Source: Sulfuricella sp. T08
Lineage (GTDB): Bacteria; Pseudomonadota; Gammaproteobacteria; Burkholderiales; Sulfuricellaceae
NCBI RefSeq assembly: GCF_000971475.1
Contig: NZ_DF967553.1
Coordinates: forward strand, 15,819-63,472
Direction of reading: 5' to 3'
Length of the DNA: 47,654 nucleotides
Part shown: positions 1 through 47,654 of the stretch, one piece after another
Layout: each line of letters begins with the position of its first letter
Position numbering within the stretch: the first letter of the stretch is position 1
The notes under the pieces: model-generated
Database searches by the model: none
The model's input: the letters and a program-made list of their open reading frames with translations, nothing else
What the model was told of the DNA's origin: nothing
Made by a program: the position numbers and the translations under genes

Positions 1-1
1 T

Positions 2-238
2 TGGGAAGGCGTGGTCGAGCGTGGCAAGCGCGCCCTGAACGACATGGTGGTCTATGGCGTCAAAACCACCATTCCTTATTACCAGCAAATTTTGCAGCAC
101 CCAGATTTTCGCAGTGGCAAGTTCGACACCAGTTTCGTCGAAGCCCACCCCGAACTGACCAATTACACTGTGCGCCTGCCCAAGGAACAACTTGCGGCAG
201 CCATTTCGGCGGCAATCGCGGCCCATGTGGGACTTTAA
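2..238 (+). CDS. Biotin carboxylase subunit, C-terminal end (partial)
   Basis: The window opens inside this gene. The last 78 codons end at TAA 236-238. The residues resemble the C-terminal end of biotin carboxylases (AccC/PycA), with a conserved RGKRAL segment followed by a NYTVRLP-like tail. The enzyme carboxylates biotin on a carrier protein using ATP and bicarbonate. The next gene, 34 bp downstream, carries its own biotinyl domain and a carboxyltransferase domain. The pair therefore most likely forms a two-subunit pyruvate carboxylase (PycA) rather than acetyl-CoA carboxylase. The ATP-grasp core is outside the window, so the choice between AccC and PycA rests on context. Confidence 0.8.
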   Translation, partial: WEGVVERGKRALNDMVVYGVKTTIPYYQQILQHPDFRSGKFDTSFVEAHPELTNYTVRLPKEQLAAAISAAIAAHVGL

Positions 239-272
239 TTTCAACTTTTGAATTGTAACGCTAGGATAAAGC

Positions 273-2135
273 ATGGCTAAAGTTTTCATCAGCGATCTGG
301 TACTGCGCGACGGACATCAATCCCTGATTGCGACTCGCATGCGCACTGAAGATATGCTGCCGATCTGTGCCAAGCTGGACAGTGTGGGTTTCTGGTCGCT
401 GGAAGCCTGGGGTGGCGCGACATTCGACGCCTGCGTGCGTTTTCTGCGCGAAGATCCGTGGGATCGCCTGAAAAAACTGCGCAAGGCATTGCCCAATACC
501 CGCATCCAGATGCTGCTTCGCGGCCAAAATCTGCTCGGCTACCGCAATTATTCAGATGACGTAGTGCGCGCCTTCGTAAAAAAATCGGCCGACAACGGCG
601 TGGACGTATTTCGTATTTTCGACGCCATGAACGACCTGCGAAACCTGCGTGTTTCCATCAAGGCGGTAAAAGCTAGCGGCAAGATTGCCGAAGGTGCGAT
701 CAGCTACACTACGAGCCCAGTGCACAACATCGGTTACTTTGTTAATTTGGCCAAGGAATTTGAAGCGATGGGCTGCGATACCCTAGCCATCAAGGACATG
801 GCCGGCCTCCTCACCCCCGCCACTACAGCGGAGCTGGTCAAGGCGATTGCCGCCGCGGTAAAGATGCCCATCCACATGCACAGCCATGCGACATCCGGCC
901 TGTCGGCGATGTGTTTCCTGCGTGCAGTGGAAAATGGTGCAGCTATTCTGGATACCTGCAACTCCTCGTTTGGCGAAGGCGCCAGCCATACCTCTACAGA
1001 AAGCATGGTTGCCGCGCTGGCGGGCACCGAGTACGACACGGGCCTGAGCCTGCCGCTGCTACAGGAAATCACCGCGTATTTCCGCGAGACCCGTAAAAAA
1101 TACTGGCAGTTCGAAAGCGAATTCACTGGCGTGGATACCCGGGTGCTGGTCAACCAGGTTCCCGGCGGCATGATTTCCAACCTCTCCAACCAACTGAAGG
1201 AACAGGGTGCTCTCAACCGCATGGATGAAGTGCTGGCGGAAATCCCACGGGTACGTGAAGATCTGGGCTTTCCTCCGCTGGTTACGCCGACATCACAGAT
1301 CGTCGGTACCCAGGCCGTCTTGAATGTGCTGACCGGCGAGCGTTACAAATCTGTCACCACCGAAGTCAAAAACTACTTGCAAGGCCGCTACGGTAAGGCT
1401 CCCGGCGAGGTCAATGCACAGGTACGCAGCATTGCCATCGGCAATGCCGAAATCATCACCTGCCGCCCGGCCGACCAACTGGAAGACGAGATGGACAAGC
1501 TGCTTGGCGAGATCGAGGGCATTGCCAAGAGCGAGGAGGATTTGCTGACCTATGCCATGTTCCCGGAACTGGCTCGCACCTTCTTGCAGGAACGCGCTGC
1601 CGGCACGCTGAAACCGGAGCAGTTGCTACCTATCGGCAGCAATCTTTCCTGCGGCCCGTTTTATGCGCCAAACGAGTTCAACGTTTCGCTGCACGGCGAA
1701 ACATACCATATCCACATCAGCGGCTCCGGCCATCCCGGCGAGGAGCAGCGCTCCTTCTTCGTCTCCGTCGACGGCGTGCCGGAAGAGCTGATCGTTGAGG
1801 CATTGAGTGAAATCGAGGTGTTCGGCGGCACTGGCGGTGTGGTAGCCGGCGGCAGTGCCAAGGCCAAGGAAAGCGGTGGAAAAAGCAGCGGAGGGAAACG
1901 TCCTCGCCCGACGCGCCAAGGCCACGTCACCACCGCCATGCCGGGTGCCATCGTCGACGTCCTGGTCGAGATCGGCAAGAAGGTCAATGCCGGCGACCCG
2001 GTACTGGTGATCGAGGCGATGAAAATGGAAAACGAAATCCAGGCACCGATCGGCGGCACGGTCATCAGTGTTTGGGTGGCCAAGGGTGACAGCGTCACGC
2101 CTGATGAAGCACTGATGGAAATCCAACCGGAATAA
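273..2135 (+). CDS. pycB: Pyruvate carboxylase subunit B / oxaloacetate decarboxylase alpha-type carboxyltransferase
   Basis: This 620-residue protein has an HMGL-like TIM-barrel carboxyltransferase domain (about 1-270), a conserved carboxylase linker domain (about 290-460) and a C-terminal biotinyl domain (about 545-620). Visible sites are RDGHQS with metal-binding Asp13, the likely carbamylated Lys174 in AIKDMAG, metal ligands His203 and His205 in HMHSH, and biotinylated Lys584 in EAMKMEN. A low-complexity Gly/Ser/Lys linker precedes the biotinyl domain. The reaction transfers a carboxyl group between biotin and pyruvate/oxaloacetate. The upstream neighbour is a biotin carboxylase, and no OadB/OadG sodium-pump genes follow. 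Anaplerotic pyruvate carboxylation is therefore more likely than Na+-coupled decarboxylation. The ATG start matches the family N-terminus. Confidence 0.88.
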   Translation: MAKVFISDLVLRDGHQSLIATRMRTEDMLPICAKLDSVGFWSLEAWGGATFDACVRFLREDPWDRLKKLRKALPNTRIQMLLRGQNLLGYRNYSDDVVRAFVKKSADNGVDVFRIFDAMNDLRNLRVSIKAVKASGKIAEGAISYTTSPVHNIGYFVNLAKEFEAMGCDTLAIKDMAGLLTPATTAELVKAIAAAVKMPIHMHSHATSGLSAMCFLRAVENGAAILDTCNSSFGEGASHTSTESMVAALAGTEYDTGLSLPLLQEITAYFRETRKKYWQFESEFTGVDTRVLVNQVPGGMISNLSNQLKEQGALNRMDEVLAEIPRVREDLGFPPLVTPTSQIVGTQAVLNVLTGERYKSVTTEVKNYLQGRYGKAPGEVNAQVRSIAIGNAEIITCRPADQLEDEMDKLLGEIEGIAKSEEDLLTYAMFPELARTFLQERAAGTLKPEQLLPIGSNLSCGPFYAPNEFNVSLHGETYHIHISGSGHPGEEQRSFFVSVDGVPEELIVEALSEIEVFGGTGGVVAGGSAKAKESGGKSSGGKRPRPTRQGHVTTAMPGAIVDVLVEIGKKVNAGDPVLVIEAMKMENEIQAPIGGTVISVWVAKGDSVTPDEALMEIQPE

Positions 2136-2161
2136 TATAAGATAGTCCTGAGGTTCGAGTG

Positions 2162-2199
2162 CTGAGTCCTGAGTAAAAGCACTTTGACTCAGGACTCAG
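2162..2199. promoter_or_regulatory. Perfect 13-bp inverted repeat in front of maf
   Basis: Arms 2162-2174 and 2187-2199 are exact reverse complements (CTGAGTCCTGAGT). The loop can extend pairing by AAAG/CTTT after a single A-G mismatch. It lies between the pycB stop and the maf start and has no T-run, so it is not an obvious intrinsic terminator. The right arm runs into the AGGA (2198-2201) that would serve the TTG start at 2211. The CTGAGT/ACTCAG units resemble a dispersed intergenic repeat. Whether it is a mobile repeat or a control hairpin cannot be decided here. Confidence 0.6.
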
Positions 2200-2210
2200 G
2201 ACACCTTAAC

Positions 2211-2786
2211 TTGAAACTCATTCTAGCCTCCACCTCACCTTACCGTCACGAACTGCTGACGCGCCTGAAAATTCCTTTTGAGGTCTGCTCACCGGAAGTG
2301 GATGAAACACCACTGGCCGGCGAAACACCGGAGCAGACCGCCTATCGCCTGGCGATCGCCAAGGCCAAGGCACCTGCCAAGGATTTCCCCGACGCCCTGA
2401 TCATCGGCTCCGACCAGGTCGCCACTCTGGATGGCCTCCAGCTTGGCAAGCCGCATACACATGAAAACGCCGTCAAGCAACTCACTATGATGCGTGGGCG
2501 AAGCGTAGTGTTCCATACTGCGCTGTGCCTTTACAACAGTCGCACCGGCAACACCCAGGCCAGGGAAATTCCGTTCACGGTGCATTTCCGCAAGCTTACC
2601 GATGCACAAATAGAACGCTATTTGGTCAAGGAGCAGCCTTACAACTGTGCCGGCAGCGCCAAATCGGAAGGCTTGGGCATTGCCCTGATCGAAAAAATGA
2701 GCGGTGACGACCCCAACGCATTGATCGGCTTGCCGCTGATCGCCTTGATTGAAATGCTTGAAAATGAAGGCATGCCGGTAATTTAA
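2211..2786 (+). CDS. maf: Maf-family nucleoside triphosphate pyrophosphatase (YceF type)
   Basis: This is a Maf/YceF-like pyrophosphatase of 191 residues. It hydrolyses non-canonical or modified nucleoside triphosphates to monophosphates; the YceF branch prefers 7-methyl-GTP. The N-terminus reads [11 protein letters not shown], the family signature with its substrate-binding Ser and Arg. IIGSDQV carries the conserved Asp, and the tail [12 protein letters not shown] is also typical. I chose the TTG at 2211 because the family begins right there and AGGA lies 9 bases upstream. An in-frame TTG at 2184 would add nine unconserved residues and start inside the hairpin. The stop abuts the ATG of the next gene (TAAATG), so the two are surely co-transcribed. 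Confidence 0.85.
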
Positions 2787-3506
2787 ATGGCTACCGGCAC
2801 TCTCTACCTGATTCCGACCACGCTGGGAGAAAGTCCGCTTTCTTCGATTATCCCCGAGCAGGTTCGCAACATTGCGGCGTCGCTAACCGTTTTTGTCGCA
2901 GAAAACCCCAAAACCACCCGGCAATACCTGAAAAAGCTGGAGCTTGCCACGCCGCTGCAGGACATCGAAATATTTACCCTGGACAAGCACACCAAGCCGG
3001 AGCAGTTGGAGCGGTTTCTCCTGCCTGCACTGGCTGGAAAAGATATGGGACTGGTATCGGAAGCGGGATGCCCCGCTGTCGCCGACCCAGGCGCGCTACT
3101 GGTTAGACTGGCGCACAAGAAAGGGATCAAGGTAGTGCCGCTGGTGGGACCATCATCCATTTTACTGGCGCTGATGGCTTCAGGCATGAACGGACAGGCT
3201 TTCGCCTTTCATGGCTATCTGCCCATTCAGAAAGCGGAACGTTGCAAGAAGATAGCCGAACTGGAAAAAGAGTCGGCCGTCAGAAACCAGACCCAGATTT
3301 TTATCGAAACGCCCTACCGCAATCAGGCGCTGCTGGAAGACCTCGTACAGACCTGCGAACTTGGCACTGAACTGTGCGTTGCTACCGACATCACGCTGGA
3401 CAGCGAGCATATCGAAACCAGGGCCATCTCGGAGTGGCGTAAAAAACTGCCTGACATCAACAAAAGACCCACCATTTTCTTGCTCTATCGTCCTCGCTCA
3501 AGTTAA
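2787..3506 (+). CDS. RsmI-like SAM-dependent methyltransferase (tetrapyrrole methylase fold)
   Basis: This 239-residue protein belongs to the tetrapyrrole (corrin/porphyrin) methylase superfamily. It resembles RsmI, the 16S rRNA C1402 2'-O-methyltransferase, but looks like a shorter paralogue. Visible features are the N-terminal GTLYLIPTTLGE strand, the LVSEAGCPAVADPG segment, which corresponds to the SAM-binding SDAG.P region of RsmI, and VPLVGPSS in mid-protein. The usual RsmI TPIGN motif is replaced by TTLGE, so the substrate may differ. It begins immediately after the maf stop and its 3' end overlaps rof on the other strand by 9 bp. The methyltransferase class is certain; the target is unknown. 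Confidence 0.75.
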   Translation: MATGTLYLIPTTLGESPLSSIIPEQVRNIAASLTVFVAENPKTTRQYLKKLELATPLQDIEIFTLDKHTKPEQLERFLLPALAGKDMGLVSEAGCPAVADPGALLVRLAHKKGIKVVPLVGPSSILLALMASGMNGQAFAFHGYLPIQKAERCKKIAELEKESAVRNQTQIFIETPYRNQALLEDLVQTCELGTELCVATDITLDSEHIETRAISEWRKKLPDINKRPTIFLLYRPRSS

Positions 3507-3740
3507 CACTTCCTTGAATGACACAATCCAGTCGAGACGGATTTCTTCCCCACTGTTATCATTGCGGCGGAATTTCAGCCATTCCGCGCCATCACGAGTG
3601 GCCACATCCAGCGGCATAACTTTCTCGATCCTGACCTGACCCTCCATCCGGTATTCCAGTATCAGCGGTATCCGGCGCAGAACGCTGAGCTCCAGCCGCT
3701 CATGCTGCATGCAAGCAATCGGCAGGTACTCCTGATCCAT
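3498..3740 (-). CDS. rof: Rof-like Rho-binding antiterminator
   Basis: This is an 80-residue gene that is easy to miss because an open frame continues further upstream into sppA. The ATG at 3738-3740 lies one base after the sppA TAG. The protein reads YLPIACMQHERLELS at the start, then DLA/DVAT and EWLKF in the middle, and EIRLDWIVSF near the end. This follows the E. coli Rof pattern (YxPIxC...LEL...EYL...LRLDxIxSF). Rof binds Rho, blocks its RNA contact and reduces Rho-dependent termination. The gene is the last of the rluC-gph-sppA-rof cluster. The gene is strongly supported by position, and the family by motif only. Confidence 0.72.
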   Translation of the reverse strand: MDQEYLPIACMQHERLELSVLRRIPLILEYRMEGQVRIEKVMPLDVATRDGAEWLKFRRNDNSGEEIRLDWIVSFKEVLT

Positions 3741-3741
3741 A

Positions 3742-4683
3742 CTAGCGCAAGCCCAAGCCGCCACTCGCCAATGGATTGACGGCACTCGCCGTGGCCGCGC
3801 CAAAGCGTTTGGCAAAACGCTCCGCGATGCCTTCCTGCGGGGTGAAATCGATGATTTCCTCGGCCTTGATGATATCGCGCGCCACATAATCGGCACTGCC
3901 AAGGCCATCGGCCAAGCCGAGCTGGATGCTCCTTTCGCCGCTCCAGAACAAGCCGCTGAACATATCCGGCGTTTCCTTCAGACGCTTGCCGCGCCCCTGT
4001 CGCACCACGGTGATGAATTGCTGGTGGATTTCATTCAACATCGTCTGGGCGTACTCTTTCTGACTAGCGCTGACTGGCGAAAAAGGATCGAGGAATCCCT
4101 TGTTTTCGCCCGCAGTCAGAAGCCGCCGTTCGATTCCCAATTTTTCCATCGTACCGGTGAAGCCGAAGCCATCCATCAGCACACCAATGGAACCGACGAT
4201 GCTGGCCTTGTCGACAAATATCTTGTCGGCGGCGGCGGCAGCGTAATAGCCGCCCGAGGCGCAGATATCCTCCACTACGGCATACAAAGGGATTTGCGGA
4301 TATTTTGCACGCAAACGCCGAATTTCATCGTTGATGTAGCCAGCCTGAACCGGGCTGCCGCCAGGGCTGTTGATCAGCAGAATAACCCCCTTGGTTCCCT
4401 TGTCCTTGAAGGCTTCGCGCAAACCACCGTTCACCCTGTCGGCATAGGTGTCGCCTCCCGCAGCGATCACACCGCGCAGTTCCACCACAGCGGTGTGCTT
4501 GCCGGATAGAGGGGTCTCCCCCTTATTGAACCAACCCATTACCGCGAACAGCGCAATGAACATGAACACTAGGGTCAGCAGCCGGAAAAATATCGTCCAT
4601 TGCCGCGACCGGCGCTGTTCCTGCAAAGCTGAGAACGCCAGCTTCTCCAAGGTCTTCCGCTCCCAGCTCTCAGGGTCAGCCAT
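3742..4683 (-). CDS. sppA: Signal peptide peptidase SppA-type serine protease (S49)
   Basis: This 313-residue short-form SppA is an inner-membrane protein with one N-terminal transmembrane helix (about residues 29-51) and a periplasm-facing S49 protease domain. The nucleophile is Ser143 in ICASGGYYAA, and the general-base Lys is Lys195 in TAGENKGFLDPF. INSPGGSP forms the oxyanion-region glycine loop. It degrades cleaved signal peptides. I prefer the ATG at 4683 over the one at 4689 because AAAGGA sits at a proper distance from the former and overlaps the latter. It follows the HAD phosphatase gene by about 40 bp and runs directly into rof. Confidence 0.87.
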   Translation of the reverse strand: MADPESWERKTLEKLAFSALQEQRRSRQWTIFFRLLTLVFMFIALFAVMGWFNKGETPLSGKHTAVVELRGVIAAGGDTYADRVNGGLREAFKDKGTKGVILLINSPGGSPVQAGYINDEIRRLRAKYPQIPLYAVVEDICASGGYYAAAAADKIFVDKASIVGSIGVLMDGFGFTGTMEKLGIERRLLTAGENKGFLDPFSPVSASQKEYAQTMLNEIHQQFITVVRQGRGKRLKETPDMFSGLFWSGERSIQLGLADGLGSADYVARDIIKAEEIIDFTPQEGIAERFAKRFGAATASAVNPLASGGLGLR

Positions 4684-4724
4684 GATCATCCTTTCAATTT
4701 CAAGTGGTTATAATTCTAGCATTT

Positions 4725-5381
4725 TCAGGCATGATAGCTCAGCCACCGGCTCAATTCGTCGAAATCATCGGCGCAGGCAAGCGGTGACAGGGCCAACAGG
4801 CTATCCCGCGGATGCGCTCCGTAGCACACGCCGACTGCGGACACCCCGGCATTGTTGGCCATTTGCAGGTCATGGCTGGTGTCACCAATCATCAGAGTCT
4901 TCGCCTGCGGTACACCGAGTTCGTCCATGATTTCCAGCAACATACATGGATGAGGTTTGGAAAAACACTCGTCAGCGCAGCGCGAAGTGTGAAAATATTG
5001 ACCCAGGCCGGTTTGCTCAAAAACACGATCAAGTCCACGCCGTCCCTTGCCGGTTGCCACTGCAAGCAGAAACCCCTCTTCATGCAATGCAGCTATGGTT
5101 TCGGCCGCGCCGATAAATAGAGGAATTTCAGTGTCCTGCGCAAGGTAATAATGGCGGTAACGTTCCACCAGCACCTCGTAACCCGAGAGAGGCAATTCGG
5201 GGAACAGAGCGGCAATCGCCTCGTTCAAGCCCAGGCCAATGATGTGGCGAGCCTCACTTTCGCTGGGCACCGGCAAGCCGACATCACGGCTGGCAGCCTG
5301 AATGGAAAAAGCAATGGCTCCAGCGGAATCCATCAGAGTGCCATCCCAGTCGAAAACCAGCAAATCAAATTGTTTCGGCAT
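4725..5381 (-). CDS. HAD-superfamily hydrolase, phosphoglycolate phosphatase-like
   Basis: This 218-residue HAD hydrolase begins LLVFDWDGTLMDS, carrying the nucleophile Asp and acid/base Asp (DxDGT). A helical cap domain follows (about 20-85), then motif II in ATGKG, a Lys in SKPHP, and motif IV GDTSHD. This matches the Gph/PGP subfamily that dephosphorylates 2-phosphoglycolate and related small phosphates. In betaproteobacteria this gene commonly follows rluC, as it does here, with only 8 bp between the rluC stop and its ATG. An AAGGA Shine-Dalgarno sequence lies in that gap. Substrate choice cannot be read from the sequence. Confidence 0.85.
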   Translation of the reverse strand: MPKQFDLLVFDWDGTLMDSAGAIAFSIQAASRDVGLPVPSESEARHIIGLGLNEAIAALFPELPLSGYEVLVERYRHYYLAQDTEIPLFIGAAETIAALHEEGFLLAVATGKGRRGLDRVFEQTGLGQYFHTSRCADECFSKPHPCMLLEIMDELGVPQAKTLMIGDTSHDLQMANNAGVSAVGVCYGAHPRDSLLALSPLACADDFDELSRWLSYHA

Positions 5382-5389
5382 ATCCTTAC

Positions 5390-6343
5390 TTACAACTCCG
5401 TATCCAAATGGCGGAGAAACCGTTCTAGGTCTTCCGGCAAGGGCGCCTCCAAGGACAGCAGCTCCCCAGTCAGGGGGTGTTTGATCACCATCTTGAAGGC
5501 ATGCAAAAACATCCGCTTCAAACCGCGCTTTTGCAACGCCTTATTCAAGGGAAAATCGCCATATTTGTCATCACCAGCAATCGGGAATCCCAGATGTGAG
5601 AGATGGACACGGATTTGATGGGTGCGTCCTGTTTTGAGTTCCGCTTCAAGCAGACAGAATTCAGGCCAGGATTTTTTCAGGGTAAAAATCGTGTGCGCGC
5701 TTTGCCCTTCCTCGTTCACGCTTACCCGGCGTTCGCCTGAGCCGGTCACGTACTTGTGTAACGGCAACTTCACGCTTTGTTTGGCGTTTTGCCATTGCCC
5801 CTTAACCAGGGTGAGATAGCGTTTTTCCGTCTCGCCTTCGCGCATTGCACGGTGCAACTCGACCAGAGCGCTACGTTTTTTCGCCAGCAGCAGGACGCCG
5901 GAGGTTTCCCGGTCCAACCGGTGCACCAATTCAAGAAACTTGAATTCGGGATGCTCCAGGCGCATCTGTTCGATCACGCCGCGGCTGATGCCGCTGCCAC
6001 CATGTACCGCCATGCCGGACGGCTTGTTAAGTGCCAGCAGCGCATCGTCCTGATACAGGATATGCCGGGAAAGCATCTGTGGCGCTGCAGCTTTGGGTTC
6101 CCCGTTATCGGTTGGCCGCGATGAACGGACGGGCGGAATACGCAGAACATCACCCAATACCAGGCGACAGGTAGCATCGACGCGCTTGCTGTTGACGCGC
6201 ACTTCACCGCTACGCAGGATGCGGTAAACATGGCTTTTCGGCACACCCTTAAGATGCTTGAAAAGGAAGTTATCGATGCGCTGGGATTCGCTACTTTCGT
6301 CGATCGTTACCCAGGTTACAGATTCTTTGCTTAAATCATTCAA
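5390..6343 (-). CDS. rluC: 23S rRNA pseudouridine synthase RluC
   Basis: This 317-residue protein has an N-terminal S4 RNA-binding domain (about 20-75) and a RluA-family pseudouridine synthase domain. The catalytic Asp is Asp144 in HRLDRETSG, and the RTHQIRVHL motif lies further on. RluC converts three uridines of 23S rRNA (955, 2504 and 2580 in E. coli). It is divergent from rne, the standard arrangement in gamma- and betaproteobacteria, which supports RluC over RluD. It heads the minus-strand cluster rluC-gph-sppA-rof. Confidence 0.9.
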   Translation of the reverse strand: MNDLSKESVTWVTIDESSESQRIDNFLFKHLKGVPKSHVYRILRSGEVRVNSKRVDATCRLVLGDVLRIPPVRSSRPTDNGEPKAAAPQMLSRHILYQDDALLALNKPSGMAVHGGSGISRGVIEQMRLEHPEFKFLELVHRLDRETSGVLLLAKKRSALVELHRAMREGETEKRYLTLVKGQWQNAKQSVKLPLHKYVTGSGERRVSVNEEGQSAHTIFTLKKSWPEFCLLEAELKTGRTHQIRVHLSHLGFPIAGDDKYGDFPLNKALQKRGLKRMFLHAFKMVIKHPLTGELLSLEAPLPEDLERFLRHLDTEL

Positions 6344-6707
6344 TTTGCTTATACTTGAAAATTGCGCTGGAGGGAGCGGACGTTAAATTCGCCGTTACCG
6401 AGCCGATTCACGAACGCTAGGATGCGGAATCGGTCGCTACCAGCCTGAAAGTCCTGTCGGTTAATTTCGCTCACCACAAGAAAAAGTAGCGATGGTAAAC
6501 GAATTGCGCGCTCAAAGCACTCGCAGATTTTCAAGTCTCGTTTCAATAACGGGACTTAAAGTACGACAAACTCGCACCTTAAGGCTTAATTTTAATCGTA
6601 AATAAGTTAATGACTAGAATAACAAGATAGTCCGTTCAATTTTACGCCAGCCAGTTTAGCGCAGCGGTTTGTCTCCCCGTGTGAAAAGAGCGCGGGAGAA
6701 TATACAA
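6344..6707 (+). promoter_or_regulatory. Long rne leader with a Shine-Dalgarno-sequestering stem
   Basis: There are 364 bases without a convincing gene between rluC and the true rne start. The left part is rich in short inverted repeats, such as CCGATTC near 6400 facing GAATCGG near 6430. The right part is AT-rich and probably holds the promoter. Just before rne, TCTCCC (6672-6677) is exactly complementary to GGGAGA (6694-6699), which contains the rne Shine-Dalgarno sequence, 9 bases before ATG 6708. In E. coli, RNase E controls its own mRNA through a leader of similar length. A comparable role here is inferred from position and size. Confidence 0.55.
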
Positions 6708-9314
6708 ATGAAACGCATGTTGTTTAATGCAACGCAAGCCGAAGAGTTACGCGTTGCTATTGTGGACGGTCAAAAGCTCGTTGACCTCGACATTGAATCA
6801 GCCGGAAAAGAGCAACGTAAAAGCAATATCTACAAAGGTGTCATCACCCGCATCGAGCCCAGTCTCGAAGCCGCCTTCGTGGATTACGGAACGGAACGTC
6901 ATGGCTTTCTGCCTTTCAAGGAAGTTTCCCGTGTTAATTTCCTGCTTCCGGAAGGCACGGACATTTCCCGCGCCCGCATTCAAGATGTACTGAAAGAAGG
7001 CCAGGAACTCATCGTTCAGGTGGAGAAGGACGAACGCGGCAACAAAGGCGCTGCGCTCACCACCTTCATCAGCCTCGCTGGCCGTTATCTGGTTCTGATG
7101 CCAAACAACCCGCGCGGCGGTGGCGTATCCCGCCGTATAGAAGGTGAAGAGCGCAACGAGTTGCGCGACATCATGGCGCAGCTGGATGTTCCCGCCGGCA
7201 TGAGCATCATCGCGCGCACCGCAGGTATCGGACGCACGCAGGAAGAGCTGCAGTGGGATCTGAACTACCTGATGCAGCTATGGCGTGCGATTGAAAGCGC
7301 CTCCCTACAGCAAAGCGGCGCCTTCCTTATCTACCAGGAAGGCAGCTTGGTCATACGCGCCATCCGCGACCTGTTCCAGCCCGACATCGGCGAAATCCTG
7401 ATCGACACCGAAGCGATCTACGACCAGGCTGTGCAGTTCATGAGCCACGTCATGCCCGGCAATGTGAACAAGGTCAAGCTGTACCGGGATGACGTACCCC
7501 TGTTCTCGCGTTTCCAGATCGAGCACCAGATCGAAACCGCGTTTGCCCGGGAAGTCCCCCTGCCCTCTGGAGGCGCCATAGTCATCGACCATACCGAAGC
7601 GCTGGTGTCGGTGGACGTCAACTCGGCCCGCGCCACCCGTGGCGCGGACATTGAGCAGACCGCGTTCAACACCAACCTTGAAGCCGCCGAGGAAGTGGCG
7701 CGCCAATTGCGCTTGCGCGACTTGGGCGGTCTGGTGGTGATCGATTTCATCGACATGGAAAGCACCCGCAACCAGCGTGAAGTTGAAAATCGCCTGCGTG
7801 ATGGCCTGCATTACGACCGGGCTCGTGTCCAGATGGGCAAGATATCCCGCTTTGGCCTGCTTGAACTGTCTCGCCAGCGTCTGCAACCCTCGCTCGGCGA
7901 AACCAGCCACATCGGCTGCCCGCGCTGCAATGGTACCGGTCACATCCGCGGCACCGAGTCTTCCGCCTTGCATATCCTGAGGATACTGCAGGAAGAAGCC
8001 ATGAAGGACAGCACGACATCAGTTCATGCCCAAGTTCCAGTGGACGTGGCGACCTTCCTGCTGAATGAAAAACGTGCAGAAATTCACGAAATCGAATCGC
8101 GATTCAAGACCAGCATCATGCTGATCCCGAACATCCACATGGAAACACCGAATTATTCCGTGGTCAGGCTGCGTAGCGATGAAATTGGTAGCGAGGAAAC
8201 ACCAAGCTACCGCATGGTTGACATGCCGGCTGAAATTGCCACAGAAAAAACCTTGTCCGCGGAAGACAAGCCGCAACGCCAGATTGCCGCGGTGCGCGGC
8301 ATCACAACCGGACAGCCGGCACCGATGGCGACCGAGGAAAAAACCAAGCAAACATGGTTTGGCAAGGTCAAGACATGGCTGCAAGGCCTGGGTGGCGCTC
8401 AGCCGGAAGAAGAGGTCAAGCCCAAGGCACGTCCGGCAAGAAGTGACAAGCGCCGCGAACCACGTAATGAAGGCCGTGGTGAAGGTCGAAATGAAGGCCG
8501 CGGTGAAGGCCGTGAAGTCAAACGCGACCGGGATGCGGAGCGAGGTGAGCCTCGCCGCACCGAACGCGGAGAAGGTCGTGGCGGACAAAAGCCGCGGCCG
8601 CCTGCTCAGCCGCAAGTTAAGAGGGAAAAAGAGGCTATCGCCCCTCAGGCGGCTGCCCCGGCAACTGATGTCAAGACGGGAGAAACCGAAGGCCAGGAGC
8701 CCAGGAGTAGACGTGGTCGACGTGGCGGGCGGCGTGAGCGCGGTGAACGCACAGAGCGTCCGGAAGCGCCACGCAATCTTCCTGAAAGCACCGAAGTTTC
8801 AAGCGAGAAAGCGCCTGTAGCTATTGCTCCAGAGACGGCAAGCACGAAAATCGAAAAGGCAGAAGCCACACCTGAGAAAGAGTCCGAAACCCATCTACCC
8901 GTAACCGTTCAGGAGCACACTGCAGTTTTAGTGGTGCCTACCGAGCCATCCAAACCGGTTGAAGCGGAATCCGTTTCTGCCGCCCCAGCCGAAGCAGCAC
9001 CAGTTGCCCCAGCCGAAGTTGCACCAGTTGCCGTGGCCGAAGTTGCACCAGTTGCCGTGGCCGAAGTTGCACCAGTTGCCGTGGCCGAAAGCAAGCCGCG
9101 TGCTCCACGTCGCCGCGCCCCACAAGCCGTGTCGGATGATCAAATCGCTTCCAGCGGATTGGTCATGGTGGAAACCAGCCCGGACAAAATCAAGGCGGTT
9201 GTAGAAGAAGCGGTAGCCAACACACCGGAACGGGTACGTCCACGCCGTGCGCCACGCCCAAAAATCGTGGAAGAAAGCACCCCACTGGTCCAGGTCGAAA
9301 CGCAGCCCAAGTAA
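6708..9314 (+). CDS. rne: Ribonuclease E
   Basis: This endoribonuclease is the scaffold of the RNA degradosome, 868 residues long. The start at [10 protein letters not shown] is the family N-terminus; an in-frame GTG 39 bases upstream only adds leader sequence. An S1 domain (about 35-120) is followed by the RNase H-like and DNase I-like catalytic region. Key residues fall at exactly E. coli numbering: magnesium ligands Asp303 (DVNSAR) and Asp346 (IDFID), and zinc-link Cys404 and Cys407 (CPRCNGTGH). Beyond about residue 560 the protein is disordered, with Arg/Gly/Glu-rich repeats (about 580-700), a tandem Ala-Pro-Val repeat (about 770-795) and basic patches. The length and this tail make it RNase E rather than RNase G. 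A hairpin follows the stop. Confidence 0.95.
9018..9089 (+). repeat. Three perfect 24-bp tandem repeats inside the rne tail
   Basis: Copies at 9018-9041, 9042-9065 and 9066-9089 are identical and in frame; a degenerate fourth copy precedes them (8994-9017). Each encodes the eight residues VAPVAVAE. The perfect identity suggests recent slippage, so copy number may vary between strains. Confidence 0.92.
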
Positions 9315-9328
9315 ACTCGCTCTCGCAC

Positions 9329-9364
9329 CCACCGGGAAGCTACCTTCACGTAGCTTCCCGGTGG
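9329..9364. terminator. Strong hairpin between convergent rne and phosphatase genes
   Basis: A 15-bp perfect stem (9329-9343 with 9350-9364, arm CCACCGGGAAGCTAC) has a 6-base loop. It lies between the rne stop and the stop of the convergent phosphatase gene. No clear T-run follows on either strand. It may act as a transcript 3' end stabiliser or a bidirectional terminator rather than a classical intrinsic terminator. Confidence 0.65.
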
Positions 9365-9380
9365 ATCGTGCAACCTTGCA

Positions 9381-9875
9381 TCACCCCTTTACGATCTTTC
9401 TTGCCAGGATTTCTTCCAGCAAGCCCAACCCCGCATCCTCAACCATATTCAAAACGTTTTCAAACCCCTGGCTCCCCCCATAATAAGGATCTGGCACCTC
9501 ACGTTGGCTGAATTCCCTGCTGAACTCCATGAATAGCTTGAGTTTGTGCTTCTCCTGCGGCGGGCAGATTTGCAACAGATTGGCCAGATTGTCCCTGTCC
9601 ATCGCCAGGATATAATCGAATTCCTGAAAATCCCCGGGGCCAACCTGCCGCCCGCGCAGGCTGCTCAAATCATAACCCCGTCGCAATGCGGCCTGCTGGG
9701 CTCTTCTGTCGGGCGACGAGCCGATATGGTAAGCATGAGTGCCGGCCGAGTCGATAATGATATTGTCGGTCTGAACTGCCTTAGAGACCTGGTGACGAAA
9801 TACCCCTTCCGCAGTTGGAGATCTGCAAATATTGCCCATGCAGACGAATAATATTTTAATTTTTCCCAATTCCAT
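9381..9875 (-). CDS. Low-molecular-weight protein tyrosine phosphatase
   Basis: This 164-residue cytoplasmic phosphatase has the P-loop CMGNICRS near the N-terminus (Cys12 nucleophile, Arg18). The general-acid loop DPYYGG lies in the last third; the Asp-Pro-Tyr-Tyr pattern is diagnostic. Such enzymes remove phosphate from tyrosine or arginine residues. In bacteria they often act with exopolysaccharide kinases, but no capsule gene or tyrosine kinase lies in this window. It is convergent with rne and divergent from the ankyrin gene. Confidence 0.9.
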   Translation of the reverse strand: MELGKIKILFVCMGNICRSPTAEGVFRHQVSKAVQTDNIIIDSAGTHAYHIGSSPDRRAQQAALRRGYDLSSLRGRQVGPGDFQEFDYILAMDRDNLANLLQICPPQEKHKLKLFMEFSREFSQREVPDPYYGGSQGFENVLNMVEDAGLGLLEEILARKIVKG

Positions 9876-9991
9876 CTACCCTATAAAAACTTCAAACAAA
9901 ATATTCACAGCAAAACTTATCATAAATACGCATGGACTAAAATTATATGAAATTTGTGCTGAATAGCGCGATTCAAAATCAATAATAATAG

Positions 9992-10021
9992 TTGACCAAA
10001 TAACTAAACTATTATTACAAT
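9992..10021 (+). promoter_or_regulatory. Sigma70-type promoter for the ankyrin gene
   Basis: TTGACC (9992-9997) and TACAAT (10016-10021) are separated by 18 bases in an AT-rich gap of about 180 bp. The expected transcription start is near 10028, leaving a short leader before ATG 10057. The rest of the gap (9876-9991) shows no gene. Confidence 0.5.
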
Positions 10022-10056
10022 ACCTACACTTTTCTGAAATCGCCGTGGAGAATACT

Positions 10057-10626
10057 ATGTCCGCCAACTTATTCAATGCCGCCGCTACAGGCGACACCAA
10101 TCAAATCCGCGCCCTGCTGCAAGGTGGCGCGGACTGCAATAGCCGCAACACCGACGGAGCCACATTGTTGATGCTGGCCGCCGGAGCGGGCCACCTCGAA
10201 GTGGTGAAAGCACTGATCAAACTTGGTGCGGACGTCAACGCGACAGACCCACTAGGCTGGACCGCACTGATGAAAGCACTGTACAACCACGAGCTTAATC
10301 GTGGCTTTCCTGAAATCGTTAGCGCATTGATCGACGCCGGAGCCGATATCGAGACCCAGATTGGCTACGGCACTCGTCCGTTGATGCTTGCCGCGGGCTA
10401 CGGTGAAGCGGGCGTTATTGATGCCCTGTTAAAGGCGGGAGCGGATGTCCGTGCCAAGAACGAAGGTGGCCGCACGGCGCTGATGATGGCGAAGGACAAG
10501 GATTACGTCGAGGTCATTAACCAGTTGCATGAGGCCGAACTGGAACTCAGCGATGATCTGTCCTGCGGTTCACGCACGCCGCCAGGCGTCAACGTAGTCA
10601 CTTTTATGAAAAATCCGGACCATTGA
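10057..10626 (+). CDS. Ankyrin-repeat protein (cytoplasmic)
   Basis: This 189-residue protein is built of about four to five ankyrin repeats. Repeat units read like DGATLLMLAAGAGHLEVV, GADVNATDPLGWTALM and GGRTALMMAKDKDY. There is no signal peptide. The start at ATG 10057 is preferred over GTG 10045 because GGAG (10046-10049) is well spaced for the former. The C-terminal 30 residues are not ankyrin-like. Such proteins mediate protein-protein contacts; the partner is unknown. It converges on uvrB with about 30 bp between them. Confidence 0.85.
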   Translation: MSANLFNAAATGDTNQIRALLQGGADCNSRNTDGATLLMLAAGAGHLEVVKALIKLGADVNATDPLGWTALMKALYNHELNRGFPEIVSALIDAGADIETQIGYGTRPLMLAAGYGEAGVIDALLKAGADVRAKNEGGRTALMMAKDKDYVEVINQLHEAELELSDDLSCGSRTPPGVNVVTFMKNPDH

Positions 10627-10659
10627 TCTTTCACCCACAGCCAATAGCTCTGGTAATGC

Positions 10660-12675
10660 TTACGTTTTAAACATCAGCGCCTTGATCTGATTCAATTTGT
10701 CGCGTAGCTGCGTGGCACGTTCGAACTCAAGATTCCGGGCGCAAGCCAGCATTTCTTTTTCCAGCTGCTTGATTTCCTTGGTCAGCTTCTTCTCGTCCAG
10801 GTGCTTGTAGGCAGCAAGCTCCTGGGCGACCTTCAGCTCCTTCTGGGCGGTATCGATATCGAACACGCCATCGATGATGTCCTTGATACGCTTGGTGACC
10901 CCTCTCGGTGTGATGCCGTGAGCGGTGTTGTGGGCAACCTGCTTTGCCCGGCGGCGCTCGGTCTCATCCATTGCACGGCGCATTGAATTGGTAATTTTGT
11001 CGCCATAGAGAATCGCGGTGCCATTGATGTGGCGTGCAGCCCTTCCGATGGTCTGGATCAGTGCACGCTCGGAGCGCAGGAAGCCCTCCTTGTCTGCGTC
11101 CAAAATTGCAACCAATGATACTTCTGGAATATCAAGGCCTTCTCGCAACAAATTAATCCCAATTAACACATCGAACACGCCCAGTCGCAGGTCGCGGATG
11201 ATCTCGACCCGTTCTACCGTGTCGATGTCCGAGTGCACGTAGCGAACCTTGATTCCATGGTCAGACAGATAGTCGGTCAAATCCTCGGCCATGCGCTTGG
11301 TCAGAGTGGTGACCAGCACACGCTCGCCTAACGCGATCCGGGCATTGAGCTCGGAGAGCAGATCTTCCACCTGGTTGGTCGCCGGACGGACCTCGATCTT
11401 CGGATCGACCAACCCGGTTGGCCTCACCACCTGCTCCACCACTTGGCCCGCATGTTGCGCCTCGTAATCGGCGGGCGTAGCTGAAACGAAAATGGACTGC
11501 CGCATCACCTTCTCGAACTCGTCGAAGCGCAGGGGCCGATTATCGAGTGCAGAGGGCAGGCGGAAACCATATCCCACCAGATTTTCCTTGCGCGCCCGAT
11601 CACCCTTATACATGCCGCCGATCTGCGGGATGGTGACATGGCTTTCGTCGAGGAACATCAGTGCGTTAGGCGGCAGATAGTCGATCAGCGTGGGCGGCGG
11701 ATCACCCGGATTTCTGCCGGACAGATGGCGCGAGTAGTTCTCGATGCCTTTGCAGAATCCCAGCTCGTTGAGCATCTCCAGGTCGAAGCGGGTGCGCTGC
11801 TCAATCCGCTGCGCTTCCACCAACTTGTGCTCCTTCTGGAAAAACTCGATTCTTTCGCGCAGTTCGGCCTTGATCGCCTCAATCGCCCGCAGGGTGGTGC
11901 TGCGCGGCGTAACGTAATGGCTCGATGGATAAACCGTATAGCGCGGAACCTTGCGTTGAATATGACCGGTCAGCGGGTCAAACAGGGAAATACTCTCGAC
12001 TTCATCATCGAAAAGACTGACCCGCACCGCTGTTTCTGCGCTTTCCGCCGGATAAATGTCGAGTACATCGCCACGCACACGAAAAGTGCCGCGGCGAAAA
12101 TCGATCTCGTTGCGATCGTACTGCATTTCGGTGAGGCGCTTGATGGCGTCGCGCTGGGACATCGTCTCACCTTGGCGCAGGTGCAGGATCATACCGTGGT
12201 AGTCTACCGGGTCGCCGATACCGTAAATGCACGAAACCGAGGCGACGATCACGCAGTCCTCACGCTCCAGCAGCGACTTGGTGGCGGATAGCCGCATCTG
12301 TTCGATGTGCTCGTTGATACTGGAGTCTTTTTCGATGAACATATCCCGCGACGGAACATAGGCTTCCGGCTGGTAATAATCGTAATAGGAAACAAAATAC
12401 TCCACCGCATTTTCCGGAAAAAACTCACGCATCTCGGAATACAATTGCGCCGCCAGGGTCTTGTTGTGCGCCATAACGATGGCCGGACGGCCAAGACGGG
12501 CGATGACATTGGCCATGGTAAAGGTCTTGCCGGAGCCAGTCACGCCAAGCAGGGTCTGAAACGCCAGTCCATCATTCAGGCCTTCGACCAACTGTGCGAT
12601 CGCATTGGGCTGATCCCCAGCGGGTTCGAAAGGCTGGTGAAGTTTGTAGGGACTATTGGGAAATGTGACGATCAC
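10660..12675 (-). CDS. uvrB: Excinuclease ABC subunit UvrB
   Basis: This 671-residue protein is full length for UvrB, the DNA-damage-verifying helicase-like subunit of nucleotide excision repair. The Walker A motif is [11 protein letters not shown] (about residues 42-52). The beta-hairpin region contains [12 protein letters not shown]. Helicase motifs [12 protein letters not shown] and [13 protein letters not shown] follow, and a C-terminal UVR coiled-coil reads [17 protein letters not shown]. It acts with UvrA and UvrC, neither of which is nearby. It diverges from the aminotransferase gene across about 80 bp, which must hold both promoters. Confidence 0.97.
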
Positions 12676-12755
12676 GGGTAAAATTGCTCAATTGACAACT
12701 TTAAATTGTATCATGCAGGCACTGGCTCGCATTGCTCTCACTTAAGGATAGAATC

Positions 12756-13952
12756 TTGGAACTGTCTCAGCGCGTTCAGGCAATCAAACCTTCCCCCACC
12801 TTGGCCGTCACCGCCCTTGCCGCACAACTCAAGTCACAAGGAAAAGACATCATCGGCCTAGGTGCAGGCGAGCCGGATTTCGATACACCACAGCACATCA
12901 AGGATGCCGCCATTGCGGCGATCAATGCCGGATTTACCAAATACACCGCAGTTGATGGCACGCCCAGCCTTAAACTGGCGATCATCGCCAAGTTTAAACG
13001 TGACAACAACCTGGACTACGGCCCCAAACAAATCCTCGTTTCCTGTGGTGGCAAACAAAGCTTCTTCAACTTGGCCCAAGCGGTCATCAATCCTGACGAC
13101 GAAGTCATTATCCCAGCTCCCTACTGGGTCTCCTACCCAGATATCGTAATCCTGGCAGGCGGCAAACCAGTCATCATTGAAGCGGGGATCGAACAGGGCT
13201 TCAAAATAATGCCACAGCAACTAGAAGCCGCCATCACACCAAAAACCCGGATGGTAGTGCTGAACAGCCCAAGCAATCCTACTGGTGCTGTTTACACCTT
13301 CGAAGAACTCGTTACTTTGGGAAATGTGCTGCGTGCCCATCCCCATGTACTGATCGCCAGTGATGACATGTACGAGCACATCGTGTTGGATGAGCAACAA
13401 CCATTTACAAACATACTTAATGCCTGTCCGGATCTCTACTCGCGAACTTTGGTACTAAATGGCGTATCCAAGGCTTATGCGATGACGGGGTGGCGTATCG
13501 GTTATGCCGGCGGGCCTGCATTCATCATCGAAGCCATGGCAAAGATTCAGTCTCAAAGCACCTCTAATCCCACCTCCATTTCCCAGGTGGCGGCTGAAGC
13601 CGCACTCAACGGCGACCAGGGCTGCATCAAACCGATGCTTGCCGCCTTTCGTGAACGGCACGAGTTCGTGGTAGATAAGCTTAATCAAATTCCTGGCCTG
13701 CACTGCCTGCCCAGCGGCGGCGCATTTTACGCCTTCTCCGATGCGCGTGAGGCAATCAAGAACTTGTATGCCAAGAATGTCATCAAGGCGCCAACCGACA
13801 TCGCACTTGGCAATTACCTGCTCGAAAGCGTGGGCGTTGCCGTCGTGCCAGGCTCGGCATTTGGATCAGAAGGCTATTTCCGTATCTCATTCGCCACTTC
13901 GATGAAAAACCTGGAGATGGCCCTGGAACGTATCCAGAAGGCGCTTGAATAG
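12756..13952 (+). CDS. Pyridoxal-phosphate aspartate aminotransferase (class I)
   Basis: This 398-residue class I aminotransferase interconverts aspartate plus 2-oxoglutarate with oxaloacetate plus glutamate. The start is TTG 12756, giving an ELSQRVQAIKPSPTL N-terminus with AAGGA seven bases upstream. Another in-frame TTG at 12732 lacks family similarity. The PLP Lys is Lys239 in NGVSKAYAMTGWRIGY, and SPSNPTGAV and GLGAGEPDF motifs are present. The sequence is of the subgroup Ib (AatA/AspC, Thermus-like) type, some members of which also accept prephenate. A terminator follows the stop. Confidence 0.9.
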   Translation: MELSQRVQAIKPSPTLAVTALAAQLKSQGKDIIGLGAGEPDFDTPQHIKDAAIAAINAGFTKYTAVDGTPSLKLAIIAKFKRDNNLDYGPKQILVSCGGKQSFFNLAQAVINPDDEVIIPAPYWVSYPDIVILAGGKPVIIEAGIEQGFKIMPQQLEAAITPKTRMVVLNSPSNPTGAVYTFEELVTLGNVLRAHPHVLIASDDMYEHIVLDEQQPFTNILNACPDLYSRTLVLNGVSKAYAMTGWRIGYAGGPAFIIEAMAKIQSQSTSNPTSISQVAAEAALNGDQGCIKPMLAAFRERHEFVVDKLNQIPGLHCLPSGGAFYAFSDAREAIKNLYAKNVIKAPTDIALGNYLLESVGVAVVPGSAFGSEGYFRISFATSMKNLEMALERIQKALE

Positions 13953-13974
13953 TAAACCCGCTACTGAGTTATTG

Positions 13975-14009
13975 AAGGGCGCTAGGAACGGCGCCCTTTA
14001 TTTTTTCTT
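13975..14009 (+). terminator. Rho-independent terminator after the aminotransferase gene
   Basis: Stem 13975-13982 (AAGGGCGC) pairs with 13991-13998 around an 8-base loop, followed by a T-rich run (14001-14009). It overlaps the stop codon of the convergent asmA-like gene by one base. Confidence 0.8.
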
Positions 14010-15362
14010 GCCCCCGAACCAACTTTCCAGTTTGTCAGCAGCCTGCACCCCCAGGGACGTCCCCACTCCGGGGCCGAGGATCGCCGTACCCACCACGGCT
14101 CCGGTCACCGCCGCGCCGGTGGGGAACATGACCGGGTCCTGCAGCGTGCCGGAAACCTTGAGCGGGACACTTATCAGGGAAATGCCCTGCTTCACCTCGA
14201 CATAAACCTTGCCGTCCAGTTGTTTGGAAGGCGAAATATCCACATCCCCGTTGGCATTGAGCACTCCAGAAGAAATGTTCAGCTTGCTCAAGTGGATATT
14301 CTTCCCTGCAATGCGATAAATCCCGCCGAATTCATTGAACTCTGTCTGCCCGCCGCGCACTTCCTTGGTCTTGATCGGTTGTGCCGCTCTTGCCAGATCG
14401 AACCCGTGCAACACCCCATTGCGGATAGAAAAATCACCATCCACATTCGGACTATCCGCAAGCTGTGATGCGTTCCTGGCCTTCATGGCAAACTTGGCTT
14501 TGACGTTGAGTTGGCCGCTCACACGGGCTTTGGAATTGAACAGCGGCAACAAGGATTCCAGCGCCACACGCTGCCCCTTCAGATCGCCGCTAAGCTTCCA
14601 GCCCGATTTCCAGTTGAGCTCAGCCGCGCCCTTGAGCGTACCACCATAGAGCTTGCCATCGATATCTCTGAGCCGTAACGCTTCATTATCGACGACTCCG
14701 GCAATGTTCAGCACGTCGAACTGAAACGCCGGCCCCACGGGGAAGCGCCATTGCTGAGCTGAGAGCTTTAAATCAAAGTCGCTGCCCGATATGGGCGTAG
14801 CACCCAGCTTGAGCTTGCCGTCATCGCTCGCAAGCAGCACATTCTTCAAGTCACCGTCCGAATTCATGTTTACTGCCACACTGAAAAGGGGTAACGCAAT
14901 GCCTGGAGAATCCAGCGTGACGTGATTCAAACCAATTTTTTCGATTCTTACAGTTTGCGGGCCACCATCCGATTTGAACCAGACTGGCATCTTACCCAGT
15001 ATGTCCGTACGGATAGAAACCGTGTCCAGCTCGATATCGCGCAAAATCTTGACCGGGCTAAACAACGAACTTAAATTCGGGCTGACCTTGATCGAAGCTA
15101 TCCTGACTTCCTGTTGAGCGCCGATGGTGATTCTTTCTAGCGCAACATGTAGCAAGGGAACCAGCGAGAAACGCAACGAGCCGATCTTGACCGGTTCATG
15201 CAGCTTTTCTCCCGCCTGCTTCTCGATTTCAGGAATATACGTATTCAACGGAATGAGAAAAGGCAGACCGATTATAGCCAGAAAAATAACTAAAATAATA
15301 AACAGGCGCTTAGTCCACTTCACAGTATCCACCATCAAAATTAAGCCATCATAAGACAACAT
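13998..15362 (-). CDS. AsmA-family protein
   Basis: This 454-residue envelope protein has an N-terminal transmembrane anchor (RLFIILVIFLAIIGLPFLI) and a long beta-rich periplasmic region. The pattern is that of AsmA-like bridge/chorein-related proteins: an amphipathic PEIEKQAGEKL segment after the anchor and a C-terminal VEVKQGISLISVPLKVSGTL block. The family is linked to outer-membrane assembly and lipid transport. At about half the usual AsmA length, it is a short member. The start is uncertain: ATG 15360-15362 or ATG 15330-15332, where the shorter form begins MVDTVKWTKRLF. Neither has a strong Shine-Dalgarno sequence. Confidence 0.75.
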   Translation of the reverse strand: MLSYDGLILMVDTVKWTKRLFIILVIFLAIIGLPFLIPLNTYIPEIEKQAGEKLHEPVKIGSLRFSLVPLLHVALERITIGAQQEVRIASIKVSPNLSSLFSPVKILRDIELDTVSIRTDILGKMPVWFKSDGGPQTVRIEKIGLNHVTLDSPGIALPLFSVAVNMNSDGDLKNVLLASDDGKLKLGATPISGSDFDLKLSAQQWRFPVGPAFQFDVLNIAGVVDNEALRLRDIDGKLYGGTLKGAAELNWKSGWKLSGDLKGQRVALESLLPLFNSKARVSGQLNVKAKFAMKARNASQLADSPNVDGDFSIRNGVLHGFDLARAAQPIKTKEVRGGQTEFNEFGGIYRIAGKNIHLSKLNISSGVLNANGDVDISPSKQLDGKVYVEVKQGISLISVPLKVSGTLQDPVMFPTGAAVTGAVVGTAILGPGVGTSLGVQAADKLESWFGGKKK

Positions 15363-15374
15363 CTCAGATAGGAA

Positions 15375-15403
15375 TTGACCTTTTTACCACAGCAAAGTAA
15401 AAT
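15375..15403 (+). promoter_or_regulatory. Promoter of tRNA-Asn
   Basis: TTGACC (15375-15380), a 17-base spacer and TAAAAT (15398-15403) place a transcription start a few bases before the tRNA at 15419. Both hexamers are 5/6 matches to the sigma70 consensus. Confidence 0.7.
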
Positions 15404-15418
15404 CCGCAGCTTGTTAAT

Positions 15419-15494
15419 TCCCTGATAGCTCAGTCGGTAGAGCGACGGACTGTTAATCCGCAGGTCCCTGGTTCGAGTCCAGGTCGGGGAGCCA
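15419..15494 (+). tRNA. tRNA-Asn (anticodon GTT)
   Basis: This 76-base tRNA has an encoded CCA end (15492-15494). The acceptor stem TCCCTGA pairs with TCGGGGA (one T-G wobble). The D-arm is AGCTCAGTCGGTAGAG, the anticodon arm CGGACTGTTAATCCG has GTT at 15452-15454, and the T-arm reads CTGGTTCGAGTCCAG. It closely matches E. coli tRNA-Asn. It has its own promoter and terminator. Confidence 0.97.
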
Positions 15495-15512
15495 GAATTG
15501 TAGTAGCGACAG

Positions 15513-15543
15513 AGGGTTACCGTTTAGGCGGTAGCCCTTTTTC
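15513..15543 (+). terminator. Terminator after tRNA-Asn
   Basis: A 10-bp stem (15513-15522 with 15529-15538, one G-T wobble) around TTTAGG is followed by a T-run with one C. It is well placed to end the tRNA transcript. Confidence 0.8.
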
Positions 15544-15569
15544 TATTCCGGCTCTGTATAAACCTCTTC

Positions 15570-15583
15570 GGGCTCGGCATCGA
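15570..15583 (+). repeat. Copy 1 of the GGGCTCGGCAT short repeat
   Basis: GGGCTCGGCATCGA lies between the tRNA terminator and the FliL-like gene. It shares 14 of 14 bases with the copy at 16042. A TCTGTATA segment just upstream also appears near the third copy, but there it lies on the opposite side of the core. Confidence 0.6.
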
Positions 15584-15624
15584 AGTGGCTTTGTTCACTT
15601 TGGACAGTTAAATCGGGAAAATTA

Positions 15625-16014
15625 ATGCGTAAATTTTGGACCCTCTTTACAGTAGCGCTGCTCATTTTTAGCGCCTCGGCACAAGCAAACGAATCCAAGG
15701 AAGGTGGCTCATCTCCCTATGCCAAACTGGATATTTTTACCGTAAACCTTCAGGGTTTAACGCATTACTTACAGGTCGGCATAGCCCTTAAGGTCTCAAA
15801 ATCCGAAGTTGGTGAAGAAGTCAAAGTTTGGAATCCCGTAATTCGCCATGAATTGATCCTGCTACTCAGCAGTCAAAATAGTGAAGAACTTGCCACGATC
15901 GAGGGCAAGAAAAAAATAATGGCTACCATCAAGACTGCCGTCAACAAGATTCTGAAACTAGAAGACAAAGAAGGTGTAACGGACGTTCTGTTCGAGTCCT
16001 TCGTCATTCAATAG
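15625..16014 (+). CDS. FliL-like secreted protein
   Basis: This 129-residue protein has a clear signal peptide (KFWTLFTVALLIFSASAQA) with probable cleavage after residue 21. The mature part resembles the FliL periplasmic domain: YAKLDIFTVNLQG, LQVGIALKV, NPVIRHELILLLSS and a terminal VTDVLFESFVIQ. Classical FliL is anchored by an N-terminal transmembrane helix and sits in flagellar operons beside fliM. Here the anchor looks cleavable and no flagellar gene is near. It may be a stand-alone SPFH/stomatin-like periplasmic partner. The gene is surrounded by copies of a short repeat. Confidence 0.65.
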   Translation: MRKFWTLFTVALLIFSASAQANESKEGGSSPYAKLDIFTVNLQGLTHYLQVGIALKVSKSEVGEEVKVWNPVIRHELILLLSSQNSEELATIEGKKKIMATIKTAVNKILKLEDKEGVTDVLFESFVIQ

Positions 16015-16041
16015 ATAACGCCCTCCCTTTTTTCTATTTCA

Positions 16042-16055
16042 GGGCTCGGCATCGA
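16042..16055 (+). repeat. Copy 2 of the GGGCTCGGCAT short repeat
   Basis: This copy follows the FliL-like gene and a T-rich stretch. The context TTTTCTATTTCA lies upstream, and ACTGAGGTCTTTATA downstream; similar flanks occur at copy 3 (TTTTCTA before, ACTGGGGTCTGTATA after). The distance from copy 1 is 472 bp. Confidence 0.6.
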
Positions 16056-16097
16056 GCACTGAGGTCTTTATAAAGTCGCCAATACAGGAAGCAACCC

Positions 16098-16436
16098 ATG
16101 ACTACAATGCCCAAATGCCCGCAATGCAATTCGGAATTCACCTATGAAGACGGTGCCATGTTTGTCTGCCCGGAATGTGCGCACGAGTGGCCGAAGGAAG
16201 CTGCAGAGATTACTAATGACCGGCATATCGTGTGCGATGCCAATGGGAACGTGCTGATGGATGGCGACACCGTGGCGATTATCAAGGATCTGAAGGTCAA
16301 AGGGTCTTCCTTGGTGGTCAAGGTCGGGACGAAGGTGAAGAACATCCGTCTGGTGGAAGGCGATCACGACATCGACTGCAAGATCGACGGGATTGGCGCG
16401 ATGCAGCTGAAATCTGAGTTCGTGAAGAAGATTTAA
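16098..16436 (+). CDS. yjdM: YjdM (PhnA-type) zinc-ribbon protein
   Basis: This 112-residue cytoplasmic protein has an N-terminal zinc ribbon with two Cys pairs (CPQC at 7-10 and CPEC at 24-27). The conserved C-terminal domain includes [19 protein letters not shown] and a [17 protein letters not shown]-like segment. This is the YjdM family, once called PhnA but not the phosphonoacetate hydrolase. Its function is poorly defined. Length is typical (about 110 residues). It is isolated, between two copies of the short repeat. Confidence 0.9.
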
Positions 16437-16479
16437 TCGGTTGGCGTTACATCAGGGAGCCGAATACTTTTCAAGCACT

Positions 16480-16505
16480 AGGCTATCTTTCGGGGTGGCC
16501 TTTTA
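16480..16505 (+). terminator. Weak terminator-like hairpin after yjdM
   Basis: AGGCTA (16480-16485) pairs with TGGCCT (16496-16501, one wobble) around a 10-base loop and is followed by TTTT. The third short-repeat copy begins just after it. Confidence 0.4.
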
Positions 16506-16513
16506 CTTTTCTA

Positions 16514-16524
16514 GGGCTCGGCAT
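16514..16524 (+). repeat. Copy 3 of the GGGCTCGGCAT short repeat
   Basis: GGGCTCGGCAT is followed by AGAG (copy 2 has CGAG). Its start is 472 bp from the start of copy 2, the same interval as between copies 1 and 2. The flanks resemble copy 2 more than copy 1. Confidence 0.55.
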
Positions 16525-16567
16525 AGAGATACTGGGGTCTGTATAGCTTCGGGGTTGAACAGGTCGA

Positions 16568-16855
16568 TCACAAGACGCTCCAGACAGCGAGTGCGAACAA
16601 GCCACCCAGCGTCGTTGCAAGCCAGTCAAAGAAATCACAGGTCTGCAAATCAGGATGGAAGTGGTCGTAGATTTCTTTCGCTGCGCCGGTGAGAGATACT
16701 ATGCCCACAGCAAGTAATGTAGGTGCTCCGCAAGCCGCCAGCAAGAAGAACAGAACCGCACCTACGATAAAATGCGCCTGCTTGTCTTTGGGTACGCCGA
16801 TCCGTGGCAACTTTTCGACGTAGGCGCTGAGGAACTTGAGGATGGATTCGATCAT
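16568..16855 (-). CDS. Small inner-membrane protein of the YfiM/DUF2279 kind
   Basis: This 95-residue protein has a conserved DKQAHFIVGA segment at the start of the first membrane helix (about 24-45). A second helix follows (about 46-60), then GAAKEIYDHFHP and a C-terminal FDWLATTLGGLFAL helix. The spaced H, KE-YD and D-T-GG residues are the pattern of YfiM-like (DUF2279) membrane proteins. Some phage and prophage modules carry similar genes. No biochemical role can be assigned. It is alone on the minus strand. Confidence 0.6.
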   Translation of the reverse strand: MIESILKFLSAYVEKLPRIGVPKDKQAHFIVGAVLFFLLAACGAPTLLAVGIVSLTGAAKEIYDHFHPDLQTCDFFDWLATTLGGLFALAVWSVL

Positions 16856-17013
16856 TACCGTTCTTCAGGCGGGGTTTATACCGAGTTTATGCCGATTTGG
16901 GCTATGCCGACATTGTGCCAGGATCACGTTAGGGTTTTCGCCTGTTTAATCTCTAGTTATGGCGCAAAACGGTCAAACACCCTTCTGTCCGTCCTTCTGT
17001 GTGTAACTTCAGT

Positions 17014-17595
17014 TCAGTGGCCACACCACTGCGATTCACACGGAATGCCATCACCGTCACCATCTATTTCCACTCCAGGACAGTTCTTTAGATAGAACGT
17101 CGCTTCCTCGCAGGATGTCATCTCTGAGCAGTAGCGTTTCCCCTGGCACTCGAACTTCGCAGTGGCGCTGAGCTGGCTGCTTTCTGTGGGGCTAAGAGGC
17201 AACGTGGAACCACTTCCCTCGGTGGCACCATGAGGCAACACGGGCTCGCTGCCTACGAGGTGTTCAACTTGAGTTGTTATCAGGGTGAAATGCTGCCAAC
17301 CATAGAACCCAATTCCTGCCACGATAATCGCAAAAATAACTGGAATCAGGAATCTTGGCAGTTCAATGCGTGCGGGAGCTGGGCGAGACCCGACGTAAAG
17401 GACGCTCTCCGCGCGGCTGCCTTTCTTCTCATCATTCACAAGTTCGTATGTGACGAGTTCATTCCCAACAGGACGTTGCTGCCCCTTTCCAAACGCGCGG
17501 ATATGTACGAAAACCGTGTCACCACCACCGTTCTGGGTAATGAATCCGAAGCCCCTACTGTCTTTCCATTCTGTGATTCGCCCTTGATAGCGCAT
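17014..17595 (-). CDS. Cold-shock domain / transmembrane / excalibur-domain fusion protein
   Basis: This 193-residue protein has three parts. Residues 1-66 form a cold-shock domain with RNP1-like RGFGFI (14-19) and RNP2-like DTVFVHI (26-32), so nucleic-acid binding is expected. Residues about 80-100 are a transmembrane helix. Residues about 147-193 are an excalibur domain with six Cys and the calcium-loop-like DGDGDGIPCE (178-187). The topology would put the cold-shock domain in the cytoplasm and the excalibur domain in the periplasm. The cold-shock plus membrane pairing is known from DUF1294 proteins. Function is unknown. Confidence 0.8.
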   Translation of the reverse strand: MRYQGRITEWKDSRGFGFITQNGGGDTVFVHIRAFGKGQQRPVGNELVTYELVNDEKKGSRAESVLYVGSRPAPARIELPRFLIPVIFAIIVAGIGFYGWQHFTLITTQVEHLVGSEPVLPHGATEGSGSTLPLSPTESSQLSATAKFECQGKRYCSEMTSCEEATFYLKNCPGVEIDGDGDGIPCESQWCGH

Positions 17596-17710
17596 GTTGA
17601 CCTTGGCATGATATCAATTGATAAACAATAAGTAACCGAACGCCTGAATCCGGAGATTTTTTAATAAAACCGACAGGCTCAATGCCTTTGCGCGGATTCA
17701 AGTTTGAAAT

Positions 17711-17842
17711 TCAACGCCTGAAGAATACCTGACTGGCTGTCTGATATCCAAGTCGCTTTCTGGGCCGATTGTTCAATCGCTCCATCGCTGTATCGATTTC
17801 CTCTTGAGTAATGGTGGCGAAATCCCGGTTTTTGGGGAAGCA
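17711..17842 (-). pseudogene. IS30-family transposase, C-terminal remnant
   Basis: Read on the minus strand, this stretch encodes the end of an IS30-type DDE transposase: TQEEIDTAMERLNNRPRK, then RLGYQTASQVFF, the hallmark C-terminal motif. A TAG directly precedes the fragment (17843-17845) and TGA (17711-17713) ends it. One base out of frame past FFRR, the sequence reads VEFQT-stop, close to the usual IS30 terminus, so a single-base frameshift is likely. About 90% of the transposase is missing. It abuts the yecA-like gene stop. Confidence 0.75.
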
Positions 17843-17857
17843 CTACGGATTTTTAGA

Positions 17858-18547
17858 TTAGTGCAGCGTTCTTTCCTTGCCGCAGCATTGCTTGAATTTC
17901 AGACCACTCCCACACAGACAAGTCTCATTGCGCCCGACTTTAGGCGTTTCTCGCTTGGTTGAAACAGGCTTCGTTCTGGAATGCCAATAGTGATATATCC
18001 CAGCAACTACCTTGGGAAGCATGTCAGCACATTCCTGCTGCAATTTCACATATTCATCATCAGGCAGGTATTTCTTTCCCCTTCTTTCAGATTCTTCTTT
18101 AAATGCACCGGACAAAAGCAGAATTGGGAAAGTCAGCTTCTTCAGAGGTTCGTTTCCCGGACTCAGCCATTCCTCTGCGGAAAGCCCCCACCCCAGAATG
18201 TAGCCCTCGCACCATGTTTGGTAATCAGGCCTCTGGTCAGTGGTCGAGAGGGATTTCAGGATAAAGTTGATGGGCTGGTTTTCGCCGAGCGTTGCGGCCA
18301 CGCCGTTATAGAAACGCATCATTAGCGTCATGAATTCCTGAGCCAGCTCCATCGCTTCGTGTTCCGGCCCGATCTTGAAAACTTCATGCATCCATTGGCC
18401 CGGCGCGATGGCATCCGGCGCGCTGACAACAGCGCACAGGAATCCCTGCAATTTGTCCAGGCTCATGCCCTTTCCATTGAAAATGGGCGAGGCCAGCAAT
18501 TCCTCCAATCTCGTGAGTTCCTGCTTCGTTAGTGCGTTTGTTAACAT
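17858..18547 (-). CDS. UPF0149 (YecA-like) protein with SEC-C zinc motif
   Basis: This 229-residue protein has an all-helical UPF0149/YecA domain (about 5-180) containing [18 protein letters not shown] and [11 protein letters not shown]-terminal SEC-C motif reads [17 protein letters not shown] (Cys-x-Cys-x8-Cys-Cys). SEC-C binds zinc and is shared with SecA, where it contacts SecB and ribosomes. The cellular role of YecA proteins is not settled. ATG 18547 starts a normal UPF0149 N-terminus. Confidence 0.85.
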
Positions 18548-18845
18548 GAATGACCTATATGTTCAATTGGATAAGCTTTTTTCTGTGCGTTTTGATTGTA
18601 TCAAGGGCAGTGCCGATTGTCGGTATACGGCGCAATGTTATACCGGAAAATCCTTTTATATCAGGCAAAATCAACTGCCCTGTGAATGTGCACATGAATT
18701 TTAGGCAATAAACTCAGCCTCAGTTACCAGATTATTGCTGTCGCAACTTGCGGGTTCCATCTGTCAACCATCTAAAATTCACTCGTTTCAGGGTAAAATA
18801 CTGGTTTTTCTCAAGTGCAGATGCACGTACAAGGTAAAGCGCATT
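18548..18845. other. Intergenic region upstream of the PEPCK-like gene
   Basis: About 300 bases lie between divergent genes. I see no convincing gene. It is AT-richer on the left, and a TAAAAT (18794-18799) could be a -10 box but has no good -35 partner. An in-frame TTG at 18735 would extend the next protein by 37 unconserved residues. Confidence 0.4.
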
Positions 18846-21800
18846 ATGGATCTGAATCAATTTCTGGGGCTAGGGGACGATTCTGAAGACCCTAAAGAAA
18901 CCCGCAAACGCCTTCAGCTTTATATCAACCTGAAGCTGTCCTCGTCGGGCCAGCCGCCCTGCCTGGAGGGCGAAAGTAGCGATTTCCTGGCCGTTGCGCA
19001 CAATCTTCTGCAAAGCTACCGGGAAAAATCCCGCTTGTTGAGCGGTTACCTCTGCCCACCCGATCAACGTATCCAGACGTTCCTGGACGATTATCTTGCT
19101 GATGCTGCAGATGGTGCTGTGCCCCGGCTGCCAGAAAACACGCTGATACTCGACCGCCATGGCGTGGCCAGGGAGCTTTCCCTGCCAGTGAACGAAAATG
19201 TGTTCAAGGGCGATTATGTCAGCAGTTATCGCATCCGCAACGGTGTGCTGCACAATCCGGTAAGCGACCGTCGCACGACCAAGGGCTTATTCCACGTAAC
19301 CGAGGGCGGCCTGCCGATCCCCGGCGACAAGAAGGCGGTTCCAAAGGTTGCTTTTGCACGTCTGCTACGTGAGGCATTCACCCCCCCGGAACATTTGCTG
19401 CGCTTGCCGTTCTCCGCTGGACAGCCTCAGGAAGCATCGATGTTCGTTTCGCTGCTGCTACGCCCGGTAATCTGCCCCGAAATCCCCGGCAGCGAACCAG
19501 AAAAGATCATGGAAATTCGCTTCTTCGCACCTGGTGGTCTGGTGAGCAATCTGGATTTCGTAGAAAGCATCTTCGGCAATGGCGGCAACCCTGTCCTTGC
19601 GTCGAACGATGTCGGGCTGGACGTGGATCACTGGTCCGGCCACACCGGTTGTGTGATTCTGGCACCCCACCTGACCCGGTTTACCAAGAAAGAGCTTGGG
19701 CTGCCCCACCGGGATGCCGCAACGCCTCGCCAACAGGCGGACGGTATGTGCTGGGTCAATGAAAAGGAACTGTATAACGACGGCTCCGCCTTCAAGATCA
19801 CCGCTCGCGACGAGCGCGGGGTGATTGTCACCATTCTGGCTGACAATTACTTCGGATACTGCAAGAAAGAGGTCAAGACCCAGATCAGCTATGCCACCAA
19901 CCTTTTCGGGCTGGCCGAAGAGGAACATGCGGGCGGCGCACTGGCATTCCCGCGGCACAACCACGGCGAGGAATTCGGCGTGGACAGCATCACGCGAGTG
20001 CCGGGCTACAGCTTCGAGGAAATTGTAACCCAGTATGGCAAATTGATTAACGTGCAACCGGAAGGCTACGGCATAGACAAGCAGCATCCGGAAGTCATTT
20101 ACGTGCCGCAGGATCTGCGCATGGATCTTCCCGCTCAAACCATCAGCTGGGTGAAGGATGGCGCACCACAGACCATCAAGCTGCGTCCAGGCCATATCTA
20201 CGTGCAGCCCAACGGTTACAAGGTCGAGATGTGCAAACATCCGGGCGCGCCATCATGGCGTCTGGTGGGCACTGATCCTGAAGGCACTTTCTGCCACAAG
20301 CCCTGCACCGTATCAGGTGGAGGAAAGTCGGAGATTTCCAAGTCGCTGAATGACGCGGTGATCTACGGACCGCTTTTCGTTGCGGATCTGGAGAAGGACC
20401 TCACCCAAGTTGAAAAGATCATCAAGAAAAATTACTCTGGCCGCTTCAAACCGGGATTCGAGCATGAGGACCGGGATGCGGCCCGTACGTTACTCAGCGC
20501 CGAACGCAGCCTGGGATCGGTGATCAAGGTACTCACCCCATCCCCCGCCCACACCGAGGAATACAATGCCTGGCTGGAAGAAATTCCCGACCGTATTCTA
20601 GCGCTGGTGTTCATCATCAAGCGCATGTATCGCCCGGAATGGGGCGACGACTGGCGCAACCAACTTTCGACGGATTTCGTTAACGGCCATCCCGGCCATG
20701 AACTCAAGCTCGGTGATAGAAAGCTGGTAGGCTCCTATTTACGGATAGGTTTTGCGGAAAATGGGGCGTGGCGCGTGTTCAAATTACGCCAGGACTTCAT
20801 CGCTGCCGACAAGGTACAGATGGAGGACGACATCAGCGCCTCGGTTGTCGTTCCCGCTGCATCCCTGCCCAATTTATCGCCGAAAAGCAATGATCCTTCC
20901 GTCAAGCTCGTCCGCAATTGCGAATACCGCCTGTTCCAGCGCCCGGACGAGGCGGTTCATCGCGGATTCGATCTCCAGACCGAGCAGGACATGTCTCTGC
21001 GCGACAATTTCCTTGCGAATTTCGAGCCGCTCCATGGCGAGACATTGTCGAAAATTATCGATGACGTGGTGGGGTTAGACCAGTACACCGAGCCCATGCG
21101 CAAGACTCTTCGCGAGGCCCATGAAGCAAACGAATATGTGGTGTCCTCGGCACATCCTCGCTTGGTGGATGGCAAGCCGAGCAAAAATCCTCGTTATCTG
21201 CAACTGCGGTCTGATATTGCCAACCCGGTAGGACGCTATGTGGCGGAAATCGGCGCCAGATTCAATCGCCGAATCCCCTTGGGCACGCCCGTCATTGAAC
21301 CCGTCAACGCAGTGCTGGTAGGCCGACGCAACAACCCGCCGGAACCCGGCATCCGCCCTCTGGCAGTATATAACCCGATTCACTTTCAGGAACTGCCCGA
21401 GCTGTTCATGGACTTCATCTGCAGCCTCACCGGCAAGTCGCCCTCCACGACAGGGGCAGGCAGCGAAGGCGCGCTCACCAAAGGGCCGTTTAACGCCCTC
21501 CGGCCCACTGTGGATCTGAACAATACGCTGGTATCTTTCATCCTTACGGGTTACGCCGGCTATTCCACCGCGGCGGGTTATATCGGCCCGAATCTCCGCG
21601 TCGACCACGACATCAGCCTGCTTGTGCCGGAAATCTGGTCGCGCCTGAAGCCACAGGAACGGGATCCGCGTTTCCTGATCGAAAACGGCTACATGGAAAA
21701 GATAGCAGATTTCCAATATCAGGGCCGCCTGATCCAGGCTAGCCGCCTCGGCTATCGCATCACGGAACGCTTCGTGCACGGCTTCATGGGCAAGATGTTC

Positions 21801-22310
21801 GATGCGCCTCGTGCGGTATTCGGCGAGCAAATCCTGCGGCCCGAAACCCAGGATATGGCGGTATTCGTGGATGGCGTTGAAAATATCGTTGAAGCGCAGC
21901 AAATTGTGGCAGCCCGCTATCTGGAGGATGGCAGCGTGGAAGATGCCTGCCCACCGCTCAAGGCCCTGCTCCACATCATGGCTAATGGACAGCATGAGGA
22001 AAAAGACGTGCATGACCCCACCATCCGTGCCTTGTTTACCCGTGAAGCATTGCTCGCGTCGGACTGGTACCAGGAACGGCTAATGACAAAGCAGGTGCGG
22101 GACATCCATCTTTGGGAGCGCCATATCACTTATCTGGATACCTTCGCCCACCGTACAAGCCATCAAGATCTGGCCGAACGGCTTGACATCCTTGAACGGC
22201 TAGAAAGTGCCAAGACCAAGCTGGCGTGGGTAAAGAGCACGGCATACCTGCAAAGCCTGAGCGGCACTATCGGCGCCGACCCGTTGCGACCGATGCAGTC
22301 AAGAACCTAG
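18846..22310 (+). CDS. Putative PPi-dependent phosphoenolpyruvate carboxykinase
   Basis: This 1154-residue soluble protein is much longer than ATP- or GTP-PEPCK. Its size (about 130 kDa) and a central glycine-rich TVSGGGKSEISKSL motif (about 488-501) match my recollection of the PPi-type PEPCK family described from Entamoeba and Propionibacterium. It also has RFNRRIPLGTP and RRNNPPEP segments that could contact the acid substrate, and FPRHNHGEEFGVDS in the first half. It would convert oxaloacetate plus PPi to PEP, CO2 and phosphate, or the reverse. I prefer ATG 18846, with AAGG 11 bases before it. The gene is monocistronic and ends in a strong terminator. The family call is from memory of motifs; no alignment was possible. 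Confidence 0.58.
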   Translation: MDLNQFLGLGDDSEDPKETRKRLQLYINLKLSSSGQPPCLEGESSDFLAVAHNLLQSYREKSRLLSGYLCPPDQRIQTFLDDYLADAADGAVPRLPENTLILDRHGVARELSLPVNENVFKGDYVSSYRIRNGVLHNPVSDRRTTKGLFHVTEGGLPIPGDKKAVPKVAFARLLREAFTPPEHLLRLPFSAGQPQEASMFVSLLLRPVICPEIPGSEPEKIMEIRFFAPGGLVSNLDFVESIFGNGGNPVLASNDVGLDVDHWSGHTGCVILAPHLTRFTKKELGLPHRDAATPRQQADGMCWVNEKELYNDGSAFKITARDERGVIVTILADNYFGYCKKEVKTQISYATNLFGLAEEEHAGGALAFPRHNHGEEFGVDSITRVPGYSFEEIVTQYGKLINVQPEGYGIDKQHPEVIYVPQDLRMDLPAQTISWVKDGAPQTIKLRPGHIYVQPNGYKVEMCKHPGAPSWRLVGTDPEGTFCHKPCTVSGGGKSEISKSLNDAVIYGPLFVADLEKDLTQVEKIIKKNYSGRFKPGFEHEDRDAARTLLSAERSLGSVIKVLTPSPAHTEEYNAWLEEIPDRILALVFIIKRMYRPEWGDDWRNQLSTDFVNGHPGHELKLGDRKLVGSYLRIGFAENGAWRVFKLRQDFIAADKVQMEDDISASVVVPAASLPNLSPKSNDPSVKLVRNCEYRLFQRPDEAVHRGFDLQTEQDMSLRDNFLANFEPLHGETLSKIIDDVVGLDQYTEPMRKTLREAHEANEYVVSSAHPRLVDGKPSKNPRYLQLRSDIANPVGRYVAEIGARFNRRIPLGTPVIEPVNAVLVGRRNNPPEPGIRPLAVYNPIHFQELPELFMDFICSLTGKSPSTTGAGSEGALTKGPFNALRPTVDLNNTLVSFILTGYAGYSTAAGYIGPNLRVDHDISLLVPEIWSRLKPQERDPRFLIENGYMEKIADFQYQGRLIQASRLGYRITERFVHGFMGKMFDAPRAVFGEQILRPETQDMAVFVDGVENIVEAQQIVAARYLEDGSVEDACPPLKALLHIMANGQHEEKDVHDPTIRALFTREALLASDWYQERLMTKQVRDIHLWERHITYLDTFAHRTSHQDLAERLDILERLESAKTKLAWVKSTAYLQSLSGTIGADPLRPMQSRT

Positions 22311-22318
22311 ATTCGATA

Positions 22319-22406
22319 AGTGGCCACAACGCACTGCTGGCCACTCTAAAATTGACGAGTCTGACAATGAAATGGCTAGTGCCTGGGCACTAGCCATTTT
22401 TTATTT
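22319..22406 (+). terminator. Hairpin plus strong rho-independent terminator
   Basis: A first stem (22319-22325 with 22339-22345, AGTGGCC) is followed by a perfect long stem. AAATGGCTAGTGCC (22370-22383) pairs with 22386-22399, followed by a T-run with one A. It ends the PEPCK-like transcript. Confidence 0.88.
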
Positions 22407-22534
22407 CGGGATATGCAGCTCCATTCTCCTGTCCGTCCTCCAAGCCCTGCGCTTGCCACGATCCAGCCATTCAGCTATTCTCGAATCGCGAAACTTAGAC
22501 GCATATATTAATAAAATCAGGAGGAACAACGACC

Positions 22535-22927
22535 ATGGGCAATAAAGTCAAAGTTGCATTGCTAGGCTTGGGTAGCGTTGGCGAATCTTTCGCCGAACAT
22601 TTTCTGGAGAAAATCCAGGAAGAACATGTCAACGTGGAAATCGTGGCCGTGGCAGACCGCCATCTGGACTCCCCTGTCGCTCTGGGCTTTGCTCACAGCA
22701 ACGTACCGGTTTTCAAGGATGCCATGGAGGTGATCAAACTTGGCGATCAGGTCGATATCATTTTTGACCTTACCGGCAATGCTGAACTGCGCAAGAGCTT
22801 ACGCCTCAGACTTCAGGAAACCGAAAACCGCCACACCGTTATTGCCCCAGAGGTTTTTGCACAACTGCTCTGGAACTTTTTCGGTGATGACACCGCTTTG
22901 CCTGAACACACCCGAACCGGCTACTAG
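22535..22927 (+). CDS. Small NAD(P)-binding Rossmann protein
   Basis: This 130-residue protein starts with KVALLGLGSVGESFAEHF, a GxGxxG dinucleotide-binding motif as in homoserine dehydrogenase and Gfo/Idh/MocA N-terminal domains. VEIVAVADRHL is the second strand with the Asp that contacts the ribose, and DIIFDLTGNAELR is a typical fourth strand. No catalytic domain follows. The frame closes at TAG 22925-22927, while a different frame stays open to 23027, so a frameshifted tail is possible but not demonstrable. An AGGAGG Shine-Dalgarno sequence precedes the ATG. Confidence 0.6.
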   Translation: MGNKVKVALLGLGSVGESFAEHFLEKIQEEHVNVEIVAVADRHLDSPVALGFAHSNVPVFKDAMEVIKLGDQVDIIFDLTGNAELRKSLRLRLQETENRHTVIAPEVFAQLLWNFFGDDTALPEHTRTGY

Positions 22928-23029
22928 CCAACCGCCAGAAAAGGCCGCATTGGACTTGCTAGCCAATGCGATCCTGAACTTGGCACCACTTGGCAGTATT
23001 GATGCCCTCCCAATAAGGCTAGTCTGAAA

Positions 23030-23695
23030 ATGCAGTCACCTACCCAAGACTTTGTCACTTCCGCTATCGCCATCTTGCTGGGAGCAGCCATCGTTTTGTC
23101 GACAGCAGTTGCTGCTGCTTCACCTGCAACGCCGGAAGAAGGGTTTGATTACCAGGTACTGAGTTCTCCTCAACCAACGAAGGCAGGCGGTAAAGTAGAA
23201 GTTATCGAGTTTTTCTGGTACGACTGCCCACACTGTAATGCCATGGCGCCGCTTATAGAGCCATGGGCCAAACGCCATCGGAACAGTATCGCTTTCAAAC
23301 GCATTCCTGTGGCGCGGAATAAAGGGGCAATTCTGCAACAACAGCTTTATTACGCACTGGAGAGTTTAGGCAAAGTGGAGGAGTTGCACAGCCGGATATT
23401 CAACGCCATTCATGAGGAATGGATACCCATGAAAACAACAGAACAGATGGCAGCTTTCCTCGAAAAACAGGGCGTCGGGAAAAATGAATTTCTCAAAATT
23501 ATCAACTCTGCTGCCGTAATGAAAAAAGTTCAGCGCGCACAACAGCTGACTGTAGCCTACGGCGTAGATTCGGTGCCGACAATCGCGATAAATGGACAAT
23601 ACGTGACTTCAGCCAGCATGTTGGGCGGCAACCAGGCGGATGTGCTGTCGGTCGTCGACTATCTTGTCACCAAATCAAAACGAAGCTCACCCTGA
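23030..23695 (+). CDS. dsbA: DsbA-family thiol:disulfide oxidoreductase
   Basis: This 221-residue periplasmic protein has a signal peptide (about 1-31, TSAIAILLGAAIVLSTAVAA) and a thioredoxin/DsbA fold. The active site is CPHC (Cys66-Cys69) in EFFWYDCPHCNAM, and the cis-Pro loop is DSVPTIAING. CPHC is the E. coli DsbA sequence, which favours an oxidase. It would introduce disulfides into exported proteins; no dsbB lies in the window. Length is normal. It is convergent with the HDOD gene. Confidence 0.9.
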   Translation: MQSPTQDFVTSAIAILLGAAIVLSTAVAAASPATPEEGFDYQVLSSPQPTKAGGKVEVIEFFWYDCPHCNAMAPLIEPWAKRHRNSIAFKRIPVARNKGAILQQQLYYALESLGKVEELHSRIFNAIHEEWIPMKTTEQMAAFLEKQGVGKNEFLKIINSAAVMKKVQRAQQLTVAYGVDSVPTIAINGQYVTSASMLGGNQADVLSVVDYLVTKSKRSSP

Positions 23696-23753
23696 AGAAC
23701 AGTGCGCTGGTTCCAATTTTAGACCAGAGTATAGTGCAGGAGTTAAGCGGGGG

Positions 23754-25220
23754 TTATTGCTCGACTTCCAGAGCCCACAGCATAGAGTCGATATGTGCGA
23801 GATTCACTTTCTGTACATCCAGACCGCAATCAGCTGCGAGCTCGGCAATTCTTTCAGGTTCGAATTGCTCGCAGGCAATGGCAAGCTCCAGATAAGGCGC
23901 ATATTTCCCTTCTTGGTGCACCAGAGCCAGAGTCAATTCCTCAGACAGATTAAGGTAGGCCAGCGCCTTTCCCATCGGCACCCTGAGCAGCACGTCCAAT
24001 AGCGAAAAGAAACCGACGATAAACAAGTTATCCAGTTCTCCAGGCGGGAAAGCTTCCCGCCCCAGCGTTTCCGTCATCCGTCCACGAACCATCGCATTTT
24101 CCATCAGCGCCCTATCCTGCGGATGGGCTGTTCCGCCACTGTACAAAAGCAAGGTCAACCACCGATAGAGTTTTTTCTGGCCCAACACGGCAACAGCATG
24201 TTCGATGGCGGCCACTTTCATCACCAACCCGCCACCCACAGAGTTGATGTAGCGCAGAAATTTATAGGTCAGCATAGGATCAAGCTTGAACACGTTAACC
24301 AGTTCAGTTATATCGGCATCTTTCTGAATCAGGTTCAGCAGTTCGAACAGCCTGATGTGATTAGAGCTGACCCTGGGCTGCTCCAGTTCCTCCAACCGTG
24401 TCAGGAAAGACCCCTGGAAATAATCGAAACGCAATTTCCGGCAAGCTTCATAGGCCTCCGTGGATTCGACATTTTTTGCGATCAATCTCATCCATAGATA
24501 CTGGCTGCATAGAGAATCCACCATGTAGCTTAGTCTCTGCGAATCTTCCGAGGAAACGTCAATGATCGCCAAATCGGCGACCTGAAGAAACTGGCTCATC
24601 TCTGGCACATACGAAAAATCCTCCAGCGCAATCAGGAAACCTTTTTCCTTAAGTGCCATCAGATATGCCAATGTTTCTTCAGGTTTGTCGATCAATTCCG
24701 ATGCAGAGCGGATAACCAGCACCACGCCTTTTTTCGGCAGGTCTTCAAATAAGCGACAACCGAGGGAAGCCGGGGAAATACCGATAAAGGCCAACCGGCT
24801 GCCCAGTAATCGGCCAATTTCCATGTCCATCATATTGCGGAGCAAAACCTCGTCGTACAGGCGCAAAACCGCACGGGTTTCAAGGCGAACTTTGTTCCTG
24901 GGAGATTTGCGCAACATGAATTCATAGCCCGCCATGCGCCCGCTGCTGTCCAGCATGGGTTCTCGGCAAACAAAAGACTGAACGGTTTCGGCCTGGGCTG
25001 CGCCCTCTTCCGCAGAGGGTTTAACCGATGAGACAGTGAGTGAAGAGGGAGAGAGACCTTGCCCGAATACAGCGGAATGGTCGATTTCCTTTAGCGGCGC
25101 AAAGCCATCGAGCTTGCTCTCGTTCAGGCTCGTGGTAGATGCTCGCTGAGCCTGCTTGCTAGATGCGTGGGAATGTGAATCCTGTTGACCGAACATCCAT
25201 TTCAAGAACCTGCCTAACAT
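23754..25220 (-). CDS. Degenerate EAL + HDOD signalling protein
   Basis: This 488-residue protein has a variable N-terminal region (1-80), an EAL-like domain (about 83-285) and an HDOD domain (about 290-480). The EAL signature is replaced by YEF (MAGYEFMLRK) and other catalytic acids are not obvious, so c-di-GMP hydrolysis is unlikely. The HDOD part carries FKLDPMLTYKFLRYINS and IEHAVAVLGQKKLYRWL. This is the YuxH/CdgJ architecture, used for protein-protein signalling in motility and biofilm control. The gene is monocistronic. Confidence 0.85.
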   Translation of the reverse strand: MLGRFLKWMFGQQDSHSHASSKQAQRASTTSLNESKLDGFAPLKEIDHSAVFGQGLSPSSLTVSSVKPSAEEGAAQAETVQSFVCREPMLDSSGRMAGYEFMLRKSPRNKVRLETRAVLRLYDEVLLRNMMDMEIGRLLGSRLAFIGISPASLGCRLFEDLPKKGVVLVIRSASELIDKPEETLAYLMALKEKGFLIALEDFSYVPEMSQFLQVADLAIIDVSSEDSQRLSYMVDSLCSQYLWMRLIAKNVESTEAYEACRKLRFDYFQGSFLTRLEELEQPRVSSNHIRLFELLNLIQKDADITELVNVFKLDPMLTYKFLRYINSVGGGLVMKVAAIEHAVAVLGQKKLYRWLTLLLYSGGTAHPQDRALMENAMVRGRMTETLGREAFPPGELDNLFIVGFFSLLDVLLRVPMGKALAYLNLSEELTLALVHQEGKYAPYLELAIACEQFEPERIAELAADCGLDVQKVNLAHIDSMLWALEVEQ

Positions 25221-25328
25221 CTATAATATTCCATCTGGTTATGTCCAATGATCAAACAAGGATATAACAAACGCCCTGACTTGTAGTTAGGGGATTCCAC
25301 TAAATTCTAATATAGGAATGACACTAGG

Positions 25329-25730
25329 CTATTTGGGTTGACACACATACTTAAGCACCGCTTCCTCGATACTGTCTGGAGAAACAAGGGTTTCTTCCGG
25401 ATTTTGAATGGCCTGCTTGCTGACCAGCGACATGTTTTCATCGTAAGCATCTACCGTCAGCCTCGAGGTGGTCTGGCGGCGGCAATCAGACTTGCTCGAT
25501 ATCACCAGATATTTTATGCCACGCCTGCCGACGCGGTATTCCAAATCCCCAAAAACGTGGCGAGTTGTATAAGTGAAAACCGGCGCCGTGCCCACGATAC
25601 TGGATGTATCTATCTCACGCACGCTGTCGCCGACCTGAGTGACCGGTGCCCAGTCAGCTGCCTGTGCGGAGAAAGCGACAGCCACGCCGAGAACGGCTAC
25701 GCCGATATGAAATCTGAAAACGTTCTGCAT
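25329..25730 (-). CDS. Surface-adhesin-E-like periplasmic protein
   Basis: This 133-residue exported protein has a signal peptide ending AVAFSAQA. The ATG at 25728-25730 is preferred because GAGGAG (25738-25743) is 7 bases upstream; upstream in-frame ATGs would spoil the signal peptide. The mature domain starts ADWAPVTQVGDSVREIDTSS, holds two Cys (SKSDCRRQT and the terminal YVCQPK), and ends with PDSIEEAVLKYVC. This agrees with the Adhesin_E (surface-adhesin protein E) family, common as small envelope proteins in betaproteobacteria. No adhesion role can be shown. It is divergent from the ankyrin gene. Confidence 0.6.
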   Translation of the reverse strand: MQNVFRFHIGVAVLGVAVAFSAQAADWAPVTQVGDSVREIDTSSIVGTAPVFTYTTRHVFGDLEYRVGRRGIKYLVISSKSDCRRQTTSRLTVDAYDENMSLVSKQAIQNPEETLVSPDSIEEAVLKYVCQPK

Positions 25731-25821
25731 CAATTTACTCCTCATTGGATTCACATTAAACTTGCCGCCACTATCATCATACCAAACGCCATCCAGATAA
25801 CGAATCAAAAGGAATCCAGCA

Positions 25822-26292
25822 ATGAACAGAAGCTCTAAAATCATCGGTGTCGCCATTTTTCTGCTGAGCGTAATTGGAAATTCTCACGCGGCAGGTACGA
25901 TTTTCGAAGCCGCCCGGGATGGCACACCGCAAGAGGTGGAAAAAATTCTGGCCACCAACAAGAATCTCATCAACGCACGCACCGAACTCGGCTCTACGCC
26001 GCTTCACATCGCGGCCTCCAGTTCCAACCCGGGAATCGCCAAACTGCTCGTAGCCAAGGGTGCCAATGTCAACGCCAGAGACAACAACGGCTCGACACCG
26101 CTGCACATTGCCGCTTTTACCGGGAAGAAGGAACTGGTCGAATTTTTCCTGAGCAAGGGTGCCGATCCCTACGCCAAGGACTTCAAGAACGAAACTCCGC
26201 ACGACAAGGCCTACCATTCCCTGAGTCATGAAATTGAGGGCATTCTGGCTGTGTGGATGCTTAAAAACCCTCAACCGGCGAAAAAGAAATAA
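25822..26292 (+). CDS. Periplasmic ankyrin-repeat protein
   Basis: This 156-residue protein has a signal peptide (KIIGVAIFLLSVIGNSHA) and about three ankyrin repeats, including GSTPLHIAASSSNPGIAKLL and NGSTPLHIAAFTGKKELVEF. A basic tail ends in AKKK. Unlike the cytoplasmic ankyrin protein at 10 kb, it is exported. It faces the adhesin-E-like gene across a 91-bp divergent promoter region, and AAAGGA lies upstream of the ATG. Its target is unknown. Confidence 0.85.
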   Translation: MNRSSKIIGVAIFLLSVIGNSHAAGTIFEAARDGTPQEVEKILATNKNLINARTELGSTPLHIAASSSNPGIAKLLVAKGANVNARDNNGSTPLHIAAFTGKKELVEFFLSKGADPYAKDFKNETPHDKAYHSLSHEIEGILAVWMLKNPQPAKKK

Positions 26293-26392
26293 ACATCTGG
26301 CAGCTTCAGCCGGCTTCTACTCCTGCTGCTGTGAGGCCTGTGCATATCGCCAAAACCGGCAAGAATGAGGGGGGTTGAATTCTGCAGCAAGC

Positions 26393-27733
26393 TCAGGAAT
26401 CTTCCCCGGCGATTGGAACGTCGCCAAGAACTTCCAAAACCGGCACGCCTGATTCATCCAGTTGTACATGCTCGATCTGGGCAAAACGGCGGCTGATCTT
26501 CTGGCTGGTGACATGTACTTCCTCGGCATCCTCATGGGCCAGGCGAATATGATCCGCCAGCTTTTTCATGCGTGTGTCGAAGCGGGAAAACTCCTTACCC
26601 AGCTTGCTCAGCGCATCCTTGATGATATGCACCTGCTTGCGAGTTTCCACGTCCTTGATCACGGCCCGGGCGGTGTTCAGAATCGCCATCATGGTGGTTG
26701 GCGAAACAATCCATACGCGCTTCTGCATCGCGTAATCCACCACGTCATCCTGATGATGGCCGTGTATCTCCGCAAATACCGCCTCAGCAGGCACGAACAT
26801 CACCGCGCCATCGCTGGTTTCACCGGGAATGATGTACTTCTCGCTGATCGCATCTACATGTTTTTTTACGTCCGACTTGAACTGCTTAAGCGCTTGGGCA
26901 CGGTCACCCTCTGAAAGCTCGGCAGCGAACATGCGGTGATAGTTTTCCAGAGGAAACTTGGAGTCTACCGCGACATTGCCAGTCGGCTCGGGCAGCGTCA
27001 ACAGGCAGTCCACGCGGTTGCCATTGCTCAGGGTTTGCTGGAAGGCGTAAGCCGAAGGCGGCAGAATATTGCGCACCAGCGCCTCAAGCTGAACCTCGCC
27101 GAAGGCGCCGCGCGAACGCTTGTCACCAAGCAGTTCCTGCAGGCTCACCATGTTGGTGGTGAGTCCGTCGATCTTCTTCTGCGCCTCGTCGATAGTCGCC
27201 AGTCGTGCCATGACGTTAGCGAAGGTCTCGTTGGTTTTCTTGAACCCCTCGTCCAACCGCTCCGTCACCTTGCCGCTGATCTGCTCAAGGCGACCATCCA
27301 CCGATTTGGTCAGAGATTCAATGGCGGTAGTCAGTTGTTGAGTGGTGTTGCGCAGAGTGGACTGAATCAGTTCCTGATTGGCGCGCACCTGCTCTGCAGA
27401 CTGTGCCAGCATGGCTTCGCGGGTCTGTGCCAGGCTTGCGCTCTGAGACAGTTGCAATTTTTCCAGCGCATCCCGGTTTAACTGGAGTTCCTGAGAAATC
27501 GATCCGCGCAGGCGCTCGGCATTTTCCGCTGCAGCTGAATTCATGCGGTCGCCCTGCCTGGTCAGCCCATCGTGCAAGTCGGACAGCATGGCACGGTGCT
27601 TCTCCTCCATGATTTGCGCCACCAGGGCCGGCAGTTCATTCTGCTGGCGAACCAGCCCGCTGAATCCGAACCCCAGCCACAAGGCGGCGGCCAGGATAAA
27701 CAACAACAGAATGCCGATCAGGATTTCAGGCAT
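26393..27733 (-). CDS. rmuC: DNA recombination protein RmuC
   Basis: This 446-residue protein has an N-terminal membrane anchor (EILIGILLLFILAAALWLG), a long coiled coil rich in Gln/Glu/Lys (about 30-200) and the conserved RmuC domain. That domain carries GDKRSRGAFGEVQLE, VDSKFPLENYHR and FVPAEAVFAEIHGH, with the PD-(D/E)xK-like residues Asp and Lys in VDSKFP. RmuC limits DNA inversions at inverted repeats. Length is typical. It is the next gene downstream of typA on the same strand, but a strong terminator separates them. Confidence 0.92.
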   Translation of the reverse strand: MPEILIGILLLFILAAALWLGFGFSGLVRQQNELPALVAQIMEEKHRAMLSDLHDGLTRQGDRMNSAAAENAERLRGSISQELQLNRDALEKLQLSQSASLAQTREAMLAQSAEQVRANQELIQSTLRNTTQQLTTAIESLTKSVDGRLEQISGKVTERLDEGFKKTNETFANVMARLATIDEAQKKIDGLTTNMVSLQELLGDKRSRGAFGEVQLEALVRNILPPSAYAFQQTLSNGNRVDCLLTLPEPTGNVAVDSKFPLENYHRMFAAELSEGDRAQALKQFKSDVKKHVDAISEKYIIPGETSDGAVMFVPAEAVFAEIHGHHQDDVVDYAMQKRVWIVSPTTMMAILNTARAVIKDVETRKQVHIIKDALSKLGKEFSRFDTRMKKLADHIRLAHEDAEEVHVTSQKISRRFAQIEHVQLDESGVPVLEVLGDVPIAGEDS

Positions 27734-27822
27734 GGCTTTCTCTAATTAAATGGAGGGAAGATTATAACGCATCACCGATGGCGCCGTTACTCGGTCGGGA
27801 TCTGGGTAGACAGTCACCAAAT

Positions 27823-27870
27823 AAAAATCCCCCGCTTCCCGATATGTATATCGGGAAGCGGGGGATTTTT
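27823..27870. terminator. Strong 22-bp hairpin terminator after typA
   Basis: Arms 27823-27844 and 27849-27870 are perfect complements around TGTA. On the minus strand (the typA direction) the stem is followed by a run of T bases from the left arm. It can terminate in both directions, as the arms begin with AAAAA and end with TTTTT. Confidence 0.92.
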
Positions 27871-27884
27871 ATGAAGCCAGGCCG

Positions 27885-29696
<1,812 letters not shown>

Positions 29697-29767
29697 GTAT
29701 TGATTCCTGCTATGTAAAAAAGTCAGCGATTGTAGCATAAATATCTGGCTTTTCTGGAAAATCTCCG

Positions 29768-29980
29768 TATAATGCGCCGCTTGGCTGAAGCAATGTATGA
29801 TCAGCCTTTGTTCATCGCTCCTGACCCTTCCTTCTCAGAATTTCCTGAGTACGATACACCCCGGTTAGCGACGATGTTTTAGCGCCGCGTGGTGTTTGGT
29901 ACTTGACCCCTTAACTATCGGGTCACCCCTGCTTATTGCCTGCTGCGCGTTATTTTTACCTTAACTTTAAGGAAATATAC
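29768..29980 (+). promoter_or_regulatory. Promoter and long leader of rhlE
   Basis: A perfect TATAAT (29768-29773) followed by a GC-rich discriminator predicts a start near 29780 and a leader of about 200 bases; the -35 is weak (TCTGGC). Two hairpins are visible in the leader: GGCTGA (29783-29788) with TCAGCC (29801-29806), and TGACCC (29904-29909) with GGGTCA (29920-29925). Leaders like this occur on cold-inducible RNA helicase mRNAs; regulation here is inferred. Confidence 0.55.
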
Positions 29981-31291
29981 GTGTCTTTTGAAAAACTGAA
30001 TCTGAATCCCGCCATCCTGCAAGCAATCGCCGATAGCGGTTACACCGAACCCTCACCGATCCAGGCTGCGGCCATCCCCGAAGTTCTCGCCGGTCATGAC
30101 CTGATGGCGTCGGCGCAAACCGGCACCGGCAAAACTGCCGCCTTCATCCTGCCTGCGCTGCAATATCTGACCGAGCCTTCACAGAGCAAAAGCAAAGGCC
30201 CGCGCATACTGGTATTGACCCCGACACGCGAACTGGCGAATCAGGTTAACGACGCCGCGCGTAAGTACAGCAAGCACATGCGCGTCAAAACCGTCAGCAT
30301 CCTCGGCGGCATGCCCTACCCGCTGCAGAACAAGCTGCTGTCGCAGCCTGTGGATATCCTCGTCGCCACGCCTGGCCGCCTGATTGACCATCTTGATCGC
30401 GGCCGTATCGATTTCTCGCGCCTGGAAATGCTGGTACTGGACGAAGCCGACCGCATGCTGGACATGGGTTTCATCGACGACGTCGAGAAAATCGCTGCTG
30501 CTACCCCTGCCAGCCGCCAGACCCTGCTCTTCTCGGCGACACTGGAAGGCACTATCGCAACCTTGGCGAAGCGCCTGCTGAAAGATCCAAAGCGCATCCA
30601 GATGACCGCGCAACAGGCCAAGCACGAGAATATCGAGCAGCGCCTGCACATTGTCGACGACATGGCGCATAAAAACCGCTTGTTGCAGCACCTGTTAACC
30701 GACATCGATGTCAAACAGGCAATCGTGTTCACCTCTACCAAACGCGACGCCGACATGCTGGCTGAAGACCTTTTCGCACTGGGCCATCAGGCTGCAGCGC
30801 TGCATGGCGACATGAACCAGGGCGCGCGCAACCGCACTCTCACCCGCATGCGCAGTGGCGCCATCAAAGTACTGGTCGCCACCGACGTGGCAGCTCGCGG
30901 ACTTGACGTGGCCGGCATCAGCCACGTAATCAACTTCGATCTGCCCAAGTTCGCCGAGGACTACGTTCACCGCATTGGCCGTACCGGCCGTGCAGGCAGC
31001 ACGGGGATTGCAGTATCCTTCGCTTCCGGCAAGGACGTGATGAACCTGAAGAAGATTGAGCGTTTCACCGGCCACGCCATCACCCCGCACATCGTTCCTG
31101 GCTTTGAAGCGAAACGCCCGATGCGTTCCGGTGCGCCCAGCCCTTCTGGCAAGCGTCCTGGATTCGGCAACAATGACCGTCGCCCTGGCTACGAAGGTAG
31201 GCCTAATGGAAACCGCGAAGGCTATGCCGGTCGCGGCGGCCCGAACAAGAGTGCTACCGGAACCGGACGTCCCGTCAGTCGCGGCAGGTAA
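29981..31291 (+). CDS. rhlE: DEAD-box RNA helicase RhlE
   Basis: This 436-residue ATP-dependent RNA helicase starts at GTG 29981 (VSFEKLNLNPAIL), with AAGGAA upstream. The motifs appear in order: SPIQAAAIP (Q motif), ASAQTGTGKTAAF (I), PTRELANQV (Ia), DEADRML (II), SATLEG (III), VATDVAARGLDV (V) and HRIGRTGRAG (VI). A basic Gly/Arg-rich tail (about 380-436) could bind RNA or the degradosome. RhlE acts in ribosome maturation and RNA decay; RNase E lies 20 kb away. A terminator follows. Confidence 0.93.
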   Translation: MSFEKLNLNPAILQAIADSGYTEPSPIQAAAIPEVLAGHDLMASAQTGTGKTAAFILPALQYLTEPSQSKSKGPRILVLTPTRELANQVNDAARKYSKHMRVKTVSILGGMPYPLQNKLLSQPVDILVATPGRLIDHLDRGRIDFSRLEMLVLDEADRMLDMGFIDDVEKIAAATPASRQTLLFSATLEGTIATLAKRLLKDPKRIQMTAQQAKHENIEQRLHIVDDMAHKNRLLQHLLTDIDVKQAIVFTSTKRDADMLAEDLFALGHQAAALHGDMNQGARNRTLTRMRSGAIKVLVATDVAARGLDVAGISHVINFDLPKFAEDYVHRIGRTGRAGSTGIAVSFASGKDVMNLKKIERFTGHAITPHIVPGFEAKRPMRSGAPSPSGKRPGFGNNDRRPGYEGRPNGNREGYAGRGGPNKSATGTGRPVSRGR

Positions 31292-31311
31292 TCCTGACAG
31301 GTAACACCATG

Positions 31312-31342
31312 AAAAAAGGCGCTCAACTGAGCGCCTTTTTTT
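31312..31342 (+). terminator. Rho-independent terminator after rhlE
   Basis: GGCGCTC (31318-31324) pairs with GAGCGCC (31329-31335) around AACT. It is preceded by A6 and followed by T7, so it is also usable by the convergent glycine-zipper gene. Confidence 0.93.
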
Positions 31343-31358
31343 GTCACCTCACCCCGAC

Positions 31359-31682
31359 TCAATCGTCGTGGTGACCGTGCTTGTTCTTGTAGTGGCCGAG
31401 ATGCCGGCCATTGTCATGATGATCGTGGTCATCAACGTATACGACTTCCTTTCTCACCCGGATGTTTTCACGTTTGCGGTCAGACGTTGCCACCGCTACA
31501 CCGGCCGCACCGCCAACAGCGCCACCAATAATTGCACCATCGCGCCCACCAACGGCCGAACCAATTGCAGCTCCCGCGCCACCGCCAAGTGCCCCACCCA
31601 GGATAGCACCACTATCCATGGCTTTTGCTGTAGTCGCAGAAATCACCAGTACACCCATCGCCAACAACATCAAGATTTTCAT
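31359..31682 (-). CDS. Exported glycine-zipper protein with His/Asp-rich tail
   Basis: This 107-residue protein has a signal peptide (MKILMLLAMGVLVISATTAKA). A glycine-zipper segment built of GGALGGGAGAAIGSAVGG and GAIIGGAVGG-like repeats follows, then a charged linker and a C-terminal tail of about 25 residues dominated by His and Asp (VDDHDHHDNGRH...). Glycine zippers insert into or pack against membranes. The His-rich tail could bind metal, which is an inference from composition. The ATG at 31680-31682 is chosen because it opens the signal peptide and follows GAGAG. Family members are mostly uncharacterised. Confidence 0.75.
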   Translation of the reverse strand: MKILMLLAMGVLVISATTAKAMDSGAILGGALGGGAGAAIGSAVGGRDGAIIGGAVGGAAGVAVATSDRKRENIRVRKEVVYVDDHDHHDNGRHLGHYKNKHGHHDD

Positions 31683-31770
31683 TTTTTTCTCTCTAGCAAA
31701 CATTACGTTTTGGATTATAGATTCTTGGCAGAACACGATGGGTTACAGTTTTGTCATTTTCGAGCACAAA

Positions 31771-32151
31771 TCATCCCTCCTTGTTGCGCATAAAATCAGC
31801 CGTTTTCCAGAAGGCGCGTTTTAATTCTTCACTCAAATCCTCTTCGAGACCCAGATCCTGCATCGCCTGGATCATGCAGGTCATCCACTGATCGCGCTCC
31901 AATTCGCTAATGGCAAATGGCAGGTGGCGCTGGCGCAGGCGCGGATGACCGTATTTCTCGACATACAGCTGCGGCCCGCCAAGCCAGCCGGACAGGAACA
32001 TGAACAGCTTCTCGCGCGAAGCTTTCAGGCTTTTCGCATGCAGTTCGCGGATGTCCTGAAAATTCTGCTGCTGGTCCATCAGGTCGTAGAAGCGGTCGAC
32101 CAGCTTGCGCACCACTTCCTCGCCGCCGATTCTTTCGTAATGTGTCTGCAT
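31771..32151 (-). CDS. Group 2 truncated haemoglobin
   Basis: This 126-residue haem protein has the group II trHb pattern: YERIGGEEVVRKLVDRFYDLM at the A-B helices, LSGWLGGPQLY, and YGHPRLRQRHLPF with the proximal (F8) His in RHLPF. Such globins bind oxygen or nitric oxide and often protect against NO or serve peroxide chemistry. Its ATG lies two bases after the purT stop, so it is the second gene of a purT operon. No dedicated reductase is adjacent. Confidence 0.9.
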   Translation of the reverse strand: MQTHYERIGGEEVVRKLVDRFYDLMDQQQNFQDIRELHAKSLKASREKLFMFLSGWLGGPQLYVEKYGHPRLRQRHLPFAISELERDQWMTCMIQAMQDLGLEEDLSEELKRAFWKTADFMRNKEG

Positions 32152-32153
32152 GC

Positions 32154-33353
32154 CTAGCCTCGCACCGGCCTGACTGTGCTTGCCACGAGCTTGGCTCGAG
32201 CACGCGCCTCATCCACGTCCTTGCCGTTGGCGAGCCCCACGCCCATGCGGCGTCGAGTAAAGCTTTCCGGCTTGCCGAACAGACGCAGGTCGCTCTGCGG
32301 CACGACCAAGGCTTCCGCCACGCCTTCAAAGGCAATGCCGGTCGCCTCCATGCCCCCATAGATCACTGCACTGGCACCAGGCGCCCGCAGGCATGTGTCC
32401 ACCGGAAGACCGAGGATGGCACGGGCATGAAGATCAAATTCACTCTGGACCTGGCTGCACATGGTCACCATGCCGGTATCGTGCGGTCGCGGGCTGACTT
32501 CTGAAAACCACACCTGATCGCCCTTGACGAACAATTCCACGCCGAAAATGCCGCGGCCTCCCAGATTATCCGTCACCGCCCTGGCGATTTCACGCGAACG
32601 GGACAGGGCCACGTCGTTCATAGTCTGCGGCTGCCAGCTTTCGACGTAATCGCCCTTGACCTGGACGTGGCCGATCGGCTCGCAGAAAAAGGTTTCCACC
32701 TGGCCCGAAGCGCCCACCGCACGCACGGTGAGCAGCGTGATTTCGTACTCGAAGGCGATGAAACCCTCGACGATTACCCGCCCCTGGTTCACCCGGCTGC
32801 CGCTGGCGGCATAATCCCATGCCGTTTTGACATTGGCAGGGCCATCCAGCCGGGATTGGCCCTTGCCGGAGGAGGACATCACCGGCTTGACGATACAGGG
32901 ATAGCCGATGCCGCCATCGATCGCCGCCTGAAGTTCCTCCAGGCTGTCGGCGAAGGCATAGGGCGAAACAGGCAGTTGCAGCGTTTCTGCCGCCAGTCGG
33001 CGTATGCCTTCGCGATTCATGGTCAACTGCGCGGCGCGCGCCGTGGGTATCACCTCGGCCAGTCCATCACGTTCGATTTCGACCAGCATGTCGGTGGCGA
33101 TGGCTTCGATCTCTGGCACGATCAGGTGCGGCTTTTCCTGCTCGACCAGGGCGCGCAGCGCGGCGCCATCGGCCATATTGATGACGTGCGCGCGATGCGC
33201 CACCTGATGGCCGGGCGCATTCGCATAACGGTCCACCGCAATCACTTCCACGCCAAGGCGCTGCAAGGCGATGATCACTTCCTTGCCGAGTTCGCCGCTG
33301 CCGAGCAGCATGACGCGGGTTGCGCTAGGGCTTAACGGGGTGCCGAATTTCAT
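32154..33353 (-). CDS. purT: Formate-dependent phosphoribosylglycinamide formyltransferase
   Basis: This 399-residue ATP-grasp enzyme makes formyl-GAR from GAR, formate and ATP in purine synthesis, bypassing PurN. It opens [20 protein letters not shown], close to E. coli Pur[14 protein letters not shown] is the ATP-grasp nucleotide loop, and [19 protein letters not shown] holds the metal ligands. I chose the ATG at 33353 rather than six codons earlier from family length. A fragment matching the end of ybbP lies about 35 bp upstream, so its promoter region was rearranged. Confidence 0.93.
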
Positions 33354-33371
33354 GGGGTTTCCTACAGACAA

Positions 33372-33416
33372 AGTAAAAAACGAATTCTAGCCGCTATCCC
33401 TGATCATCTGCAAAGG
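33372..33416. repeat. Left copy of the direct repeat flanking the CoA-ester islet (ybbP 3'-end duplicate)
   Basis: The core 33387-33416 matches 39353-39382 at 27 of 30 positions in the same orientation. The outer part (AGTAAA...AATT) extends the match with small gaps. On the minus strand it reads PLQMIRDSG-stop, against PLQTIRDNS-stop at the true end of ybbP. It is noncoding here, just upstream of purT. Confidence 0.82.
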
Positions 33417-33466
33417 ATGACCCATAGGGGGACTGACCCGATATGGCGATCAACGCCTTACGGCCC

Positions 33467-34459
33467 CTACCCGAAAAACGCCTGTTCCGCGTCCTCAGGC
33501 AGCTTGATGCCGGTGACCTTGGCTTTTTGCAGCACTTCCCAGTAATAGCGGTAGGTGGCGCGGTCGTGCAGCTCGCCGGCGTGCTGGATCGGTCCCCAGT
33601 CGGCTTTTTGTGCGGAGAGCAGGATGGCCGCGCCGGCTGACACTTCGGAATGGTCAGGCTTCATGGCATCGACGATGGGCTGGATTTGCGTGGGGTAAAT
33701 GCTCCACTGCCGCAGGAAGCCGAATTCGGTACGCGCCCGACGGGCATCCTGGTAGGCAGCGTAGGGGTTTTTCAGATCGAGGGTGACGTTGTGCGCCGGA
33801 ACGATTCCATTTCCCAGTGCTGCCGCGACCACTTCACCCTTGGCGCGAGCAATCAGGCGATGCTCGAACTGGCCGGGGCTGCGCATGCAACTGGCGGAAA
33901 TGGCGCCGTGGTGGCCGGAGACGAAATCCATCAGGCCGAAGTCAAGCACCTGCAGCCACGGCAGGGCGGCGATCTCATGGACATCGCGCAGCGCGCCGTG
34001 GGTTTCAATCAGTGCGTGGATTGGGATGTCGCGTTTCACGCCACTCTTTGCCGCTCGTTTCTGGATGTATTCGATCATGTCGGCGATCTGCCTGGTTTTG
34101 GTCGCCTTCGGGATGGTGATGTAGGCGGTAGTCTCGCCGACTCCCTCCACCAGAATATCCACGTCTTTTTTCCAGTGGCCGTGGCTCGGGTCGTGGATGC
34201 GCACGCCGGCCATCTTGTGCCGGTTGGCTGCCGAATTCTGTACCCGCACGATCATTTCGGCGTGCTCCTGCTCGCGGCCCGCCGGTGCACCATCCTCGCA
34301 GTCGCAGGTAATGTCGAAGATCGGGCCGAGCTTGTCCTGCAATTCCAGCGCCTTGAGGATCAATTTTTCGCTGCCGGCAAAATGTTCGCAGGCGGGGATC
34401 GCCGGGAAGGGTCGCTCACCCTTGAACAGGGCGTCGCTGGGGTGAACTGAATGGCTCAT
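33467..34459 (-). CDS. HpcH/HpaI aldolase, malyl-CoA/methylmalyl-CoA lyase-like (lyase 1)
   Basis: This 330-residue TIM-barrel protein belongs to the citrate lyase beta/HpcH family. The metal-site residues are CDCEDGAP (Asp/Glu) and ALIETHG (Glu), VRIHDPSHG holds a conserved Arg, and LDFGLMDFVSGHHGA follows. The long N-terminus and the VRIHDPSHG motif differ from Rhodobacter Mcl1, so the subfamily is distinct. Such enzymes cleave or form 3-hydroxyacyl-CoAs such as malyl-CoA, methylmalyl-CoA or citramalyl-CoA. It is the last gene of the five-gene islet. Pairing with the mesaconyl-CoA hydratase-like gene 13 bp upstream suggests methylmalyl-CoA, but this is an inference. Confidence 0.72.
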   Translation of the reverse strand: MSHSVHPSDALFKGERPFPAIPACEHFAGSEKLILKALELQDKLGPIFDITCDCEDGAPAGREQEHAEMIVRVQNSAANRHKMAGVRIHDPSHGHWKKDVDILVEGVGETTAYITIPKATKTRQIADMIEYIQKRAAKSGVKRDIPIHALIETHGALRDVHEIAALPWLQVLDFGLMDFVSGHHGAISASCMRSPGQFEHRLIARAKGEVVAAALGNGIVPAHNVTLDLKNPYAAYQDARRARTEFGFLRQWSIYPTQIQPIVDAMKPDHSEVSAGAAILLSAQKADWGPIQHAGELHDRATYRYYWEVLQKAKVTGIKLPEDAEQAFFG

Positions 34460-34472
34460 GGGGTCTCCTTGG

Positions 34473-35537
34473 TTAGCGGCGCGGAATCAGTACCGTATAG
34501 TCCAGATCCAGCACCACGCTGGGGTGATAGCGTTGCATGCCACCCTCCTCGACTTGCGGCGCGACCAGTTCGGCTGGGGGGAGATTCTTCACGCCCACCA
34601 TGCGCAGCCTTAAGGCTCCAAGATCGCTACGGCCCGGCAGTTCCCACTTGTCCAGCACTTCGGAATAAGCATACAGGGTGTCGCCGCCGAAAGTCGGGTT
34701 GCAGTGGCTGCCTCCGTTTATGGCAGCGATGGTCAGGGCGTTCTCCAGGCCGTCGTAGGCCAGTGCCCGGCACACCGAGATGACATGGCCGCCGTACACC
34801 AGCCGCCGCCCAAACTGGGTATCCTTCATGGCATGGGCGTCGAAATGCACCCGTGCATTGTTCTGATAGAGCTTGGTGGCGAGGGTGTGGTCGGATTCAT
34901 CCACCGTCATGCCGGCAAGGTGGTCGATGCGCTCGAGCGGCGCGTAATCGTCCCATAGCCAGGGGCCGCCGGTGACCTCGGTCTCGAAGCCTTGGGCGTC
35001 GAGGGCTGCGGGCACCATCAGCCGGTCCGGAGCGACGAACGCCGGCGCTTCGGGGACGACGGGAGTCGGTGCGGGGCTGTCCGGGCTTTTCTTGTGCACC
35101 ATCACCCAGCGCACCCAGGAGAGTATTTCCTCGCCGTTCTGGTTGAGTGCGGTAGAGCGCACCCAAACGATGCCACTCTTGCGGTTGGCATTTTCCCTGA
35201 GGCCGACCACCGTGGACTCCGCCGAGATGGTGTCGCCGGCATGGACGGGCCTGAGGAAGCGCACATCGGCGTAGCCCAGGTTGGCCACGGCATTGAGGGA
35301 AATGTCCGGTACGGTTTTGCCGAAGGCGATATTGAATACCAGCAGATCGTCCAGCGGGCGATCCTTGTAACCCAAAGCATGGGCGACGGTCTTCGCGCTA
35401 TGCAGTACTTGGCGCGCGCCGGTAAGAGCGATATAGAGAGAGGCCTCTCCCTCGCCGACGGTGCGCGGCGTGCCGTGAACCAGAGTCTGCCCGAGACTGA
35501 AATCTTCGAAATAATTGCCGGTGCTGGCCTTGTTCAT
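34473..35537 (-). CDS. Double-hotdog MaoC dehydratase, mesaconyl-CoA hydratase-like
   Basis: This 354-residue protein has two hotdog domains (about 10-150 and 190-345) joined by a Pro/Ala-rich linker. The second half carries the MaoC/R-hydratase motif VHFDAHAMKDTQFGRRLVYG, with catalytic Asp and His-type residues (about 230-251). The length and two-domain form match mesaconyl-C1-CoA hydratase (Mch; methylmalyl-CoA dehydratase) of the ethylmalonyl-CoA and 3-hydroxypropionate pathways. The C-terminus ends DLDYTVLIPRR. Its stop lies 13 bp before the lyase 1 start, and its own start is 2 bp after the lyase 2 stop, so translation is probably coupled. The substrate is not proved. Confidence 0.75.
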   Translation of the reverse strand: MNKASTGNYFEDFSLGQTLVHGTPRTVGEGEASLYIALTGARQVLHSAKTVAHALGYKDRPLDDLLVFNIAFGKTVPDISLNAVANLGYADVRFLRPVHAGDTISAESTVVGLRENANRKSGIVWVRSTALNQNGEEILSWVRWVMVHKKSPDSPAPTPVVPEAPAFVAPDRLMVPAALDAQGFETEVTGGPWLWDDYAPLERIDHLAGMTVDESDHTLATKLYQNNARVHFDAHAMKDTQFGRRLVYGGHVISVCRALAYDGLENALTIAAINGGSHCNPTFGGDTLYAYSEVLDKWELPGRSDLGALRLRMVGVKNLPPAELVAPQVEEGGMQRYHPSVVLDLDYTVLIPRR

Positions 35538-35539
35538 GG

Positions 35540-36418
35540 TTATTCCTCCGCCTGCATTTTTTCAATCATCTCATGAATCATCAGGGTGTGCTTGGCCGCC
35601 TCCACATGCAGGTTCTCCACCAGACGCCCATCCACCACTGCCACGCCCATTCCCGCCGCATTGGCCTCGGTGAGAGCGGCGATGATGCGTTTTGCCGACT
35701 CCAGGCTAGCTGGACGGGGGGCGAACGCATCGTTGGCGTAGGGGATCTGGAACGGGTGGATCAGACTCTTGCCGTCGAAGCCCAGGTCGCGCGCCAGGCG
35801 ACAAGCATACTCGAAGGAATGCATATCGTTCAGGTCGAGGTGGACTCCATCAACGATGGAAACCCCATAGGCGCGGGCCGCCAGCAGGCAGTGGGAAAGG
35901 CTGTGGAGCATGGGTAGCCGGTCCTGAGTGATGCGGGCGCGGAGTTCATTGGTGAGATCGGAAGTGCCCATCACCATACACACGATGCGATCCGAGGCGC
36001 CGGCTATTTCCTCGGCGCGAAGCACCCCGAAAGGGGTTTCGATCAGCACCATGATCGGCAATTCCGGCGCACCGACCGCATCCAGGGCGGATAGCGCGGC
36101 GAGCACGTCCTGCCGGCTCTCGATCTTGGGAAACAGGATGGCGTCGGCGCCGATCCCAGCCACCGCGGCAAGATCGTCCTTGCCCCAAGGCGTGGCGAGG
36201 GCATTGACCCGCACCACGATCTCCCGGTAACCGAAGCCGCCCTGGCGGATTGCCTCGACCACGTTCTTGCGCGCCTCGGTCTTGTGTTCTGGAAGCACCG
36301 GGTCTTCCAGGTCGAGGATCAGCGAGTCCACCTGCAAGGTGCGCGCCTTCTCCAAGAAGCGCGGCACCGAGCCGGGCACATAAAGCATGGAACGGCGCGG
36401 GCGGTAAGGATTGCGCAT
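35540..36418 (-). CDS. CitE-like CoA-ester lyase (lyase 2)
   Basis: This 292-residue member is the most classical of the three HpcH/HpaI proteins. Its motifs are SMLYVPGSVPRF, LILDLEDPV (metal Asp/Glu), VVRVNAL (Arg), LFPKIES, VLIETPFGV (metal Glu), MGTSDLTN and GFDGKSLIHP. This fits stand-alone CitE, citramalyl-CoA lyase or malyl-CoA thioesterase (Mcl2). No citC, citD, citF or citX is near, so it is not part of citrate lyase. It is tightly packed between the CoA ligase (18 bp) and the MaoC gene. Confidence 0.8.
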   Translation of the reverse strand: MRNPYRPRRSMLYVPGSVPRFLEKARTLQVDSLILDLEDPVLPEHKTEARKNVVEAIRQGGFGYREIVVRVNALATPWGKDDLAAVAGIGADAILFPKIESRQDVLAALSALDAVGAPELPIMVLIETPFGVLRAEEIAGASDRIVCMVMGTSDLTNELRARITQDRLPMLHSLSHCLLAARAYGVSIVDGVHLDLNDMHSFEYACRLARDLGFDGKSLIHPFQIPYANDAFAPRPASLESAKRIIAALTEANAAGMGVAVVDGRLVENLHVEAAKHTLMIHEMIEKMQAEE

Positions 36419-36436
36419 GATAGCTACTCCCTTCGG

Positions 36437-38062
36437 TCAGAGGGTGGAGCGCGCCACGGCCAGGGACGGGACGAGATGCTGGCGCATCACCTTGCCGTTC
36501 TTGGTGCGTGGAAGGTCGCTCACGAGATAGACGATCTTCGGCGCTTTGTAGGCGGCAAGATGCTCCCGGGCATACACGACAAGGTCATCTGCGGTCGCGA
36601 CGCTGCCGGGATGCAGGATGGTATAGGCCGCCACCAGCACCTTGTCTTTGGATATCTCCTCACCGGTGGCGGCGCAATCTGCCACCTGGGGATGGTTTTT
36701 CATCACCCGTTCGATTTCGTGGGGCGAAACCCGGTAACCGAAAGTGTTGATGATGTCGTCCTTACGCCCCAGGAACCAGATGTAGCCGTCCTCGTCGAAC
36801 CTGGCATAATCGCCGGTGAGGAACCAGCGCCCCTTGAACGCCTTGGCGGTTTCCTCGGGCAGGTTCCAGTAGCGCATGAACAGGCCCGGATCGTCGTCCG
36901 GGATGCAGATCATGCCTTCCTCACCCTGTGCTACTTCCTCGAGGGTCTCGGGATCGAGCAGCCTCACCTCGTGGCCGGGCTGCGGAAAGCCCGCCGAACC
37001 AGGGCGAATGGGGCGGAACTTGTTCTCGGAAAGATAGTAGGAACACTCCGACATCCCCACCGCCTCGTAGATATCCATGCCGAAGCGTTCCCGCCACTGG
37101 GCAAGCACTTCGTCGGAGAGGTGCTCGCCGGCGCTCATGCAATGGCGCAGGGTAGGCACGTCGTCACGGCCGGAAGCGGTTTTTTGCAGGATCTGCCGGT
37201 AGATGGTGGGGACGCCGATGAAAATGGTGGCGCTATGCTTGGCGATCAGTCTCAACCAGCCGGAGGCATCATTCCTGCCCTCGTGGACGATCACGGTCTT
37301 GCCCCGATACAGGGGGTCCATCAGGGCAGATCCCAGGACATAGGTCCAGTTGAACTTGCCGGAATGCACGATGCGGTCGCCTTCCACAGCGAAATCGAAC
37401 CAGTGCCTGGCCGCCGGCTCGCGGCCGATCATGGCCCGATGGGCGTGGAGCACTCCCTTGGGGTAACCGGTGGTGCCGGAGGTGTAAACCAGGTACGCCG
37501 GGTCGTCGGAGCGGGTTTCCCGCGAGGGCGGGCACTGGCCGATTTTCGCCAGTTCCGTTTCCAGGTCGAGGACATTTAGCCCCGCCGCGGAAATGACTGC
37601 GCCTGTTCCGGCGAGCAGCACGTGGCGCAGGCTGTCGAGGCCGGTCAGCTTGTCCTTCAGGCCGTCCCACATGGCCTTGTCGGTGACCAGCAGCATCGCC
37701 CCCGAATCTTTGGCGAGATATAGCACCTCCTCGGCGGTGAGCAGGGTCGAAGTGGGTACGGCGATCGCCCCCTGTTTCATGGCGCCGAAGAAAGCGGTGG
37801 GAAAAGCAAGGCTGTTGGGCAGGCGGATCAGCACCCGATCCCCCTTTTCCACCCCCAGGTTGCGCAGCAACTGGGCGAAACGGCTGGTGCTCGCGGCGAG
37901 TTCGCCGTAAGTGGCCTGGCTGGTACCGAGGGCGTCGTCCTCCACGATCATGGCCACCCGGTTTTCCGTGAGCGTGCCGAGGTGGGCATCGGTGCAGGCA
38001 ACGGCGATGTTGAAGTATTCCGGGAGGTTCCAGGCATGGTTCTCGAAATGCGTAAAGGGCAT
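36437..38062 (-). CDS. AMP-forming acyl-CoA ligase (benzoate-CoA-ligase-like class)
   Basis: This 541-residue class I adenylate-forming enzyme makes an acyl-CoA from an acid, ATP and CoA. Visible motifs are YLVYTSGTTGYPKGVLHAH (P-loop-like A3), VGMSECSYYL (A5), FLTGDYARFDEDGY (A7), GRKDDIINTFGYRVSP (hinge, A8) and RTKNGKVMRQ with the catalytic C-terminal Lys. The overall wording is nearer benzoate/aryl- and medium-chain acyl-CoA synthetases than acetyl-CoA synthetase. In context the acid could be a C4-C5 acid such as mesaconate or itaconate, or an aromatic or fatty acid; the sequence does not decide. Confidence 0.85.
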   Translation of the reverse strand: MPFTHFENHAWNLPEYFNIAVACTDAHLGTLTENRVAMIVEDDALGTSQATYGELAASTSRFAQLLRNLGVEKGDRVLIRLPNSLAFPTAFFGAMKQGAIAVPTSTLLTAEEVLYLAKDSGAMLLVTDKAMWDGLKDKLTGLDSLRHVLLAGTGAVISAAGLNVLDLETELAKIGQCPPSRETRSDDPAYLVYTSGTTGYPKGVLHAHRAMIGREPAARHWFDFAVEGDRIVHSGKFNWTYVLGSALMDPLYRGKTVIVHEGRNDASGWLRLIAKHSATIFIGVPTIYRQILQKTASGRDDVPTLRHCMSAGEHLSDEVLAQWRERFGMDIYEAVGMSECSYYLSENKFRPIRPGSAGFPQPGHEVRLLDPETLEEVAQGEEGMICIPDDDPGLFMRYWNLPEETAKAFKGRWFLTGDYARFDEDGYIWFLGRKDDIINTFGYRVSPHEIERVMKNHPQVADCAATGEEISKDKVLVAAYTILHPGSVATADDLVVYAREHLAAYKAPKIVYLVSDLPRTKNGKVMRQHLVPSLAVARSTL

Positions 38063-38169
38063 GGGTTCTTACTCCTGATTTGTTGACCGACAGAACGGTT
38101 AATCCGGCTTCTATCTGTTACGGCTAACTCTTTTTATGAGCAAGCTTTTCCAGCTTATCCGGCCTGGGG

Positions 38170-39267
38170 TTACAAAATCACCCCGTACGGCCAGTTTTCC
38201 CGGATTACCTGGGCCGGCAGCATTCCCAGCACGGTCAGGGCGAAACGCGTATCCTCCTCGGACAATGCGCGCAGGGCATGGGCTCGCAGCAGCACTTGCA
38301 GCGCCTTGCCGAACATCGGCGGGTCAAGCATTTCACCCTCGAACTTGATTGCCCCACCCAGCAGCGCATCTGCCTCCACCGCTGCCTTGAGGATGCGGAT
38401 GTTGCGGAGGATCTCGGTGGGCGATGGGGTGTAAGCCACCTTGCACAGGTGGATATGGCTGGGGTGGATCGCCTGCTTTCCGGTGAGTCCCAGCGCCGCT
38501 TCCTCGCAGGCATGACGGAACACCACGCGCGATTCGTGATCGCCGTGCAAGTCCAGCCAGCGCCGGATATCGTGGGGCTCGACGAAGTTGTCCGGCATGG
38601 TGGAGTCGCCGATCAGCACTTCCACCCCCCCGATCACCCCCTTGCCGGCGATGCGCGCCTCGAACAGGATCTGATTGAGGAAGAACTTGAGTTCCTCGGT
38701 CCAGTGCTCGGGGGTGATATGGATGCCCATCGCCTTGGAGAAATCGTGGATGCCGAACACCACGTGCCGCACCGTGGGATAGGCCATGATCTCGGGAGCG
38801 ATCTTCAACGACTTGGGATGCTCGATGATGGGCTGGATGGTGATACGCCCGTTCACCCCGGCCAGCCATGCCGAGAGATCGCGGATTTCGGCGGCGCCGT
38901 AGGCTTCTCCGGCTTTCGCCAGCATCACCACGTCGATGTGGTCGGCGAGGTCGCGCACCATCTGAATATCCTTGTCGTATTCTTCGGTACGGAAGGGATT
39001 GATGCGAACCGCCACGGTGACGTCATCGCGTTCGAGGTCCGGCAGCTCCTGGCGCAGCAGGTCGCGGCTCAAGGCTTTCTGGCGGCAGCCGTCTTCCAGA
39101 TCGAACAGCAAAGTGTGGGCGTTGGTGTTGCGGGCGTGCTTCTTGAAGCGCAGCGCTGCCGCCTCCAGGTCTTCGTAAATGCCAAGGGACGGCGCATACT
39201 TCACCGGCGGGTAATAAAGCTGTATGCCAGGCCAAAAATCCCCGAGCACCGAGGTGGATATCGTCAT
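38170..39267 (-). CDS. Divergent HpcH/HpaI aldolase/citrate-lyase-family protein (lyase 3)
   Basis: This 365-residue protein is the first gene of the islet transcript. Family residues remain: TLLFDLEDGCR, VAVRINPFR, MLAKAGE (in place of PKIE), IQPIIEHPKSL and FGIHDFSKAMG; GLTGKQAIHPSHI is also present. It carries a longer N-terminus (LYYPPVKYAPS) and an inserted segment around GGVEVLIGDSTMPDNFVEPH. It is clearly a separate subfamily from lyases 1 and 2. The start at ATG 39265-39267 is chosen over a TTG seven codons upstream because AAGG and GCAGG lie just before it. Function is unknown beyond the fold. Confidence 0.72.
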   Translation of the reverse strand: MTISTSVLGDFWPGIQLYYPPVKYAPSLGIYEDLEAAALRFKKHARNTNAHTLLFDLEDGCRQKALSRDLLRQELPDLERDDVTVAVRINPFRTEEYDKDIQMVRDLADHIDVVMLAKAGEAYGAAEIRDLSAWLAGVNGRITIQPIIEHPKSLKIAPEIMAYPTVRHVVFGIHDFSKAMGIHITPEHWTEELKFFLNQILFEARIAGKGVIGGVEVLIGDSTMPDNFVEPHDIRRWLDLHGDHESRVVFRHACEEAALGLTGKQAIHPSHIHLCKVAYTPSPTEILRNIRILKAAVEADALLGGAIKFEGEMLDPPMFGKALQVLLRAHALRALSEEDTRFALTVLGMLPAQVIRENWPYGVIL

Positions 39268-39317
39268 GCCTGCCTTCCCCTTGATCAAACTTTGCGGATG
39301 AGAGCTAACTTAAACCG

Positions 39318-39346
39318 ATAATAGAATTTCCGACGAAAATAGTAAA
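39318..39346 (-). promoter_or_regulatory. Candidate promoter of the CoA-ester islet
   Basis: On the minus strand, TTTACT (39341-39346) and TATTAT (39318-39323) are separated by 17 bases, about 50 bp before the lyase 3 start. The -35 box lies inside the flanking direct repeat, between that gene and the ybbP stop. Confidence 0.5.
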
Positions 39347-39382
39347 GAATTGCTAGCTGTTATCCCTGATCGTCTGCAAAGG
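39341..39382. repeat. Right copy of the islet-flanking direct repeat (3' end of ybbP)
   Basis: The core 39353-39382 is the last coding part of ybbP (PLQTIRDNS and stop). It is repeated with 3 mismatches at 33387-33416. The two copies lie about 6.0 kb apart and enclose exactly the five CoA-ester genes. Confidence 0.82.
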
Positions 39383-41841
39383 GGGCTGATTCAGCACGCT
39401 GTAACAACCGGCGACGCCGGCAACGCCGATAGCGGCGGCTCCGGCCAGCATCCCCACCGGCAGCAGCCAGAAATTGAACACATAGGGCAACGCCAGGATT
39501 CGGGTGCTCAGGAAGTAGCTCGTTCCGCTCGCGCCGAGCGCGGCGACCAGCCCAGCCAGCATGCCGATCCCGGCAAACTCGGCAAACAGGCCAGCCAGCA
39601 ACTGCCGCCTGCTCGCTCCCAGAGTGCGCAATATCGCGGTTTCGTATACCCGCTCGTCACGGGTAGCGGCAATCGCGGCATACAGTACCGTGAAGCCCAT
39701 CAGCCAGGTAAACAGGAAAACGAACTCGACCGCGCCGGCGACCCGATCCATGATGGTGCGCACTTCGTTCATTACGGCGGCCACGTCGATCACCGTAAGA
39801 TTCGGAAACGCCTTGACCATTTCGTCGAGCAGGCTACCCTGCGCATCAGGCAAATGAAGGCTGGTGATATAGCTGGCGGGAAATTTTTCCAGTACACCGG
39901 GTGAGGCGACCACGAAGAAATTGACGCGAAACGAATCCCAGTTGACCTTACGCAGACTCGCCACCCGTGCGCTGAAAGTCGCGCCACCGACACCGTAGGT
40001 CAGTTGATCGCCCAGCTTGATGCCGAGCGTACTGGCTATCCCCTCTTCGACTGACAGTTGAGCCGCGCCATGATCTTCCCTGGCCCACCATTTCCCGGCG
40101 ACAAGCTGATTGTCATCAGGCAGGCGATCCGACCAGGAAAGGTTGAATTCCCGCTCAAGCAGCCGTTGCGCGCGCTGATCGGCATATTCCCCGGTGGCTA
40201 CCGGCTTGCCGTTGACAGCCAGCAACCGGCCACGCACCATAGGGTAAAGCGCCGGCGGAGGGATGTGGCGGCCATGGAAAAAACCTCGTAGCAACTCAAC
40301 CTGATCGGGCTGAATGTTGATAACGAAACGGTTGGGTGCCTCGGCAGGCAGTGTGGATTGCCAGCTTTGCATCAGATCGCCGCGCACTACGGTCAGCAGC
40401 AGCAACATCAGCATTCCCAGGCTGAAGGCACTCACCTGCGCCACGCTTCCACCCGCCCGCCGTGCAATGTTGGCCAGCCCATAACGCCATGAAGCGGCAG
40501 CCTGGCGACGCATCCCGGACAATGTCCTGATCAGCAACAGCGCCAGCAGTGCGGCAACCAGGATGGCTGCGCCCATGCCCGCCAGCACATAGCCGCCCAG
40601 CTTGGCATCCCCCGCCTGCCACAGCACCAGCCCGGAAATACCGGCAAGCCCGAGGGCGAAGCCGATCAAGCCGAAGCGTCCGGGAGGGCCGAGTTCGTGG
40701 CGCAACACGCGCAGGGCGGGAACATGTTTCAGCTGCTGCAGGAAAGGCAGTGAAAACCCCAACAGCGTCACCATGCCGGTCAGAACCCCTTGCACAGCGG
40801 GCAGCATTGACGGCAGAGGCAGCTCGGCAGCAACCATACTGCCCAAGCGTTGCGCCAGCACCATCTGCCCGAGATAACCGAGCAGACAGCCGATCAGGCT
40901 GGACAGTATGCCGAGCAGAAGAAACTGGATCAGGTAAAGACGGAAAATCAGCCGCTGCTGGGCACCCAGGCAGCGCATCACGGCACAGTTGTCGAGATGG
41001 CGGGCCATGAATCTGCGTGTCGCCATGACCACCGCCACCGCTGCCAGAATAATGCTGGTGAGCGCAGCCAGGCCGAGAAAACGCTCTGCCCGCGCCAGCG
41101 CAGCGCGGATTTCCGGGCGCGCGTCCGACACGCCTTCCAGACGCTCACCGCGCTTCAGCCCTGCCGTAGCCCAGGTGCGGAAAAGTTCAACCGTGCCGAC
41201 CTCTCCTGCAACCAGCAGACGATAGCTGACGCGGCTGCCTTCCTGGATCAGCCCGGTTGCCGGGATATCCTGAATATTCATCAGCAGGCGCGGCGCAATA
41301 TTAAACAGGACGCCGGCACGATCCGGCTCCTGAGTCAGGACGGCAGACATGGCCAGATGACTTGTCCCCACTTCCAGGTCTGCGCCGGGCCCCGCATCCA
41401 GCTGTTTAAACAGGCGCTCGTCCAGCCATGCCGTACCCACTTCAGGAATCTCGCTGCTGGCGCGATCCGGGGCGTAGGGCTGCTGCGTCACTCGCAGCTG
41501 CCCGCGTAGCGGATAATTGCGGCTCACCGCCTTGATTTCCGCCAGTTGGGCGCGCTCCCCATGCAGCACCATGCTGGGAAAACTCAGGGTATGAGCCGTG
41601 CGCAGACCACGCCGCAACGCCTCACGCTCAAAACCCGCATCCAGCGGATGGTCCGAGATCAGCACTAGATCTGCGCCTAACAGCATATTCGCCTGCTGCG
41701 CCAGCGCCCGTCCGACCCGGTCGGTAAAAAACCCGACCGATGTGACGCTGGCTACGGCAATCACCAGTGCAGCTGCCAGCACGCGCAGTTCCCCGGCACG
41801 CCACTCGCGGCGCAGCATACGCAGAGAGAGGGCAAAGCTGT

Positions 41842-41845
<4 letters not shown>
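39353..41845 (-). CDS. ybbP: FtsX-like ABC transporter permease (YbbP)
   Basis: This 830-residue inner-membrane protein has two FtsX/MacB-type permease modules. An N-terminal helix ([19 protein letters not shown]) and a large periplasmic region (about 50-240) are followed by three helices (about 245-375). A pair of central helices, a second periplasmic domain and a final three-helix bundle complete it. This is the YbbP architecture, linked to lipid or lipoprotein-like extrusion and paired with YbbA. Its ATG overlaps the ybbA stop by 4 bp (ATGA), so the genes are translationally coupled. The 3' end is duplicated 6 kb downstream. Confidence 0.9.
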
Positions 41846-42532
<687 letters not shown>

Positions 42533-42534
<2 letters not shown>

Positions 42535-43159
42535 GTTTATACGCCTGCTGCTGATTGTCTGTTTCCTGTTCTGGGGTGTCGCTGCCCAAGCCACACAATC
42601 CGCGCCAGTCGTTCTGGTATTCGGCGACAGCCTTTCCGCTTCCTACGGCATTCCTGCCAACAGCGGCTGGGTGTCTCTCCTCGAGCAGCGGATACACCAG
42701 AAAAAGCCCGGCTTTCGAGTGATCAACGCCAGCATCAGCGGTGAAACTACGAGCGGCGGCCGTTACAGAATCGAACAGGTTTTGGCCGAGCACCGGCCAG
42801 CGTTGGTAATCCTGGAACTGGGAGCGAACGACGGGTTACGCGGACTGCCGCTTGATGCCGCCGCATCCAACCTTAACGCCATCATTACTGCCTGTCGCAA
42901 CAGCAAAGCCCGTGTACTGCTGATCGGGATGCGGCTTCCTCCCAACTATGGCAATGCCTACGGTGCCAAGTTCCAGTCTATTTACCAGCAGGCGGCGCAG
43001 CGTCATAAAATCCCTCTACTCCCATTCCTGCTTGAAGGAGTTGCCGACAATCCGGAACTATTTCAGGCTGATGGCCTGCATCCCACTACAGCTGCGCAAC
43101 CACTGATCATGGAGAGGGTTTGGAAACTTCTGCAGCCGATGCTGGCAAAGTCAGGATAA
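42533..43159 (+). CDS. tesA: Arylesterase / lysophospholipase TesA (SGNH hydrolase)
   Basis: This 208-residue periplasmic SGNH hydrolase has a signal peptide ([20 protein letters not shown]). Block I is [13 protein letters not shown] with nucleophile Ser33, block III is [10 protein letters not shown] with the oxyanion Asn, and block V is DGLHPT with catalytic Asp and His. It cleaves acyl-CoA, lysophospholipid and other esters, and is E. coli TesA-like in size. It starts on the opposite strand from ybbA within the same CATG. Its last 53 bp overlap the end of the histidine kinase gene. Confidence 0.93.
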
Positions 43160-43934
43160 ATGCCGCCCCACCCAAACTGCTTTCCACTACGCGCACTTCG
43201 CCTTGAAGCAGCTGCGCGAAAGCCTTGACCAGGGAGAGTCCCAGCCCAGATCCACCAGACAGTGTTCGACTTGGATCAAGACGGGCAAAGCGCTCGAAGA
43301 TCTTGTCACGCATTTCAACCGGAATACCCGGGCCATCATCCTCCACCCGGATTTCCACATGTGGTCCACTGGCGAGTGCTGTCAGCAGGATGGTACCGCC
43401 GGCTGGAACGTACTTGAGCTCATTGTCGAACAGGTTGGCGAAAATCCGTGCCAATAACTGGCGGTCGGCTTCGATGTTAAGATTTGGGGCAATCCTGCCT
43501 TGCAGAGTGAGCTGCCGTTCTTCGGCAGAAGGTATGTATAGTTCAATGAGCTCTTCCAACAGCCCGGACAGGTCCACGGTCTTTTTTCTCACCCGCATGA
43601 CACCCGCCTCGGCTTGGCTGAGAGCAAGCAAGGCATTGACAATATTCTGCATGTTCTGGATTTCGTCGAGCACTCTTTCAAGAGTTGCACGATGCATCTC
43701 GCTATCGTCATGTCGCAATGCATCTTCAACATCAGCGCGCAAGCGCGTCAACGGCGTTCTTAAATCGTGAGCGATATTGTCACCCGTCTGTCGGGAGCTT
43801 TGAGTCACCGAAACCAGTTGGCGACGCAGCAAGGCCTCTTTCTGCTGCTGCCGCCGACGTTGTAGCCACCAAAAACCGGCAACCCCACCAAGCAGGCACA
43901 GCAGAAGAACCAATGAAAGCCACACCCCGAACAC
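43107..43934 (-). CDS. Short sensor histidine kinase without a periplasmic domain
   Basis: This 275-residue kinase has one transmembrane helix (about 4-24), then directly the H-box QTGDNIAHDLRTPLTRLRAD (His56). The N-box NLFDNELKYVPAGG and G-boxes VEDDGPGIP and GGSGLGLSLVKAFAQ follow. It lacks the usual second helix, sensor loop and HAMP region. GTG 43934 is used because it abuts the TAA of the response regulator (TAAGTG); the Shine-Dalgarno sequence is weak, so translation is probably coupled. The 3' end overlaps tesA. The signal may be read within the membrane or from a partner. Confidence 0.85.
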   Translation of the reverse strand: MFGVWLSLVLLLCLLGGVAGFWWLQRRRQQQKEALLRRQLVSVTQSSRQTGDNIAHDLRTPLTRLRADVEDALRHDDSEMHRATLERVLDEIQNMQNIVNALLALSQAEAGVMRVRKKTVDLSGLLEELIELYIPSAEERQLTLQGRIAPNLNIEADRQLLARIFANLFDNELKYVPAGGTILLTALASGPHVEIRVEDDGPGIPVEMRDKIFERFARLDPSRTLSGGSGLGLSLVKAFAQLLQGEVRVVESSLGGAAFILTLPASAAEVSKPSP

Positions 43935-44621
43935 TTATGCTTCCGGACGCAAGATATAGCCCCGTCCCCGCACTGTGTGCAGCAGGGGAGTAGCAAAGGA
44001 TTTGTCGATTTTCTGACGCAGCCGGCTGATGTGGACATCCACGACATTAGTCTGAGGATCGAAGAAATATTCCCAGACATTTTCCAGCAGCATGGTGCGC
44101 GTCACCACCTGACCAGCGTGACGCATCAGGTATTCCAGCAAGCGAAATTCGCGCGGCTGCAGATCGATTTCCTGGCCACCGCGGGTCACACTGCGACTGA
44201 GCAAGTCCATTTTAAGATCAGCAAGTTCCAGCATGGTTTCCGGACCACTGCCAAAGCTGCGCACACGTCGCAGCAGCGCCTCGATCCGCGCCAGCAATTC
44301 GTCAAAAGCGTAAGGCTTGACCACATAATCATCGCCACCGACACGCAAGCCTTCCACCCGGTCGTCCACCTTGCCGAGTGCGCTCAGGATCAGAGCTGGA
44401 GTACGTCTACCCTGATCCCGCAACGCCTTCAGAACCGACAGCCCATCGCGTCCGGGCAACATGATATCGATCACCCACAGGTCGTGATCCCCGGCCTGAG
44501 CCTGCTGCAAGCCACGCTCGCCGTCATGGGCCAGTTCGACGGCGTAGCCGGCTTCCGCCAGCCCGCGTTTCAGAGAACCCGCTGCAGCCTCATCATCCTC
44601 AATAATCAGCAATTTAACCAT
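43935..44621 (-). CDS. OmpR/PhoB-family response regulator
   Basis: This 228-residue regulator has a receiver domain (1-115) with acidic pocket EDDE, phospho-acceptor Asp52 in WVIDIMLPGRDG and conserved Lys in VVKPYAF. A winged-helix DNA-binding domain follows (about 130-225) with REFRLLEYLM, DVHISRLRQKID and TVRGRGYIL. It is the first gene of a two-gene unit with the histidine kinase directly following. The AT-rich gap upstream (44622-44684) contains GTTAAT repeats that may be its own binding site. Confidence 0.93.
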   Translation of the reverse strand: MVKLLIIEDDEAAAGSLKRGLAEAGYAVELAHDGERGLQQAQAGDHDLWVIDIMLPGRDGLSVLKALRDQGRRTPALILSALGKVDDRVEGLRVGGDDYVVKPYAFDELLARIEALLRRVRSFGSGPETMLELADLKMDLLSRSVTRGGQEIDLQPREFRLLEYLMRHAGQVVTRTMLLENVWEYFFDPQTNVVDVHISRLRQKIDKSFATPLLHTVRGRGYILRPEA

Positions 44622-44645
44622 GATCCACCCGCTTGATTATCTAGA

Positions 44646-44667
44646 ATTAACATTAACAATAGTTAAT
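44646..44667. promoter_or_regulatory. ATTAAC/GTTAAT repeat cluster upstream of the response regulator
   Basis: ATTAAC at 44646-44651 and 44652-44657 plus its inverse GTTAAT at 44662-44667 lie in the 63-bp gap between selD and the regulator. Adjacent hexamer copies are typical of OmpR-family operators, so autoregulation is possible. Confidence 0.35.
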
Positions 44668-44684
44668 ACCCATCTGTTTAATAA

Positions 44685-45722
44685 TTACTTTACTGATATA
44701 CAAGGCTTTCCAGCACACAGTGAACCGATCACACTTGCGTAGCCGAAACCCTGCTGGTTGAATATCTCCAGCACGTTTTCCACCTCTTCCTGGGCGCAGG
44801 CTACCAGCAAACCGCCGCTGGTTTGCGGATCGCTCAGCAAATTTCTCTGCCATTCTGGCATGGCTTCCGGCAAGGCCACCTCGTGTCCATAGCTCGCCCA
44901 GTTGCGCGCAGCTGCACCTGGCGCATAACCCTGTTTTGCCAGGTTCAGCGCTGCAGGGAGCAAGGGCAAACGATCGAATTCGACCTCGGCAGCCAGTTTG
45001 GAACCGTGGCAGATCTCCAGCAGATGGCCCAGTAATCCAAAACCGGTGACGTCGGTCAACCCATGCACGCCCGGCATGGCAGCCAGCACCGACCCCGGCG
45101 TGTTGAGCTGGGTGGCGCTGGCTATCATCTGCTGATAACCCTCCTCTGACAGCTCGCTTTTCTTCAGCGCCGCGCTCATGATACCAATACCGAGACCTTT
45201 CCCAAGAATCAGCGCATCGCCCGCCTGGGCCCTGTCGTTACGCTTGACCCGATCGGGGTGGACAATGCCGAGTGCCACCAGCCCATAAATCGGTTCCGAG
45301 GAATCAATCGAATGGCCGCCCCCGATTGGAATACCTGCTGCCGCACACACCGATTCACCACCCTTGAGGATTTCACGGATCACCTCGACCGGCAGCTTGC
45401 CGACCGGCATGCCGACGATGGCGAGCGCCATAATCGGCTGGGCTCCCATGGCGTATATATCGGAAATTGCATTAGTGGCGGCAATGCGTCCAAAATCGAA
45501 TGGGTCGTCCACGATCGGCATGAAGAAATCGGTTGTCGCAACAATCGCCTGCGCCGCATTCAAGCGGTAAACTGCGGCATCGTCGCTGGATTCGATCCCG
45601 ACCAGCAAATCTGGAAAAATCGCGCGCGTTGGCATGGTAGAGAGAATTTCGCTCAAAACTGCCGGAGAAATTTTGCAGCCGCAGCCCCCACCATGCGAGA
45701 ACTCTGTTAACTTGATATTCAT
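44685..45722 (-). CDS. selD: Selenide, water dikinase SelD
   Basis: This 345-residue enzyme makes selenophosphate from selenide and ATP. The N-terminal glycine-rich site SHGGGCGCKISP carries Cys14 and Lys17, equal to E. coli Cys17 and Lys20. It uses Cys, not selenocysteine, at this position. TTDFFMPIVDDPFDFGRI and DPQTSGGLLVA are further family motifs. It faces selU across 39 bp, so both probably use one small divergent promoter region. With selU adjacent and no selA/selB in the window, tRNA selenouridine is the visible end use. Confidence 0.96.
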   Translation of the reverse strand: MNIKLTEFSHGGGCGCKISPAVLSEILSTMPTRAIFPDLLVGIESSDDAAVYRLNAAQAIVATTDFFMPIVDDPFDFGRIAATNAISDIYAMGAQPIMALAIVGMPVGKLPVEVIREILKGGESVCAAAGIPIGGGHSIDSSEPIYGLVALGIVHPDRVKRNDRAQAGDALILGKGLGIGIMSAALKKSELSEEGYQQMIASATQLNTPGSVLAAMPGVHGLTDVTGFGLLGHLLEICHGSKLAAEVEFDRLPLLPAALNLAKQGYAPGAAARNWASYGHEVALPEAMPEWQRNLLSDPQTSGGLLVACAQEEVENVLEIFNQQGFGYASVIGSLCAGKPCISVK

Positions 45723-45761
45723 ATTATAATTTTTAGACCTTTAAATTTCTCTTGATATCCA

Positions 45762-46844
45762 ATGAATTTCACAAGCAATGATCGCGGGCATAACACCCTT
45801 GCAGCCGAGGGCTTAACCCTAGCACAGTTGGCCCAGTTTGACGACATCATCGATGTACGCTCACCCTCCGAATTCCGTGAGGACCATATCCCGGGAGCCG
45901 TAAATTTTCCGGTGCTGAATGACGAGGAGCGCGCACGGGTCGGCACTATTTACAAACAGACTTCAGCCTTCGATGCCAAAAAAATCGGCGCGGCGCTGGT
46001 TGCGCGCAACATCGCCGACCATGTGGAGCAGCATTTTTCCGACAAGACGAAAAACTGGCGGCCCCTGGTCTACTGTTGGCGCGGCGGTAGCCGTAGCGGC
46101 GCGATGACGCACATTCTGAACCAGATCGGCTGGCGCGCCCAGCAGTTGAAAGGCGGTTACAAAGCCTACCGCACCATGGTGCTGTCAACGCTGCAAACCC
46201 TGCCCGGTCGTTTCCGCTACCGGGTCATCTGCGGGCCTACCGGTTCCGGAAAAAGTCGCCTGCTGGCCGCGCTGGATGAATTGGGCGCGCAGGTGCTGGA
46301 TCTGGAAGGACTCGCCGCCCATCGCGGCTCGATCCTGGGTAACCTGCCAGACGCTGATCAGCCTCCACAAAAGCTGTTCGAAAGCCGACTCTGGGAAGCG
46401 CTACAGAAATTCGACCCTGACCAACCGGTTTATGTGGAAGCGGAAAGCAAAAAAATCGGCAATATTCGGGCGCCCGATGCCTTGCTGGAGGAAATGTGGC
46501 AACGTGGTCAGTGCGTCCGTGTCGAAATGGCACAAGAACAACGCATCGCACTGCTCAAGGAGGAATACGTCCATTTCCTCGAGAATCCTGAAGCTCTTTG
46601 TCAAAAGCTGGATCACCTGACCGGAATACACGGCAAGGGCGTAATTCAGAAATGGCAGGCGCTTTCCACCGGACTGGCCTGGGACGAACTGGTCGGGGAA
46701 CTACTCGTAAAACACTACGACCCCGCCTACAACAAATCCACTGCAAAGCATTATGCCCAGTTCGACGAGGCCCTCATTCTTCGCCCCGCAGACATCAGCA
46801 TGGAAGGCTTCCGCGAAGCTGCCAAGAAAGCAATGCTTGAGTAA
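45762..46844 (+). CDS. selU: tRNA 2-selenouridine synthase (SelU/MnmH)
   Basis: This 360-residue protein exchanges sulfur for selenium in the wobble 2-thiouridine of tRNAs for Lys, Glu and Gln, via a geranylated intermediate. The N-terminal rhodanese domain (about 18-140) has active Cys105 in YCWRGGSRSG. A P-loop domain follows with GPTGSGKS (about 158-165). The remaining region carries VEAESKKIGN, typical of the family. It depends on selenophosphate from SelD, encoded divergently. Length is normal and the Shine-Dalgarno sequence is weak. Confidence 0.95.
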   Translation: MNFTSNDRGHNTLAAEGLTLAQLAQFDDIIDVRSPSEFREDHIPGAVNFPVLNDEERARVGTIYKQTSAFDAKKIGAALVARNIADHVEQHFSDKTKNWRPLVYCWRGGSRSGAMTHILNQIGWRAQQLKGGYKAYRTMVLSTLQTLPGRFRYRVICGPTGSGKSRLLAALDELGAQVLDLEGLAAHRGSILGNLPDADQPPQKLFESRLWEALQKFDPDQPVYVEAESKKIGNIRAPDALLEEMWQRGQCVRVEMAQEQRIALLKEEYVHFLENPEALCQKLDHLTGIHGKGVIQKWQALSTGLAWDELVGELLVKHYDPAYNKSTAKHYAQFDEALILRPADISMEGFREAAKKAMLE

Positions 46845-46923
46845 GATCAAGCCATACCTTGACTCAATGGGATAAGGTGGTACGCTTAAAATTGGTCTTG
46901 TTCATCCACTCAAAGAGGGCAAT

Positions 46924-47364
46924 ATGACTACCACTTGGATTCTTGTCGCAAACGCCAGTGAAGCACAACTCTACGCCAACACGGGAATCAGCAAGGGGCT
47001 GGAAAAGGTCGCCGCCTTCGACCATCCCGACAGCAGAAAAAAGAACTCGGACCTGGTAACCGACCGATCCGGACACATGCAAAGCGCAGGAAACGGCCAC
47101 GGTGCCCACCAGCCAACCACCTACCCGAAGCAGCACGAGCACGAAATTTTCGCCCGTGAAATCGCGCACCATATCGAGCAAGGCCGCACCGGCAACCAGT
47201 ATCAGCGCCTAATCGTGGTCGCCGAGCCCCATTTCCGCGGCCTGCTCAACAACACTTTCAGCACCCAGGTACATAGCCTGATCAGTGAAAGCCTGGACAA
47301 GGACTACACCAAGGCCACCCAAAAGGAACTAGCAGCCCACTTGGGAAAACTCATCTACTTATAA
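46924..47364 (+). CDS. Host-attachment-family protein
   Basis: This 146-residue cytoplasmic protein begins TTWILVANASEAQLYAN and contains HEIFAREIAHHIEQG and LIVVAEPHFRGLLN. This is the pattern of the Host_attach family, named after plant-attachment mutants and related in fold to eRF1-like baeRF proteins. The RKKNSDLVTDRSG segment is also usual. Its biochemical role is unknown and the name should not be read literally. AGAGGGC is the Shine-Dalgarno sequence. A hairpin follows the stop. Confidence 0.85.
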   Translation: MTTTWILVANASEAQLYANTGISKGLEKVAAFDHPDSRKKNSDLVTDRSGHMQSAGNGHGAHQPTTYPKQHEHEIFAREIAHHIEQGRTGNQYQRLIVVAEPHFRGLLNNTFSTQVHSLISESLDKDYTKATQKELAAHLGKLIYL

Positions 47365-47413
47365 CAACAGCCAGCGGCCCGCCACTTCGCAGACAAAGGA
47401 GCGCCGGTCAAAT

Positions 47414-47447
47414 AAAAAAGCGGGCGAAATCATTCGCCAGCTTTTTT
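47414..47447. terminator. Bidirectional terminator
   Basis: A 15-bp stem (47414-47428 with 47433-47447, one mismatch) around ATCA has A6 on the left and T7 on the right. It serves the host-attachment gene and the broken outer-membrane gene, which converge here. Confidence 0.82.
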
Positions 47448-47464
47448 TGAACCTATTTACAGTC

Positions 47465-47577
47465 TTACAGAATCTTGAATCTGTACACGACACCGATAGT
47501 GATGAGGCTGGCGTCGATTTTTCCGGTAGTACCCTCGTGGCCCATGTTATTAATACGTTCTGAATCGCCCCGTTCCA
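47465..47577 (-). pseudogene. C-terminal fragment of an outer-membrane beta-barrel gene (OmpW-like)
   Basis: On the minus strand the frame ending at TAA 47465-47467 encodes ERINNMGHEGTTG, then KIDASLITIGVVYRFKIL. An alternating strand that closes with an aromatic residue near the C-terminus is typical of OmpW-type barrels (compare KIDPWVYSIGVGYRF-like endings). Upstream the frame hits a stop just where the sequence changes to the IS-like leader. The gene therefore appears to be cut by the insertion element at the window edge. The family name is tentative. Confidence 0.5.
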
Positions 47578-47654
47578 GCTAGACACCTTTAAGCCTTAAA
47601 CTTGAGGCAACAAGGAGGTGTTATGAGCAGCAAACGTTACCCGGAAGAATTCAA
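47578..47654 (+). mobile_element. Left part of an IS3-family-like insertion sequence (truncated by window)
   Basis: The last 77 bases contain a leader with a strong Shine-Dalgarno sequence and the first codons of an IS3-type OrfA. The exact left end is not visible; the outer-membrane reading frame breaks near 47577. The terminal inverted repeat cannot be confirmed without the other end. Confidence 0.6.
47623..47654 (+). CDS. IS3-family transposase OrfA, N-terminal start (partial)
   Basis: ATG 47623 follows AAGGAGG (47612-47618). The eleven visible codons read MSSKRYPEEFK, the common N-terminus of IS3/IS911-type OrfA helix-turn-helix proteins. The gene runs out of the window. Confidence 0.75.
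   Translation, partial: MSSKRYPEEF

Follow-up and report, generated by a model that had tools for sequence, protein, structure and literature searches.

The genes of the methylcitric acid cycle (MCC) in Methylophilaceae comprise prpCBD, cyl1, maoC, cyl2, gntR, mdh, sdhABCD, cyl3, prpE, fum, and can, as given in the accessible part of PMC4109929. For Methylotenera, the accessible part of PMC3728764 calls the role of the cyl/maoC/prpE cluster unknown. Genomic islands are known to insert at the 3′ ends of protein genes, one example being SGI1 at trmE (accessible part of PMC8409611).

Here, we analyzed a stretch of 47,654 nucleotides of Sulfuricella sp. T08 (contig NZ_DF967553.1; "the window"), in which five genes enclosed by a short direct repeat (the islet) lie between ybbP and purT. 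Homologous operons were found in the metagenome-assembled genome of Sulfuricella sp. CROMO_A_6 (G015, JAGXQV010000190.1) and in a genome of another family (G099). Among the matches listed in a literature search, none contained ybbP or purT, and no title pointed to the islet.

Gene content of the islet

Five same-strand ORFs lie between the two repeat copies and are followed by purT (Table 1), exactly as an earlier note on this DNA had described. The start of the cyl3-like gene is placed at the ATG at 39267 (translation MTIST, as in G015); the listed ORF begins seven codons earlier, with TTG at 39288. The flanking ybbP matched NF041854 with an E value of 1.3e-155 and 519.5 bits, which is below the cut-off of 999.

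Table 1. Features of the ybbP–purT region (window coordinates).
Feature	Position	Strand	Remarks
purT, formate-dependent phosphoribosylglycinamide formyltransferase, native flank	32154..33371	-	NCBIfam NF006766 and TIGR01142 above cut-off; follows ybbP immediately in 10 relatives of the genus
Repeat copy L, displaced ybbP 3′ end	33387..33416	-	30 bp; 27/30 with copy R; joined to native purT leader, runs into purT as in relatives
50-bp segment separating copy L from the last stop codon of the islet	33417..33466	-	similarity to G015 stops at stop codon
cyl1-like HpcH/HpaI lyase ("mcl")	33467..34459	-	Pfam PF03328; nearest solved sequence 3qqw, E 3.5e-148; 84–85% aa to G015/G099
maoC-like hydratase ("mch")	34473..35537	-	Pfam PF19315 mesaconyl-CoA hydratase; 8hgn beta-methylmalyl-CoA dehydratase, E 1e-112
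cyl2-like CitE-type lyase	35540..36418	-	Pfam PF03328; malyl-CoA/beta-methylmalyl-CoA lyase 5ugr, E 2.7e-43
Acyl-CoA synthetase, occupying the position that "prpE" has in the Methylophilaceae set	36437..38062	-	Pfam PF00501 and PF13193; solved relatives are aryl-/acyl-CoA ligases
cyl3-like HpcH/HpaI lyase ("hpc2")	38170..39267	-	Pfam PF03328; 88–89% aa to G015/G099
Islet promoter-like site TTTACT-N17-TATTAT	39318..39346	-	consensus scan 9/12; surrounding sequence common to G015, partly G099
Repeat copy R, native ybbP 3′ end	39353..39382	-	nine codons and stop
ybbP, FtsX-like permease, native flank	39353..41845	-	frame intact; tail as in relatives

According to tblastn searches against 80 related loci and the gene list in the accessible part of PMC4109929, the five genes are counterparts of cyl1, maoC, cyl2, prpE, and cyl3 of the Methylophilaceae MCC set. 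The label "CoA-ester" given to the islet earlier is therefore right but incomplete, the genes being part of an MCC gene set. Of the 80 related loci that were kept, 70 combine the citE, mch, and mcl types and 54 have the cyl3 type as well, many loci being cut by contig ends. A CTTATATAAG site is present in 67/80 of these loci; it is absent from the window, which rules out control of the islet through this site. For the itaconate degradation genes RipABC, the equivalog scores lay under the cut-offs (RipB, 124 versus 340 bits; best RipC, 132 versus 375 bits).

In the same genome, prpD, prpC, prpB, gntR, a malic enzyme gene, sdhA, and sdhB (the two sdh genes of the MCC set that were looked for) lie together on contig C69, with prpBCD scoring above the NCBIfam cut-offs. 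With five genes of the MCC set in the islet and these seven elsewhere in the genome, the islet probably supplies the steps of acyl-CoA activation, hydration, and lyase reaction that would feed propionyl-CoA to the native prpBCD.

The islet had appeared richer in GC than its flanks, which holds against the wider flanks (61.4% versus 57.7–57.9%), but the contrast vanishes against ybbP (62.1%) and purT (62.5%). GC at third codon positions is 0.76–0.81, slightly above the 0.71–0.74 of ybbP and purT, and codon usage is similar to that of the flanks. Distant transfer is thus not supported by GC content or codon usage. Identity does not support it either, with path distances for the islet and for BipA of 0.28 and 0.278 to G099, 0.31 and 0.354 to G015, and 0.48 and 0.455 to G304. 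In DNA matches to G015, the islet shows 76–82% identity, BipA 74%, the DEAD-box gene 76%, purT 81%, and ybbP 68%.

An ancestral ybbP–purT junction split by insertion

In 10 of the 11 other genomes of the genus, ybbP stands directly before purT with a single copy of the 30-bp core, and these ten islet-free junctions hold no extra sequence; in the eleventh genome the locus is split over contigs. G005 and G011, which form the sister lineage, match the DNA on both sides of the islet at 91–92%, and the coordinates of their matches overlap by 35 bp. In the genus tree the carrier has a nested position, and its islet requires one gain versus about six losses (five if two weakly placed genome pairs are sisters). 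The ancestral ybbP–purT junction was thus split by insertion, as the earlier note had proposed as one option; the direct junction was found in all ten readable relatives, and the opposite outcome, in which all relatives carry the five genes, did not occur. Because close relatives offer this locus in both states, islet-bearing and islet-free, it is a well-polarized natural experiment from which the gain, the target duplication, and the subsequent divergence of the copies can be followed directly.

The direct repeat and the proposed overlap of the ybbP end with the purT promoter

Alignment confirmed that the last 30 bp of ybbP recur next to purT with 27/30 identities; the next best 30-mer in the window has 20/30. 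A repeat finder extended the core without gaps to 47 nt at 79% identity (33370–33416 and 39336–39382). With up to 3 mismatches allowed, a search of the 3.42-Mb genome with the degenerate 30-mer gave 2 sites, compared with 0 for the reversed control, so the core is not a common genomic repeat. The displaced copy translates as PLQMIRDSG-stop, as had been read before.

Beyond the core, similarity is absent on the ybbP side (extension score 0), and on the other side there is a weak gapped extension, whose anchored score of 9 was reached by 0.25% of 400 shuffles and whose unanchored score was reached by 1.6% of 2000 shuffles. Because this sequence also occurs upstream of the homologous operons in G015 and, less closely, G099, we assign it to the islet promoter region, outside the duplication. 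The weaker matching noted earlier on one side therefore exists but is not part of the repeat, and a longer duplication through the purT leader (a gapped match of about 60 columns) was ruled out on the same grounds. The 3 differences in 30 positions are in line with an insertion that would have occurred early on the terminal branch of the carrier, which is 0.042 per site long.

Across eight codons of the ybbP tail, third-position identity is 0.877, compared with a mean of 0.639 over windows; a fraction of 0.0048 of windows were as high (the tail is counted among them and was picked after the repeat was seen). This excess conservation suggests that the last codons of ybbP overlap a putative purT promoter. 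CCTTTGCAG is invariant in 11 genomes and is also kept in the non-coding copy. Copy L and its adjoining bases retain TTGCAG-N18-TAGAAT, in which TTGCAG matches 3 of 6 consensus bases; copy R is followed by CAATTC, and therefore TAGAAT is not formed there. At the thresholds of the promoter scan, no purT promoter was called here or in G005.

Proposed mechanism of capture

We give a probability of roughly 0.6 to the following reading: the operon was gained with a duplication of about 30 bp that takes in the ybbP end and probably a segment of the purT promoter, was captured without a recombinase, and feeds the native MCC. After the split from the sister lineage of G005 and G011, a self-contained transcription unit entered between ybbP and purT, in the order promoter, cyl3-like lyase, acyl-CoA synthetase, cyl2-like lyase, maoC-like hydratase, and cyl1-like lyase. 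Its joins duplicated the final nine codons of ybbP with the stop codon, together with the probable promoter part. Both neighbors were spared, since the reading frame of ybbP is preserved by one copy and the region upstream of purT by the other. We infer that capture proceeded by illegitimate or short-homology recombination, with no recombinase of the unit's own, and that the survivors were events in which the overlapping segment was duplicated.

Homology with G015 begins no more than 2 bases from the core and takes in the promoter-like site. Short homology at the promoter-side junction is weak (15–16 of 20 bases; p from 0.003 to 0.46 depending on the pair), which counts against this reading, as do the islet path to G015, a little shorter than the BipA path, and the equal paths to G099. 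For the 50-bp segment at the other end, neither the remainder of the genome nor 8 further genomes gave a significant match (best E value elsewhere, 0.27).

A broader form of the proposal is tentative and, in our judgment, doubtful: that whole operons may be captured without a recombinase between two genes when the coding end of one overlaps the promoter of the next, with viability secured by duplication of the overlap, and that the att-like repeat was kept by selection rather than made by an integrase. If true, this would be a general route for metabolic operons into tightly packed gene pairs. If the overlap reading is right, a short direct repeat at a gene 3′ end need not imply an integrase.

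Alternative explanations

Site-specific integrases likewise leave a 30-bp direct repeat at a gene 3′ end. An integrative element could have used such a recombinase at the ybbP 3′ end, regenerated the gene by means of its own core, and then shed the recombinase and all else except the metabolic operon. The 27/30 direct repeats with the frame kept, the precedent of SGI1, and seven PF00589 matches elsewhere in the genome fit this account, which we nevertheless consider unlikely for the following reasons: (i) a profile search found no PF00589 integrase on the islet contig (PF00589 was the only such family searched genome-wide); (ii) the sequence shared with related operons runs up to the core, so that the promoter side holds no remnant; (iii) the core was not seen as a separate site in 399 genomes sampled from the order (G015 and elements on plasmids or phages lie outside this sample), and its 6 carriers all belong to this genus, with the core at ybbP ends plus the displaced copy; (iv) inverted matches listed for the core reach 4/6 or 5/9 at best; and (v) no integrase was recognized by eye in 10 loci downstream of ybbP from two other genera of the family (two longest ORFs each; one locus of only 184 bp). 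The related operons of G015 and G099 do not show the core at their ends either. The earlier suggestion of integration with gene restoration thus stands as regards the repeat and the intact frame, but the contig, the sampled genomes, and the related operon ends do not support it. Its remark that the islet lacks a recombinase holds: profile searches found no recombinase, mobility gene, or transposase among the five genes, all of which are metabolic. A repeat search found no terminal inverted repeat pair at the two islet ends either, and an insertion sequence or transposon is thus not supported.

A second alternative concerns the source of the DNA and is compatible with the preferred mode of insertion: an ancestral MCC-linked copy within the genome moved to ybbP–purT, and the other genus members lost theirs. 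In G015 the five genes lie close to a second citE, gntR, and malic enzyme gene, divergence from G099 is the same as for BipA, and codon usage resembles that of the flanks. We regard this origin as quite improbable, since 10 of the 11 other genomes of the genus lack a cyl1-like gene and that of G004 is no more than 54% alike, a sample of six other members of the genus gave no match to the cyl3-like gene at E 1e-120, and the prpB–gntR gap of the carrier is too short for a remnant. It is hardly credible that the islet was ancestral at this site and lost elsewhere in the genus by recombination between the direct repeats, which would leave a scarless ybbP–purT junction and agrees with roughly organismal islet distances to carriers in other genera (as for G099), but needs the several precise losses counted above against one gain and must account for ten junctions with no extra sequence.

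Comparison with known systems

The islet resembles genomic islands at protein-gene 3′ ends, such as SGI1, in having a direct repeat of the gene 3′ end on both sides and an intact gene. It differs from them in its size of about 5.9 kb, in having no recombinase or mobility gene, and in a core that was not seen to serve as an attachment site of its own. The homologous operons of G015 and G099 share the same five genes in the same order and strand, with 77–89% amino acid identity and related promoter-region sequence; by contrast, they are not located at ybbP–purT and do not have the 30-bp core at their ends, and the gene gaps in G015 are wider. The Methylophilaceae MCC set contains counterparts of all five islet genes; the islet differs in forming a five-gene operon on contig C45, apart from prpBCD, gntR, the malic enzyme gene, and sdhAB, and thereby separates the cyl/maoC/prpE part of the set from prpBCD.

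Duplication of the ybbP end around the operon

The islet, a five-gene minus-strand operon between ybbP and purT, is flanked by 2 copies of a core formed by the last 30 bases of ybbP. The copies are identical at 27 of 30 positions, which reproduces the repeat claimed in the earlier note, and the runner-up 30-mer within the window reaches only 20 of 30. A search with a degenerate 30-mer at up to 3 mismatches revealed only these 2 sites genome-wide and none in a reversed control. Of 399 genomes sampled from the order (the Sulfuricella MAG G015 excluded, and genus members with more than 3 mismatches, such as G008, uncounted), 6 carry the core, all of them members of this genus and all at the ybbP end, and only Sulfuricella sp. 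T08 (G000) has 2 copies. The core is native sequence that has been duplicated. The 5 genes between the copies all lie on the same strand, as previously described. Beyond the core, the surroundings of the 2 copies share no similarity on the ybbP side and a weak gapped extension on the opposite side. This extension was considered as a duplicated purT leader and rejected, because G015 (JAGXQV010000190.1), with its homologous operon at a different place, also has this stretch before the first operon gene, and G099, from another family, has a related one.

Features of the islet and related loci (window coordinates unless a contig is named)
Feature	Position	Remark
Whole window	G000:C45:15819–63472	entire stretch analysed
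Core, native copy	39353–39382	minus strand, ybbP 3′ end
Core, displaced copy	33387–33416	purT side
Start of homology with G015	39351	at most 2 bases from the core
Window end	~47561–47654	perhaps a dispersed repeat
Match to PurT C-terminus	G000:C63:1906–2046 (L038)	perhaps a purT fragment
cyl1-like lyase relative	G004:C146 (L076)	54% identity
Second cyl2/citE-like gene	G015:C190 (L070:16462–17316)	70% identical to that of the islet
Palindrome CTTATATAAG	G000:C69 (L197:8141)	

The stretch homologous to G015 begins next to the native copy and includes a promoter-like TTTACT-N17-TATTAT; on the other side of the islet, the homology stops at the last stop codon, and the remaining 50 bp have no significant match in the rest of G000 or in 8 other genomes. 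The islet (61.4% GC) is richer in GC than the wider flanks (57.7–57.9%), as had been noticed by eye, but it is not distinct from its immediate neighbours, since ybbP and purT have 62.1% and 62.5%. Comparison of codon usage with the flanks revealed nothing unusual in the islet. The window end matches 3 places in G099 (C73, C43, and C15) and one place in G005, a genus member, off the syntenic stretch.

Polarity of the insertion

In 10 of the 11 other genus genomes, ybbP is directly followed by purT on one contig, with a single copy of the CCTTTGCAG that starts the core; the eleventh, G002, has the 2 genes on separate contigs and is uninformative for the junction. The DNA of G005 and G011 matches the window at 91–92% on either side of the islet, which it skips; counted in the coordinates of these relatives, the 2 matches share 35 bases. 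In the ybbP and purT tree, G000 is sister to G005 and G011 within a ladder of islet-free lineages. The islet requires one change on this tree, and its ancestral presence about 6 losses, or 5 if 2 weakly placed pairs are sisters. Two islet genes were searched for in the genus: the cyl1-like gene has a match in 1 of the 11 other genomes (54% identity), and the cyl3-like gene has none at E 1e-120 in 6 genomes sampled. Most simply, the islet was gained in the G000 lineage; the islet-free relatives and the single change uphold the proposal of an ancestral junction split by insertion. The event is real and well polarised: a metabolic operon was inserted and its target duplicated. It belongs to an ordinary type; its mechanism is instructive, and the operon complements the pathway neatly.

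Within the 11 kb fetched from G004, the cyl1-like relative is not accompanied by the other islet genes. A different contig of G000 contains a 64% match to the last 47 PurT residues.

A candidate purT promoter at the ybbP end

The third positions of 8 codons in the ybbP tail have an unusually high mean pairwise identity of 0.877 across 11 genomes, compared with an average of 0.639; the fraction of windows at least as conserved, the tail itself included, is 0.0048, which is a guide only, the tail having been chosen after the repeat was known. CCTTTGCAG is invariant in 11 of 11 genomes and is retained in the displaced copy, where it is now non-coding. TTGCAG and TAGAAT or TAAAAT, 18 bases apart, precede purT in G000 and G005-like relatives, and a consensus promoter scan called no purT promoter in G000 or G005. 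These sequences fit a candidate purT promoter that overlaps the ybbP end, and the conservation suggests an overlapping regulatory element for purT. The native copy is followed by CAATTC, hence no TAGAAT is formed there; in the copy at purT, the reading frame is free. An insertion without the duplicated overlap would harm ybbP or purT, so selection alone could account for the repeat.

Route of entry and source

We favour capture of the islet by illegitimate or short-homology recombination. A 20-base segment from the promoter region of the G015 operon matches the purT leader at 16 of 20 positions in G000 and 15 of 20 in G004; with p values from 0.003 to 0.46 by pair, this sequence match is only a hint of short homology. 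The direct repeat and the insertion also belong to the signature of integration at a gene 3′ end recognized in the earlier note, but delivery by a site-specific integrase is less likely: contig C45, which carries the islet, has no match to PF00589, the recombinase family searched for genome-wide (in line with the reported absence of a recombinase), the islet ends have no inverted repeat pair, the core has little symmetry and never occurs as a separate site in the 399 genomes, and the promoter side has no element remnant. The islet and BipA path lengths are 0.28 and 0.278 to G099, 0.31 and 0.354 to G015, and 0.48 and 0.455 to G304, a further genome compared; thus, both a near, unsampled donor and relocation of an ancestral copy fit.

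Gene content and the methylcitric-acid-cycle gene set

Of the 5 islet proteins, 3 are HpcH/HpaI-type lyases, one is a MaoC protein of the mesaconyl-CoA-hydratase type, and one is an acyl-CoA synthetase. Among the best 80 of 147 related loci from the genome-contig search (L079–L158), the maoC and cyl1 types occur together in 75, with cyl2 in 70, also with cyl3 in 54, and all 5 islet gene types in 18, counts affected by the many loci that end at contig ends or fetched-stretch limits. By record titles, these 80 are mostly Methylophilaceae, Methylophaga, and Gallionellaceae-type, the rest including Burkholderiales. One study lists prpCBD, cyl1, maoC, cyl2, gntR, mdh, sdhABCD, cyl3, prpE, fum, and can as methylcitric-acid-cycle (MCC) genes (PMC4109929).

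Contig C69 of G000 groups prpD-prpC-prpB, gntR, malic enzyme, sdhA, and sdhB (of sdhABCD, fum, and can, the check covered these 2 genes). G005 and G011 also have a prpC of this type; a search of G004, which is 87% complete, did not find one. The islet thus supplements the core of the MCC set, which the genome already had, with a synthetase and with genes of the cyl and maoC types. The islet likely supplies propionyl-CoA from a branched C5 acid, feeding prpBCD. In G015, a second cyl2/citE-like gene lies beside gntR and malic enzyme.

The palindrome CTTATATAAG occurs in 67 of the best 80 of 147 loci and on C69, beside gntR in the loci inspected, and is a candidate operator. It is not present in the window, and the islet may therefore be regulated differently from the loci bearing it. 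In the Methylophaga and Methylophilus loci read closely, where gene names were assigned by reading and prpB/C/D are backed by G000 homologues, the gene set runs on into genes of the prpB, prpC, and prpD types, and its opposite side carries malic enzyme and a GntR regulator. By contrast with these loci, in which islet-type genes adjoin the prp genes, G000 has its prpBCD group on C69 and the islet on C45.
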